A DNA stretch of 64,000 nt from Periplaneta americana. Taxonomy: Eukaryota; Arthropoda; Insecta; Blattodea; Blattidae. Both the position numbers and the translations under genes were made by a program. The stretch covers positions 100,869,774-100,933,773 of the forward strand of contig NC_091119.1 in assembly GCF_040183065.1 (NCBI RefSeq), given 5' to 3'. Positions within the stretch are counted from its first letter, which is position 1, and each line of letters begins with the position of its first letter. Positions 1 through 64,000 of the stretch are shown piece after piece. A model generated the notes under the pieces. That model saw only the letters and a program-made list of their open reading frames with translations, was not told the DNA's origin and ran no database searches.

Positions 1-834
1 CACGGCCAATCTTCAAAGGAAAAGGAAAACATATCTTAGAATTTAAATAATTTCACCAAAATCTCAAAATATGCACAAAAGAAAAACTCGGTGGGCTATA
101 ATTTAATTAGTTTTAGAGAAAAACCCAAGTATAGTGGCCAGTTTACCTTCACATCATAGGTTGAGATACATGGTTCCCAAACACGGATACCAAGCCTTTC
201 TGGTCTGAGCTGATGGCTCCAGCTCTAGTCAACTACAAACTGACCCAGCCTGCACCATCGATCTGGCGGCCAAAGGGCCATCGACGCATGCGCATAGAAA
301 GAAGAAAACATATCAGAATTTACCACATTGAAAATCCTTTTCTGAACGCACATGCTCTAAAATTATAAATAAACAGCACTCATACATGTCATTACATCCT
401 GCCGGATTACAAAGACAAATCATTCATACACATACTGTTACAATATCAATATTTACAAAGTAGGGGATGCGTGGATTGTTTTTTTTTTTTTTTTTTAACA
501 GCAGGTCTGCTGTTCTTAGCTAATCATGTACAACAGATGGCGAGGGATAAAGATTTTTGTTTGTCATGTAATTCAACATTTTCGAAGTTACATGAAATTC
601 TGTCCCAACCTTGTATGTGTTGAAAGTAAATATGTCGGTTGCTACATTAACCATTGTACTGTATCGTTTGCTACCCTTTGCTATACTTCCACTCCCCTTT
701 GCGCTGCATATGTCTCGACATTGTGAATTTTCTCTCTTCATTCAATTGCACTTTGGAATTTTTTCAATTTAACTTGTCGACTATTGATTGTTTCTCAATT
801 GGAATTGTAGCCTGGTTCGTTATGAATCATTTAC
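1..834. other. No gene recognised; AT-rich sequence with a T-tract
   Basis: Open frames here are short and overlap on both strands, and none has a recognisable motif. A run of T lies near 479-496. I see nothing else I can support. Confidence 0.5.
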
Positions 835-1090
835 ACAATTGAGGAACGTTTTTGCTAAACTCAATAGATGCAAAATTTTGCGAAAATGAGTTATATATCA
901 CAATCATATGATGTTTAGCTTCTGTATCACCCATGCAGTCAGATTTTGCACAACTCGGTTCATACCGTGGGTAGAGGATGATTAGAAATATCTCCTTCCC
1001 ATAACATAAACTGTGTACACAATAAAACTCGTTTTCTGAGAAAAGTAGTTTGTGCATTGATCGAGTTTAGCAAAAACGCTTCTCAATTGT
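835..1090. mobile_element. MITE with ~40-bp terminal inverted repeats
   Basis: The left end (835-875) starts ACAATTGAGGAACG and continues TTTTTGCTAAACTC. The right end (1049-1090), read on the minus strand, gives the same block with a few mismatches. The unit is about 256 bp and encodes nothing convincing; the 827-1057 minus frame simply runs through it. These are the properties of a non-autonomous DNA element. I could not define a target duplication, so the superfamily is open. Confidence 0.75.
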
Positions 1091-1526
1091 GAATGTTCTA
1101 TTGCTTTGCATTCTCGAGTTACACTGCCAAGGCTACTATGGGACCTGCCAATTCGTGCCTAAACTTCCCTTTACCGCAGTGAAGATTGATGATGTCACTC
1201 ACTCCAACTCAATGATATGTTGGATACATTTATCCTTCTCTCGTTCTCCATTTACTTTATTGGAATGTGCCGTGTAGTTTAGAAATTATATGCACGACAA
1301 ACCTGGCCTGAAAATGTATCAACCAAATTTCTATATTACCTAGTGTTGAACAGAACTTATACACGTTAAAAAAAATAAGAATGGCTTTAAGTTAAATTTT
1401 CTGGCTTAAACATATAGGAGATTTGAAAGTAGGCTCTATTAATATCCTTCCAGCCTGTTACTGACCAAAAGAAACACAGGGAACAGATATTCAATTCAAT
1501 ATCATTAATGATACAATGAGTCTACT
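1091..1526. other. No gene recognised
   Basis: Unique-looking AT-rich sequence. A pyrimidine-rich acceptor-like site near 1448 is followed by only about 21 open codons (see rejected items). Confidence 0.4.
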
Positions 1527-1815
1527 AGAGCTTAATATTCACAGAGTGAACGGTAAGTACTATCAATAATTTCAGAGAGTTGTTTGAGATATTTCAAACA
1601 AAATAGTTTAATACAATTTGCTCGTTTTTGCTTCCTTTTGGAGATAAAAATTGTTTTATATGAAACATTTCATAGCATGTTTTGGGAAAGCCACTGATTT
1701 AATTCCCAATATACTCCGTCAATTTAAGAGAGCAATGAATTATGATAATGAATGATTGAAAGAATTTTAGTTTTGTTCTTTAAATATGCCGAAATTTAAT
1801 CTGGATAAATGTAAG
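1527..1815 (+). repeat. Interspersed repeat R1, copy 1
   Basis: The block contains TTTGAGATATTTCAAAC, a 'CTCGTTTTTGCTTCC' stretch, 'TATGAAACATTTCATAGC' and then 'TTAAGAGAGCA'. The same ordered blocks recur at 39640-39815, 49540-49772 and, reversed, at 55865-56125. The copy starts with an ACAGAGTGAA-type motif. No coding capacity is seen. It is probably a non-autonomous DNA element or an old mariner-like remnant, but the superfamily is not settled. Confidence 0.7.
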
Positions 1816-1820
1816 ATGTC

Positions 1821-2041
1821 GACCTGGTTGGCATGTTGGTATAGCGCTGGCCTTCTATGCCCAAGGTTGCGGGTTCGATCCCGGGCCAGGTCAATGGCAT
1901 TTAAGTGTGCTTAAATACGACAGGCTCATGTCAGTACATTTACTGGCATGTAAAAGAACTCCTGCGGGACAAAATTCCGGCACATCCGGCGACGCTGATA
2001 TAACCTCTGCAGTTGCGAGTGTCGTTAAATAAAACATAACA
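1821..2041 (+). mobile_element. tRNA-derived SINE
   Basis: The head (1821-1892) folds like a tRNA: a GACCTGG 5' acceptor arm pairs with a CCAGGTC 3' arm, an A-box-like stretch follows 'TTGGTATAGCG', and the B box is GGTTCGATCCC. The anticodon and T stems contain mispairs, so this is a SINE promoter head and not a tRNA gene. An unrelated body (CATGTCAGTACATTTACTGG onwards) follows and ends in an A-rich AAATAAAAC tail. It would be transcribed by RNA polymerase III from the internal promoter and mobilised by a LINE. Confidence 0.8.
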
Positions 2042-2059
2042 TTTTAAAATGTAAGATTG

Positions 2060-3375
2060 TTGTTGTTGTTTTCTAATACCAGGCACTTGACAATAAAGTC
2101 ATTTGACCTCTTGCACTCCAATATTTTTAAAAAATATTATCATAGTCAGCTACTGAAGCACAGATTTTGAGGTGTTCCGAATTCATTTCTTGGTTATAGT
2201 TGCACAATGGGCAGTTAGGAAACTGATATATTTCAATTCTATGCAGGTGTTTGGCCAAACAATCATGGCCTGTTGCCAATCTAAATGCAGCTACAGACGA
2301 TTTTTGTGGTAAATTGGGAATTAGTTGTGGATTATGATGCAGAGAGTTCCATTTTTTTCCCTTGAGATTGTGTTATCAAATTTTACTTGTTGAAGTTTAA
2401 GTATGTAGATTTAATAAATCTTTTCACAGAATAATACGTAGATTTAGTAACAGGTCTGCAAATAGCAGTGCTGCCCTTTTTTGCTAAAGAATCTGCATTG
2501 TCGTTTCCCAAAATTCCACAATGGGATGGTATCCATTGGAATACAATTCTTTTATTGAGTGATATTAATTGAGAGAGCATTTTAGTTATTTCTGCTGTTT
2601 GAGATGAAGGTGTGTGTTTAGAGAGTATTGATAGAATAGCCGCTTTGGAGTCTGACAATATAACTGCATTTTTAAATTTATTGATGTGGCATAGAAGATT
2701 CCTGAGACTTTCACTTATTGTAATGATTTCTCCACCAAAACTTGTTGTTCCATATCCAAGAGATCTATAAAGTGAGAAGAGACAGCACGTAACACCTGCA
2801 CCGGCACCTTGTTCTCTGGAGATCAAATATAAATGAAGCCAGTTTTGTGGAGGGTACCTAATATTAATTGTCTCTAAAGACAATTGTTTCATTATTTCAG
2901 TGTTTACTTCCGATTTCAGTATTTCTTCTGTTAAATTTAGATTATATTCTATATTTAATAGAGTTAAAGGGTTTGGTTTAATTTGTAAGTTTTCTTTTAA
3001 TATCGGGATATTGATTTTCTGTTTTAATTCTTGAACCATGGATATGAAACTTTGAGTTTTCCATCTACAGAAAGGACTGTATGAATGCCAATTGTTTCCT
3101 GGTAATGTAATAAGTTTTTCATATTGAATCAGTGTTTTCGCTTCTATTGCCATTTTGATGCTGTTAATATTAGTGAGGAATCTCACAGAATCTATTAGAG
3201 TTGTTTTGATTCCACCATTAATGAGCCTGAGAGCTTGGTTTTGAACATATTATATTTCGTTTGTGAAAGGTGAAGTAATTAAAATTTCTCCGCAGTATGT
3301 CAGCACTGGCTGTATAAACATTTTGTATGTAGTGTTTAAAGTATTACTAGAGCATCCCCATTTCTTTCCTGCTAG
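2060..3375 (-). mobile_element. LINE family A, copy 1: 5'-truncated non-LTR retrotransposon
   Basis: On the minus strand this carries the end of the reverse transcriptase, the RNase H domain and the 3' UTR, ending in a CAA-rich tail near 2060. It matches the last ~1.3 kb of the copy at 4280-6847 almost throughout. Homology stops abruptly at 3375, as expected for target-primed 5' truncation. RNase H after the RT places it in the I/R1/LOA-type group of LINEs. The two copies lie in opposite orientation. Confidence 0.85.
2383..3186 (-). pseudogene. RT thumb plus RNase H region of LINE family A, first catalytic Asp lost
   Basis: This is a 267-codon open frame. Its first half aligns with the RT C-terminal region of the sister copy. 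The second half is RNase H, with 'ILSDSKAAILSIL' and 'VFQWIPSHCGILGN' followed by 'NADSLAKK'. In the sister copy the domain begins 'WLHLYTDGSLISRE'. Here the sequence goes directly 'WLHLYLISRE', an in-frame loss of four codons (TDGS) that removes the first metal-binding aspartate. The open frame is therefore deceptive and the RNase H should be inactive. The annotated Met is internal to the original polyprotein. Confidence 0.85.
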
Positions 3376-3616
3376 ATTGTAAAATTCTTTTGCAGAACAA
3401 GACCGAGATATTAACGATATTACTTAGGGTTCACTCTGTATAAGGAGAAATACAGAAAATTGATTTAAAAAGCAATTGAATATATGAGGCACTGCGTATA
3501 GTAGGAGTGAACTCAACAAAGAATCACGATTTCAAGTTTGCTCCTAATACAAAGTATCCACAACGCCTCATACTCTTTCCAGCATAATTATTACTAGTTT
3601 CTTTTCTTCTTCATAG
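3376..3616. other. Non-coding sequence upstream of a candidate exon
   Basis: No open frame of interest. A 'TTCACTCTGTATA' string near 3429 resembles the outer end of repeat R1. The last 30 bases form a pyrimidine-rich tract ending in AG at 3615-3616. Confidence 0.4.
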
Positions 3617-3739
3617 CTGCCGAGTGGTGCATTGCAGTTATCTGATTCAAAGGAGGATCTCCTACAAGATATTCTGCACAACAGTCTTGCTAAGCAGAAC
3701 AAGGAGATTCTAAGACTGAGAAAAGTACCGGTATTGAAA
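3617..3739 (+). CDS. Candidate host exon 1 (internal, 41 codons, phase 0/0)
   Basis: A strong acceptor (T/C-rich tract ending 'TTCTTCTTCATAG') precedes exactly 123 bases, which are followed by the near-consensus donor GTAAGTAA at 3740. The frame is open throughout and starts Leu-Pro-Ser-Gly. The middle reads 'DSKEDLLQDILHNSL' and then 'AKQNKEILRLRK', an amphipathic charged helix typical of a folded protein. It overlaps no recognised TE. I do not recognise the protein. It could be an exon of the same + strand gene as the segments at 25.2, 35.5, 36.2 and 39.1 kb, but phase continuity with the next one is not shown. Exon status is inference; the open frame and splice motifs are seen. Confidence 0.6.
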
Positions 3740-4043
3740 GTAAGTAATACTTTAGTATACATAAGTTACATAAATCAAAGTGTACCGGTATGTTGCTGAC
3801 AGACTTTTTATAATTGTTATAACACTGGATCTTCATATGACAAACATTTATTGAAATCAATTTTTAAACACATACTTCTTTACTTTGTAAAGAAGATATA
3901 CTCATATCAGCTTTGGGACTGTAAGCTTTCCATTAAGAACTTTATTTTATTCCACTTCCAGAAGGAAATAAGTATGTGTTATTATTATCTGCTTTATACC
4001 CACCTTCCTTTTATACATAATAATAAATTGACACACGTATCAG
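3740..4043. other. Non-coding gap
   Basis: AT-rich. The open frame crossing it has no recognisable motif. It probably belongs to the intron after the candidate exon. Confidence 0.4.
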
Positions 4044-4264
4044 TAGAGCCCGGATTTTATGTAATATGGAAATGAGAAATATGTACATAAATATGTAGCT
4101 AAAAATGGCAAAATATGTAGATAAATATGTAATAAATAAAAAAAAATATGTAATTTAAAAATTAAACTTTATTAGATGTATTTTTGCACACTAATGAAAA
4201 ATTACAGGTACACATGTGATTCAACCTCAATTAATTATTGTTTGGTGGCGCAATTAATAATTAA

Positions 4265-4279
4265 ATATTTTTCCATATT
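4265..4279. repeat. Target-site duplication, left (LINE family A copy 2)
   Basis: ATATTTTTCCATATT at 4265-4279 recurs perfectly at 6848-6862 and brackets the LINE insertion. Confidence 0.9.
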
Positions 4280-4756
4280 ACACAGGAAAATACTAGCCAA
4301 CCTATTATTCATAATAACAAAACACTAACAGATAGTAGAGATATAGCAAATGCATTTAATAAACACTACTCAAACTCTCACAGATTACATCCCAATATCA
4401 AAAAAATTGACAAATTTATCAAAAGAGAATTACATAAAAATAATAAAAACAATATTACTAGTACAAAATCTGAAATATTTCATCAAAATTTTACTTCCAA
4501 AGAATTAAATATAGCTGTACAAAATTTAAAAAACCAAGAAATCTCCTGGCCCCGACAACATTCATTCCGAATTTTTTAAACATCTGGGGGAAAAAGCCAA
4601 GTCTGTACTTTTATCCATTTTCAATTTATCATGGAACACCTCAGTTCCTGCAGCTTGGAAAAAAGCAATCATTGTACCAATTCACAAAAAAGGGAAACCT
4701 GCTCATGATGTTAATAGTTATCGACCAATAGCACTGTTAAGCATGATAGCAAAACC

Positions 4757-5218
4757 ATGGAGTCCATGATCTCCAACAGATTAACTTGGTATTTAGAATC
4801 CAAAATTCTTTTATCACCAAGACAAGCTGGCTTTAGACAACTACACTCTACCAATGAACAAGTCATACGCCTCGACCAAGAAATAAAAGATAGTTTTAAC
4901 AAGAAAGAAGATACCTTGGCAATATTTATTGACTTTCAGTTAGCATATGACTCTGTTTGGAGAAATAAATTATTACTGAAACTCCAGAAATTAGGTATCT
5001 CCAGCAATATGTTCAGATGGATATCAGAATTCCTTAGTCAAAGATTCATTGCTACTAAATTCAATAACTCACTTTCTAGTTACAGACAAACATATCAATG
5101 TCTACCTCAGGGCGCTGTCCTCAGCACAACTTTATTCAATATTTATATAAATGACTTACCCTCCCTATTAGAGGAATCAAACATGAAAACAGCACTATTT
5201 GCTGATATAGTTTGCTGA
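4757..5218 (+). pseudogene. Reverse transcriptase fingers/palm of LINE family A, broken at the FADD box
   Basis: The frame contains 'SPRQAGFRQLHSTNEQ', 'IFIDFQLAYDSVWRNK' (first catalytic Asp region) and 'CLPQGAVLSTTLFNIYINDL'. At the second catalytic site the sequence reaches Phe-Ala-Asp and then breaks. Bases 5199-5225 carry a local duplication of about 14 bases (TTTGCTGATATAG repeated), which replaces the expected Asp-Asp box and shifts the frame into a stop. Upstream, 4290-4756 continues the same protein in other frames. It cannot encode a working polymerase. Confidence 0.88.
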
Positions 5219-5305
5219 TATAGTTTTGTGGACTTCCATAGAGACAAAATTCACAATTTTGCTCTTAAAGCTCTAAGTCAACTACATGAATGGAATACAT
5301 AAAAT

Positions 5306-6175
5306 TTGATGACACTCAATTTAAGCAAAAGTAACTACCAAATATTTTCACTTGGTAAAAAAGAAAGAGAATTCAATATCCAATACAATGGCCAACACCT
5401 TCCTAGGACTTATGAATCCAAGTATCTTGGAGCTATTTTCGATATTAAGTTAACATGGAGCAACCATTTGAAATACATTTCTGAAAAAGCTCGTAAAAGA
5501 TTCTCCCTTCTAAAAAGACTAGCAGGAAAGAAATGGGGATGCTCTAGGAATACTTTGAACACTACATACCAAATGTTTATACAGCCAGTGCTGACATACT
5601 GCGGAGAAATTTTAATTACTTCACCATTCATAAACGAAATAGAATATGTTCAAAACCAAGCTCTCAGACTCATTACTGGTGGAATCAAAACAACTCCAAT
5701 AGATTCTATGAGATTCCTCACTAATATTAACAGCATCAAAATGACAATAGAAGAAAAAGCACTGATTCAATATGAAAAACTTATTACATTACCAGGAAAC
5801 AATTGGCATTCATACAGTCCTCTCTGTAGATTGAAAACTCAAAAAAGTTTCATATCCATTGTTCAAGAATTAAAACAGAAAATCAATATCCCGAATTTAA
5901 AAGAAAACCTACAAATTAAACCAAACCCTTTAACTCTATTAAATATAGAATATAATCTAAATTTAACAGAAGAAGTACTAAAATCAGAAGTAAACACTGA
6001 AATACTAAAACAATTGTCTTTAGAGACAATTAGTATTAGGTACCCTCCACAAAACTGGCTTCATTTATACACTGACGGATCCTTGATCTCCAGAGAACAA
6101 GGTGCCGGTACAGGTGTTACGTGCTGTCTCTTCTCACTTTATAGATCTCTTGGGTATGGAACAAAACAAGTTTAG
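5306..6175 (+). pseudogene. RT thumb and start of RNase H, LINE family A copy 2
   Basis: This 289-codon frame begins after the polymerase break ('MTLNLSKSNYQIFSLG'). It holds the thumb/connection region, including 'MFIQPVLTYCGEIL', and then the start of RNase H with the first catalytic Asp retained: 'WLHLYTDGSLISRE'. It ends in a stop at 6173-6175, where the minus-strand copy at 2.4-3.2 kb continues open. The remaining RNase H is in the next frame from 6208. Confidence 0.85.
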
Positions 6176-6207
6176 ATGGAGAAATCATTACAATAAGTGA
6201 AAGTTTC

Positions 6208-6549
6208 ATGAATTTTCTATGCCACATCAATAAATTTAAAAATGCAGTTATATTGTCAGACTCCAAAGCAGCTATTCTATCAATAGTCTCTAAACACACA
6301 CCTTCATCTCAAACAGCAGAAATAACTAAAATGCTCTCTCAATTAATATCACTCAATAAAATAATTGTATTCCAATGGATACCATCCCATTGTGGAATCC
6401 TGGGAAACGAGAATGCGGATGCTTTAGCAAAGAAGCGCAGCACTGCTACTTACAGTCCTGTTACTAAATCTATGTATTATTCTGTGAAAAGATTTATTAA
6501 ATCTACATACTTAAACTTCAACAAACAAAATTTGATAACACAATCTTAA
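6208..6549 (+). pseudogene. RNase H C-terminal half, LINE family A copy 2
   Basis: The frame contains 'AVILSDSKAAILSIV' and 'IVFQWIPSHCGILGNENADA', the second Asp and the His/Asp part of the RNase H active site. It follows the preceding segment after a frame break. The zinc-binding C-terminal piece continues in another frame at 6651-6836 with Cys-Pro-Leu-Cys. Confidence 0.85.
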
Positions 6550-6847
6550 GGGAAAAAATGGAACTCTCTGGATCAAAATCCACAGTTAATTCCCGATTTA
6601 CCACAAGAATCGTCTGTAACTTCATTTAGATTGGCAACAGGCATGATTGTTTGGCCAAACACCTGCATAGAATTGGAATATATCAGTCCCCTAACTGCCC
6701 ATTGTGCAACTCAAATCAAGAAATGGATTCGGAACATCTCAAAATCTGTGCTTCAGTGGCTGGCCATGATAATATCTTTGAAAAATATTGGAGTGCAAGA
6801 GGTCAAATGACTTTATTGTCAAACGCCTGGCATTAGAAAACAACAAC

Positions 6848-6862
6848 ATATTTTTCCATATT
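6848..6862. repeat. Target-site duplication, right (LINE family A copy 2)
   Basis: Perfect copy of the 15-mer at 4265-4279. Confidence 0.9.
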
Positions 6863-7360
6863 TTCTGCTGTCATGGATCGTCTCGTCAGTGGCAACCCGT
6901 AAGTAGGAATCATCAAGTTCAGCTCTCATCATTTCCACTGTGTCAATGTAGCAGGTGTTAAAATAATTTTTATGGAGCATTGATTCATGCGAAATATTGA
7001 AGTTGCAGAATTTGAGTAAGAAAGCTTGAAACTCTGGAGCTCCAAGTTTATACCATGGTATGTTTGCAGCAACCATTGCTATGCACAAATTTTTATTAAA
7101 TTCATTGGTACAAGACGAAGAATGTTTCATTACCACTTGTGTAAGAAGAACTTCTTTCTTTTCGACGGAGCACGATTTTTATTTCTCATGTGAAGTTCAG
7201 TTTCTAAATGCTGTTCTAATTGTGACTTCATGGAGTACCCAATGCGTGTCACAAACTTTGCACAGCACGATTTTATCATCATAGTAAAGGAATCGTCAAT
7301 TGAAATCCAGTCTTTTAACTTAGATACGAATAGCAGTAGACTAGCTATTTGCATCACCTG
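6863..7360 (-). pseudogene. hAT transposase fragment (BED-like zinc finger plus start of catalytic domain)
   Basis: Two minus-strand frames join across a frameshift near 7130-7140. The first holds a zinc-finger-like region ending 'MKSQLEQHLETELHMRNK'. The second reads 'NLCIAMVAANIPWYKLGAPE', then 'ESMLHKNYFNTCYI' and 'SYLRVATDETIHDS', where the DET triplet fits the first catalytic acidic residue of hAT transposases. This layout resembles the CGG-binding-protein-like hAT group. Everything downstream of the DET is missing or decayed, and the LINE insertion falls at that point. The copy is inactive. Confidence 0.7.
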
Positions 7361-7689
7361 ATGTCAAAATATGCTTCTTAAGAAAACAGAAAAAACTATT
7401 GTTTTCTTTTTAGAGCAATCTGAGTGACGATGTTTGTGCGAAATGGTCATACCCACAGGGTAACTTTCACTTTTTCCTTCATCGCGTTAGCAGTACAATG
7501 ACCCACCCTTCGCAGTGATATTTGTTCCTACTTTACCGTTACTTATTAAGGGATATACACACTATTAGCATTGCAAACAAATGTCCATTTTTTCACAGAA
7601 TATGTTATTATTTTCAATTATTAAATTATATTTACGCACTAGAGACGAAGAAATAAGCTTTATAAACAATTTTAAAACTAAATAATTGA

Positions 7690-7965
7690 TTAGATGGCGA
7701 TCTTATTCGTGTTAATTGTGTAAGCATGTGCGGCTTACAGCTGTTTCGGTGCTTCTTCACACCATCCTCAGAGCCTACTAGATCTCGGCATCATCTTGAA
7801 CTTCGCTGCCTGTTGTGTGGGTGCGTTCGATTAGTGAAAATTGTTGAAATATGGTGTCAAATAGTGTGTGTGTTCTGAAATAGATCTGTGTGTTGAGAAT
7901 TTGATCTGGGTGTGTTTTAGTGTGTCTGTCTATTTCATATTGTTCTAGTGTGTTGAGTTTTTATC
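7690..7965 (-). mobile_element. Penelope-like element tail with hammerhead-type motif
   Basis: On the minus strand, 7870-7960 matches the region at about 51590-51690 nearly word for word ('CACACTAGAACAATA', 'AATTCTCAACACACA'). That region lies just after a GIY-YIG fragment at 51.4 kb, so both are the same Penelope-like family. Further along, bases 7771 to 7743 read CTGAGGA, then GGTG/GCACC-type complementary arms, then GAAAC, the conserved core layout of hammerhead ribozymes that occur in Penelope terminal repeats. It is only a terminal fragment. Confidence 0.65.
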
Positions 7966-8208
7966 AAGACAATTTTAAAATGTATAACTTAAGAATTAAG
8001 TAGAGGAAAAATTGGTGAAAAAATTGTGTTGTATTCTTTCAAAATATGTAAAATATGCGAAAATATTTATTATGCACCAAAATGTTAAAAATATGTAACT
8101 TAAACCTTTTGAATAATTATCTCCTTGATATGATTCGCCGACATTTTAGCTTTCCCTATAGCTACATATATAGGAACAAAATATGTAATTACATAAAATC
8201 CGGGCTCA

Positions 8209-8829
8209 TTTGTTTTTGTGACAGACCCCTCAAGAAGGTGAGGTCCACTCATTTTCACCCCAGAAGAGACTACAGATATATCGTTGTTGTTCCTGCAATA
8301 ATTCCTATGTGCGAAATATAAAAGTTTTCAGTAGGAAGAAAAAACACGTTTATTCATCCTATGGCAGCCATACATAGGAGACTATGAATTCATACATTTT
8401 CGAAAAAAAGAAATATAATTGCATATAGGAGATTTTATTATTTGCTGTATCACTATTTAAGTTATTGAATAGAGCATAAACCTGAAAATCGATAAATATG
8501 TCACATAGGAGTTACTACAGGAACAACGACATGTCTCATAACATTCTGTTAGCGAAGGATATTTCTTATGCCATGAAAATTCAAAATTTATATTTAGTTT
8601 TCCTCCATGTGCTTTTTTAATATGTAAATTCGGTGTCGATCTTCTGTCTTTGTAAGTACATTTTGTTTCATACTTCCAACTTGAAAACAGTTTCTCTTTT
8701 AATTCTACAAATAATGACTTCAATGTGCCATTTCACACAAAATTAATATGCAATACACAACACATATTCGCGTTTGATTAAACTAATACTCAAAACGCAG
8801 CTCATTCAGAGAACATCAATATGGTCGGT
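8209..8829. repeat. Unclassified repeat with inverted arms
   Basis: Bases 8271-8315 and 8498-8545 are inverted copies ('CGTTGTTCCTG' and 'CCTATGTG' blocks on opposite strands), which suggests a MITE or foldback unit. The minus frame at 8457-8723 has scattered Cys/His but no family I recognise. Confidence 0.45.
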
Positions 8830-8957
8830 TGGTTGGTAGTCAAAGTTCTGGTATCATGGCAATGAAGCCATCAGCCGCCTTGCAGTCCAGTATTTTTCCG
8901 TAATGTTGAGGTGAACAGGCAAGGCTTCTCAATTTTCCAGGTGGTACTTATCTATGA

Positions 8958-9642
8958 CATCTTCAGCCGCAAAGAAAACATTATTAATAAAGCACCAACT
9001 TATCTTGCAATTGAAAATTACAAATTTGTATACATAAAAAATGTTATATATCTTGGCTCCATGATCAATAATGATGACATCAGTCTTGAAATTACGAGAA
9101 GAATATCTATAACAAATAAATATTACTTTGGATTACTGAAATATATTAAATCTACATTTTTAACCATCTCAACTAAAATAAGAATATAAAAGATGCTTAT
9201 TAGGCCGGTGTTGACTTATCCCTTGGAAACTTGGACTATGAACAAACAGGACATCAGAAGACTTAGTATCTTCGAGAGGAAAATTCTGAGAGCAATTTAT
9301 GGACCCGTAAAAATAAATAATGAATGGAGAATTAGATATAATAAAGAAATATACGATCTGTTTAAGGATATTATAACAGTTTTAAAATTGGTTGATTGCA
9401 GTGAGCTGGACATCTGGTAAGAATGGATGATGCTGGACCCGCTAAAAGAGCCTTTACATCCAATCCTGGAGGAAGCAGATCCAAAGGAAGACTGAAGAGC
9501 TGATGGGAGGATAATGTACACGAAGATGCCAACTTTATTGGTGCATGAATGTGGACAGTCAAGGCCAGAAGTAGAGATGGCTGGAATAAAATACTGAGGA
9601 AGGCTAGGACTCTCAATGGGTTGTTGAGCCATGATGATGATG
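8958..9642 (+). mobile_element. RTE-like LINE 3' fragment with TSD
   Basis: The frames at 8911-9189 and 9193-9420 encode an RT C-terminal region: 'IYLGSMINNDDISLEI', 'MLIRPVLTYPLETWTM', 'RRLSIFERKILRAIYGP'. Degraded continuations follow to a GAT-rich tail at about 9629-9642. ACTTATCTATGA (8946-8957) and ACTTATCCATGA (9643-9654) flank it, a 12-bp duplication with one mismatch. It interrupts the family I LINE tail. The RT core and endonuclease are missing through 5' truncation. Confidence 0.8.
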
Positions 9643-9654
9643 ACTTATCCATGA

Positions 9655-10389
9655 TTACGTCCTTTCCACATAACACACAATTCGGTGAGAGGGAGATGCC
9701 GATTCTATATAAATAAGCTGCCAAACAATCATGCCCGGTCAGAAGGCGGAAGGCTGTCACTGCTGAATTTCTTAGTTCTTCAGGGATGATGTTTAAATTT
9801 TGGAGGAGGGGTTTCCATGATTTATCTTTAGCTGATTCCTTTATTCTGTTCAAAAATTTTTGTTTGTATTGAAATTTTTTATTTAATGACAGAAATAAAT
9901 TATTTTTGAGTAATATGTTTTTGTATTAGGGTGCAGCCTTTCGCAGCCAGTTGACCCACCAATTCATTACCTGTAATGCTGCAGTGTGCTGGAACCTATT
10001 GCAGAACTATTTTCTTGCCAGTTTTTGGAGCTGCTTGATCAGGGTGCAGCACTGAGAAGTTGTGTCAGTTTTCTGTGAACTATTATTAGCTGCTTTTGAG
10101 CCAATGAAGATTACAGCTTTGGAAAATTTATTTTTTATTTGTAGTAGATTGGTTATAATAGTGCATACAGCTTCAACTTCTCCATCAAAATTTGTGGAGT
10201 CCTTCCTGACTTCTTTATAGAGAAAAATTTACAAGTTCCTCCAGCTCCTGCGGCATCAAAATCGTTTTGTAAAGATCCATCACTGTGAATGTGTAGCCAG
10301 GTTCCACAACGATATTTGTTATTAAATGTTTCTAATGTTAATTGTTTTGCTACATTTGGATTTGTATCATTTTTAACAATTGTTTATTG
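9655..10389 (-). pseudogene. RNase H and C-terminal region of the family I LINE
   Basis: The minus strand reads 'KQLTLETF', then 'LHIHSDGSL' (first RNase H Asp), then 'VPAHCSITGNELVGQLAAKG', in several frames. It is followed by 'AFRLLTGHDCLAAYLYRIG' and 'SPNCVLCG' in the 9371-9853 minus frame. The order matches LINE family A but the sequences are clearly divergent. Frameshifts and stops make it a dead copy. Upstream it is cut by the CR1/Jockey-like LINE. Confidence 0.7.
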
Positions 10390-11985
10390 TTGTTTATTGT
10401 TAGTAACATAACATGTATAAAAATACACTCTTAATTCTTCCCTGAAGGAGTAAAAAAACTCGTGCTCAGAGAGTTATCTAAACACATACTTAACACAAAC
10501 AAAGATAATTATTTGACACAAAGTGGGTCAAGAAAAAAACAATTATAGGAATAAAATACAATTTCAGTTTTAATAATTTAAATCATACAAATACATACAC
10601 ATATGAGATCAATATATTCTTTAAAAATTAAATTCCTAACGCTACTTTTGAAATTTCTGATACTAAAATTTTCCAAATTTGAGTATTTTTCAATTATTTT
10701 ATTATATAACTTTGGACCAAAGTAGTACCATGGCTAAGAGCTGTGCTCGTGAAACACTTTGGTTCCTCTAGTCGTGTAAAATCGGATCTTTTAGTTCCAT
10801 ATATTTTATGATGATACAATTTGAATTTATTACAATTTTTATGTATGAAGTTTAATAAGGCAATATAATACATCTGTTTAATTTTCAAAACATTAAAATC
10901 AGCGAACAAAAGCTCGGATGAGTAATCAATTGGTTTATTAAGGCATATTTTAATTATTCTTTTCTGAACAAGTATTAGTGGAGTGAGATTAGAATTACAA
11001 TCATTTCCCCATCCTAAAATTCCATATTGGAGAATGGATTGAAATAAAGCTAAATAAATGAGACGTAAAATATTAACTGGTAAATATGACCGAAGTATAA
11101 CAAAGATATAAATTGGTTTATGTAATCTATTGCATAAATCTGTAACCGAAATTTTTCTGGTAATTTTCGCTTTTCCAAAAATAATTGGTGTTAACATGTA
11201 TAATTATTCATCCTGAGACCGAAAATCGCTTTTTTGAAATTTTTGTTTGTATGTCTGTCTGTCTGGATGTTTGTTACCTTTTCACGCGATAATGGCTGAA
11301 CGGATTTCGATGAAAATTGGAATATAAATTAAGTTCGTTGTAAGTTAGATTGTAGGCTATATGGCATTCAAAAAAACTTCATTTATAAGGGGGAATGAAT
11401 TAAATAAACCGAAATATCTCTCTTATTATTGATTTTTGTGAAAAATGTTACATAACAAAAGTTTCCTTAAAAATTATTTCTGATACGTTTCATTCCAACC
11501 AAAATTCTGATGGGACCGAATTGCACCAAAAATGGATGTTCTCTTAACCAAATGATCATATTTTAATTATTTGCATGTAATAACAATTAAGAAACATGTT
11601 AAAGGAATTATCATTTTGCTAAATGAGTGGTCTCTGAACCAAAATTATCGCATTTTAATTATTTAAATACAATTTAAATTAAGTGACATATTAAAAGACT
11701 TATCCTTCTATCAAACACGAATGTTCCATGGACCAGATGTCCTATTTTAAATATGTAATTACTTTATATTTATTTCTAACAAGTGCAGTGGAGCGCACGG
11801 GTACAGCTAGTATGTAATATGTTTATTCCATTGTAAATGTTGGTCGATTGTAATGCCAAAATACTTAACTTCTGGGGATTCGGTTAATATGGGACATTCA
11901 AAATTTTGAGAAGAACAATCAGAATGATGAATTTTGAGCCTAAAAGAAGATTGAGGAGATTTAAGACCACTGGTTTGGTTCCAAT
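10390..11985 (-). mobile_element. CR1/Jockey-like LINE (family C) 3' part, interrupted by a Helitron-like unit
   Basis: The minus frame at 10694-11197 (167 codons) is an RT C-terminal region: 'RLIYLALFQSILQYGILGWG', 'VQKRIIKICLNKPI', 'YIALLNFIHKNCNKF'. Beyond 11813, about 11822-11960 continues the same protein upstream ('GITIDQHLQWNKH'), so the 11.2-11.8 kb block is an insertion. The 3' UTR contains 'GAGCACGAGTTTTTTTACTCC', and the tail is an AATAAAC-type simple repeat at about 10375-10400. A second copy of the family lies at 29880-34395. Confidence 0.75.
11202..11813 (+). mobile_element. Non-autonomous repeat with Helitron-like end
   Basis: This non-coding unit runs from about 'ATTCATCCTGAGACC' to 'GGGTACAGCTAGT'. 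It ends in CTAGT after a short GTGC/GCAC hairpin about 10 bases upstream, as Helitrons do, and has no long inverted repeats. It splits the reading frame of the CR1/Jockey-like LINE. The 5' limit is approximate. Helitron assignment is inference from the terminus only. Confidence 0.4.
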
Positions 11986-11989
11986 AAGT

Positions 11990-12841
11990 TGTTTCCAGTT
12001 TGAATAGTTATGTATTCCAAGGTATTTTGTCAGATTTGTGATATTTCAATGTTAGTTTGGGGAATGAGATGCGTCTGTAATCTTTTAACTTTCTGCATAA
12101 ATCCTTCTTGTGTGTTTAATTTACTAGCCAAGATTTTGTATTTTCTCCAATAGTCTGCATTAGACAGTCCGATTAATTTCTCATACCGGATTTCTGCTTG
12201 TTCTTGAAACTCGTATATCAGTGGTTTTTGTTAAGTAAGTTGTCTCATTGAATCTATTGGTGTGGTTTTCACTGCACCTATAATTAAACGTAGTGCTTGG
12301 TTTTGAAATTGTTCTATTTTATTTCATTGTTGTGGGGTGCATGTGATGAGTATTTCACTACAATATTTGAGGACAGGTTTCATGTACATATATGTGGAAT
12401 TTAGTGTAAGTCTCTGACTTCCCCATTTGCAGCAAGCTAATCTTTTTAACAGATTTAATCTCTTTTTGGCTTTTTCTACTAGAGTATTAATCTACTAGAG
12501 TATTAATATGATCTTTTCAAGATAATTTGTTACCAGTACCGGTATCAAATATGACTCCTAGATATTGTGAATTGATTGCTCTTTGTAAGGGAAGTCCATT
12601 TAGCTTGATGTTTATGTTAACTGGTTTAGTGACATTTGTGAATATTTGATACTTAGTTTTGTCTGCATTTACTTGCATTAGGTTAGTAGAGCACCTATAT
12701 TCTAATTTAGTCATAGCTGTGTTAATTTGGGTTTCCAATGACTTGAGCTTATTCTTTGGTTTTGAAACCCAGATGAGGAGGTCATCAGCAAATAATGCAA
12801 ACTTTACATCTTTGCCAAAGATTTGGGAAGACCGTTGATAA
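11990..12841 (-). pseudogene. RT palm/thumb of the family I LINE with intact FADD box
   Basis: The minus strand encodes 'ALFADDLLIWVSK' (second catalytic motif, both Asp present), then the 12517-12738 frame with 'NADKTKYQIFTN' and 'INSQYLGVIFD', then a broken thumb region ending 'TQEGFMQKVKRLQT'. It is cut on one side by the RTE-like LINE at 12842 and on the other by the CR1/Jockey-like LINE near 11985. Motif preservation is local only, since frames break several times. Confidence 0.75.
12824..12841. repeat. 18-bp target-site duplication, left
   Basis: TGGGAAGACCGTTGATAA, identical to 14160-14177. It brackets the RTE-like LINE. Confidence 0.93.
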
Positions 12842-14159
12842 TCATCATCATCATCATCATCATCCTTGCATGTATTGGGCCTAGTGGCCCCTTACGGTCT
12901 CTTGCCAACACTTGAACGGTCTGCCCAAGGATCTCTTCCCCACAAGATGGTAATGTAAAATTTGGTGTGGAATTCTAGAACGAGGCATTCTGATGACATG
13001 TGATCTCCAGTTTTGTCTGTATTTCTGTAGGTATTCTGTAATCGGTTCAATCTGCAGTTCTTTCATAATGTCAAAATTTTTAATGTGATCCATTCTCGTG
13101 TATCCCCTATATGACGCATTAATTTCATTTCTGCCGCCTTTAATCTTTGTGAATCAATATTACTAATCGGCCAAGCTTCACTACCAAAACAGATTATAGA
13201 TCTGGCCAATGTTTTATAAATTCCGGTGCACATGTGTTTTTGTACTAAGGTTGGTTTGAATATCTGATTAATTATCCCCATTGCTCTGTTGAATTTAATA
13301 ATTTTCTCATTCAAATCCTTTTCTTCTTCATATGAAATTTGGTAACCGAGATAACTAAAATTTTTGACTTGTTCCATGATCTTATTATTGATGCGTATTT
13401 TGCTACAGACTGGCTCCTTTCCTAAAAAAAAGCAGTCACTTTAGATTTGTCAGTTGAAATTTTCATATTGAAACTTTCTGCCGTTTGATTAAAGTTGTAA
13501 ACCAAACGTTGTAAATTATCTTCTGAAGTTGCCATAAACACAATATCATCAGCAAATAATAGTAGTATCTATTTGGGACAAACAACTTATCGGTATATTT
13601 CCATGTGGTTTCAATCTCCATTCCTTAATAATGTGATTCATGTATATTATAAATAACAGAGGAGATAAACTACAACCCTGTCTTACTCCTTGATTTATTT
13701 GTTTCCATTCTGAATATCTGTTTTCAATCCTAACCTGTATACTTATTTACTTATTGGCTTTTAAGGAACCCAGAGGTTCATTGCTGCCCTCACATAAGCC
13801 CGCCATTGGTCCCTATCCTGAGCAAGATTAATCCATTCTCTATCATCATATCCCACCTCCCTCAAATTCATTTTAATGTTATCTTCCCACCTACATCTCG
13901 GCCTCCCTAAAGGTCTTTTTTCCCCCCGGGCCTCCCACTAAAACTCTATATGCAAATCCTAACCTGTATATGATTATTATTATAAATATTGTAAATACCT
14001 GTTATTAATTGATTTGGAATACCATAATGTGCTAAAATATTCAATAATTTGTTTCTATCTACTCTGTCGAAGGCTTTCTTCATATCAATAAATGCCAGGT
14101 GGGTTTCAATATTAAATTCTCTATGCTTTTCGACCAAAAGCTTCAGTGTAAAAGAAGTG
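12842..14159 (-). mobile_element. RTE-like LINE (family F) with perfect 18-bp TSD and GAT-type tail
   Basis: The 3' tail is (ATC)n on the + strand at 12842-12863. The minus strand encodes, in order, 'FIDMKKAFDRVDRNKL' (13946-14137), 'QGVRQGCSLSPLLFIIYMN' (about 13650-13715), a broken active site, 'FSYLGYQISYEEEKDL' (13063-13377) and the C-terminal 'RQNWRSHVIRMPRSRI' (12881-13093). The 18-bp duplication is perfect, so insertion is comparatively recent, although the frame is already broken several times. It sits inside the family I LINE and itself contains a LINE tail at 13742-13954. Confidence 0.9.
13742..13954 (-). mobile_element. LINE family G tail, 213 bp, perfect 16-bp TSD
   Basis: AATCCTAACCTGTATA at 13726-13741 and again at 13955-13970 brackets the insert. 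On the minus strand the insert reads as the C-terminus of a LINE ORF ('REWINLAQDRDQWRAYVR') followed by a short 3' UTR and a TAAG-rich tail. The same ending is seen at 23655-24480 and 38809-39060. It lies within the RTE-like LINE, itself within the family I LINE: three levels of nesting. Confidence 0.9.
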
Positions 14160-14177
14160 TGGGAAGACCGTTGATAA
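14160..14177. repeat. 18-bp target-site duplication, right
   Basis: Identical to 12824-12841. The family I RT sequence resumes immediately after it. Confidence 0.93.
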
Positions 14178-14483
14178 ATATATTAAATAATGTTGTACAC
14201 AACACTGCTCCTTGAAGTACACCCATAGCTGTTTGTTTGTATTTTTAAAAATATGATAGATATTTAACTGTGCTGAATCGCTGTGTGATGAAGTCTTGTA
14301 ACTAACAGAGCGTATTACATCAGATTCCTAATTTGTGCAATTTTTCTACAAGCTTAGGCTACTCCTCCATATGCTGTCATAAGCAGATTTGAAATCAACG
14401 AAAACAACTGCAGTATGTTCTTTTTTGTTCATGGCTTCTTTAATACCCTGACTAAAATAAACAACTTGTTCGTTAGGTGAGTG

Positions 14484-14634
14484 CAGTGGTGATGTTCGGC
14501 CGGTTCGCACCAATATTGACGAACCGGTTGTTAAAATATTTCTAGGTAATATTTGCAATTACCATGGACATACACTGTATATGTTTAACATACATGAGAG
14601 AACTGATTGTTAAACTTTTTGAATATCACCACTG
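14484..14634. mobile_element. 151-bp hAT MITE with perfect 8-bp TSD
   Basis: The ends are CAGTGGTGATGTTC and, inverted, CAGTGGTGATATTC. GGTGAGTG lies at 14476-14483 and again at 14635-14642. Short CAGTGG-type inverted ends with an 8-bp duplication are diagnostic of hAT elements. It has no coding capacity and needs a hAT transposase supplied in trans. It interrupts the RT of the family I LINE. Confidence 0.92.
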
Positions 14635-14816
14635 GGTGAGTGGTATTGTATAAAGCCAGATTGCTGTTTTGAAAACAAGTTGTTGGATTCAAGGAACCAA
14701 TTGAGACGTGCAACAATCATTCTTTCCATATTTTCCATATCTGGCTTGTCAGAGAAATAGATCTGTAGTTATTAATATTAGATGAAGTTTTACCTTTCTT
14801 CAAAATGGTATGAGCA

Positions 14817-14957
14817 AATGCTCGGTAACTTTCGGTGCTGGACCCCGGACTCATTTCACCAGCATTATCACCTTCATTTCATTCGACGCTAAATAACCTA
14901 AATGTTGATACAGCGTAGTAAAATAACCCAATAAAATAAAATAAAAAATAAATCTCC
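14817..14957 (+). mobile_element. SINE 3' portion with A-rich tail
   Basis: The body contains 'ACGCTAAATAACCTAA' and 'TTGATACAGCGTAGTAAAAT' and ends in an AAATAAAATAAA tail at about 14932-14957. The same 3' module, diverged, ends the SINE at 29480-29722. Its tRNA-like head is not recognisable here, so this is probably a 5'-truncated copy. Similar strings flank it (TCTTCAAAATGG and TCTCCAAAATGG), a possible decayed duplication. Confidence 0.6.
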
Positions 14958-15595
14958 AAAATGGGTATAATACCGGTAAAGTTTTTTTCCAGTTAGCAGA
15001 TACTGTAAAAAGTTCAGCATGGTTTTTTGACTTGTCTCCAAGGTTCTTGATAAATTCTGAATGAATTAAATCTGGACCAGGGACTTCAATGGATTTAAGA
15101 GTCCCAATAGCTGCATCTAGTTCATGGATTGTGAAACTAGCAACAAACACTTCTCTTTGTGTTTCATGTAACACACTTCTTTTGTTCACCTTCATATTTT
15201 TTTCATGTTTTTTCTAACTTTTTGTGAATTGTTGTGATTCTATGTACTATTGTATATTTACTTAAAAAGGCATTTCCAATAACCTGGGGTCTGTTAGGTG
15301 TGTATTTTTGTAAATTATAAGTGAGTTACTTGGTGGATTACTCTTTGTGATATTAGATATAAATTCGGGTAAGCTTTTATACCATCTTTTCTGTAGTCCA
15401 TTTTAGAGATGAAATTGTTAAAACTTTGCCTTTTGGCTGAGAGTACTTCTTTCTTAAATTTGGCCACTTTACAAGCTTCCAGTCTATAAAATTGTCTCTA
15501 TTACTGTTCTTTTCAACTTGTTTTCTGGCTGTATCACGAGCCACTTTTAATGTCATTGATTCTGGTTCACGTTAACACTTTGTTTAAAAAACTTT

Positions 15596-16914
15596 TAACG
15601 ACACGTTAAAAGTGTTAGAATTTTTAAAAAAGGTTATGTACCTTAGACAGACGGCCCGTTTCGACGCCGGTTCTGCGTCATCTTCAGTGTCCTACGAACT
15701 ACTGATGTTCCTGTTGATCTTGCATACTGCCATTTGCATTCGTCAGTTGTAGGGGTGGGAGTGTGTTGCTCCTATGGTGGGGGGTGTTTGTTTGTGTGTT
15801 ATGTATCATGATATCGAATAATGTGTGGGTATTGAACTGTAATTGTGCATTAAGTACCGGTATATGTTGTAGGTGTGTTATTGTATGTTTGTATAGGCTA
15901 TTTCGTATTGTTCTAAGATGTTTAACTGTAGACTTTTAGGTGTGATGTGTAGAATTTCCATATCTGTTTCTATATTATTGTAGTCATGATTATTGTTGAT
16001 AATATGTTCTGCGTAATTTGATGTGATGTGTGGTTTGGTTATAGCTTTAATGTGTTCTTTATATCTTGTTTGAATGTTTCTTCCTGTCTGTCCTATGAAA
16101 AAATGTGGGCAACTATTGCGTTTTAGTTTGTAAACCCCAGTTGAATTATATTTATTTGAATGTTTGATGTGATTACTTAGATATTTCTGTGTTGTGTTAT
16201 TTGTTTTGTAGCTATCTTGTATTTTAGTTTCCTGAATGAAGTTGCAATTTTGTAAGTATTGGTATTGTGATATATTAATGTTATGTAGGCCTATTTATTT
16301 TCATGTGGTGTTTGTGTTGGTTTGTCCTGTTTTTGTTTTGCCTTTTTTATTAGTGTGTCTATCATGTTAGAGTTATATCCATTGTCTTGTGCTATATATT
16401 TTATTGTGTTTAGTTCTTCAGTATAATTGTCATTGTTCATTGGTATGTTCATTAATCTGTGTCATTGTACGGAAAGCTGCATGTTTATGTTGTATGGGAT
16501 GGTTTGATGAATTGTGTATGTGTGTTGTAGTTGTGGTGGGCTTGCTGTATATTTTGAATTCATGTCTGTTATTTGTTTTGGTTATGGTGATGTCTAAGAA
16601 ATTTATAGCTTGATTATGTTCTGTTTCTATTGTATAACGGTACTTTAATTTGGGATGTATTTTGTTGAGTTGTTGATGTAGGTTTTCTATTTGTCTTTTG
16701 TTTCCATTATATAGGACTATTACTGTATGTCATCTATATATCGATGCCAGTACATTATTTTCCCTGCATGTTTGTTGTTGTCAGTGTTTAATATGTGTGT
16801 TTGTTCTATATTATGAATGAAGATTTCAGCTAATATATTTGATATAAGTGAACTCATTGGTAATCCTTCAGTTTGTGTATAATATTTATTGTTATGTGTG
16901 AAATAATTTTGTTT
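15596..16914 (-). mobile_element. Penelope-like retroelement: RT plus GIY-YIG endonuclease
   Basis: Minus-strand reading gives 'EGLPMSSLISNILAEIF' (about 16810-16860) and 'YWHRYIDD' with the catalytic Asp pair at about 16725-16755. The conserved region 'NFLDITITKTNNRHEFKI' follows, and then a GIY-YIG endonuclease starting 'TGVYKLKRNSCPHFFIGQTG' (about 16075-16145), with Phe replacing the Tyr of YIG. This RT then GIY-YIG order is diagnostic of Penelope-like elements. The 5' RT fingers are missing. The 3' flank carries a hammerhead-type motif at 15658-15686. The element splits the family I LINE between its endonuclease and linker. Confidence 0.88.
15658..15686 (-). ncRNA. Hammerhead-ribozyme-like motif in Penelope terminal region
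   Basis: On the minus strand, CTGAAGA is followed by GACGC, a short loop, GCGTC and GAAAC. This is the conserved hammerhead core CUGANGA / stem II / GAAA with a perfect 5-bp stem II. Its place just downstream of the GIY-YIG domain matches Penelope terminal repeats, where such ribozymes are established. Stems I and III were not modelled. Confidence 0.65.
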
Positions 16915-17434
16915 TGTAATAATCTTTTTTTAATGTTTCTAAATCTTTTGTCCAGAAAGGTTTGTAGTTTGGGATCTTTCCTCGGGGCACCCATTTCTTT
17001 GCTGCTTTTAGTATAGTTGCACAAATTATATTGTTACATTTTTCTGGGGATTCGTTCATATTAATGGAGAGGTTATTTTCTAGGTCTTCTCTGAATTTAG
17101 TCCAATTGGATTTTTTTAAATTCCAAGAACATCTGTTATAAGATTTGTTTCTATGTTTCTGATGTAGTAAAATAGAAGTAACAATGATTCTGTGGCCAAG
17201 TCCAGGGTCTTCCAAAACTTTCCTGCTTGCCTTGTTATATATGTCTGAAGATATTAGAGTTAAATCTGAATTAGATGTTCCATGGGAATGAAGAAATGTT
17301 GGAGGGTCTTCTGGGTTGAATAATAATTGAATTGATTGGGTGTTAAGAAAATCTTCTATTGAATGGCCAACAGAATTGATGCCTAAATATCCCCATTTTT
17401 TAGAATGACCACTGAAGTCTCCAATTACTGTCAT
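16892..17434 (-). pseudogene. APE-type endonuclease C-terminal half of the family I LINE
   Basis: This 180-codon frame starts 'MTVIGDFSGHSKKWGY', the GDFN-type block with Asn replaced by Ser. It continues 'SNSDLTLISSDI' and 'LEDPGLGHRIIVTSI', where the usual Ser-Asp-His reads Leu-Gly-His, so a catalytic Asp is absent. It ends with 'NYKPFWTKDLETLKKDYY', the normal linker towards the RT. The N-terminal half of the endonuclease is absent, so the LINE probably starts near 17446 by truncation. The Penelope element follows directly. Confidence 0.8.
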
Positions 17435-17446
17435 TGCAAGTTATCT

Positions 17447-17930
17447 TGAACCTTACATCCCCTGAGTCTGTCTTTGGAACTGCTCGGTACGGCACGGCAA
17501 GGATGCCCCTCCCTCGGGTAACATGACTCTTTTCAGAAAACGTTGGTTCTTACACTTTACGCCTCTCTACTGTAATAGAACTTGGTTCAATACAGACATC
17601 ATCTTCTCTCGATACTCCGGTTTTGAGAGGAGAAAATAGTTTCGTAACAAGCTTTAATTAACCTGTAATGAGTAAGTATTTAAATATAATCGTGTGTACA
17701 CTCCTCTCTCATCCGGGCTGGGGACTGGCAATGGAGGAGTTACTACAGCTATTTATATACATTATATAGGCCTGCATGACTTATACCTTCAGCTAATATG
17801 TAAATATTCTTATAACAATATTTTACAGGCCTATTATTTGAATTTACATTAATTTACAATTATACACAATCCATATCCCTATCATTGCTGCCATCGTTGC
17901 TTTTAATTATTTCGCCAATGGCATAATCCA
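17447..17930. other. No gene recognised
   Basis: Moderately GC-richer at 17450-17540, then AT-rich. No motif, repeat or splice-bounded open frame that I can support. Confidence 0.4.
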
Positions 17931-17934
17931 TTCG

Positions 17935-18458
17935 GAATTATCTTCTTAATCGTAGGTACTACTTTCTGAACACGATAGAATTCTTCGATTGTATTCTGAA
18001 TAACATATTGATCGAAGTCGTCCACTTCAACTTTACACAAGTCTAATTCTGGAATGAAATAATATGTTTAGTAGAATTAAAGAAAATAATAACTTACAAC
18101 AATAATTCATTATGTTGCTCTCAATACACACACTATTGTACATAACTATTATAGCAATAATTTCTAAACATTACATACCTATTCTTTCCCGGAGTAGTGT
18201 GAGGTTCATTCGGTTGTAATTCAATATTATTTTTAATTCTCTTCACAGAACTAATACTTTTGCCAGAGTATTTAGCCGCTCTCTCATATTCCTTAGCAAG
18301 AGGTTCCAGCAAATATACGTTTAATTTTTTCTCCTCGCAACGCTTAATTTTATTATATTTGCGATAATTTCTCTCTCTCCGCTGTGGATAACAGCGTTAC
18401 TTTTTCTCCACGGTGGTGTGATTTCACCATAATTACTACCCTGTGGTTGCTGCTCCAT
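17935..18458 (-). pseudogene. N-terminal remnant of an intron-containing transposase-like gene
   Basis: Candidate exon 1 (18458 down to 18179) begins 'MEQQPQGSNYGE' and continues 'NAVIHSGEREIIANIIKL'. After a frameshift near 18345 it reads 'EEKKLNVYLLEPLAKEYERA' and then 'SGKSISSVKRIKN', a helix-turn-helix-like segment. A donor GTATGT (18178-18173) and an acceptor TTTCATTCCAG (18059-18049) bound a 130-bp intron. Exon 2 reads 'ELDLCKVEVDDFDQYVI' and 'EEFYRVQKVVPT'. The phases do not join cleanly and no DDE catalytic core follows. It resembles the DNA-binding half of IS630/Tc1/pogo-like transposases; that assignment is tentative. Confidence 0.5.
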
Positions 18459-18771
18459 GGTAACACTACTGGTGCGCAGTGAAGGAAATAGTACAATGTT
18501 TTTTGACAAGAGATTATGAAGCGGAGCATGCGCAAACAACTCAGTTGGCTCCACCAGCGTTAAGAGCTTCCTTCCCTCTGCCCCTCTGTCCCCGCTCAGA
18601 AGGTTCAAAATAACTTGCAATAACAGTACGAGAGTCTTTGGTGTAACTACTACTATATTGTCCAAATTGGGTTTGTTATTAGGGGGGTTATATATGCTAT
18701 ACATTTTGAAGTGTTACTTATCCAACGTTCTATTTTACAAATTTCAGATTTGTGAATAATTTCAAGGGAAA

Positions 18772-18850
18772 AATTGTTCCTGGGCGGGTAGCAATCCTGG
18801 GACCGTTTGCTTAGTGCATGAATGCTCTACCGATTGAGCTACCCCAGGAA
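18772..18850 (-). mobile_element. tRNA-like SINE head
   Basis: On the minus strand 'GTTCCTGGGGTAGC' opens a tRNA-like fold closed by 'GCCCAGGAAC'. The A box region is 'TAGCTCAATCGGTAGAGC'. The B box is damaged ('GGATTGCTACC'). It is a SINE relic and not a tRNA gene. Confidence 0.6.
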
Positions 18851-18969
18851 CTATACAAGACATCGTCACAATTCTTCCCTTTATATCCACACAATCCAAA
18901 TGGCCTGACAAGACGCCAGAAACCCAACTTTGAGTGCACACAATTCTGTGTGACGTAAATTGTGGCTTT

Positions 18970-18977
18970 CTGTTAAC
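18970..18977. repeat. 8-bp target-site duplication, left
   Basis: CTGTTAAC, repeated perfectly at 25082-25089. Confidence 0.9.
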
Positions 18978-19029
18978 CAGTGGCGGCTCCTGCATATTTC
19001 TTAAGAGGAGGAAAGAAATAATCTGTTAG

Positions 19030-20390
19030 GAAAGCGAGAACACTGCACCCACCCACGTGGTCTGTGTTGCCACATGTACATTTTATAAGTCAGTATCACA
19101 TGCTGACTATCAGTTCTTGTAATGTCATACTACCATTATTGTTCAAAGCTGCCGGTGGCCGATTAATTTTTTTATGTTAAAAATAATGTAGTTTGCAGTT
19201 CCTTCAATTTCAAATATATTTGTACAAAACTGACAACTTGGCTGTTGTCCTGTCTACTAGACAATGAATGGAAGTGAATTTCAGAGGTCAAAAAGGTCTG
19301 CAATACTAACTTAGAACTACTTCCTCTTTTTGTTTTATATAAATCCAACTTCAAATTTCAGATATCCTCGAAAGTTTCAAACCATGAATATAGCTTATAT
19401 AAAGTGCAATGAATATATTTTGATTTGTAATTTAAAAAAAAAGTTTATATGGTGTCTTTCATAGCTTTGCGTTAAAACTGTTTTTATTGTGTCTCCTCCT
19501 AGATGACGTGTTATAGTCAGGTTGAATGCAGCATCGTTAGATGGCAGCGGTAGCGAGCTTGCTGCAGAGCAGTGTATATTAGAGAGTACTGCATTCTCGA
19601 TGGCGGCAGCCATATTTACTCCTTGCTGGGCACAAAAGCGTAAGCAATAATGCTAGAACGATGGTGATTAAAGGCGGTATCATACATGTTGTTGTAGTTT
19701 ATTGAACACAGGAGACAAGAATTAATAAACATTATTGTCATAGTGAAATGACTCATGAGAGATAACACTTTATTTTTAAATGTTATATCCATTTCAATAG
19801 GGATAACATCAGCAATTTTCTAGTGCAATTCTCACACCAACATTTCGATGCCACATTTAACAAATTATTGTCGTGGATTTGCTATAACAGACAATTTTCT
19901 CAACAATAAATATATTCTAGTCCTAAAATAGTGATAAGACTTTTTCAAATATATTATAACGAATTGGGAACGTATGAGTTGAAGTGTTAATGAATAAAGA
20001 CTTCAAATCCTTTAGTGTCAATACATTTTCTATCAACGTTACACATTTTTCTGCATTTAGAATTATATCAAACACGAATATTTACAAGGGTGTACGTGAC
20101 ATTTCCATGTACGACTTGAGAGTCACTAATATGCTAATAAAATTTATGGAATCATCCCTGTTATCAGTTATTACATATGAAATACAGTTTTCATAAATAT
20201 TATATAACTTATTTTGTTTTATTTTGAATAAAACTGATCCCAACAAATGAATCACCCGGTTTGAAAACCGCGTAAGTCCACCAAAAACGAAAAAGCAGTT
20301 TTACGCGGCAGCATGTTCTTCTTGGTGATGCACATCGTCATGGGAATGGAAACGAAGTTAGTCCATCTCCAACCCATGTTTGTAAGCAAT
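19030..20390. other. Left arm of the composite, no gene recognised
   Basis: AT-rich, with short open frames only. It holds the subterminal inverted block noted for the composite. A stretch at about 20265-20305 (AAAACCGCGTAAG and TTTTACGCGG) is a short imperfect inverted pair upstream of the DUF7869-like gene. Confidence 0.4.
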
Positions 20391-20402
20391 GACAATGTGA
20401 TC

Positions 20403-20520
20403 CCAGGAATGAAAAGCGTGGTTGTCCTGGACTTACTGGATTTTCAAACCTGGTTTTAATCAGGAATGAAAAGCGTTTTTGTCCTGGTCGTGCTGGATGT
20501 TCAAACCTCGTATTTAATAT
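20403..20520 (+). repeat. Two tandem ~58-bp copies
   Basis: 'CAGGAATGAAAAGCGT' begins each copy (20403 and 20461), followed by 'TTGTCCTGG' and 'TTCAAACCT' blocks in the same order. It lies about 130 bp upstream of the first exon of the DUF7869-like gene and could be part of its 5' regulatory or terminal region. Confidence 0.7.
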
Positions 20521-20651
20521 GAAGAATACTTTAATAAAATTTATAATAATACTAGGATAGCGCACACTTTAATTTATGAAACAGTGCTGCCACCTACCCA
20601 TAGCTTGCGGCCTGTGACAGTCAGTTTTTGCATCACAGCTGATTATTTAAA

Positions 20652-22850
20652 ATGGCTGAATCAAGTGATACAAGTAGCAGTGAACAGTGTCTAAAACGAC
20701 GAAAACTTCGCCCTGAGACGTGGAAGAGCGTCGTGAACAAGAAAGCACGAGTGGCAGGAAAAGAATATGAAGACTACAAAGGCCGTAAGCATCCGGCCAG
20801 ATCTACAGGACGGGATTGCAGGTGTGTAACATAGCTACTACATTGTGCAGTGTAGGTTATAGGCTATCGGCAATAAAATAGCACGTACATGCCATGGCGA
20901 TCATACAATAATACTTATCTATTCTTGTTGTTTATACTAGATGTAAGAGGTCGTGCACTACAAAATTTTCCAATGGTGTGAAGAAACAGATCCTGAAAGA
21001 GTTTTACAACATAGGAAGTAAAGATGGTCAGGATGCGTTTCTCGCGGCTTTGATATCCCCAAAGAGTGTTCAACGTCGGAGACCACGATCAGACGATCCG
21101 TGATTCATACGCACTCAGAGCTTTACATACAAGGTTAGTCACCACTGCTTATTTTATAATAAGGTTTCCAACTTGAATCTGGAGCCTCAGCCGGACATGA
21201 TGAACGTTCGCAGATTATTTTTTCATGGGAGAGAGTTTATATTACAATGGCGATGGCGCCTATGCCTGTTATTATTGTTATTGTTATTATTGTTATTATT
21301 ATTATTATTATTATCATTATTATTATTGTTGTTACATTTATTATAAACTTACATTCCCCTTGAAATTTCTCCTCTTATGTTTATTACATTTTCTTTGTAG
21401 ATTCAGATTGGAGTCGAATCGCATGTTGTTTGCGCAAAAGCGTTTTGCAGTCTCTTCGGTATTTCAGAGACCAGAGTGCACCGCGTAGCCAACTATGCTG
21501 CTCTTGGAAAATCACCACGAGATCAGCGTGGGAGAAATCCTGCAAGCTCGAGGGCGCTCAAGAACACCCTAGTTGAAACAATAGACGAGCATATTCGCTC
21601 GTTCCCCTATAGAACATCGCATTACGGAGCGTCTGGGAAGAAGAAGCGGTATCTGGAAACAGGTTTGAGTGTAATGAAAATGTATGAACTTTTTCTGGAA
21701 AAATATTATCCTGAATGTTACTTGAAAGTTAAAGCGGGAGCTGACATCGAGAGAGTAAAGTGCCCAATAAAGTATGATTACTACCGAAAGTATTTTAATG
21801 AGAATTTTGGTTACTCTTTTGGATGCCCTAAAGTTGATGCATGTAACACCTGTGAAAAGCTGCAAATGGAAATATCACAAGAAAAAAATAAAATCGTGAA
21901 AGTCAATTTGGAGACTGAGTTAACACTTCATAAAAGGAAGGCCAAAAAGTTTTACACCAATTTACGAGCATGCCAGGAAAGGGCACAGGAAGATGACACT
22001 GTTGAATGTTTAATTTTCTATTTTCAGCAGAACATGCCAGTGCCTCATCTCCCTGTTAATGAGATATTCTATCTCCGACAGATTTGGGTTTATAATTTGT
22101 GCATTTTCAGTGGGAAGAATCAAACAGGGAAAATGTATATGTGGGCCGAATATGACGCTAAACGAGGTGTCAACGAAGTGGTGTCATGCTTGCGGAACTA
22201 CATAGAGAACTATGTACCTGATACAGTCAAAACTTTGTACTTGTTTAGTGACGCCTGTCCAGGACAAAATTTAAACAATACAATGGTGCATTTTTGCTAC
22301 ACTTTAATACAGTCTGACTGGTTCAATGATGTACAACATTATTTACCAATACGAGGCCACAGTTACCTTCCATGTGACCGTTGTTTCTCGGTCATTGAAA
22401 GAATGAAGAAAAAGGCTGAAAGAATAGAGATGCCACAAGGATGGTATGACATGAAAATATGATGTTGTGGTCATGAAGGGAGAAGATTTTAGGGAACATA
22501 AAGAGTTCCTAAAGGGTTATTTCAAAAAAAGTATAACCAAGAGTGGCAGAAAGTTCACGGTATCCAAGTATAAGGTACTGACGTACAGTAGTGCACACGA
22601 GTTTCAGGTCAAAACATCAGAGAACATGAGTGGTGAGCCGTGTGAGTACTTCCGAATTTGTAAACCTAGAACAGGTGTGATCTCGCTACCAAACACTCCA
22701 TTGTACACAAACAGGCAGCGTGTCAAGTCTTGCAAACTGGATGATATAAAGAAGTTGTGTAAATATTTAAGCAAGGATGCACAGAACTTGTATAACTCTT
22801 TACCGTCACAGGAAGATGAGGATGACTACAGCGATGGCAGTAATGCCTGA
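20652..22850 (+). pseudogene. DUF7869-like gene, three exons, one nonsense codon and one frameshift
   Basis: Exon 1 (20652-20821) starts 'MAESSDTSSSEQCLKRRKLR'. Intron 1 is 20822-20940 (GTGTGT...ACTAG). Exon 2 (20941-21133) carries a Cys/Lys-rich 'CRCKRSCTTKFSNG' region and an in-frame TGA at 21101. Intron 2 (GTTAGT...TTGTAG) holds a TTA-rich microsatellite. Exon 3 (21401-22850) has 'KVDACNTCEKLQMEI', then the core 'LIFYFQQNMPVPHLPV', 'YLFSDACPGQNLNNTMVHF' and 'RGHSYLPCDRCFSVI'. Exon phases join exactly. A one-base insertion near 22456 breaks the frame before the C-terminus ('GEDFREHKEFLKGYF'). An AATAAA is at about 22899. I recall this core as DUF7869, common in insects. The spaced acidic residues suggest an RNase H/DDE-like fold, but that is inference. 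A second C-terminus lies at 59680-60196. Confidence 0.75.
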
Positions 22851-23255
22851 TTTACTGATGTAATGACCTAATCTGTATTCAATAATTCATTTTGTAACAA
22901 TAAAATACTTCTTTAGACATCAGGTGTACATATAAACTACCCATGGCATCCACCTTCCTGCTAATCATGTCCAAGAATCGAAAAGATGCAAGTCCAGGTC
23001 ATTTAAACCCGCATAAATACATCCTGATTGCACATATCTGCAATAATGTTTATGATATATGTGTAGGTATGAAAACTCTCTAAAATGAATCCACAGTCAT
23101 CACTTTTTCACAGAAAGTAATGCATTTACAACGTTTTTTGTCTCTCCTGTAAAATTTGCTTCTTTGGACTTAATGCATTTCCATTCCTGGTCATTCAAAT
23201 AGTAAAGAGCTTGTTCACTCGAGTCAATATTTCCATTTTCAGTTAAATTAAAATT
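22851..23255. other. 3' flank of the DUF7869-like gene
   Basis: Contains AATAAA at about 22899-22904, consistent with the 3' end of the upstream gene. No other feature is seen. Confidence 0.45.
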
Positions 23256-23259
23256 TAGC

Positions 23260-23640
23260 CTATATCAATTTCTTTTGCTCACATTCATCTTCACTAGACC
23301 TTTCTGTTTCGGGTTTACTTACATCTGTACCTAGAAACTCAACTAATTGTTCAGAATCGCAAACTGCATAATTTTCATGCTTTTTTTTTTTTTTCTTCAG
23401 AAAAAACTGATGAATCGTAATGCAGTTTATTAATACTATTGCATCCGGGATTGGATTTAAGGATCGGACATTAGAAAATAAATTTTCTAACGCAACCTGA
23501 GTGCATCTATCTAGCATAAGATATTTGAAGTTCCCTTTATTGAGACAATTTCTTGAAAATTCAAGAACTGTTTTTATTACCAGCATTATACCAGTTTGGA
23601 ATAGTTTCCAACGTCCGCTTTTCTCCACCTTGATATTTTA
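23260..23640 (-). pseudogene. P-element/THAP9-like transposase C-terminal fragment
   Basis: The minus frame reads 'KYLMLDRCTQVALENLFSNV' and then 'NPIPDAIVLINCITIHQF'. This resembles the C-terminal block of P-element-type transposases, in which 'RLTQDALENFFG'-like sequence precedes a helix. The upstream 'FQTGIMLVIKTVLEFSRNCL' also fits. A lysine run (A8-10 homopolymer) and an acidic tail follow. The N-terminal THAP and catalytic parts are absent, and a LINE starts directly upstream. Confidence 0.6.
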
Positions 23641-23654
23641 AATTATAAATATTA

Positions 23655-24480
23655 CGTCATTATACTTATGGCTTTTAAGGAAACCGGAGATTCAATGCCG
23701 CCCTCACATAAGCTCGTCATCGGTCCCTATCTTAAACAAGATTAATACAGTCTCTACCATCATATCCCACCTACCTCAAATCCATTTTATTGTTGTCCTC
23801 CCATCTACGTCTCGACCTCCCCAAAGGTCTTTTCCCTCCGGCTTCCCAACAATACGCTATATAGATTTCTGGATTCGCCCATACGTGGTACATGCCCTGG
23901 ATTTAATGTTCCTAATTGTGTCAGGTGAAGAATACAATGCGTGCAGTTCTGGGTTGTGTAACTTTCTCCATTCTCCTGTAACTTCATCCCTCTTAGCCTC
24001 AAATATTTTCCTAAGAACCTTATTCTCTAACACTCATAACTTCTGTTCCTCTCTCGAAGTGAGAGTTCAAGTTTCACAACCATACAGAACAACCGGTAAT
24101 ATAACTGTTTTATAAATTCTAATTTTCAGATTTTTTTATAGCAAACCAGATGACAAAATCTTCTCAGCCGAATAATAACAAGCATTTCCCATATTTATTC
24201 TGCGTTTAATTTCCTCCCGAGTGTCATTTATATTTGTTACTGTTGCTCCAAGATATATTAATTTTTATACCTCTTTGAAGGATAAATTTCTAATTTTTGT
24301 ATTTCCATTCCATATAATATTCTGATCACGAGACATAATCATATACTTTGTCTTTTCGGGATTTAGTTCCAAACATATCACTTTACTTGCTTCAGTAAAG
24401 TTCCCGTGTTTTCCCTAACAGTTTGTGTATTTTCTACTAATATATTCATGTCACCTGCATAGACAATAAGCTGTAATGCT
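23655..24480 (-). mobile_element. LINE family G fragment (RT C-terminal region)
   Basis: Minus-strand pieces include 'GNTGTLLKQVK', 'IRILYGMEIQKLEIYP', 'YYRLFCMVVKLELSLRERNR', 'YLRLRGMKLQENGESYTTQN' and the family G ending over 23660-23850. Frames break many times. It inserted into or beside the P-like fragment inside the 6.1-kb composite. Confidence 0.7.
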
Positions 24481-25081
24481 AATTCAGTACAACAGCAATT
24501 GATTACACATTGATTAACAGCACAACAACACGGCATTCTTCATGATAACGATGGAATATCACACTAGAAACCTGTGTTAATACACAAGTCTTGCGGTGTA
24601 CTGAGTCTCCCCAGGAGTAAATATGGCAGCCGCGTCGACATTTGTCGGATCAAAAGACTGCGGTACTCTCCAATATACACTGCTCTGGCTTGCTGCAAGA
24701 CCAGTTGGTTTCTATTTCCCGCTCATGCGCTGATTCAGAGGAGGATCTCCTCCCTATCCATTCATTTACTTGCTTTAAAACTCTGCTTCTTTCTCTGGCC
24801 GCTACTGCACTGTTGTCTATGTGTGTTAACTGCAGTAAAGGAGGAATGGATTGATTTTCCTCCACATAAACAATCTCGCATCCTTCTCACAGTTTTCTAC
24901 AGCACATGAGCGCGCGTTGTTTAAAACTCGATCAACCGAGGTTTTCTTATAGCTGTGAACTTAAAAATTATCGAATCTTCCTCGAATTTCAAGGCATATA
25001 TTTCATTTGATACTTATTTTCAAAAGAAGAAAAATGTGAGGAGGACGTTCCTCCCTTCCCTCACCCCAGGAACCGCCACTG
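24481..25081. other. Right arm of the 6.1-kb composite
   Basis: Non-coding hAT subterminal sequence with an inverted match to the left arm (around 24595-24700) and the terminal inverted repeat at 25067-25081. The overlapping open frames on both strands are shadows of this repeat. Confidence 0.6.
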
Positions 25082-25191
25082 CTGTTAACGTACCTACAGT
25101 AACGAATATATTATACCTGCTTCATAGGAAGCTTCTACCTGAAAGCCACATTTGCATAATATATTCGTTACTTCAGATTTGTCTTCCTCAG
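25082..25191. other. TSD plus short hairpin upstream of a candidate exon
   Basis: The right TSD CTGTTAAC is at 25082-25089. 'GTAACGAATATATTAT' near 25099-25114 is repeated inverted near 25156-25171, a hairpin with a ~40-base loop. A pyrimidine-rich acceptor ends at 25191. Confidence 0.6.
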
Positions 25192-25359
25192 TCATTTGTT
25201 TAATAATGTTCAAGGTAAAGTTATTCCTCTTTTGACGCCAACTAGTATGCCTCTAGCTCTTTGTCTTGCGTTAGGTTGTAGAAATGTCACTTGCAGAATT
25301 TGTATAACAAATGAGGTCCATCAATTCATACCCTTCCAATTATTATTGCATTTATACCG
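25192..25359 (+). CDS. Candidate host exon 2 (55 codons)
   Basis: The acceptor 'TTTGTCTTCCTCAG' is strong. The frame, read with one leading base, runs 'HLFNNVQGKVIPLLTPTS', then 'MPLALCLALGCRNVTC', 'RICITNEVHQFIPFQLLLHL', to a modest donor CG|GTAACG at 25360. If that donor is not used, the frame ends three bases on at TAA. The composition looks like a structured host protein and no TE family fits. It is not phase-compatible with the 3617-3739 exon without another exon between them. Product unknown. Confidence 0.5.
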
Positions 25360-26395
25360 GTAACGATAGAGTTATAAATTCCTAACAGTGAGTAGTTTCA
25401 ATACTAATGTAGTAAACGTCACAAGAAGTATTTCCTTGATGTGAAATATTTCACGAGAATAAAATAAAATTCTCGTAGTAACAGCTAAAATGCCGTGTCC
25501 ATACTAGTTAAGTATTTAAAATGGAGCACGATTATGTACAGATGAAGCACCGTTTAATAATGTAATTGAGAAAGAAAATTAAAGAAACATTTGATATTAT
25601 CAAAACTTCTTCATTTGTGTCTGACTTTATATTTCCTTATAATATGATTTCATAATTACTCTAGTCCAGTAAATCAGTCAGCTCTGTTACACCATTCTGT
25701 TCCTATGGGTACACAGTTGAAAAAGAAATCTCACAGATGTCAGCACAAGCCAAGATGATGCACAAAAAAACATCTTGATTGTACTGCTATGTTCACCCAT
25801 TTTGATTTGGCGAGTTTGTGTGTCATACTCTTGCTTTGTGTTTTAGTCTAAGCATGCATTTTTACTCTGTCAGATCTGTTAGTGTTGTGTTTTCCACAAA
25901 TAACAAGATATATAGTCAAGATCAAGAGGATATAATAGTACATGTGTGCAGTAGCTAAGTTGCTATTTTGGAGATTTTTAAGCAAAAAAAAAAAAAAAAA
26001 ACTTTAGGTTCGCACATGCTTATGTTTGCTTTGTCATGTCTGTTACCTGTCAGATCTGTTACATCATACAAAACCGAGCCTTAATTTTTTCTAATTACCA
26101 TTAAAGAAACTAAAGCTCAAATATCTTCGCCTTAAGGGCAATCTACTAAGATAATTGTTACTGAACGAATGGTTTCTGTTAGTTACTGAACAAGTTATTA
26201 TTTTATATTAGGTAAAAGATTTGATATTAAGATATTTAAAATACTTGTTCATTTTTGATCTGAAGTTAGTTCTGTTACTATTCTAAGACTTATGTACTGT
26301 TTAAAGAATATCTTATATAATAAAGGCATTCTATTTCTATAAAAGGTCCATTGTCTTGTCCTATAACACACCTGACATTTAGTCGTGCCATCAAA
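25360..26395. other. No gene recognised; A-tract and recurrent short motif
   Basis: AT-rich. An 18-19 A homopolymer lies at about 25984-26002. A GTCAGATCTGTTA-like word appears near 25870 and 26048 with weaker forms near 25676 and 26265, perhaps from an old repeat. Confidence 0.4.
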
Positions 26396-26398
26396 GAT

Positions 26399-26775
26399 TC
26401 ATTGATACTTGTAGAGAATGCTGTAAAGCAAGGTGAGTGGCTGATTACTATGGCAGAGACATTGTACTATATTAATACATGCAGAATATGCACTAAATAA
26501 TACTTTAATTTTGACGTTCTCAATCGTCCATTTGTTATACAAATTTTGCAAATGACCCAGAAATGTATTGTAATTCTTGAAAACAAAGAACTGTAATTGT
26601 TCAGCTTTAACATTGGCTTCCATTATTGCAAACATATCAATGTCTTTATCTATTCGAATTTTATGTATTTCAGTATTCTTGGCTTGATTAGGGCCTCCAG
26701 CATCCCACTGTAAGACTTCAGCTGAGGTAGAATTATATTGTGTTTTGTCTTTTATGTGATGCTAAAATAGTCCTC
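26399..26775 (-). pseudogene. LINE APE endonuclease N-terminal fragment
   Basis: The minus strand reads 'EVLQWDAGGP' and then 'KIRIDKDIDMFAIMEANVKA', the typical start of a LINE endonuclease (Leu-Gln-Trp-Asn-Ala, then a Glu-Ala catalytic block). It continues 'EQLQFFVFKNYNTFL'. The conserved Asn after QW is Asp here. The rest of the LINE is not adjacent. Fragment only. Confidence 0.6.
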
Positions 26776-27140
26776 GTCCGGAGATCCAAATGAGGGGACA
26801 TTTTTACCTCTGGAATATTTTACTTCGGATTGTATTTGTCATTTGAGCATGTTAAATGGTAGTTTTTTTCTATGTTCATTAAACATAGTTCAGGGGGCAC
26901 CATGAGAAGGCGACCATCATCACTCCCAGAACACCAATATAGCGCAACATATTATTCTGGCAGAAGGCTAGCCTTGTTTCATACTTAGATGCCACAAGTC
27001 TCGCACCAAACTCTGCATCCTGGAATGACTGATAACAGTGAAGGATGTGAGTGAAAACCAAGTGCTACGATACATCGTTATTGCAAACTTATAGACCTAT
27101 TGTTACTAGGTATAATAACTCAAATTTTTTGGGTCTGCTA
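26776..27140. other. No clear feature
   Basis: A short minus frame (26879-27061) has no recognisable domain. It may be more degraded LINE sequence upstream of the endonuclease fragment. Confidence 0.3.
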
Positions 27141-27149
27141 AGGCTCAAA

Positions 27150-27400
27150 ATCTATTAATTTGAGAAAAATTCGTTCCGGCACCTGCAATCGAACCCGGAA
27201 CCTCTCAGCTGTGGGCTCTTTCCATCTGACCCACACCGGGACACGATCCATGGTACCGGCCGAACTCCTCCCATTGCATTATCAATAGCCTACTACCTGC
27301 ATTTAAGACATTCAAGCCATGTATGCAGGAGCACATATTTAAATGACTTCATGGTCATTTTCAACAACAGTTCATGAGTTACTGTTAACATTGATATATA
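27150..27400 (-). mobile_element. tRNA-derived SINE (family S3), copy 1
   Basis: On the minus strand the head reads 'CCCGGTGTGGGTCAGATGG', 'AAAGAGC' (A box) and GGTTCGATTGC (B box), followed by 'CCGGAACGAATTTTTCTCAA'. The upstream part 'AATGACTTCATGGTCATT' and 'TACTACCTGCATTTAA' matches the copy at 35640-35990. The B box has a mutation, so this copy is probably silent. Confidence 0.65.
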
Positions 27401-27575
27401 CATATATATTCTTATATGAGGTCTCGCCATCCTCATTGAATAATCAATGACTATAAGCAGCCATACTGTAAATATCTATTAATTTGAGAAAAATTCGTTC
27501 CAGCACCTGGAATCGATTCATTGATAATTCAATGAGGATGGCGAGACCTCATATAAGAATATATATGTATCGGTA
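27400..27575. repeat. Foldback: ~50-bp perfect-looking inverted arms
   Basis: 27400-27450 ('CATATATATTCTTATATGAG', 'GTCTCGCCATCCTCATTGAA') is repeated inverted at 27520-27572. Between the arms lies a second partial copy of the SINE start ('CTATTAATTTGAGAAAAATT') in direct orientation, so the structure is an inverted end plus a duplicated SINE piece. Confidence 0.8.
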
Positions 27576-27579
27576 TATG

Positions 27580-28035
27580 GGCCTCACAAGCCTCTTAAGA
27601 GCTTAGTCACTGACAGATATTCCCCTCAGAATTTGTCATTTGAGCTCAGCATGTGGAACGGTCAGGCGCTACATGTCCAGCAGAGTAGGTGAACTGTCTG
27701 GCCTTACCTAGGCTACCTGCCCTGATCATGGAACCTGTATGTAGTTTCGAAACGTTAGAAATGTTAGCTCCAGGACATAGTGTCATATCCAAATCACATT
27801 CACCGTGAAAACCCAAAAAACACAAATAATTTAGGGTTATATAGAAGGTCTAACTCCAAACTTGTTACCAGAATTTTTGTAATGTGACATTGTTTATGCA
27901 TTGCCAAGAAGAGACAAATGATACTTTGGGGAAATTGCATTAATGCAATCTAAAGCATAAATGAATTGAGAACTGTGTTTTGTATATGTCGAAATGGAAA
28001 TTAAATAAAACTTGATTTAATGTAACATAGTAGCA
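27580..28035. other. Possible degraded Penelope terminal sequence
   Basis: Around 27728-27760, 'CTGATCATGGAACC' is followed by 'TTTCGAAACGTTAG'. The spacing and the GAAACGTTAG end recall the hammerhead-bearing Penelope termini, but the CUGANGA core has a wrong base. No coding remains. Confidence 0.3.
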
Positions 28036-28039
28036 GCAG

Positions 28040-28330
28040 CAGTATCTATTGCCCAGGCACTTGGAAGTTCTCCATTCACCTTCTAGCTTTGCAGTATAAT
28101 TTAGAGTCCGAATCCAAAAAATCTGATGCCAAAGCTGGACATTTTCGTAAATGTTTTTGATTCATCAAAGAGTCTTCTAGGATACACAGGATGCATTTTG
28201 GTGAACAAGAAATTTCAATTTTAAACAGGGTGTTGCTAAACAGTCATGACCAGTTAGCATCTGAAATTTTGCTACTGAATCATGTCGAGAAGAATCAGAT
28301 ACCTTATATATTCTTTTTCAGTAAGTAATA
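28040..28330 (-). mobile_element. LINE 3' tail (RNase H-type LINE C-terminus)
   Basis: The minus strand reads 'EISCSPKCILCILEDSLMNQ', 'KHLRKCPALASDFLDSDY' and 'SKCLGNRYCCCYY'. Cys-x2-Cys followed by a His-Leu-x-x-Cys block and a terminal Leu-Gly is the usual ending of the family A type LINEs. Truncated and out of frame upstream. Confidence 0.6.
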
Positions 28331-28955
28331 CTGACCAAGATTTATTATTACTGTTTTCTTAAAATTTCTTCAAAATTTTCATTTGAAATTTAATTTTAAT
28401 GTAACATAACATGACTTAAAATACAGATTAGCCCACTGGACACATTACAGAACTTAGTTCGTGGAGCAGTTCGGCGGCATCAATAGTGTTTGGATGCTGA
28501 TGGTGGCCACTTTGAACAATTTCATAAAAAACGAGAATTTTTTCTCAATTTGTTTCACTGTTTTAGGACCCCATCTTCTTTCATTCAGAGCAGAACTAAG
28601 TACAGATCTAACACTTTTCTTCTTAGGCATATTTAACAACTTATCCAACTAAATATAACGACTATAAATAAACTGAACACTACAACTATACTTATTTCAC
28701 TATTTTTAGGTCTATGTAAATGTTTCTGTGTAAATGAGACACTCAGCAAACGAATATAAACCCACAACACAAAACTAAACACTCAACTAACGATTATAAA
28801 TGCACAAAACAAACCAAACAAGGCTGCAGGCCGAGTTTGATAACCAGTCTAGTATTGTAATATGAAGTTACGACATGTGTATCGTAAGTTTCATCCGCTT
28901 TGATAAAAAAATAATGTAAAATTGAATATTGTCTAAATGTAACATTTTTATTGCC
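28331..28955. other. No gene recognised
   Basis: Overlapping open frames on both strands at 28454-28652 carry no motif I know. Two diverged 'ACTCAGCAAACGAATATAAA' / 'ACTCAACTAACGATTATAAA' strings near 28740-28800 form a short direct repeat. Confidence 0.35.
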
Positions 28956-28956
28956 A

Positions 28957-29090
28957 GCTATATACATTTGCTTTGTACGTAATCGATTCATATGGAGGGC
29001 CTTGTACGAGAAATATTTGAAGCTATATACATTAGCTTTGTAGGTGATCGATTCATATAGAGGGCCATGTACAAGAAACATTTGAAGAAT
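28957..29090 (+). repeat. Two tandem ~65-bp copies
   Basis: 'TATATACATTTGCTTTGTA' and 'CGATTCATATGGAGGGCC' recur about 65 bp later as 'TATATACATTAGCTTTGTA' and 'CGATTCATATAGAGGGCC'. The minus frame over it (28794-29081) is a by-product. Confidence 0.7.
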
Positions 29091-29162
29091 GTTATTATTG
29101 TCGGTATTGTCACCATGACTATTTATTTATAAATATAAGTGTCAATGGTATTGCATTAACAG

Positions 29163-29394
29163 CTGTACTGATTTATTAATTCCAACAAAATCGCGACAGA
29201 GGTATGAAGAGGAATATAAGAAGTTTGAAGAGTGGTGTAAAAAAAAAGTAGAGAATATTTCTGAAAAGTTTATGCTGGAATATTTTTCAATGAAAAGTGA
29301 AAAGAAGAAATCAAGTTCTCTGTGGATTCATTATTCTATGCTGCGGTGTACGGTATCACTGAAGAAAAACGTGGACATCAATCAGTAAGTAGAC
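29163..29394 (+). CDS. Exon of a Crypton-like tyrosine recombinase N-terminal (SAM-like) domain
   Basis: An open frame after AG at 29161-29162 reads 'LLIPTKSRQRYEEEYKKFEE', 'WCKKKVENISEKFMLEYF' and 'SSSLWIHYSMLRCTVSLKKN'. It ends at a consensus donor GTAAGT (29395). This resembles the helical core-binding domain of animal Crypton-type tyrosine recombinases ('RYEEAYKKFEEW...LLAYF...SSLWSYYSMLR'). The catalytic Arg/His/Tyr domain is not in this exon and I did not find it nearby. It could be a TE exon or a domesticated gene. Confidence 0.55.
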
Positions 29395-29479
29395 ACAATA
29401 ATTGTTAGCTTTTTAAAGCAAAAAAGTGAATTGTGAAAATGTTACCATTAATGTGTATAACAAATAAAAAGCTTACAAG

Positions 29480-29722
29480 GACAAGGATCCTGCTGATCCA
29501 AAGTTGCACTCGGGCATGGGTTCGATTCCAGCTTGTGCTCATTACTGGTAGTTTTTTCCGAGGTTTTCTCCAACCATAAGACGAATGCGAATGTCAGGTA
29601 ATCTATGGTGAACCCTCGGCCTCATCTTGCCAAATAATTACCATCACGCTATTACCAATACAATCAATGCCAAATATCCTAGTAGTTAATACAGGGTCGT
29701 TAAATAACCAACTAAAAAAATT
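29480..29722 (+). mobile_element. tRNA-derived SINE
   Basis: A B box (GGTTCGATTCC at about 29519) is followed by a body with 'GTTTTCTCCAACCATAAGAC', 'CCCTCGGCCTCATCTTGCC' and the shared 3' module 'GGGTCGTTAAATAACC' and an A run near 29712. The A-box half is poorly preserved. Confidence 0.7.
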
Positions 29723-30817
29723 GCAGAGAGCAATCAGAGTAGTATAATGAAGCATTAATGGTTGAAGTGTTGATCAAAACTTTTTAGTGGTGGTGGTGGT
29801 AGCAGTATGTGTAAGAAAAGTAAATAGTTGGTGTACTATGGTTGATGTTTAAGAAAGTGCGAAGTTAATACAGTGCTAATAGCACCTTCCTCATGCCAAC
29901 AACTGCTACAGAAAAGAATAATAAAATTATGCCTTAATAAATTCTTGATTACCCTTCAGAACTGTTGTATTCAGGATTTAAAGTATTTGACTTCCATCAA
30001 ATTCATAACAATGTATTATTGAATTTCGTACATAAAAACCGAAATATATTTAATTTATATTCACATATATCAGTGATGTCAATTGATGCCCACAGGAGCA
30101 AGTGCGCGCTTTAGAGCTGAGGAGAGCCTGAGCCCTTTACAGCGGAAAGGAAAGAGACAGACGAAAGAAGTAGTATATGCTGCTTGGTCGAGCTATGTTC
30201 AGGTATGGCCAGCACTGATTCAATAGATAAAGGGAAGAGAACTTATTAAAACTGCATCCATGTTAATTTTTAGATTTGTCTGGAAGTATAAGTGCATTAT
30301 AAGAGTGTAAGTTTTAATTTTAATGTTCATTTTTCACAAGTTTGATTTTTTTGTTCAAAAGAAATACTGTATTTTCTCAACTTTCTTTATAGAAAAGTCA
30401 AATTTTCAGATATAAACCTATTTACTTAGTAGCCTTACAGAATGTATTCGTTAATTTAATATACCGTAAATGCGTATTACTGAAGATAGTGTATTGAAAC
30501 TTTTGAAAATATTCGCATGGAAACAAATTAACAAAGCAACTACTGTTACATCATAAGCAAAAGATACGTCCCCATGTGTTGTAAAAATGTCAGCTCTGTA
30601 GCTTCAGCACATTTCGAGAAAATAATTTAATATTCTGATGATAAGAAGTTGCTCACCAATATCACCTTAAAAGCATAATGCGATAAGAGTTTTGTTATGG
30701 AATATTAGTTACACACTTAAAACATATACAGCACCTAGGTAACTTTGCTTAGTACTGTAATATTTTTTTGATTATTTGATTGATTATTTTTATAGGGCTA
30801 AAGGTATCATCAATATC

Positions 30818-33591
30818 CAGTGGCATATACTGGTTAAAGGGTTTGGGCTACCACTGGCCCAATTATTACACAAAATATATTTTAAAATCCCTATAATAAA
30901 ATTCCTTACATATTTATGTGAATTCCAGACATCTTGATTGGGACGAAAATACGTTGATGACTTCGTCCTTGAAATTACAGTTGGGCCACTTGCAAAGTTT
31001 CTGTAGAAATGACTTTTCAATGGATATTAGTGCCAAGCCGGATAAACGTTCTTGTGTATGAGTTGATCTACAGTAGGATTTATTCTCTTCAACGCAAAAA
31101 ATGTTCTTTCTACCGATGCTGACGTAGCTGGTATTGTCACAATTAATGTTGCCAATTTAAGGACTTCAGGAATAACTTGGTTCAGCTGGTTTTCATATAT
31201 GGCAGATAATATTTCATGGATAGGTTTGTTCGAAAAATCAAAGACTTCTGCTGAATATATTACACTTAATTCATTTTTCAAACGTACTTGATCAAAGTGA
31301 CTGTTATAGGACTGAAATAATTTGTTTAGTGCCTCATTCGGGAAGTTTTCTCTATAAGCAGAAAATTTTTGAGAATCTAGAAGATGTGTGAACTGAAGCT
31401 TTCCATAATCAGAAAATCTGTCAGTAATTTCCATGTGCATACGATCTAGTATGCTGTAGTACAGCTGCCTGTATTTCAATTCATCATCTCCTTTTCTTCG
31501 CTTTAATGGTGGTTCCATTGTATTGGCTGAAGAATTTTCATTTTCCATATTACGCCATATGGACAGAAACCCACTACGTCTGAACTCGGACATAGTATTT
31601 TTTTTTTTTAACTTTGATACCTCTTGCAAGTAGTATGCTATGTCTAGACTTTTTGTCTGAAGAATATTGTAGAGCACATCTGTATGTGCGAACACTCTAG
31701 CATAGACTTCAAGAAGAAATATATTCTGAAACTGTGTGAAAAAATTCAAATATCCTTTAGCCTGCACATTTACAGCATCATCCCAGTTTTCTTCAGAGTC
31801 ATTACAAATGATATTTTTAAAGAAAGCAGTCCGTTTTTCTCTTTATTCGTTTACTGTATTTACAAGCCGAGATGTAAAATTCAATCTAGTTGGTGCTACT
31901 TTTGGGAGTTTCTTGTTCATAAATTCCTTGAGTTTTCTGATCTTTTAGGAGATGATGAGAAAAATGCCGCTAAACCCGACAGTGTATTGAAAAAAATGCG
32001 GCATTCTGGAATGGATGAAGTAGTTTGTTGCAAAACTAAATTGAGAACATGGCTGTAACAATGGACAAATAGTGCTTGAGGATACTTTCCTTGAACTTTT
32101 GTTTTTAAGCCATTAATATTTCCCGCCATGACTGAAGCACCATCGTATGTCTGTGCAATTAACTTATTGCCGACATTGTATTCTGCCATAATACCTTCCA
32201 CATGCTGAAACAATGCAGCAGCAGTTTTGTCCGAACTGACTGTGAATCCTATAAACCGTTCTTGAACATTGGCAGTACTGTCGACGTATCTTAAAACAGT
32301 GGACAATTGACTCAGATTAGAGCAATAACTTGTTTCATTAACAACAATGGCCACAAAAGGTTTTATGTTCTTTATCATAACCCTACTTATAGCAAATATT
32401 AAGTCATTCTGAAGTGCGAGAGAAGTACCACGAAATACTGTTGAACTCTCAAGATGATTGGCCAGTAAATGGTCAAATTCACTTAAGGAACTTAAATATT
32501 CAATATAATTTCCTATATTGTCTGATTCCACACTCTCGTTATGACCCCGAAAAGCCAATTCTTGTTTTCCTAGAAAGCAGACTGCGTTAATAAGATGCAG
32601 TAAAATCTCCCGATTTTTTTTTCACAAGAGCATTGTGTTGGTTGATGTGTAGAGCTTTTTGCTTATCTAGCTGTAAATCAATTCTTGTCTTCCCAAAGTT
32701 TGCAAAGTTCATGCTACTACAAATATGAGCTTTTGATTTGTCATATTCTAGGACTGCCGTTCGAAGGGAGTTCATATTAGAAAACCCCTCTTTTGACCAC
32801 ACATTAGTTTCGCGGCTAAATAACAAACATGGCCAGCAAAATAGTTTAGACAGTTTAGAAGTACCACACAACCAATTCCACTTACCATATGATGTTGAAG
32901 TGAAATGGCGTGTGTACTCTCGCTGTTTTTCACGTCCATGGACAAATTTAACTCAGGAGTTGGTCTTTCCATTTTCACAATTTCAACTTTCTCGTTGTTA
33001 TGTACGATGGTTAAAAGGCACTTTCAATGAACCTTCTATTACACAGTCATTTTCAACACAAACCTCTCCAGTAACTTGTTCTGCCATATTTTTCACAATA
33101 TCACTTAATTGGGAAATTAAAAACTTAATAATTCACAATTAATATAACTCTTAGACACTCGAACAAATCACAGATTTAAAATAATGCACTGCAAGAACAC
33201 AATCACATTCAATTGCTAGCGTACTAAGCGTATTGCTGCTTTGCGCCTGCGAAGAAACCGATCATGAGAGCGGCAACTCTCCCGGTCTACAGTGCACGAT
33301 GGAAACAGAAGGGAGAGGGGGGGACGGGCAGTTGTGCTACAGTACAGCGTGCGTGGTACGGTCACAGGCTACCTCACGTAGCAAGCGGTTTCTCCAGCGA
33401 TGCCGCCTTGACTACTTGTTTCTTTTCGAGAGCAGAGAGCGCATATAAATCTAACAATTACTTTAATTTTAATTACTATGGTAAAACGAATAATACAAAA
33501 TTATTACATTATGTTATATTATAAACTTTTTCTTTTGTAATTTCCTTGGGCTACCACCGGTAGCCCCGGTAGTCCGCAAAATACGCCCCTG
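30818..33591 (-). mobile_element. Inner hAT transposon, 2.77 kb, perfect 8-bp TSD, with transposase
   Basis: The ends CAGTGGCATATACTGG and, inverted, CAGGGGCGTATTTTGCGG share the CAG-GGC-TAT pattern, and 'GGGCTACCACTGG'/'GGCTACCGGTGG' follow inside each end. TCAATATC lies at 30810-30817 and 33592-33599, a perfect 8-bp duplication. The transposase is on the minus strand. The element is nested in another hAT-ended unit, itself nested in a LINE. Confidence 0.92.
31027..33087 (-). pseudogene. hAT transposase (ZMYM1-like, TTF zinc finger + DUF4371 + hATC), decayed
   Basis: A likely start at 33087 gives 'MAEQVTGEVCVENDCVI'. After frame breaks, the zinc-binding TTF-like block reads 'LFCWPCLLFSRETNVWSKEG' (about 32860-32780). 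The DUF4371/catalytic part (32558-31917) has 'FRGHNESVESDNIGNY', 'VVNETSYCSNLSQL', where the first catalytic Asp of the usual DET is Asn, then 'AQTYDGASVMAGN' and 'FVHCYSHVLNLVL'. The C-terminal dimerisation region (31767-31027) ends 'IPATSASVERTFFALKRI'. At least two frameshifts plus the Asp to Asn change make it inactive. Three long open frames survive, so decay is not extreme. Confidence 0.85.
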
Positions 33592-34398
33592 TCAATATCA
33601 ACTACAACTTGTCATGTCATACTCAATCTCTTTTATTGGGATATCACTTTCTTTATGAATGATGTGTTTCATCCATTTAGTACAGTATAGTTGTATTACT
33701 ATGGAATTTATGTGAATATTCCTTCTTATCTCTTTATTATGTTATTAACATTTAAAACACAACTGCAATATTAAGAAATTGGTATTAGTACTTTTGTTTT
33801 ACAGACAATATAGATAATATCAAACAGAAAGAAGCCATATAAAAATAACGACATAAAATATCATGTTCTGTTTCAAGTTTGTGCACCACTGTTTTCTTAA
33901 TCCTACAGGCTGCTTATTCATATACACAACCCTTTCTCTTTCCAACTTAGCGATTGATGCCCGAGCACGACGTCAAGGTCAGAAAAATGCGCTTGCTTTG
34001 ACATCACTGACATAAATATAAAACCAAAAGATCAGAAAACATATATTATGCTTAACAGAACCTAAAAGCATCATAGCTGTAGCATATAATCACAGTACAG
34101 TAGCAACTTCGGTCCAAGGCTTTATAACATGATAGCTAAATTCCCAAATATACAATTTACTAATGCTCCTTATTTAAAAAAATCAATTAAAAATTGCTTT
34201 TTAGAGAGAAAATTTAAAGTTCAATTATTGTGATATGTTTTTTCTTGTTTTTTCTTTTTCTTTTTTTACTTTTTACTCTGTTATTTAATAAAATATCTTA
34301 ACATTATGTGGAATGCCCTCTGAGCAAGAGTATGTAACTTACTCTTTCTGGGGATGCTAGAATGTTTTTATATAAAAAGCAATATGTATCTTTGTTCT

Positions 34399-35460
34399 AC
34401 GAGGGCTATTCATAAAGTAGTCGTTTATTTTTTACAAACCTGTGAATGATGTTACAGAATTGGGCTATAATACATTTGAAATTGTATACTCTAATTTATT
34501 TTTCTACACAGTTTCCAGTCACATTGAGACACTTGTCGTAGCATTTGACGAGCTTTGAAATTCCGCAATCTTAGAATTCGGCCAACCTACGACACTGGTT
34601 TTCAACTCTTCGTCATCGTCAAAGCACTTCGAGCCAAGCCACGTCTTCATGTGCATGAAGAGATGGTAATCGCTAGGCACTAAATCTGGGCTATAGGGAG
34701 GATGATCCAGTACTTCCCAGTTGAACTCTTGCAGTTTGGTCGCAGTACGACTCACTGTATGCAGCCGGGCGTTGTCATGCAGGAAAATCACCCCAGAGCT
34801 TAACATGCCACGACGTTTGTTTTGAATGGTCCTTTTCAAGTTTGTTAGTGTGTTACAGTAACGCTCAGCATTAATTGTGGCATTCCTCTCCAAGAACTCC
34901 ACTAGCAAAATTCCTTTCCTGTCCCAGAAGCATAAGTTTCCTCGTGGAAAGTGTTTGACGACACTTTGTTGATTTTTTTGGGGAGTGAGTATGGCCCCAC
35001 TGCATTGATTGAAGCTTTGTTTCAGCATTCATATACCTTATCTAAGTCTCATCTCCTGTCACAATCTGATCGAAAAAGCATCACCTTCTCTTTTGTAATG
35101 CTCAAGAAAGGACAGTGCTGCTCCCATTCGCTGAGCCTTTTGTTCCTCAGAAAGGAATTTAGGCACCCATCTGGCAGAAAGTTTCCAGTAGCCCAAATCT
35201 TCGGTAATCACTTTGTACAGAAGAGTACGACTAATCTGTGGAAAATCCTCACTAAGCTCCGACATGGTAAACCTGCGGTTTGCTCTAACCTTTTCGTCAA
35301 CCAAACGAATCAGATCTGCATTCACGATACTCGGTCGACCACTTCTCTCTTCATCATGGACATTGGTTCGCCCATTTTTGAACATACGGCACCATCCAAT
35401 TTTTAACAATCTCCCGACTTCCGCATTTCTCTTCTCTTCGAGCCTTCTTCTACCTTATTT
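34399..35460 (-). pseudogene. mariner transposase pseudogene
   Basis: The left end 'TACGAGGGCTATTCATAAAG' (34399 on) looks like a mariner terminal repeat. The minus-strand frame at 35409-35059 holds the DNA-binding part ('DEERSGRPSIVNADLI', 'LSEDFPQISRTLLYKVI', 'WVPKFLSEEQKAQRM'). The catalytic VTGDET block near 35050 is followed by TAG where Trp is normal. The frame at 35028-34519 has 'FLHDNARLHTVSRTA' and 'HPPYSPDLVPSDYHLF', giving the remaining two Asp. The 5' end with the first helix-turn-helix and right terminal repeat is missing. Dead copy. Confidence 0.88.
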
Positions 35461-35510
35461 TTGCATAATGTAAAAATTAATTGAAACATTTAATTTTTAC
35501 ATGCTTGAAG

Positions 35511-35597
35511 GTGATTTATATGATGGATTCTGTTGTTCCAGAGATGCACTGAAATGTGCAGCTAAGCTTATACAAAGAGTGTTTTCTTTTATGAACA
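35511..35597 (+). CDS. Candidate host exon 3
   Basis: Between an AG at 35509-35510 and the consensus donor A|GTAAGT at 35598, the frame reads 'DLYDGFCCSRDALKCAAKL' and 'IQRVFSFMN'. The frame is also open upstream from a Met-Leu-Glu-Gly at 35501. The composition is typical of a helical host protein. With GTAAGT the exon ends in phase 1, which does not fit 36226-36334 directly. Using the weaker GTGAAC donor at 35604 (exon end 35603) gives phase 2 and a clean join. Acceptor context is only moderate. Product unknown. Confidence 0.45.
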
Positions 35598-35639
35598 GTA
35601 AGTGAACATATATATACATACATTCATATATGAGTTCTC

Positions 35640-35990
35640 GCCATCCTCATTAAATAATCGAGGCTACTATTTTTTGTTAGTAGTCAACATGTAGAAACCT
35701 ATTAATTTTGAGAAAAATTCGTTCCAGCACCGGGAATCGAACCCAGGACCTCTCAACTCTGCGTGCTGAGCGCTCTTTCCAACTGAGCTATGCCGGGACA
35801 CGATCCATGGCGCCAGCCAAACTCTCCTCATTATATCATCAATGGCCTACTACCTGCATTTTAGACATATACCGGTAAGTCATATATGCAGGAGCACATA
35901 TTTAAATGACTTTATGGCCAATTTTAACAAGCTTCTTTTAATACTGTTAACATTAATGTATACCTATCTCACATATGAAGTCTCGCAATC
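35640..35990 (-). mobile_element. tRNA-derived SINE (family S3), copy 2, with well-preserved head
   Basis: The minus strand 35799-35721 reads as a tRNA-like head: 'GGCATAGCTCAGTTGGAAAG' (A box) and GGTTCGATTCCCGGTGCTGG (B box and 3' arm), then the body 'AACGAATTTTTCTC'. The flanks 'ATGAGTTCTCGCCATCCTC' (left) and 'TATGAAGTCTCGCAATCCTC' (right) are direct-oriented relatives of the arm sequence in the 27.4-kb foldback. The internal promoter looks intact. Confidence 0.75.
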
Positions 35991-36225
35991 CTCAGATGTT
36001 CGAAAAAGGAGCGCGAAACTTTAATCAAATCAGAACTGCAAATCACAGTCATTTTCAACTACTCATGTAGGAAATTTTTACAATTTGTTTGAAACTATTA
36101 CACTAGGTAAAATATCTCAAAATACTTTAATTTAAGCCTAACTGCCAAAATGTAGAATAAAATTGTTTTTAGTACCGCTAACTGAATTGAATAATTTTTT
36201 AATTTTTTTATGTGAAATATTGTAG

Positions 36226-36334
36226 ACCACTTAGTCTCCCATATTTTCTTCAAAAACAGTTGGCAACCCTAGCACCAACACTATTTCTACCCAAGTCTTC
36301 AACAGAAATCAGAGTGAAAATTCCATGTGCTCGT
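36226..36334 (+). CDS. Candidate host exon 4 (36 codons)
   Basis: The acceptor is 'TGTGAAATATTGTAG' preceded by a long T tract. The frame (one leading base) reads 'PLSLPYFLQKQLATLAPTLF' and 'LPKSSTEIRVKIPCAR'. A donor CGT|GTAATA at 36335 would end it in phase 0, which joins exactly to the terminal exon at 39106. The open frame continues into a His run encoded by an ATC microsatellite, so the exon must end before it. Product unknown; the join is inference. Confidence 0.5.
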
Positions 36335-36345
36335 GTAATACTCAT

Positions 36346-36366
36346 ACATCATCATCATCATCATCA
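36346..36366 (+). repeat. (ATC)n microsatellite
   Basis: Six to seven ATC units interrupted once. It is followed by short CATGTGCCATGCATCATG echoes to about 36425. Confidence 0.9.
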
Positions 36367-36435
36367 ACATGGCATTATGTGTCACGCTCCATGTGCCATG
36401 CATCATGTTTCTTGCATCATCCGGTGTGTAACGTG

Positions 36436-37617
36436 CAGGGGCGAATCTAGTTACTTGGCGCCTCTAGGCAGAGAAAAATATTTCCGCCCCTTATTTCGCC
36501 CTATATGCATGATTTGGATCAACTGAAATAATTGATTCCGTGTCATTATTACTGTTTCTAATATCGGAAACGCCTGACTAAAATAAACCACACGCTGCAC
36601 TATTTTCGGTAACTACTGTTCGCCACATTATTATCTGGACTCGAACTGGACCAAGCTGGCTGTTTGTTTTTTAAATAACACATATTTTTGCACTTTTTCT
36701 CACCATTTCCTCCCTTTTTATTGCCTTGTCTTTCTCGAGGTTCCGGTATTGTTGTTTAGTCAGCTGTCCGAAGACAAGTCTGGACCCCACAAGTGACACC
36801 TTCAACGCATCACTCATAAGGCAACTAGGCCAGGAGATAATGGGGTAGGGTGACCAGTTCCTTTCCCCCTCCATTGCATACAACGCTAGCTAGCTACATA
36901 TTACACTAATGAGATTTTAGATGCAGTTCTTCCTCTGACACATATCGTCAAATAAGATTACTGTCTGATATAGATTTACATATCAGCCGAAACCTCAATC
37001 AGAGGTGATTCCGGTATTGAGAACCACTTAAATTTTTCCGACTGTCACTCATTATAATGAATATTAAAATATAAATCACCTAAGTACAAAACAACTGCAC
37101 TCTTTACCGTTTCAAATTAAACTGAACTCCCAAGCGTCCGGCTGATACAATGACTGGCGGTATTTTCTTTGAATTTAAGTCTGAATGGGGATTACTGAGT
37201 GTTGATACTGGCTACCCTTATACAGAGTGGCGTCTCTCATCATTTCATCACAAAGCTTATGATTGCAAGTAACGAGATTTGCCTTCCTAATGTATCATTA
37301 TATAATACCAGTAAGTTCTTTAATGTTATTTCGTGAGACTCTCATGATGAGAGGACATAACATTGAAAAAAGTGCTATGATTGCATTGTGACATTAATAT
37401 TGAAAAACTGTAATGTTTCCTTGGCAGACTGTTGATTAAATTTTAACTGATTGTTGCCAATGTTATTGATATCTTTTTCATTGTGCGTTTAAGTTCATGT
37501 ACTCTTTTAAAGAGTTATGAATAAAATTTAAAAAATATAAAAAGATTTATCAGTAATAGCTTAAAAGCCGCCCCCTCATCTGCCACCCTAGGCAGCTGCC
37601 TAGTCTGCCTAGGCCTG
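36436..37617. mobile_element. hAT-ended non-autonomous element, 1.18 kb
   Basis: The left end CAGGGGCGAATCTAG is followed by 'GGCGCCTCTAGGCAG'. The right end inverted is CAGGCCTAGGCAGACTAGG. The flanks GTAACGTG (36428-36435) and TTAACGTG (37618-37625) match at 7 of 8. No transposase is seen. Short minus frames inside have no known motif. Confidence 0.7.
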
Positions 37618-37811
37618 TTAACGTGCCTAATCGATTTTATTGAAGCTACAGGGTCAGGTTGTGTACCCAAGTTACAAAGTACAGCTCACATAGGCACGTG
37701 ACATATTCACAGCATGAACTTCGATTACAAGCCTGGTTGCAGTGTAATGTTTACCTTTCTGAATGTTGCATATTTTTATACGAATGTTGTACTCAGATTG
37801 TACAGGTTATA

Positions 37812-38290
37812 TATTGTTGTTCTCCAGTCCCTAGGCACTTGACAATAAGTCAATTGCTGTACGATGTTATCTTGTTGTAGCAATGTTTTGCATCCCGTGA
37901 TGTGTTCGATGTTCATTTCTTCATTTGCATCACATAATACCATACACGGGCTGATCTATGGGAAATTTCCATCCTGTTCAGGTGGCTTGTCAAATAATCA
38001 TGACATGACTTGTTATCAACCTGATTTATGTGGCCCTTGAGGGATTATGTCGGTGTTAATCGTTCAAAATTTTCAGGTTTTATCATTTGCTTCATCTGAA
38101 TTTTGTTTTGGGCAGATCTGAATTTACTTCTGATTAGTTCTTTTACAGAATAAAATAGAAGTCTGTTGTAAAATTTCAGTTCTCTTTTTAGCCAAAAGTC
38201 TTCTGTTTCATTTTCCTTATGTCACAATGGGAAGGAATCAACTATTTTTTTTTTCTGTAGTTTAGTTAGATAATGCATCTGTTTTTATAA
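37812..38290 (-). mobile_element. LINE C-terminal fragment
   Basis: Minus-strand reading: 'DFWLKRELKFYNRLLFYSVK', 'IKPENFERLTPT', 'SCHDYLTSHLNRMEISHRSA' and a tail 'LIVKCLGTGEQQ'. The His-Asp-Tyr-Leu-x-x-His-Leu block and Leu-Gly end correspond to the C-terminus of RNase H-type LINEs. It is strongly decayed and truncated. Confidence 0.55.
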
Positions 38291-38299
38291 TCTTGTATT

Positions 38300-38805
38300 T
38301 CAGCCTTTTTTGTGGTCTGTTGTAAGATTATAGTCTGTATGGCTGCCCTTCAATCTGATAATTAGAATTTATTTAATCTATATAAGAGATTTTGCAAACA
38401 TAATATGTAAATAGCCAGAAATGCATATATAGATTGACAAATCGAACTCAAACCCAGACCGAGTTACTATGTGAGTGCTGGCTGTCTTGGGGAGGAGCAA
38501 GTGAGAAAGCACGGGGGGAAGGGAGAGAGCACTATGGACTGTGTATTTGCAGGTCCACTCACAGTTTTTAAAACCTGCTAACAAAAGCATTAAAAGGTTC
38601 ACTATTTGCCTGCAATGCTAGCATAATGGAACCTTCCTAGCCGACAGTCGAGGCAAAAATGAAGAATCCGTTATTGTGGTAATACTGGAGAGTGGTTCTT
38701 CTATTGGTCGCGATGCCCACACATCCTCTCAGATATTAACTTGGTGACTGGTGACTGAATGTCGAGGAGCGAGGGAGAGAGAAGAAAGAAAGAGAGAGAT
38801 TCTAG
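38300..38805. other. No gene recognised
   Basis: Includes a purine-rich GAGA stretch at 38763-38800. No motif-bearing frame is seen. Confidence 0.4.
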
Positions 38806-38808
38806 AAG

Positions 38809-39060
38809 TTGGCGTGTTTTACTGGGTTTCACTTGAAGTTGTCAAACTGTAGAGTGTTAGTTGGTAGGCCAAAGGGAAAAAGACCTTTGGTGAGGCCAAG
38901 ACATAGATGGGGGGATAACATTAAAATGGATTTGAGGAAGGTGGGATATGATAGTAGGGACTGGATTAATCTTGCTCAGGATAGAGATCGATGGCATGCT
39001 TATGTGAGGGCGGCAACGAACCTCCAGGTTCTATAAAAGCCATTTGTAAGCAATATGTAA
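38809..39060 (+). mobile_element. LINE family G 3' end
   Basis: The 75-codon frame reads 'VLVGRPKGKRPLVRPRHRWG', 'DNIKMDLRKVGYDSRDWINL' and 'AQDRDRWHAYVRAATNLQVL', the C-terminus of the family G LINE ORF. A short UTR with TAAAAGCCATTTGTAAGC follows. It is the best preserved of the three copies in this window and lies about 45 bp upstream of the candidate terminal exon acceptor. Confidence 0.85.
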
Positions 39061-39105
39061 ATAGCAGTAACTTAAAAATGTATTGTATAACTTATTCTCC
39101 TACAG

Positions 39106-39186
39106 AATAGTAAAATGAAAAGACAGGACATATTCATCCCAGTTTCTGCACCTCTTGAATATGATATAAGAGATCCATCTGTATAA
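39106..39186 (+). CDS. Candidate host terminal exon with stop codon
   Basis: An excellent acceptor (CTTATTCTCCTACAG, ending 39105) is followed by 26 open codons and TAA at 39184-39186. The codons read 'NSKMKRQDIFIPVSAPLEYD' and 'IRDPSV'. An AATAAA at 39456-39461 could be the polyadenylation signal, giving a 3' UTR near 290 bases. It starts in phase 0, matching the end of the exon at 36226-36334. I do not recognise the protein. It is the most convincing exon of the unidentified gene. Confidence 0.6.
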   Translation, partial: NSKMKRQDIFIPVSAPLEYDIRDPSV

Positions 39187-39455
39187 ATTTGTCAACACTC
39201 CGTACGTGTGTATCTTGTCTTAATTGTTTCTATAGCCATAGTCTTCAAACCTAGTTTATCTGTAACCTACATATAATATTTGTTTCTAGTTTATAGACAT
39301 TACCTCAATAGTTACTTTAGAGCTGTAATAATATGTATTGAAAACTCACTTTACAGCATTTTTTGGTGTGTAAAAATTGCATTAATATTACTGTACAGGA
39401 TACAAACGAACGTATTTTTCATACTTGTTTGAATGTCTTAAGAGGTATGTGATGA

Positions 39456-39461
39456 AATAAA
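39456..39461 (+). promoter_or_regulatory. Possible polyadenylation signal of the unidentified gene
   Basis: AATAAA 270 bases after the stop codon of the terminal-type exon. The hexamer is common in AT-rich DNA, so support is positional only. Confidence 0.35.
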
Positions 39462-39639
39462 ATGGTGAAGTGTTTGGCAGCGAAAATATATATTTTTCTT
39501 GTTTTGTTTTTTCTTCCCAATGTATAAAGACCATTATTTCGATATGTAGGCAGTGTATATTTCATATGATATTATGCAAGTACTTTCGTTCCTTCACAGT
39601 TTATGACATTTTCACACAGAGTATATGATGTTTCTTTCA

Positions 39640-39815
39640 AATAATTCACAATTTAATGCACATTAATTTTATCTTCCATTGTTTTATATGAAACTTTTCA
39701 TAGCCTATTTTCGGATATCTATTGATTGAATTCCCAATATGCTCAGTCAGTTTAAGAGAGCAGTGTATTATGATAATAGATGTTTGAAAGAATTTTAGTT
39801 TTGTCCTTCAAAGAA
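39640..39815 (+). repeat. Repeat R1, copy 2 (partial)
   Basis: Shares 'TATGAAACTTTTCATAGCC', 'AATTCCCAATATGCTCAGTC' and 'GAAAGAATTTTAGTTTTGTC' with the 1527-1815 copy. The 5' third is missing. Confidence 0.7.
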
Positions 39816-39859
39816 AAAATTTGGTACAAACGTAACTTTTTTTTCCTCAAAATGCAAGG

Positions 39860-40460
39860 AGAAAATAGGGAATACAAAAACAAAGAAAATACAAGACGAT
39901 CAAGGTGAAGATAGATGGACAGGCAAGCAGGCAGATAGATTAATTTTTTCCATAATATTCTTACAGTTACTTTATAGCATAGAATATAGCCTAACATATC
40001 CAATTCTTACGTTTAACATATAAAAATGCAAATAATATGAAATATATACAGAATTAATATTGGAACCTTAATAACAATAACATATTATACAATGCAATAT
40101 GTTTACCATTTAATAGTATTAAAAACATTTACACAGTACTGTGAAATGTCAAGAATTCATCTACAGAATAACAAGTGTGAGATATTAAGTAATTTTTTTA
40201 GTTTTACCTTAAATAATGGAGGGTTTCGTTATGATTCTTAATGTCTTCAGGAAGACCATTGAAAATTTTTATTGCCATGTAAGGCACTCCCCTTTGATAG
40301 CATGATAAATTTGATGACAGTGTACGAAAATCATTCTTTCTGCGGATATTAGTGCTATGTATGGCTGAATTAGTTAGAAAATTTTCTTTATTACATAAGA
40401 GGAAATTTATTAAAGAGTATACAGTATGTACTGATTTGTTAAGATCGGAATCTCTCATTT
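39860..40460 (-). mobile_element. CR1/Jockey-like LINE C-terminus and 3' UTR
   Basis: The 85-codon minus frame (40204-40458) contains 'STNIRRKNDFRTLSSNLSCY' and 'QRGVPYMAIKIFNGLPEDIK', the usual C-terminal block of CR1/Jockey-like LINE RTs. It has a normal stop and a following AT-rich UTR. The 5' part is absent. Confidence 0.65.
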
Positions 40461-40540
40461 AAAAAGAAATGGTCTACACGATTCTCTAGTCTTTGCTCCA
40501 ACTAATTGCTAAGGAGACAAGGAGAACAAGTGTGGGTTAT

Positions 40541-40541
40541 T

Positions 40542-40599
<58 letters not shown>

Positions 40600-40656
40600 T
40601 AATTATAATAATAATAGTAATAATAATAATAATAGTAATAATAATAGTTATTATTA

Positions 40657-40693
<37 letters not shown>

Positions 40694-40695
40694 TA
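40541..40695. repeat. (AAT)n/(ATT)n compound microsatellite
   Basis: About 80 bases of AAT units pass into about 50 bases of ATT units through a short transition, so the two halves are self-complementary and can form a hairpin. The Asn/Ile-run frame over it is a translation artefact. Confidence 0.95.
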
Positions 40696-40784
40696 CCAAA
40701 CTTATTTATTTATTCTGGTAAAGTTAAGGTCATCAGGCCTTCTCTTCCACTCCACCACGACAGTGATAGTTAATTCCAGGGTTA

Positions 40785-41345
40785 GTCCACCGTTGTGGCT
40801 GAGAGGTTAGTGATTCTAACTCTAAATCCAGCACAGGTTCGATTTCCGGTCGGGAAGAGTTGCCTGAGTGAGGTTTTTTTGGGGTTTTCCCTCACTCCTA
40901 TGGATGAATATCAGGTAACTTTACCAGGCGATTGGAACCCCATTCAACTTCGCCACTTCCTTTCCTCCCCTATCATCCTTTAATTGGTCATCCCGTTACT
41001 TCTTCTGGTATTCAGATCGCTCTACAGGTGGCCCTCCGAAGCTCCTGGCTCTCTTGACTGGCCTCTGATGGATAGCTTCTGCAACGGAACATGGGGCAAA
41101 CCTTCTCTGTGGAGGACTTCTGCCTCGGACCATTAAGGGAGCCTTGGGGGGGTTGCCGAAGCAGGAGTGGTACATGAACTTTGTTGGCCGTAGGGACCAG
41201 TCGTTAAGGAGGTCAAGTGGTTAGATCGGTGCACGTAGGGGATCGATCAGTGGGCACGCAACTCATCCCATATAGGGGGTGTACAATAGACCTCAGGTCG
41301 TAGTGCATGGCATGTTTCCTCCCTCCCTCCCTCTCTCCTAACAAG
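40785..41345 (+). mobile_element. Long tRNA-derived SINE
   Basis: The head has an A-box-like 'TGTGGCTGAGAGGTTAGTG' and the B box GGTTCGATTTCC. A body of about 480 bp follows ('GGTTTTCCCTCACTCC', 'CGACCAGTCGTTAAGGAGG' region) and the end is CT-rich then A-rich ('CCTCCCTCCCTCTCTCC', AAAAAAAA). The 62-codon frame over it is not a gene. Confidence 0.7.
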
Positions 41346-41649
41346 AAAAAAAAATTCCAGAGTTATCACTCATAAGTATCTCCTGAGGAGAAAGACGTAG
41401 TTCTACATGGACAGTGGATAAAAAAGAGAACAAGAGGGCATACACTCATTCATTCATAGGGTGCTGCCGGGGCCTTCGCTATAAGTTCTTTATCAGGACT
41501 GCATAGCAGAATCGTGACGTCATACAAACGGGGCATGCTCTGCATGCCATTTCTCTTGGGTATATTTAATAGTGGTGCTTGGCGTTATTTACTCTAGTGA
41601 ATAGTAAATTATAGTAACAAGACAGTAATCAGCATAATTATTATTTTAT

Positions 41650-41652
<3 letters not shown>

Positions 41653-41691
<39 letters not shown>

Positions 41692-41705
41692 ACTACTACT
41701 ACTAT
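41653..41705 (+). repeat. (CTA)n microsatellite
   Basis: About 15 CTA units with one interruption (TTACTACTAC). Confidence 0.95.
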
Positions 41706-41918
41706 GTACTGCGGTTGTTAAATGAGCATTGATTGACTTCTTTTCCTATTACGGATATATGCATGTTCAGCAGTCTTACATGTCGTACCAACATAACTTA
41801 CGAGACATTACAAACTTTTCACGCTAGTTTGCAATGTTCCAGCGGGCTAGAAATTCGGCCATTTTCATACCTCAGGGAAGTGTGTAGGGGTAAGAAAATG
41901 GAGTATTATGACTGGCTA

Positions 41919-42550
41919 GGTTAGTTTAGACTTTTATTATGTCTTACGTACTTATCTGTGACAGGTTAGGTTACGGTAGTTTAGGGTTTTGTTATGCCTT
42001 GTATAGGCAAATATGTGTTAGGTTAGTTTAGAATTTTAGTGTTAGGTTAGGTTAGTTTAGGCTTTTATTATGCTTTGCATATACGAATCTGTGACAAGTT
42101 AGGTTAGGATAGTTTATGCTTTTGTTATGCCTTGTATAGGCGAAGCTGTGAAAAGTTAGGTTAGGTTAGTTTAGGATTTTAGTGTTAGGTTAGGTTAGTT
42201 TAGGATTTTATTATGCTTTGCATATACGAAACTGTAACAGGTTAGGTTAGGACAGTTCAGGCTTTTGTTATGCCTTGTATAGGCGAATCTGTGACAAGTT
42301 AGATTAGGTTAGATTAGTTTAGGATTTTAGTGACCGGTTAGATTAGGTTAGTTTAGGATTTTAGTGACAGATTAGGTTAGGTTAGTTTAGGCTTTTATTA
42401 TGCTTTGCATATAAGAAACTGTAACAGGTTAGGTTAGGATAGTTTAGGCCTTTGTTATGCCTTGTATAGGCGAATCTGTGACAAGTTAGGTTAGGTTAGA
42501 TTAGTTTAGGATTTTAGTGACAGGTTAGGTTAGGTTAGTTTAGGCTTTTA
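41919..42550 (+). repeat. Minisatellite built on TTAGG/GTTAGGTTAG boxes
   Basis: Boxes of GTTAGGTTAG (or AGGTTAGGTTAG) recur about a dozen times at 40-60-bp spacing. They are separated by two alternating spacers: 'TTTAGGATTTTAGTGACAG' and 'TTTTATTATGCTTTGCATAT' or its variant 'TTTTGTTATGCCTTGTATAG'. TTAGG is the canonical insect telomere unit. Here it is interstitial and part of a higher-order tandem. Confidence 0.85.
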
Positions 42551-42879
42551 TTATCGTCAAGATGAAGGTGAAAGTGATTGAGTGTGGCACTCTTGAACAG
42601 GTAGTAATTTATCGTTTTCTATGTTGGCAGTCCAAGTCAGTCGATGTCTATTCCAAATTCGGCGGAAGTCATTCAAAGCTCGTTTCTTACTATTGTTAGT
42701 ACAGAAAAACGACAGTTAAGAAAGCAGAAAATTGACAGGAATGCGCAGTTCTTTGAAGAAGTAGAAGCAGTATAGTTATTCATGAGATGTCATTTAAATA
42801 CACACTGTTATCGGTACCTGTTTTTTTATGAAACTCTGCAATTTTCTTCTTGTTCCTGAAGCACCGGCAATACTATCTT

Positions 42880-43400
42880 GTTTCATTTTAGAATATTAGC
42901 CAATGTAGTTGTGGCTCTAGAAAGTAGCATACTTGTGGAATGTTCGCAATCACACACTGTAAAGTCACTACTATTACCAACACTTTCACATTTTTCACGT
43001 ATTAATGTTTTCAAGAGACGCCTTTGATTTGTTGCATTAATGAAGTCGCTCTCATATTTGTCTGAAATTAAACACTGGAACACATTATATGCAAGTACAG
43101 TCACATTTGTTACGAATTGTGTGCGCCACATGAGTACTCCTCTGTCTATTATTCTTAAATAATTATTCAATTCTACTGTATAACTGGAATATTCCAATTT
43201 CTGATCACAGTATAAACTTGTCAACATCTAACACACTTGGCAACATAACCTGCAATGTAGTAGGCCTATATCAGCGCCATCATATTATTTTCTTCTAACT
43301 CAACATCCTCACAAATAAAAATAACATCTTCACAACCACATTCCATAACAGCATCTAAATCTCCCCTGTAGTTACAATCATCTCCACTGCCATTTTAAGG
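42880..43400 (-). pseudogene. P-element/THAP9-like transposase C-terminal fragment
   Basis: The minus strand reads 'GDLDAVMECGCEDVIF', then 'AYYIAGYVAKCV' and, after a frame break near 43230, the 114-codon frame 'NNYLRIIDRGVLMWRTQFVT' and 'ATTTLANILK'. Tyr-Ile-Ala-Gly-Tyr-Val followed by a Cys-rich stretch and Asp-Arg-Gly resembles the end of P-type transposases. The fragment at 23260-23640 shows a different block of that superfamily, so the two need not be the same family. Assignment is from motif memory. Confidence 0.5.
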
Positions 43401-43448
43401 GAATTTTAAAAGTAGACGTTAGTTGTCTATTACATAATTTCTCTAGCA

Positions 43449-44145
43449 CAGCGTTTCTCAAACTTTTTTGAAGTGAGGACCACCTTTTTAAGTTACTTGT
43501 GATTGGGTACAAAAAATATAATTAGAAAAGTATTGTAATTTGAATTTTTGAATCTGATTCGCCCGCATTTTAAAATAGGCAGAGTTTAACATTTTTTATA
43601 TCGTCATCTGGAAAAACAGAAATAAAAAGAATTAATGCAGAAACATGCCCGATTTCCAACAAGTAAATATTCAATTTGGCACGTTCTATTATTGGTATAC
43701 GATGTACAATACGTGACCATTTCAGTGTGCAGACTGGGTGTCGGCAAAACTATTAAGAAAGTCATAAATACATGAAAAGATTCGTACTTTGGTCCTCTGT
43801 TATGAATTCGGGTGGTCCCTGGCTGGGTTAAAGACGCGGGATGTGCGGGGAAAAGATGGCGAGAAACACCAAGTTCATAGTGCTTTACATCCCTCTTTTG
43901 TTGCTGAGAATAGAGTGGGAATTCGGTAGACGAGTAGGGTAATAAATTTCATAAAATGTCAGTACTGGGAGAAAAAGTGGAAGGCGATTGCCGTGGTTCA
44001 TTTCCAAACTCTGAGATTTTCAGCTATAGTGTGATATGCAATTCGTTTGAATCTTATTTTTTCTTCTGTCTTTTTTGAAGAACCAAAAGGGCAGACCTCG
44101 AGGACCACAGGTGGTCCTTGGACCATAGTTTGAGAAATAAATAAT
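43449..44145. mobile_element. hAT-type MITE, ~700 bp
   Basis: The left end CAGCGTTTCTCAAACTTTTT with 'GAGGACCACC' faces an inverted right end 'TTTCTCAAACTATGGTCC', 'AAGGACCACC'. This TTCTCAAACT terminus is typical of a widespread hAT MITE type. The right third (43890-44140) is nearly identical to 47625-47872. The outer right end is replaced by AAATAAATA repeats, so no TSD is readable. Confidence 0.7.
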
Positions 44146-44226
44146 TAAATATATGAAAAAATAATTAAATAATTAAATAATAAATAAATAGTTTGAGAAA
44201 TAAATAATTAAATATATGAAAAAACC
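44130..44226 (+). repeat. Direct duplication of the MITE edge
   Basis: 'AGTTTGAGAAATAAATAATT' with 'AAATATATGAAAAA' occurs at 44130 and again at 44193, separated by an AT-rich AAATAATTAAATAA slippage tract. Confidence 0.8.
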
Positions 44227-45035
44227 CAACCCACTTTATTAATAACTATAAAATATTTGATTTTTAATAATAATATTATTATCTTACGCAAGTTTTGTAA
44301 TTTATATATTAACAGCATGGCATTAACTATATTAATAATTAATTTCTAATGGTAATGATATCATCAAACCACCTCAAGTTTTGTAGATTTTAATATCCAA
44401 TACACAGCTGTACTCAGAAAATTACACACCGGAGAATCAGACCTGTAAATTATTTTTAGTAAGTCTTGAAGCTTTTAATAACCAATTGAATTTCAACTCT
44501 AAATATGTCAGCAATCCTGCAGATCATGGCCTTCATGTAATAGCTTGTAGTTTATTGTAGTGTGTGTTTTGTTTTATTTTGAAATGCAATTAGTTCTCAA
44601 AACTGACGAAAGATGGATTTTGGAAAATAGGGAAATTATGTAGGAAAACTGACATTTCGCTGAAGACTTTGGGTTCCAAGCTTCAAAATGAGGGGTCATT
44701 TATTAAAATCCATTCAGTCATTGTCCCGTAATTTCCACTACCAGTTCAAATTATATATATAGATAGCATAGTTTAGTTTACATAATGTAAATAATTTATA
44801 TTGTAAATATTAGTGTAATTGTTAAAGTGGTCCATGTCTTGTTCTGCCGAACTTGACCACAGTCATGTGAGCAATTAGTCAAGTACTTCGCTTGCTAGAT
44901 GCACGCGCGTCAGCTACGTTAAAACTCCAGTAATACTTAACATACTTAACCTTATAGCCTCGTTGGACAAAGTATGGTCCCTTGTGATAATTGTACTACA
45001 TCATAACATTTTGTACTTTATGTAAGTGGGCTATA
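44227..45035. other. No gene recognised
   Basis: AT-rich, no motif-bearing frame. A slightly GC-richer patch lies at 44840-44950. Confidence 0.4.
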
Positions 45036-45039
45036 CATA

Positions 45040-45885
45040 TAATCAGAAAATGGAAGAACAGTTGAAAGAAGAGCAGTTTGGCTTCAGGAAGGGAAAAGGT
45101 ACGAGAGATGCAATTGGACTCCTATGAACAATCAACGACAGATACCTAGAGAAGAATAAAGAAGTGGTTGTAGTATTTTTGGACCTAGAAAAGGCGTTTG
45201 ACAGAGTGAATTGAAATAAATTTATTGGGAACCTAAAGAAAATTGACGTGGATTGGAAAGAGCGGAGGCTGTTTAGTAACCTTTATATGAAATGAGTCAA
45301 GTCAGGATAGGAGAAGAAATGTCAGAAGGAAGCAAAATAGGAAGAGGTAAGTCAACGATGCCCTTTATCACCTACCCTGTTCAACATCTACTTGGAGGAT
45401 TTAGTGAAGATCTGTTTTCAGAACATGGGAGGAGTGATAGCAGTAGGGGGAAGAAGAATAAAGTGTATAAGATTTGCTGATATGGCAATGTTAGCAGAAG
45501 AGGAGATGATACTAAGGGATATGCTACTAAAGCTGAATGACAGCTGTGAGCAGTATGGAATGAATATAAATGCCAACAAGACGAAAACCATGGTCATAGG
45601 AAGAAAAATAAAGAAGGTAAACTTGCAAAATCTAAATGAGGCAATAGAGCAAGTGGACAACTTCAAATACTTGGGGTGTACTATAAGCATTAACATGAGC
45701 TGCTGCCAAGAAGTCAAAAGGAGAATAGCAATGGCAAAGGAAGCTTTTAATAAGAAAAGGAGCATTTTCTGCGGACCTCTGGAGAAAGAACTAAGGAAGA
45801 GACTAGTGAAGTGCTTTGTGTGGAGTGTATCATTGCATTGGGCAGAAACATGGACATTACGACGAAGTGAAGTGAAGTGACTAAG
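45040..45885 (+). pseudogene. RTE-like LINE reverse transcriptase fragment, active site short of one Asp
   Basis: Frames read 'LKEEQFGFRKGKGTRDAIG', 'VVVVFLDLEKAFDRVN' (first catalytic Asp), 'QRCPLSPTLFNIYLEDLVKI', 'RIKCIRFADMAMLAEEEMIL', and then the 162-codon frame continues 'YGMNINANKTKTMVIGRK' and 'NFKYLGCTIS'. The usual FADD box is FAD-Met, an in-frame loss of one Asp, and stops interrupt the N-terminal third. It is truncated at both ends. Both ORF-sized frames here are parts of this one LINE. Confidence 0.85.
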
Positions 45886-46178
45886 AGCATTTGAAACGTT
45901 TACAGTTCTTGTATTATGTATTTGCACCATTATAAATTTAATGTAATATTCAACAAATCAGACACTATGTATTACAAAAGGATCTAAAAATACATTTAAA
46001 ATTGCAAGCCTCATCCAGATCTCAGATGTTCTTCAAATTGTCAGATAATATCCTGTGTATATTGACTACACCCCAACTCTGGCTACTAGCAACAGGCATC
46101 TATAATGAACATTGGTCAAAATACCCCTCATTTCTCATGAAAAACAAAAACTGAAGAGTACATTGGACTATAATGGAC
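45886..46178. other. No gene recognised
   Basis: Short AT-rich stretch between the LINE and a MITE. Confidence 0.35.
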
Positions 46179-46639
46179 TTATGCTCGACCATGCCGAAAT
46201 GTAGTAATTATACACCTGGTAGCAGTCCTTTAATGCATGTCATTAAAGTACACCTATTCATTAAAGTTCAGGTTTTCGATTATTCTCGGATATGCAATCG
46301 AAAGACAACGAGGGAAACGTTACGGAGGCTGGAAATCCAATACTGTCGCAGAAGGTTATGTTCTGTTACTATAATAATTAGCGTTAATTGTAAATAATAT
46401 TCAAATAAATTCAATTTGTCATCTCGTTTTTCAATTCTAAATCAATTTCCAGGTTATACATTCTCTGCATTACATCAAGGTCAATGACATTATTGTTCCT
46501 CGGAAAAAATCAATACTTTCGCGTCTGCGCACATCTCACAATTTCGAGCTATGAACAAGGTCACTTCCGATCTTCTGTCAGATACAAATAAAATGTATAC
46601 TTCTGAATAATTTCAAGTTAGAAGTATGGTCGAGCATAA
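46179..46639. mobile_element. MITE, ~460 bp, TTATGCTCGACCAT ends
   Basis: 'TTATGCTCGACCATGCC' at the left faces 'ATGGTCGAGCATAA' at the right, as inverted termini. The interior is non-coding. The target duplication is not resolved because both flanks are AT-rich. Confidence 0.65.
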
Positions 46640-46658
46640 AAAGTCGTATGAAACTTGT

Positions 46659-46758
46659 CTATAATGGTAATTAAGACGCTCGTATGAAAATTATGAAACG
46701 AGCGCAAGCGATCGTTTCATAAACAAACATACTTGCGTCTTAATTACTATCATTATAG
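46659..46758. repeat. 100-bp cruciform: long arms plus an inner hairpin
   Basis: The outer arms 'CTATAATGGTAATTAAGACG' (46659 on) and inverted 'CTATAATGATAGTAATTAAG' (ending 46758) pair with one 3-base indel. An inner stem ATGAAACGA / TCGTTTCAT encloses GCGCAAGC. It may be a small MITE or a replication-sensitive palindrome. Confidence 0.8.
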
Positions 46759-46759
46759 G

Positions 46760-47325
46760 CTCGTTGCATAATGTACTATTATGTTGTCAGCAAACAGCTG
46801 GATACATTAAGAAGATTGATTGATTATAATATAATGAGTCCAGCTTAGGTTGAACATTGCAGACATTTATAACTTTAGGTTGTATTAGATTTTAGATTCC
46901 GACTCGGAATTGTTATATATATGATGATATCTATGACAATTCATGAAAAATACCACATCGTCGCACTGTCATATTGTGCATGATTGGAATGCACGAAAAT
47001 GTCGATTTAGATGCCTCAAGAGAATCTTAAAAGTTACCATAATTTAATGCAGACCTGGTGTATTCTGGTACAAAGACTCAAGCATTCTATGTCACACTCA
47101 AAGAACTTCGATATGAAGAGATGGATTCAAAACTGGCATAAGTCCAAATGACATGTGATGAGAAAAATGACGAAAAATGGTAAAATAAATTTAACACCTT
47201 TAGATCTGTTTGAAAAAAGCATATGCAGACACTAAGTCAAGACTTAGGAAAATGTTAAATAAACTTACACTGTTATAGCCTATATAAACTGGAAAAGGAT
47301 AAATTAAAATGTGAATAAAGCAAGT
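46760..47325. other. No gene recognised
   Basis: No motif-bearing frame and no repeat arms seen. Confidence 0.4.
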
Positions 47326-47329
47326 TAAA

Positions 47330-47620
47330 GTCTTAAAAAAAAAGAACTTAGGACACATTGGAATCCACCTCTTCATATGTGCAACCCCCCCCCCCCCCCT
47401 CCCAGGGGCATGGCAGATGTCCAACCTGTACGCAATCTCCAACCAAATATTCAGAAACATTTGTGCTGTCGATAGCTTGACGAATTTTGTGTCACAAATC
47501 ATTGAAGTTATCCTGAGGTGCATGATACACTTGGTCCTTCACAAAATTTCACAGGAAAAAGTTCAGATGAGTAAGATCCAGTGAGCATGGAGGACAAGTG
47601 AATGCTTCGGCTCGAATTGA
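47330..47620 (-). pseudogene. Tc1/mariner-type transposase C-terminal fragment
   Basis: The minus strand, in two frames, reads 'CPPCSLDLTHLNFFLWNFVK' (the PPxSPDLTPxDFFLW block holding the last catalytic Asp region), 'QDNFNDL', 'MFLNIWLEIAYRLDICHA' and 'VAHMKRW'. A C homopolymer (47385-47400, G run on the coding strand) has expanded inside the Gly codons. The rest of the transposase is absent. Confidence 0.7.
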
Positions 47621-47624
47621 CTTC

Positions 47625-47872
47625 CTTTTGTTGCTGAGAGTTGAGTGGGAATTCGGTAGATGATTTGGGTAATAAAATTCATAAAACGTCAGTACTGGGA
47701 GAAAAAGTGAAAGGCGATTGCCATGTGTCATTTCCAAACTCTGAGATTTTCAGCTATAGTGTGGTATGCAATTCGTTTGAATTTTATGTTTTCTTCTATC
47801 TTTTTTGAAGGACCACAATGGCAGACCTCAAGGACCACAGGTGGTCCGTGGACCATAGTTTGAGAAAAACTG
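47625..47872. mobile_element. Right-hand fragment of the 43.4-kb hAT MITE family
   Basis: 'TGGGAATTCGGTAGA', 'CTCTGAGATTTTCAGCTATA' and 'GACCATAGTTTGAGAAAAAC' match 43890-44140 with few differences. The left two thirds of the MITE are missing. Confidence 0.85.
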
Positions 47873-47972
47873 TCTTAATTTATTATTTGCATGTCTCGGG
47901 TATGCTTTGTCTACGAACAACCTCGAAATTTGAAGAAGCAATAAAATAAAATGTATGCATTTCTTTTAACAG

Positions 47973-48154
47973 AAGTAATGTGGGAATTTAAATGGGACGA
48001 GAAGAGTGCAGACATCCATGAACCACATACAACAACTCAGATGCAGGAGTGGGTAGAGGAAGGCTACTTCAAAAACCCTGTATACGTACGTAAATATGGT
48101 ACAGATGGCAATTTCTACAACTCTTCAAGAATGGATTTTGAATTGTATTTGTGA
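47973..48154 (+). CDS. CD2BP2: CD2BP2/Lin1 homologue (U5 snRNP 52K), last exon with GYF domain
   Basis: The protein family is a U5 snRNP-associated adaptor whose C-terminal GYF domain binds proline-rich peptides in splicing factors. The exon follows the acceptor 'TTTCTTTTAACAG' and reads 'VMWEFKWDEKSADIHEPH', 'TTTQMQEWVEEGYFKNPVYV', 'RKYGTDGNFYNSSRMDFELY', L, stop. The Trp, GYF and the final 'FYNS.R.DF.LY' agree with the family, which ends at the same place. The conserved Gly-Pro-Phe before the helix is Glu-Pro-His here, an unusual change at the GYF core. No upstream exon was found in the window, which leaves open a pseudogene, although the splice acceptor argues against a processed copy. Confidence 0.8.
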
Positions 48155-48568
48155 ACATCCTACGACATTGTTCACCATCTTTGTAAGTAGCTATACTTCT
48201 TATGTAGTTCAGGAGACTTGACACCGTTTTACTTTCTTCACATATATCTTTCAGACATTTCTGCAAGGCACAGAAATATTTTAATGTTCTGATGGGTTAA
48301 AATGTACTTGATTCTGATAATATTGCTTTAATAATATCCCTATTGGAAAAGAGAGAGAATAGACAGAGAGTGAATGAGTTACAGAGAAGGGACAAGAAAG
48401 GAGAGATCATGTATGTTATTTTTCTTTTGTCATGTATTTGGTTTGTTCTGAGTCCTTTTAAACAAATTGTTTCTTCTCTGATAAAGTTAAGCATAGTAAT
48501 AATGTTATTGTTAATTCTTAAATTTCTTAGTTAAAGAAATTTTTTAAGCATTTCCATCCAGTCATGTA
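48155..48568. other. 3' flank of the CD2BP2-like exon
   Basis: Probably 3' UTR followed by intergenic DNA. I see no clear AATAAA close to the stop. Confidence 0.35.
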
Positions 48569-48572
48569 TTAA

Positions 48573-49437
48573 GGGGAGAGTATGGTATTTTTTTTAATTT
48601 TTTTCCTTTTTGGTGTAAAATATTAATTTTTTGTATGTGGAGAGCTCATAGCTGTGGCAACTCAACCAAATAAAAATATTTTGAAAAAAAAAAATATTTG
48701 GGGGCCCAAATTTGAAAAAAAAAATATACCCAATGCAGGATTGTAATAAAACCGATATATCTAGACCGTTTTTAAAGATAGATTCAAACAGTTTTTTGCA
48801 ATGTATTTGCAAAAGCATGTTCTACAAACTGTCTGTAACAGAATTTTAATATTAGTCCCTACGTTTGTAAAATAAAATAAACAATTCAAATCTAATAACA
48901 ATTTTCTGATTTCCTTTCTTGCAAACAAACGGACGTATTTTTTAAATGAAATCAATTAACAAAATTCTGTTACAGGGAAAAGTTTCCTAATAGTCTAAAG
49001 AATGTGTGTTCTAAATTTCATGCATGTATCTTTAATAGTTCAGAAATTATATCCATTTTTGTCTGGCAATGTAGCAAAAAAAATGAAGTTACCATAAACC
49101 AATAAAGGCGGGCAATTTAAAAGTCCATAGCGCAGGAAGTTTAAAAATGACGTCTCAACATCCACAAAATGTTATGCAATGCATTGCACACATATCAAAG
49201 GGTATTTTAAAGAAAAAAAAATTGTTTTGAAAATTTAATTTACCGGAAACAACAATAAAAGTGGGCGACTGATTTTAAAATCCATAATGCAGGAAGTTTA
49301 AAACTGGCGACTCAACATCCGATAAGGGCACAAATACCCACAAAATGTTATGCTATGCACATATCACAGAGTATTTTAAATAATTTTTTTTTTTGAAAAT
49401 TTACTTATTTTTCACCAAAAAATACCATCCTCTCCCC
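48573..49437. mobile_element. TTAA-flanked piggyBac-like MITE, 865 bp
   Basis: TTAA at 48569-48572 and 49438-49441 flanks the inverted ends GGGGAGAGTATGGTATTTTT and (inverted) GGGGAGAGGATGGTATTTTT. Inside, two diverged direct repeats of about 130 bp share 'GCAGGAAGTTTAAAA' and 'CTCAACATCC' (about 49099-49215 and 49250-49385). TTAA plus GGG-type ends fit piggyBac-like elements. No transposase. Confidence 0.8.
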
Positions 49438-49539
49438 TTAATGTTTTATACTTTATTTTACAAAAACAATCCAAAGAAGCAGTGGTAGTTTTTCTTCTTT
49501 TTTTAAGAATCCGGGAAATTTTCATGACAATATAAAAGT

Positions 49540-49772
49540 AGACCTGTTACTTTGGGTGAGGAATAAATTATGGCCAATATCATTAATTTCAAGGGGTTAT
49601 TCTTTGAGATATTTCAAACAAAAAAGTTAATATAATTTTTCTCGTTTTTGCTTCCTTTTCAAGATAAAAACTGATTTATATGAAACATTTCATAGCATGT
49701 TTTTGCAAAGTCTTAGATTTAATTCCCAATATGCTCAGTCAATTTAAGAGAGCAGTGTATTATGATATCAGA
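49540..49772 (+). repeat. Repeat R1, copy 3
   Basis: Contains 'TTTGAGATATTTCAAAC', 'CTCGTTTTTGCTTCCTTTT', 'TATGAAACATTTCATAGCA' and 'TCAATTTAAGAGAGCAGTG' in the same order as copy 1. Confidence 0.8.
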
Positions 49773-50105
49773 GGTAAGAAGTTCATACCGAAACTGTTAA
49801 GTTGTGTGAGCTTGGACTGTAGCCTATATCTACCGAATGAACTGTAGTGATGCAGCTCTCAATGTCAACACACCAGCAAAACAAACATGTACAGTCGAGG
49901 GGTAACCAAACTTATCTTTGTGCCAGTGATTCATGGCCTCTGAATAAACAGAATGAACAATTAGTCTATGTAAAAAATAATAATTGGCACTTACATTCTT
50001 CCTAATTTTCAATATAAAATAATTTACCCATATAACAAACAAACAAAATACGTAATAATAATATGTGTCTAGTCTTGTTACAGTTAATAATAATGTACAT
50101 TTTCG
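49773..50105. other. No gene recognised
   Basis: Short frames only. Confidence 0.35.
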
Positions 50106-50109
50106 GTGC

Positions 50110-50450
50110 GTTATTTGGCAGTAAAAAGTTTTAATAACCTCCCTATTGATATAAAAAATGAAATTAAAAAAATAAGATTATTTAGGGCCAAATTAAAGAA
50201 GTACCTAATTTCTCACGCCTTCTATTCTGTAGGTGAATTCATGACATTCAATAACGCTTCATGAAAATGATACTGAAACTTTGTGTTGTACTAGTAGACT
50301 ATATTGTAAATCTCGTCTGTATATATTTCATCTCGACTCTGACTATAAATTAAGACTTTATAATAGTATTAAGCTTTTTGACTTATTCCATAATCTAGCT
50401 GTGAAGCAATGTATGAATACCATAGAATGTTAATAAATACAATACAATAT
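50110..50450 (+). mobile_element. CR1/Jockey-like LINE 3' end
   Basis: The frame reads 'NLPIDIKNEIKKIRLFRAKL', 'KKYLISHAFYSVGEFMTF', 'NNAS', stop. The 3' UTR ends in an AATACAATACAAT tail. 'LP.DIKN' followed by 'HAFYS..EF' is a typical CR1/Jockey-like ending. Severely 5' truncated. Confidence 0.65.
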
Positions 50451-50750
50451 AGTATCAAAAATGTTCAGAAAAATAGTATTTTTGTACCCTGAAAATGTTC
50501 GTTCTCCATCGCAAGACGTAACTAGAGCAAATCTGAAATATGACACAGTATTTCTTGCTATATCACCAAGTGAACAACAGCTTTGTGAATCTAATAGTAT
50601 ATTTCGTATATGGCATATCACATTAAACCCATAATTCGTTTCAAGAACACTTTTCATTTTTGCTTTAATGACTATTGGGACTTCTGCGGATTGGTATATT
50701 TGAACAACAATTATTCTTCCACATCTCGCGACATGAGTCATTTCCATATT
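50440..50750 (-). pseudogene. hAT transposase C-terminal (hATC) fragment
   Basis: The minus strand reads 'FALVTSCDGERTFSGYKNTI', the hAT dimerisation motif (usually T-S-x-D/E-x-E-R-x-F-S). The preceding helix is 'HIRNILLDSQSCCSLGDIA'. It could be the missing end of the CGG-binding-protein-like hAT seen at 6863-7360, but it is not adjacent. Confidence 0.6.
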
Positions 50751-51049
50751 TTTGAACTGCAGGAGAGTGACTGCTGCAGACTATTATTTGAATGGACACT
50801 GAAACATACCAACATTATACATAGGTCGAGAAAGTGCGCATAAAATTATGACTATTTTGAGGCAAATTTTGAACTAGAATGTTTCTCTTAATCACTGTAT
50901 CCCCCATGCAAAGAAAAGTATTACCAGGGCATTTGATAAGTAATGGAAACAATGCTGTAAATCAGTGCTCCTAGCAGTGACCATTGGAATCCCATTGGAA
51001 TCTTGTAGCATGTAACAGAGCAGCAATTCTTTCATAAACCTGCAATATT

Positions 51050-52206
51050 TAGGGTGACCAGATTCACGTTGATAAAAAAGAGGACACAAAGTTTAAAAAA
51101 GGAGGACATTGTTCGAAAAAAGAGGACAGAAAATATGTACTTAGATTTAGGCTTAGGCCTATAATTTAAACTTTAAATTACATCAATATCTATTTTATTA
51201 CAAAATATTTACAGTACAGATTTAGGCTTATATCATACTTAAAAGTATGTTAATATATATACATCTTGATTACACAACTTTTAACACTATGTCACTTCGG
51301 AATGTGTATTATATGTCTGTTTCGTGTTAAATTCTATCGTACCTGGTTAACCACACAACCACACAGGCTTATACAAACTAAAATGCAACACCTGCAACAC
51401 CTTCTACATAGGACAGACAGACAGACAGATCATTTCAAACACGTTACAAAGAACACATCACAGCCCTAACAAAATTATTACAAAACACATCCACATATGC
51501 AGAACACGTCACAAATGCTAACCACACCTACAAAGACATCAACACAGACGTGGAAATTCTACACATCCAACCAAAAAGCTAGAAATTAAACACACTAGAA
51601 CAATACGAAATATAAAAACACACAAAAACACATCCAAATGAAATTCTCAACACACAACTCAATTTCAGAACACACACACTCTTTGACTTCACATTACACT
51701 ACACAAACACACCCCCCACAGGAAACAAAACAAAAGGCCAGCAACAACCAGTTCTGAAGAAGGCCCATACAAGGCCAAAACATGTAAACCAGGTAAGATA
51801 GAATTTAACACGAGAAATACATATAGTACACTTTCCGAAGGTATGTTAATATTTCTTTTATTACAAAATAATTATGATAAAACTTAATAACAATGATTTT
51901 ACAGTTAGCTACATGTGAAAGTCAAGGGAACTATAATAATTATTAAAGAGCACAGAATATATCTATTTAGAGTTAGCAAAGAGAGTTATGATATGATCAT
52001 TGGCAAAGAGTATATTCCATTGATGCTGCTGCCACTTACAGACAAATTATTTGAAAAAGGCGTTAAATCAGATAATTTCAAAATATCAGGCATTCAAGTT
52101 ACCAAAAGGAGGACATTTCTTGATTTTTTTTAAATCTGCCCGGACCCCAGACAAAGGCCTAAAAAGGAGGACATGTCTGGATAAGAGAGGACGTCTGGTC
52201 ACCCTA
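51050..52206. mobile_element. hAT-type element with perfect 8-bp TSD
   Basis: The ends TAGGGTGACCAGATTCACG and (inverted) TAGGGTGACCAGACGTCC carry 'GAGGACA' repeats inside each end. GCAATATT at 51042-51049 and 52207-52214 is a perfect duplication. A Penelope fragment (51294-51842) is nested within. Non-autonomous. Confidence 0.92.
51294..51842 (+). mobile_element. Penelope GIY-YIG tail flanked by inverted repeats
   Basis: The + strand reads 'LYKLKCNTC' and 'FYIGQTDRQI' across a small indel (TACATAGGACAGACAGACAG slippage), the GIY-YIG start with FYIG intact. The C-terminal region follows. The flanks 51294-51350 and 51785-51842 are inverted copies ('GTGTTAAATTCTATCGTACC', 'TGGTT'). At 51754-51781, CTGAAGA, GGCC, loop, GGCC, AAAAC resembles a hammerhead core with a G-to-A change before AAA. 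Inverted flanking terminal repeats are a known Penelope arrangement. Confidence 0.75.
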
Positions 52207-52361
52207 GCAATATTGAAAGCCTCGAAGTAACCATATTTTATCAATACTGTCACTATTTCTGATTAGTAGTAAGTAATACAGTCCTAAAAATTGTTTAGTA
52301 GATACAAACAAAGGTGCTTCATAAAATCCAAGTTGCAAGAGGAAAAAATGCAACTCAGTGC

Positions 52362-53380
52362 TTTAGGCATTACAGACAGCTTGGATAAATCGTGAAACAG
52401 TGAACGCCAGTAGGGGAAGTTATCTCCACCCTCGCCGCTCGGCACCTCACTTGCCTGCTCTCTCTCTCTACTATCTGTCCCGCTTCGGTGGATCACTGCC
52501 TACCGCCTCGCATGTATTTCATATTTTACAACACAACACAATACAACCAAATTGATGTGGAATGCACTTGATGTGCATTAGACAACGTTTGGATCTCGAA
52601 CTAACACATACTTTGAATAAAACAACACTGGTGGATCACTGCCTACCGCCTTGCACGTATTTCATATTTACATTTCATATATAAATTTTTTCCTCGAACT
52701 AACACATACTTTTAATAAAACAACACTCACTTGTTAACTTTACACTGTCCTCGAAGTAACACAATAGTCACCAGAGCCTCGTTTGCTGTAATCAGGACCC
52801 ACCATGTGATGGCTCATCACAACACGTCGTTCCATCTGTACTCGTAGCTGGACACGGACACAATGAAGCTCTACCAGCGCGCGTTAACACTTATGCCACC
52901 CCAGCAGTCAACCCCTACCAAGCTAAATTCACAAGCCCGCTGCTTTCTACCCACGCTATTCAGTCATTGTCCCGAACATAAGTAGATTAATTTTCCCTTC
53001 TACCACCAATTCCCCTCGGTAGCCAAAAAGCTTGCATGTGTTTCGTTAGGAACATTCACGGATCGAATCCTACCCTCTGCAAAGTCATAAGAAAAAAAAA
53101 GAGAGAGACATCAAGTAAGGAAGAGAGAAGAAAAGGCTGGAGAGAGACAAAGGGAGACAGGACGAAGTTCCTGTTTTGCTTCGTAGATGCTGGATTCACT
53201 CTTTTTGTTCCACTTTCCTCCACTAGATGTCACCCCCACCCTAAACCCCCTATTTCCACTCTTTCCCGCTAGAGTGTGTGGTGAGCTTGTAGGGGAAAAG
53301 TGGTCGTGGGCGGAGCTTGGCGTTCACTGTTTTACGATTTGCCCGAAAGCTTCTCTCCTACAAGCTTTTTGTAATGCTAG
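52362..53380. mobile_element. Element with ~55-bp inverted ends
   Basis: The left arm ('GGCATTACAGACAGCTT', 'AAATCGTGAAACAGTGAACG') is mirrored by the right arm at 53315-53380 ('AGCATTACAAAAAGCTT', 'AAATCGTAAAACAGTGAACG' on the minus strand). CAGTGAACGCC inside both arms is hAT-like. No TSD is seen. It contains the direct repeats at 52486-52735. Confidence 0.6.
52486..52735 (+). repeat. Two direct copies of ~115-145 bp
   Basis: 'GGTGGATCACTGCCTACCGC' at 52486 recurs at 52630. 'CTCGAACTAACACATACTTT' at about 52597 recurs near 52694 followed by AATAAAACAACACT in both. Confidence 0.85.
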
Positions 53381-53639
53381 GGTGACCAAACTATTCCAAG
53401 ATTGGGTGGAAGCAAGGCAATCAATCAAGAGTTGGTATCCAAAGAGCTTTAGTTGGATCAGTGACAGAGATATCCAGAAATGATGCTGCAGATGGAGTCA
53501 ACCATCTTCCAAGGATTTGGCAACATATTGTTGACATGGCAGGGGACTCTATTTGAATTATATCATGTCAAAAGTAACCTGAATAAATTTAGTGTGAAAC
53601 AGTAACTATGTTGCCATTACTTTTCGAATGCCCTAGTAA

Positions 53640-55775
53640 ATATTTCGTAGTACAGTCTCCCTGAAATAATATTCGTTCTCTATATTACGTATACAAATTA
53701 CATAATTTTCAGCTAATGTGTTTCTCCATTTGTTGATAGGCTTGTATGATTACCAGTGAATCTTCAAGTGTTCATTCAACTTCGTGTGATTGGAAGATTT
53801 AATGTTAAAAACCGCTCACTAAACTGCACAACTCTACTGTGCATATTCCTGTAATGTAGTTATGACAGTCATCATTCCACACTTGAGGATATACTGTGAG
53901 TTGGTTATGTGAACAGATTATACTATACACAGAAGACAACTAGTGCAATAGAGCCTACGTGATCTATATGTGTGGCTGCACTCAACCTGAAATCTGTGTT
54001 TTGGTACGAGCTTCCTACCTTTAATTATGATTAGACAGAGGATTTTGGGTCCTGATACTCAACACTGTACTAGGGGCAGAAGAAATCAGCGGGTCTCTAT
54101 CCCGACTCCTACACCCCTCAGAATCTGCTTGGTGTATGGTCCTGTTCCAAATAACTCCATTGATACTTTTTCACTGCAGGAAAACTTAGAAAATAAATAA
54201 AATAATAACGTGATGTGTAGTAATTACAAATAAGGCCTATGTTCTTTACTCAATATTATCATCATAATATTTTGCAAGTTAAGTCATTTCACTAATGAAA
54301 GTGTAATGTAAATCTAATATAAATCAAATATTTAGCATTACACAAATACTTTGTATTTATGTATTTTCAGAATGTTGTGTTGAAATAGTAAATACTAAAT
54401 AATGTTTATGCAGTATACTTACCAACTTTATAAATCATGATAAAATTAAACATTAAAGTACAAAATATTAATGTATGTGTACAGATTGTGGTATATGGAT
54501 ATTATTATAACATGAACGAGTTTCGTAATGAAAGCACACTTACGAATGCTTAGCTTATTAAAATAAATAACACAATAAGTATGACACAAAAAAATCGTTT
54601 TATAAATTGGGCACTCAGCACTATTCTGATTCTATGCAGTGAGTTTTATTCAGTCTTGTTTATGCGCCTGTATTATTGAAGTCCATCAACAATTCAATAC
54701 AAGAAGTGTTGAACTAGCATATATTCAATGAAAAAAGTCGATAAAATAGTCGCCAGTCACAGTTATATCTACTCAAGTTAATGTATTATTGACAAGTTAT
54801 TAAAAAATATTTCATTTTATGATCCTAATAATATTTTATTCCCAAACGTAATGTATTTTACCTAATTATAACTAACACTGGAGCTCCTAAAAATTTAGCA
54901 GTCGAGAATATGTAGTAGACTACAATATAATACTCCATTTGACTGACAGAGATATAATTAGTATATCAATTAAGAAATTTACCTTATTCCATGAACAATT
55001 TCTAAAAAAATTAAATTAACTTAATAATGGTTTTCAACAATCTAAATAAGAAACAATTTTCCATTGTTAATGTCTTAAATAAACAACTTAATATAGCATA
55101 AAATAAAATGTTACAATATCTAAAAAAAAAAAAATATTAATTTAAATGTAAAATTCCATATTATCTACATCTGTCCGTGTATTCTTTAAATAAATATATG
55201 TAAAATTAGGCTCCATAGGATCATTGCTGTACTGCTATTTGTCTCCATTTTCTGTAAATTCTCTGGACCGATCGTAAAGAAGCGCCACTGGCCTTTGACA
55301 GTGATTGTCTGCATTGATGACAGGACATTTTTAATGTCCTCACAATTCTTTCAAGAAACAGTGAAGTTGATAAATAACACCTTTAGTAAGGCTTCTGATA
55401 TCAGGACCTGATTGAGACATGATAGCAATTACAGTACTCAGATGATTAGTAGTTGTTTAAAAATACTGTTTATTATGAGATATATTGTATTTACGAACAA
55501 ACTGTAGCACAGTAGTATCACATATAAGCACTTGTCAATAACTAACATTCGAACGGAGCGACAGAAAGGTCTCTTTGTTCAGGTCATAAACCGCTAGAGA
55601 AAGTGTGGAATGAGATGTTTCTGTACCAAACCAAAAACCCGCCTATTGATTCTGCCTGTACTATAGGTGTACATCAGTTGCAAGGAGGCAATTGAACTCA
55701 TTGTTATGCCCCCCTCTGTAAGGAAGGGACGTGATGTCATGTCGTTGTGTAGGGACCTAAATTCCGCTGTCTGAT
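53640..55775. other. No gene recognised over ~2.1 kb
   Basis: Mostly AT-rich. A GC-richer patch at 54040-54180 and another at 55600-55760 lack motif-bearing frames. Poly-A/T runs only (for example near 55123-55134). Confidence 0.45.
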
Positions 55776-55779
55776 TATG

Positions 55780-56125
55780 ATAATAAATTATTAAAAGAAT
55801 TTTAGTTTGGTCCTTTAAATGTGCAGAAATTTTATCTGAACAAATGTAATATTTTAAAATTCCTTTTTAGAACGAAATGTTAAATTTGTTCAAATAAAAG
55901 TTCTGCACATTTAAAGGACAAATGTAAAATTCCTTCAATCCTTCATCATCACAATACACTGCTCTCTTAAACTGACTGAGCATACTGGAAAGTAAATCAA
56001 TGACTTTCCCAAAACACACTATGAAGCAAAAAAACGAGCAAAATTGTGTTAAACTTTTTTGTTTGAAATATCTCAAAGAATAACCCTCTGAAATTAATAA
56101 CATTCCAAACAGTTCACTCTGTATA
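55780..56125 (-). repeat. Repeat R1, copy 4, with snap-back end
   Basis: On the minus strand this is a near-complete R1 (ends with the inverse of 'CAGTTCACTCTGTATA' at about 56110). Its tail is repeated inverted at 55780-55850 ('GAATTTTAGTTTGGTCC', 'TTTAAATGTGCAGAA' against 'TTCTGCACATTTAAAGGAC' at 55890-55912), forming a hairpin with a loop of some 40 bases. Confidence 0.8.
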
Positions 56126-57425
56126 TCCTTGTTTCATTTAAGAGCTAAGGTATGTTAAAAGTATAAAATAATTGTATCTCCTTTTCTTAAAAATCAATGT
56201 GAAAATTCATATACAAGATAATTTTGCACCTTTGTAAAAGGCATACATAAAGTCAGTTTTTCTAAAACTTATTTCTTTAGTTATTTATTGAGATATTTAT
56301 TTGGATTTATCACACGTGTCGTTTTTCTTAATGGCTGTTCTTAGCATGTTTGTGTTAAAATTTGTTTTATTCTACCTTAAATACTGTCAGAAGCATAAAA
56401 TCTGAACACATTGTGTAATTTATATAGAACTTTCCATTTAATCATAAGATGCATTATTATTGATGGTTTTCCCTCAGGCCTTAACATGAATTGCAACGAA
56501 TTATTTGAAATAATTATTTAGCTTTTAATTGATGTTTAATTTTTTTGTTGGAATGAATTCCTGTTCTCATTTCGGTTACTTTAAAATACAGGCAAATTTG
56601 GAAAACAAATATATATCTTCCACATGTTAAATTTTATGTTATCTTATTAACACGTGAAAGACATATAATACGTTTTCCAAAGTGATATAGTGTTAAAAGT
56701 TATGTATATACAGGCAACATATTACGTAGGTGGATTAACTGATTTCATTTCAACTAATTCAAATAAAGAATGAAAAATAATTTGTAATGTACGAGTATAC
56801 AATTACGCGGTCAAAATTCGGTATGGAGATTATTATTTCAAGCAAATATGATGTATTTAATTTGTAGTCATGAAGACATTAGGTGGAATATACGTAATTG
56901 TGATTAGTGTTTTCTGGAAGATTGTACAGCTCTTCTTTTTGCTTAAATCTCTTTCCATTTCACAAAAACGTCTTATATATGCTTTCTAATTATGAATTTT
57001 GTATGATAGAAGTCTGTTTCCTATTTTGAACGTTTGAGAATATTTACATTTATATTAACCTAATAAAAATGTTCTTATACTTTAATTCTACATTTTTCCT
57101 TACTTATCTGTCTGCTGCCTTGCTTTATATTTCGAGATCATTGTCAAGCATCAGGTATTGTAGTCTGTTGTACAGATTCTTTGTTTATACATTTATAATA
57201 TTAGGAGTTGATGTTGATAGATATGTCATACCGGTATATTCGTAATTATTATTGGATTTAGAATACATTCTATATCTAATATATATTTCTGGTAATAAAA
57301 ATACAAGTTTGGGATGTGTAGTAACTCCATTTAATGGATATCAAGTACACTCACTTTATTTTCTTTTATGTTAATTCAATTTTATTTTATACTGTGTTTT
57401 TTCATTGTTCTCCAATGTTATTGTC
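56126..57425. other. No gene recognised over ~1.3 kb
   Basis: AT-rich, no repeat arms, no motif-bearing frame. Confidence 0.45.
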
Positions 57426-57433
57426 GTTATTAG

Positions 57434-58901
57434 TAGGCCCCGGATTTTTATGTAATATCAAAGTGCGAAATATGTACATAAAAATGTAGTAAATATCGGG
57501 GAAATATGTAATTAAATATGTAATAACAAAATATATAATTTAAAATCACTATTTTTAATGCATTAAATTCACAAAAGTGTCGTCACAATTTACTGGTCAG
57601 TTGAAGTGTGAGTATGCAGCGTGGAAAGTCGATTTGCCATTTCCACCCATAGTATAGCTTGCAAATACAAATTATCTCTGCTACAATCAACGCTTTTTCT
57701 TTTATCTTAAGATTTCATAGAAAAATATTTTTGTGTTGCACACAGAATGGTATTTTGACTTACCAGACACCTGACCCAAACTGCGAACTACTGTGTTTTA
57801 CAGACATAGGGTTGGAATCCCCAGTTTTATGTTTACTTTTATTATTAAAAGAATTACTCTCTTAAGTCAGCTTTAGTAATTGAAGTAAAATATTTTATAT
57901 AACTGTGAACGAGAATATAACGACATCAGTTCCAGGCCCTCCCTCTCTACTAGCATCGTGTACTATACTGCATGTTCAGTTCAAAGTGTGTCATGGCTCG
58001 CTGTATGTCGTCATGTGGCTAGCCGATGAGCCTAGAGAATTCAATCTTCCTACATTTCCGCAGAGGCATATTACCTATGTGCCAGAGAAGTTGCCTGGCA
58101 AGTATGGCGTTCATTCAGAAGAGTACTTACCGTAACATACCATAATGCCGGTAGTACCAGGAATGTGAATTGTTTGAAAACACGTACTGAGGCGAGTTTT
58201 TTTTTTACTGGCGCAATATGGGGAGAGGGTTAAGACGATTACTTACGTACAGTATTTGTTGACATTAATTTCGACGGTCAACATGGACACAGAGCATTTG
58301 ATTTGTATTGTGGAATGTTGCCGTATGCAACCGATGATAACAAATACCCTGGGTACGACTTGCCCGTGCAAAACACAGTTCCAAAGAGGTTGTGGTAGCA
58401 CACAGACCGTACAGACCGCCATCTGTTGCTACGACGTTCAAGTTATACCGTACACATTCTCAAGTTCAGAGTTAACGCCTAGAATAATAGGCAACTTCTC
58501 TGACATAAAAGCTGAAACTCACTTCAAATCGCTGACTCACAACAGTGACGTCATGACACAATGAACACCCAGTAGTGAGAACAAAAGGTGGCCCTCCAGG
58601 CGGTGTTATGGGACAGGGACGTTAAGATTTATTTCCAAGTATATATGAAAGAAAATTCAATATTCTACTCTGAAAAATAAAACGAATTTAATAAAAATAT
58701 TAAAAACTCGATAATTGTTTAGATATGTACAAAAATGTTACATTCTTTGCATAATATGTAAAATATGTAATATTACTAAGAATATGTAGAATGAAACTCA
58801 ACTATAACCATATCAGAACCACAAATCACCAACATTTGTAATTTTCAATAGTCCACAAGTAAAGGAATGCAATATGTAATTACATAAGAATCTGGGCCCT
58901 A
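57434..58901. mobile_element. hAT-like element, copy 2 of the 4.0-kb family, 1.47 kb
   Basis: The ends TAGGCCCCGGATTTTTATG and (inverted) TAGGGCCCAGATTCTTATG fit the hAT YARNG start. The flanks GTTATTAG (57426-57433) and GTTACTAG (58902-58909) match at 7 of 8. The AATATGTA subterminal clusters (57470-57540 and 58725-58795) match those of copy 1, while the interior differs and has no transposase motif. Frames at 57905-58135 and 58256-58564 are unrecognised. Confidence 0.85.
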
Positions 58902-58909
58902 GTTACTAG

Positions 58910-59675
58910 TCTAAGAACATTCGAGTCTGGCAGCATGAATTAATGTTTGTATTGTTTCATTGTACAGAGGATGATTACTATGATTGTATACTATGCACAT
59001 GTTTGTACATTCTGTTCAGGAGTTCTTACTGTTAATTTTTAATTAAAATTAGGCTTTTAAATACAAGGGGCAATCAATAAATTTCCGGACTGTCCTGGAA
59101 TGTAGGCAACAAATAGGACATATGAAACGAATAAGTTATCTAGAAACAGGGAAATGCCTGGAATCTATACTAATGCATCACATGAAAGGCAGAGAAGAAG
59201 ACTAGCCATAAGGCGTATATGGAGAGATTCCAGGAAAAATCGCATTTCAGTGTTTTCACAAAATCACGTATAGAAGCTCAGTTCTTAACCCTTCAGTACT
59301 CACGGACTTTTTCATAATGTGTTCAGTCGTGTGTGGGACAGCTGTCGCCAAAGTTATGTTCTTGCTTTAGAGAACGAAGTTGAACATTATTTTCATTGTG
59401 AGTGGTTACGTAAATGTGTTACTATGGAGTATACAGAATTTATTTATAAATAAATGTAAAAATAATTTTGAAACAGAATTAATTTATTTATAATTAACAG
59501 ATAAAGTAACTGAATGGGTTAGTGAAAAAAGAATAACATTCCAAAAAATTGAGAAATTAAACTGAAATAACATTTTGTAGAGTTTTGCTTAAGCTATTCA
59601 ATGAGTGTAAAAAGGGGAATATTCCAATCTCATATTATTAAAACCAGCATTGAAGCTTTAGTTAAGTGAAATAAG
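58910..59675. other. Mariner-like terminal scrap and unannotated sequence
   Basis: 'ACAAGGGGCAATCAATAAAT' with 'TTCCGGACTG' at about 59065-59092 looks like a mariner terminal repeat without a partner. Otherwise nothing supported. Confidence 0.4.
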
Positions 59676-59679
59676 GATA

Positions 59680-60196
59680 ACATTCTGCCATGTGACAGAA
59701 TATTTTCAGTTATTAAACGACAAGTTCGAAGATTAGATCGGATTTACTCTCCAAATCAGTATGATGACATTATTTGAAATGCCAGGAAACTCAATCCCCC
59801 CATATCAAGTAAAGGGACTTCAAAACAACCAGGTACTCAACTTCAAACACTGTGGCACAGTATTTTAAGAAAACATGTAAAGATATTGAGAATAAAAACC
59901 TCACATTCAACATCAGTAAGTACAGGAAACTTATATTCTCTCAGAAGATGAAAGGCTATGTCGAGGCTTCAAAGTACATTGATGGTTTGCACCATGGAAC
60001 ATTGAGGTTGAAGGAACAAGATCATGTGGAGCTCCCCACTACTGCAGCATATAATGGGAAACTTGGAATCAACATCAAAAAGTTAGAGGACATCTCAAAA
60101 GTCACTCACTACATACCTGATGAGTACAAGTCATTCTATGGAGACATCCTTAAGCATTCAACTTCAAATACAGCAGACAGTGATAAAGATGAATAA
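59680..60196 (+). pseudogene. Second DUF7869-like C-terminus
   Basis: The first part reads 'NILPCDRIFSVIKRQVRRLD', 'RIYSPNQYDDII', stop, equivalent to 'SYLPCDRCFSVIERMKKK' at 22.35 kb. The 114-codon frame from 59852 ('QYFKKTCKDIENKNLTFNIS', 'KYRKLIFSQKMKGY') follows the same plan as the C-terminus at 22.47-22.85 kb and ends in a similar acidic tail ('NTADSDKDE'). Sequence identity is low, so this is another family member. The N-terminal and core parts are absent. Confidence 0.65.
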
Positions 60197-60344
60197 AGAC
60201 GCATATTATGGTCATCATTGTATAGAGTAAAACCATTTTAAAATGTCTTTTGTACTATTAAACATTTCATGTCACAAAAAAATATTATAGTTAATAATTT
60301 TATCTGTTGTGAAAACATTGAGTGGAAAAAGGATAATATTCCAA

Positions 60345-60525
60345 CATGGTGTGTGGATAAGCTTCAGGGCTTCTACCGCGTTGTCTTGGTGTTATTGGCT
60401 GACGTTTCGACTGCTGTGTTGTGGCCATCTTCAGAGCAGTTGGCCACAACACAGTGGTCGAAACGTCAGCCAATAACACCAAGACAACGCGGTAGAAGCC
60501 CTGAAGCTTATCCACACACCATGTA
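60345..60525. repeat. Near-perfect 82-bp-arm palindrome with Penelope-type hammerhead motif
   Basis: 60346-60427 and 60441-60523 are inverted copies differing at about two positions, around a ~13-base spacer. Each arm contains 'CGAAACGTCAGCCAATAACA' on one strand. On the minus strand 60434-60404 reads CTGAAGA, GGCCACAACACAG..., GAAAC; in the right arm the corresponding stem GGCCAC/GTGGTC pairs. This is two head-to-head Penelope terminal repeats without an RT between them. Confidence 0.85.
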
Positions 60526-60573
60526 CACCAGCCGCGGAAGCCTACGTGAACAATATTCCAACATATTTAATTA

Positions 60574-60839
60574 TTAATAATTGAAGTGTTGGCTGGAACA
60601 ACGTTATAAGTTACATTTTGTTAAATTTACAGGAGCTGGAAAAATGTGTACACGTACATTGTTGTTCTTATAAGGTAGCAAACTTTTGAGTGGACAAATT
60701 TCACGTACTGCATTGAAGGACAGTTGCAAGCCAAAGAGTATAGCAAGGTAACATGACATACAACATTATTACACGGAAACACGCCGAATGAAAATTCTGT
60801 AACTTACAACGTTGTTCCAGCTGACGCTTCAATTATTAA
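60574..60839. mobile_element. MITE, 266 bp, ~41-bp inverted ends
   Basis: 'TTAATAATTGAAGTGTTGGC', 'TGGAACAACGTTATAAGTTA' at the left faces an inverted 'TTAATAATTGAAGCGTCAGC', 'TGGAACAACGTTGTAAGTTA' at the right. Non-coding. Confidence 0.85.
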
Positions 60840-61360
60840 AAAAAATAAGTATTTTACTTTGAGATTGTTTGAGTGAATACATAATGACTAGTTCTACAAT
60901 TGTCTAATAGTAACTTTTCCAATAGAACCCTTAGTTTTTTCTGTAAACTTGTGCCCCCCCCCTTCCCACAAACTAGGGAAGTTGGAATGTTATCCTTTTT
61001 TCACTCACCCATTCAATTATTTATGTATAAATTTCAAATGCTTTCTACATTTATCTACAAAATTAACACTGGAAACACATTTATAATCCTTGCTTTGTTG
61101 TAAAAATCTTTCTTTACAATAATACCTTAATAGCTTTTGTCCTATTGTCCTATTTTTCTTGGATTATCCTTCTAAATCTTTATTTCTGAATGCTTTCTGC
61201 AGACATGTCTTTGCAGTACCTAGTTATTTACAAGCAATTTACACAGATATTCCCCAAATGGTCGACACATGTCTGTTTTGAACATTTCACACATCATTTC
61301 TAGTCTTTTGTCTCTATCTATCTTCGTAGTGTATCCAGCTATTTGCTGATAACACGTGTT
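60840..61360. other. No gene recognised
   Basis: AT-rich with a C run at 60954-60962. Frames carry no motif. Confidence 0.35.
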
Positions 61361-61363
61361 CCA

Positions 61364-62470
61364 CTATGTTTCACTATGAATTTCCTCTTCTTGCAAATGA
61401 TGGGTAAAAAGCACGTGCTGGTTGTATATTTCAGCAGCCACATTCCAAAGATGAGGTGTATTCAGTATATATTGGAGAGAATTGTCCAAGGTTACAGGGA
61501 TTGCAGGTTTTAGATTAGTTCTATGGATGTTTGTGACAGGGCAGTTTAAGAGGATATGTTCCAAATCTTCTTCGTTATTGTTGCACTAGCAACAACTACT
61601 AGAGTCAACAAGATTAAAGCAGTGAAGATACTTCTCAGTGATAATATGGCCTGTCCTGGCTCTTGCTAAGAAAGTTTGTATGTGTCTGGAAATGTTGTGG
61701 AACATTTGCAAATCATTAGGTTTCTTTTGTATGTTTGAAGAACTTTGCCTTTATCAGGAGAAAGCCATAATTCGACCCATAAATTTGTTAAATGAGAATT
61801 ACCTGCAGAATATACGCTGGTTAAAGAAGTTGTTTGCATAGGTTTGGGCCCCAAAGATGTTGCCTGTTTGACAATATTATCTACAATCTCATTTCCAGTA
61901 ATGCCGCAATGACTAGGTATCCAATGGAATACTATTTCTTTTTGAAGATTTAGTTTATTTAATATTTTCTGTATAGAGATTGTAATTTGTGCATAGGAAG
62001 TTGGAGTATATTTCATGATATTTAGAATAGCTCCCATCGAGTCACTAAAATTGCATATAAGTATATCAGATAAGGAAGAGAGATGTAAAAGAACTGCCTC
62101 TATGGCCAGTAGTTCTGTTTGAAGACTAGAGGGAGATGAACATGATATATAATATTTCTCGTTATATTTTGGAATATAATACCCTACGCCTGAAAGTCCA
62201 TCATTAGGATTCCGTGACCCATCAGTATAGATATGAAGAAAATTTTCATATTTGTTACAGATTAGTTCCATGGCACTAGATTTTAAAATATGTGATGCAT
62301 CATTCTTAGTATAATCACCAGGTAACAACGGCCCCTGGATCTATTCCTTTGTTCTGGGACTGGCATATCGGTTTCTTGAATTCCCAGTAATACATGAGAA
62401 CGTCTTCTAATCTCTGAAGAAATCTGATAAACGTAGATCCACAATCCTTCGAAGTTCAATAGAACAAATT
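61364..62470 (-). mobile_element. RNase H-bearing LINE 3' half
   Basis: This covers the RNase H frame (61666-62328), an upstream linker to about 62470 ('WIYVYQISSEIRRRSHVLLG', 'IQETDMP') and the C-terminal zinc-like end (61364-61564: 'MEHILLNCPVTNIHRTNLKP'). 5' truncated, with frame breaks only between these blocks. Confidence 0.75.
61666..62328 (-). CDS. LINE RNase H domain with complete catalytic motif set
   Basis: The 220-codon frame has 'HIYTDGSRNPNDGLSGVGYY' (first Asp), 'QTELLAIEAVLLHL' (Glu), 'NFSDSMGAILNIM' (second Asp), 'VFHWIPSHCGITGNEIVDNI' (His and last Asp). All four acidic catalytic positions seem present, unlike the other LINE RNase H copies here. It removes RNA from RNA:DNA hybrids during LINE reverse transcription. 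The domain is stranded without its RT, so it is presumably not expressed as an enzyme. The Met start is arbitrary. Confidence 0.8.
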   Translation of the reverse strand: MLPGDYTKNDASHILKSSAMELICNKYENFLHIYTDGSRNPNDGLSGVGYYIPKYNEKYYISCSSPSSLQTELLAIEAVLLHLSSLSDILICNFSDSMGAILNIMKYTPTSYAQITISIQKILNKLNLQKEIVFHWIPSHCGITGNEIVDNIVKQATSLGPKPMQTTSLTSVYSAGNSHLTNLWVELWLSPDKGKVLQTYKRNLMICKCSTTFPDTYKLS

Positions 62471-62825
62471 ATCCCTAAAGATACAGTATATAACTCACAA
62501 AAGTGATAATGAATACTTCCCGAAACTTTACAGAAACTGTAATGTAAAAAGTCGTGTGGTTGACAATTGCCACCCAGGAGAATGAAACCTTAGCTACGCA
62601 AGTTATACGAGGAACTTCAAGACTGAAACTAAAGAACATGAACATGGTTTTGAAGGTACCTAAAGTCTCACCATTGTAAACCCTTTCTAGAAAATACAAC
62701 AATGAAAAGAAACACGCTGGTTGACAGGTGTTCCCCACATGAGTACTGAAGGCTTGAAGACAATCTGACACTGTTTGATAGATTGACTCAACAGGCATGA
62801 AAGCAGCAATCTTGAGTGACACATA
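62471..62825. other. No gene recognised
   Basis: A 117-codon minus frame (62475-62828) is hydrophobic and motif-free, and runs into the MITE edge. I do not treat it as a gene. Confidence 0.35.
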
Positions 62826-63094
62826 CATATGAAGGGTACACGGGAAAAACGAACAATGTCACAATTCCTTTAAGGATCATGTCGTTATATAATTCACTGT
62901 ATTACTACAAACTTTAGTGTAATTTTTACCATAAAGTGGTAAAAGAGAATTAAAACCACGGATACATTCATCATTTCCTTCATTTCAAGTAGAAATACCA
63001 ATAAATTTTGCAGTAATATACTGAAATAGATAATTATCTCACCCTTAATGGAAATGTGACATTGTTCGTTTTTCCTGTGTACCCTTCATATATG
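62826..63094. mobile_element. MITE, 269 bp, ~37-bp inverted ends
   Basis: 'CATATGAAGGGTACACGGG', 'AAAAACGAACAATGTCAC' at the left is mirrored at 63056-63094 with about two differences. The interior is AT-rich and non-coding. Confidence 0.85.
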
Positions 63095-63554
63095 TTTAAC
63101 GGTATAATAAATACAAGCACAGTTTGGAAATATGTTGACTGCACCTTGTATCTTGCAGCTTAACATAAAATTCACATGTAATTTCCTATGTAACAGTTAG
63201 AATATCTGTAATATATGTTTTGTATTAGTCCAAACATTAACATTGAAAAAAAATTAAGAATTGAAGTGAATATTTGTAATCACTTGTGGTGCTCCACTAC
63301 TGTTTTACATTGTTCGTTTTTCCTGTGTACCCTTCATATATGTTTAACGGTATAATAAATACAAGCACAGTTTGGAAATATGTTGACTGCACCTTGTATC
63401 TTGCAGCTTAACATAAAATTCACATGTAATTTCCTATGTAACAGTTAGAATATCTGTAATATATGTTTTGTATTAGTTCAAACATTAACATTGAAAAAAA
63501 ATTAAGAATTGAAGTGAATATTTGTAATCACTTGTGGTGCTCCACTACTGTTTT
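63059..63554 (+). repeat. Tandem duplication, 2 x 248 bp, nearly identical
   Basis: 63059-63306 and 63307-63554 match base for base except one substitution that I see (AGTCCAAAC near 63230 against AGTTCAAAC near 63478). The first copy begins inside the right arm of the MITE. Confidence 0.95.
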
Positions 63555-64000
63555 CGAAATATAATGATGCTCATTACCTGTATTGTTATCAAATATATAG
63601 TTATAAATATATATTTTATGGTATGGTAGCATTTAAAATACTTTTCAATGAGCTCCATGGTCACAAACTTTACATGAATTTCTTTATAGAAGGGTAAAAG
63701 ATATGAGAGAAGAATAGACATCTTAGCTTCCATGTAAAAATAACACTTCAGAAGAGTTTAACATATTACTTGACTTTTTATGCTTCTAAAGTACACATAT
63801 GTCTTTGTAACTGTGGCATAGTGTCCTTCTCCCTGCCGAGGACATGACAGGATACAGAACATGATGACATAATAAGTAAGCTCTGAACTGTCTCGGGATT
63901 TAACAATAGCAAATAAAACGCTAACGAACTTGTACTAATAATGGCTACTTTAACAACATAAAAGTCAATCTTAAGAATATAGAAAGCAGTCCTTAATTTG
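63555..64000. other. No gene recognised
   Basis: AT-rich, short frames, no motif. Confidence 0.4.

Follow-up and report, generated by a model that had tools for sequence, protein, structure and literature searches.

Three nested DNA transposons in Periplaneta americana and a probable transposase role for DUF7869

Positions 18978 to 25081 of the DNA analysed here, a window of 64,000 nucleotides from Periplaneta americana, are occupied by three nested transposons: a hAT-type MITE holds a high-copy middle element, which in its turn holds a transposon bearing a gene with a DUF7869 domain (Table 1). We have high confidence in an explanation of the whole that combines this three-layer nest with a DUF7869 protein that would act as the DDD/E transposase of its own element, within the Sola2 group or near it. 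What had been supposed to be a captured gene thus becomes a textbook nest. The nest itself is ordinary; the useful part is a function for a "DUF", as the Pfam family DUF7869, of unknown function, gains evidence as a transposase domain.

Table 1. Features of the nest and their positions in the window
Feature	Position	Strand	Remarks
Left 8-bp TSD of outer element	18970..18977		CTGTTAAC
Outer hAT-type non-autonomous element (MITE)	18978..25081	+	Own sequence 18978-19564 and 24696-25081
Left 8-bp TSD of middle element	19557..19564		GCTTGCTG
Middle element, high-copy	19565..24687		33-nt TIRs CAGAGCAGTG...; ~2.2 kb without the DUF7869 insert
Left 4-bp TSD of DUF7869 element	20245..20248		AAAT
DUF7869 transposon, 2948 bp	20249..23196	+	Imperfect TIRs GAATCACCCGG... 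/ GAATGACCAGG...
Exon 1 of DUF7869 gene	20652..20821	+	Inferred splice sites
Exon 2 of DUF7869 gene	20941..21133	+	Inferred splice sites; stop found in the window copy only, among copies compared
Exon 3 of DUF7869 gene	21401..22850	+	Holds the DUF7869 domain; frameshift in the window copy
Right 4-bp TSD of DUF7869 element	23197..23200		AAAT
P-like fragment	23260..23637	-	Belongs to the middle element; found in L058 and L059 too
LINE-like dispersed repeat piece	23663..24309	-	Belongs to the middle element; within L058 and L059; strand and LINE identity by eye
Right 8-bp TSD of middle element	24688..24695		GCTTGCTG
Right 8-bp TSD of outer element	25082..25089		CTGTTAAC

Layers of the nest

The outer unit, which an earlier note on this DNA had described as a perfect 8-bp TSD with matching ends, is real, and its 15-nt ends are 93% complementary. 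CAG-type ends together with an 8-bp TSD are typical of hAT elements. As the note had also reported, the unit shows no hAT transposase, either in the list of open reading frames examined by eye or in a Pfam search with eight of them, which makes it non-autonomous at most. The genome searched comprises 3.23 Gb in 91 contigs, and a query of 123 bases from the left end gave 1020 candidates; of the 40 that were scored, those matching over the full length were the window copy and nine others. Seven of these nine (L002-L008) were read with 1.5-kb flanks. They are 90-95% identical to the window, and the interior is absent from every one of them, as window sequence from 18978 to 19565-19573 joins that from 24688 or 24690 onward. 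Six copies have exact ends; these measure 965-985 bp, and all have CAG-type TIRs and a perfect 8-bp TSD, as does the window copy; L003 had no exact-end match and stands outside this count. Because all seven copies join the two halves directly, positions 19565-24687 were added later to what is a hAT-type MITE of ~1 kb. The outer element is like other hAT MITEs in its CAG-type ends, 8-bp TSD, size of ~1 kb, presence in several copies and lack of a visible transposase, and unlike them in that two nested insertions have swollen the window copy to 6.1 kb.

Two further observations concern the surroundings of this MITE. Thirty of the 40 scored left-end matches begin only at query base 33-38 (about 19010-19015) and are 96-98% identical, so the subterminal sequence seems to be common to a more abundant family with other outer ends, or the search clipped the ends. 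Just beyond the right end of the unit, at 25098-25172, there is a perfect 17-nt inverted repeat, AGTAACGAATATATTAT, with a spacing of 41 nt.

The TIRs of the middle element are 33 nt long and 91% complementary. The earlier note had proposed a comparison of empty sites. When the stretches on either side of the DUF7869 insert were joined and used as a query, all 40 scored matches (of 449 first-look candidates) crossed the join, with 93-97% identity. Four of these 40 copies were fetched and read. Two (L058 and L059) are uninterrupted middle elements of ~2.16 kb that include the P-like and LINE-like pieces, and the other two (L060 and L061) are 1.72-kb forms without 23366-23814. The 8-bp TSD is perfect in the window and in three of the four copies read, the exception being L058. 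P elements have an 8-bp TSD and a TIR of about 31 bp; the 8-bp TSD and 33-nt arms of the middle element agree with this description and also fit hAT. In its TIRs, 8-bp TSD and high copy number the element resembles P-element-like or hAT-like elements, and the P identity of its coding remnant was read by eye.

The earlier note had named a P-like fragment and a LINE within the outer unit. Both sequences are real, and both names come from reading by eye. For the P-like fragment, no P family was found in Pfam at E≤1 and a PDB sequence search at E≤10 gave two unrelated matches only, and Pfam showed no LINE match for two open reading frames of the other piece. The latter is a dispersed repeat, with matches of 78-86% in four of 15 other loci.

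The nesting of the layers allows us to infer an order of three separate cut-and-paste insertions. The hAT-type MITE would have inserted first and generated its 8-bp TSD, the high-copy element with an 8-bp TSD would then have entered the MITE, and the DUF7869 element would have come last, entering the middle element with a 4-bp AAAT TSD.

Two other accounts would tie the DUF7869 gene to one of the enclosing elements. The earlier note had raised the idea that a hAT element captured the gene, by transduplication, and moves it as cargo, and the gene is indeed enclosed by perfect hAT-type ends with an 8-bp TSD; however, none of the seven other hAT copies examined holds it, the gene is in a TIR/TSD unit of its own with a 4-bp TSD, inside another TSD-flanked element, and the stretches fetched around 15 other loci of the gene contain no hAT sequence. 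Capture is refuted by the seven gene-free copies and the separate inner unit, the two outcomes that the earlier note had named as refuting it, and we regard it as having next to no chance of being correct. The position of the gene between the TIRs of the middle element could likewise suggest that DUF7869 is the transposase of that 8-bp-TSD element, but the gene is absent from this site in all 40 scored copies, middle-element flanks are absent, bar one 31-nt match, from the stretches fetched at the 15 further loci of the gene, and the gene has separate TIRs and a 4-bp TSD. The empty sites refute this account as well, and it is as remote as the capture. Since the stretches fetched at the other loci are, that match aside, without hAT or middle-element sequence, the DUF7869 element moves on its own. 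The second possibility in the earlier note, in which the gene is a mobile element in its own right and inserted into a non-autonomous hAT, was essentially right, and what it did not foresee was one extra layer. Two further sets of TIRs and TSDs within the outer unit had been overlooked. The note's argument that the introns speak against an RNA-mediated origin fits a DNA transposon.

Boundaries and copies of the DUF7869 element

The innermost element begins with GAATCACCCGG... and finishes with ...CCTGGTCATTC, and its two ends are identical at 9 of the first 12 and 24 of the first 40 positions. No gene other than the three-exon DUF7869 gene was recognised in the full-length element. A genome search with the DUF7869 exon as query produced 47 matches (39 candidates). 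Four other copies among them are 97-99% identical, and 15 of the regions were fetched. BLAST similarity begins at 20241-20251 in 12 of these 15 loci and stops at 23197-23217 in nine. The TSD is ATAT in L039 and AATT in both L040 and L041.

Of the 15 copies with readable end pairs, 10 have a perfect 4-bp TSD, compared with a mean of 3.5 for shuffled pairs (P 2.5e-5); the shuffling retains the AT-rich target preference, and the P-value is somewhat flattering because the boundary had been placed by eye on the basis of the same young copies. Eight of the ten perfect pairs are AATT, AAAT or ATAT and two are AACT or ACTT, and one of the ten (C8:70.88) requires an altered first base of the element. 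Of the five imperfect pairs, three have a single mismatch and L053 has two, and at C4:84.80 the two sides are unrelated. For the count, seven further copies were chosen and had their ends fetched, with one pair completing L042; the pairs were re-derived by pattern for seven copies and L053, and L045 has two candidate ends, of which one matches. Outside the count are C10:96.47, one of these further copies, which is ambiguous, and L043, L047, L049, L050, L051 and L052, which have no readable end pair.

One internal deletion, joining ~20606 to ~22292, is common to derivatives of the element at ten loci. Ends were read for five of the ten and gave two perfect and different TSDs (AACT and AAAT), one pair AACT/AATT, one ambiguous pair and one with no TSD. 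Two differing targets would be expected of a non-autonomous derivative that moves in trans, and the deletion derivatives appear to have been mobilised in trans by the DUF7869 protein.

The domain is widespread in this genome, where PF25273 gave 2969 first-look candidates and all 150 scored loci lay above the curated cut-off; none of 14 control genomes was positive. Searches for relatives in viral contigs and prokaryote genomes gave 2, 25 and 40 pattern-matching stretches, with none confirmed. Four other loci were read (L054-L057), and all hold the domain, at 28-38% identity to L039. At L055 an open reading frame of 625 aa lies in a 2521-bp unit in which 34 of 40 terminal positions match and the TSD is AATT; AATT and GAATACT were found just upstream of the stretch first read, as had been expected beforehand from the right end. 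A second copy of this family elsewhere has the TSD AAAT. The unit at L057 is 1373 bp long, with 36 of 40 terminal positions matching and the TSD ATTT. At L054 and L056, the remaining two of the four loci, no element ends were recognised.

DUF7869 as a candidate transposase

In the three-exon DUF7869-like gene of the earlier note, the domain in exon 3 is confirmed by a match to PF25273 (E 1.7e-10). With inferred splice sites, L039 and L040 each have an uninterrupted frame of 606 codons, and the frame of L041 stops at 469. In the window copy the frame is broken within exon 2 by a stop that follows 110 residues, and Tyr replaces the Asp of the DFQ motif (exon 3 residue 207); because of this stop, the exon 3 frameshift and the changed motif Asp, the copy is dead, with no protein possible. 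The 31 differences between L039 and L040 comprise 12 synonymous (pS 0.032) and 19 non-synonymous (pN 0.013) changes, and the resulting pN/pS of ~0.4 is weak evidence that the protein was under constraint in the past.

Alignment of five DUF7869 proteins gave three Asp columns, of which DFQ and PCD are conserved in all five and SDxC in four, L056 having Asn at this second column; the DFQ of L054 is read in another frame. Three such columns are as expected of a DDD transposase and would represent its putative catalytic triad. An AlphaFold2 model of the exon 3 open reading frame alone, from a single sequence, had a mean pLDDT of 37, a quality too low to reveal an RNase H fold. A profile of the five sequences matched no PDB chain at E≤1, and an NCBIfam search with three DUF7869 open reading frames led nowhere.

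Judged from the sequences, the most likely role of the DUF7869 protein is that of DDD/E transposase of its own element. It would bind the GAATC-type TIRs, excise the element and integrate it into AT-rich targets of 4 bp (AWWT-like), and it would also act in trans on internally deleted derivatives. The protein might instead be a passenger between ends that some other transposase moves, and this would sit with the many copies that are non-autonomous deletion derivatives and with a catalytic activity that is putative; against it, DUF7869 is the sole gene recognised in the full-length element, the gene lies between TIRs in three unlike TIR families of the genome, and the Asp columns are conserved. 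We consider a passenger role improbable. On the evidence for a transposase domain, the many genes that bear DUF7869 in this genome are better annotated as transposons than as host genes. The two copies with open frames and the many deletion derivatives make the assignment of DUF7869 as a transposase directly testable.

Relation to Sola2 and subterminal repeats

The founding paper of the Sola superfamily is reportedly that of Bao et al. in 2009. AT-rich 4-bp TSDs of the Sola2 type occur in the window family and in two other DUF7869 families (AATT, AAAT, ATTT), and the window element has short imperfect TIRs of the Sola2 type. Sola2 elements are described with AT-rich 4-bp TSDs of the form AWWT (ATAT, AAAT, ATTT) and TIRs of 12-21 bp (PMC3627910), and Sola elements as encoding DDD transposases and having 4-bp TSDs (PMC10741241). 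Set against these descriptions, the DUF7869 elements are alike in their 4-bp AT-rich TSDs, short imperfect TIRs and large transposase gene, and unlike in that some copies target AACT or ACTT, outside AWWT. They are also small (2.5-2.9 kb), in contrast to the amoebal elements of PMC3627910, which have an 888-aa transposase and 7-kb shared stretches.

By the style of its TSDs and TIRs, the DUF7869 element would fit best within the Sola2 group or close to it. That it is a true member of Sola2 is probable. We use the name Sola2-like, for elements whose TSDs and TIRs agree well with the published description. These intron-bearing, AT-targeting cut-and-paste elements with 4-bp TSDs could also constitute an undescribed superfamily distinct from Sola2, in which case DUF7869 transposons would be a very abundant example of it in this genome (2969 first-look candidates). 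In support of this, neither "DUF7869" nor any of five motif strings tried appears in the open-licence literature searched, and the likeness to Sola2 is one of TSD and TIR style. Nor does any text there combine transposase, Sola and Repbase with the phrase "domain of unknown function". On the other side, the TSDs AAAT, ATAT, ATTT and AATT and the short imperfect TIRs fit Sola2 as described in PMC3627910. We consider a separate superfamily unlikely, though a good deal less so than a passenger role for the protein, and retain the placement in or near Sola2.

Some smaller features of these elements were also recorded. Beside one copy of the DUF7869 element, at L040:131-1438, there is an uninterrupted open reading frame of 436 aa that is mariner/IS630-like by eye. 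In the 5' subterminal part of the window element, a 57-bp tandem duplication (82% identical) lies at 20404-20517 and has an inverted partner at 20254-20280, and these are possible candidates for transposase binding repeats. Downstream of the open reading frame of L056, at 2894-3105, there is an inverted repeat with TAAGTCCA, a word whose recurrence close to the ends of the window element hints at putative transposase binding sites common to the two families.
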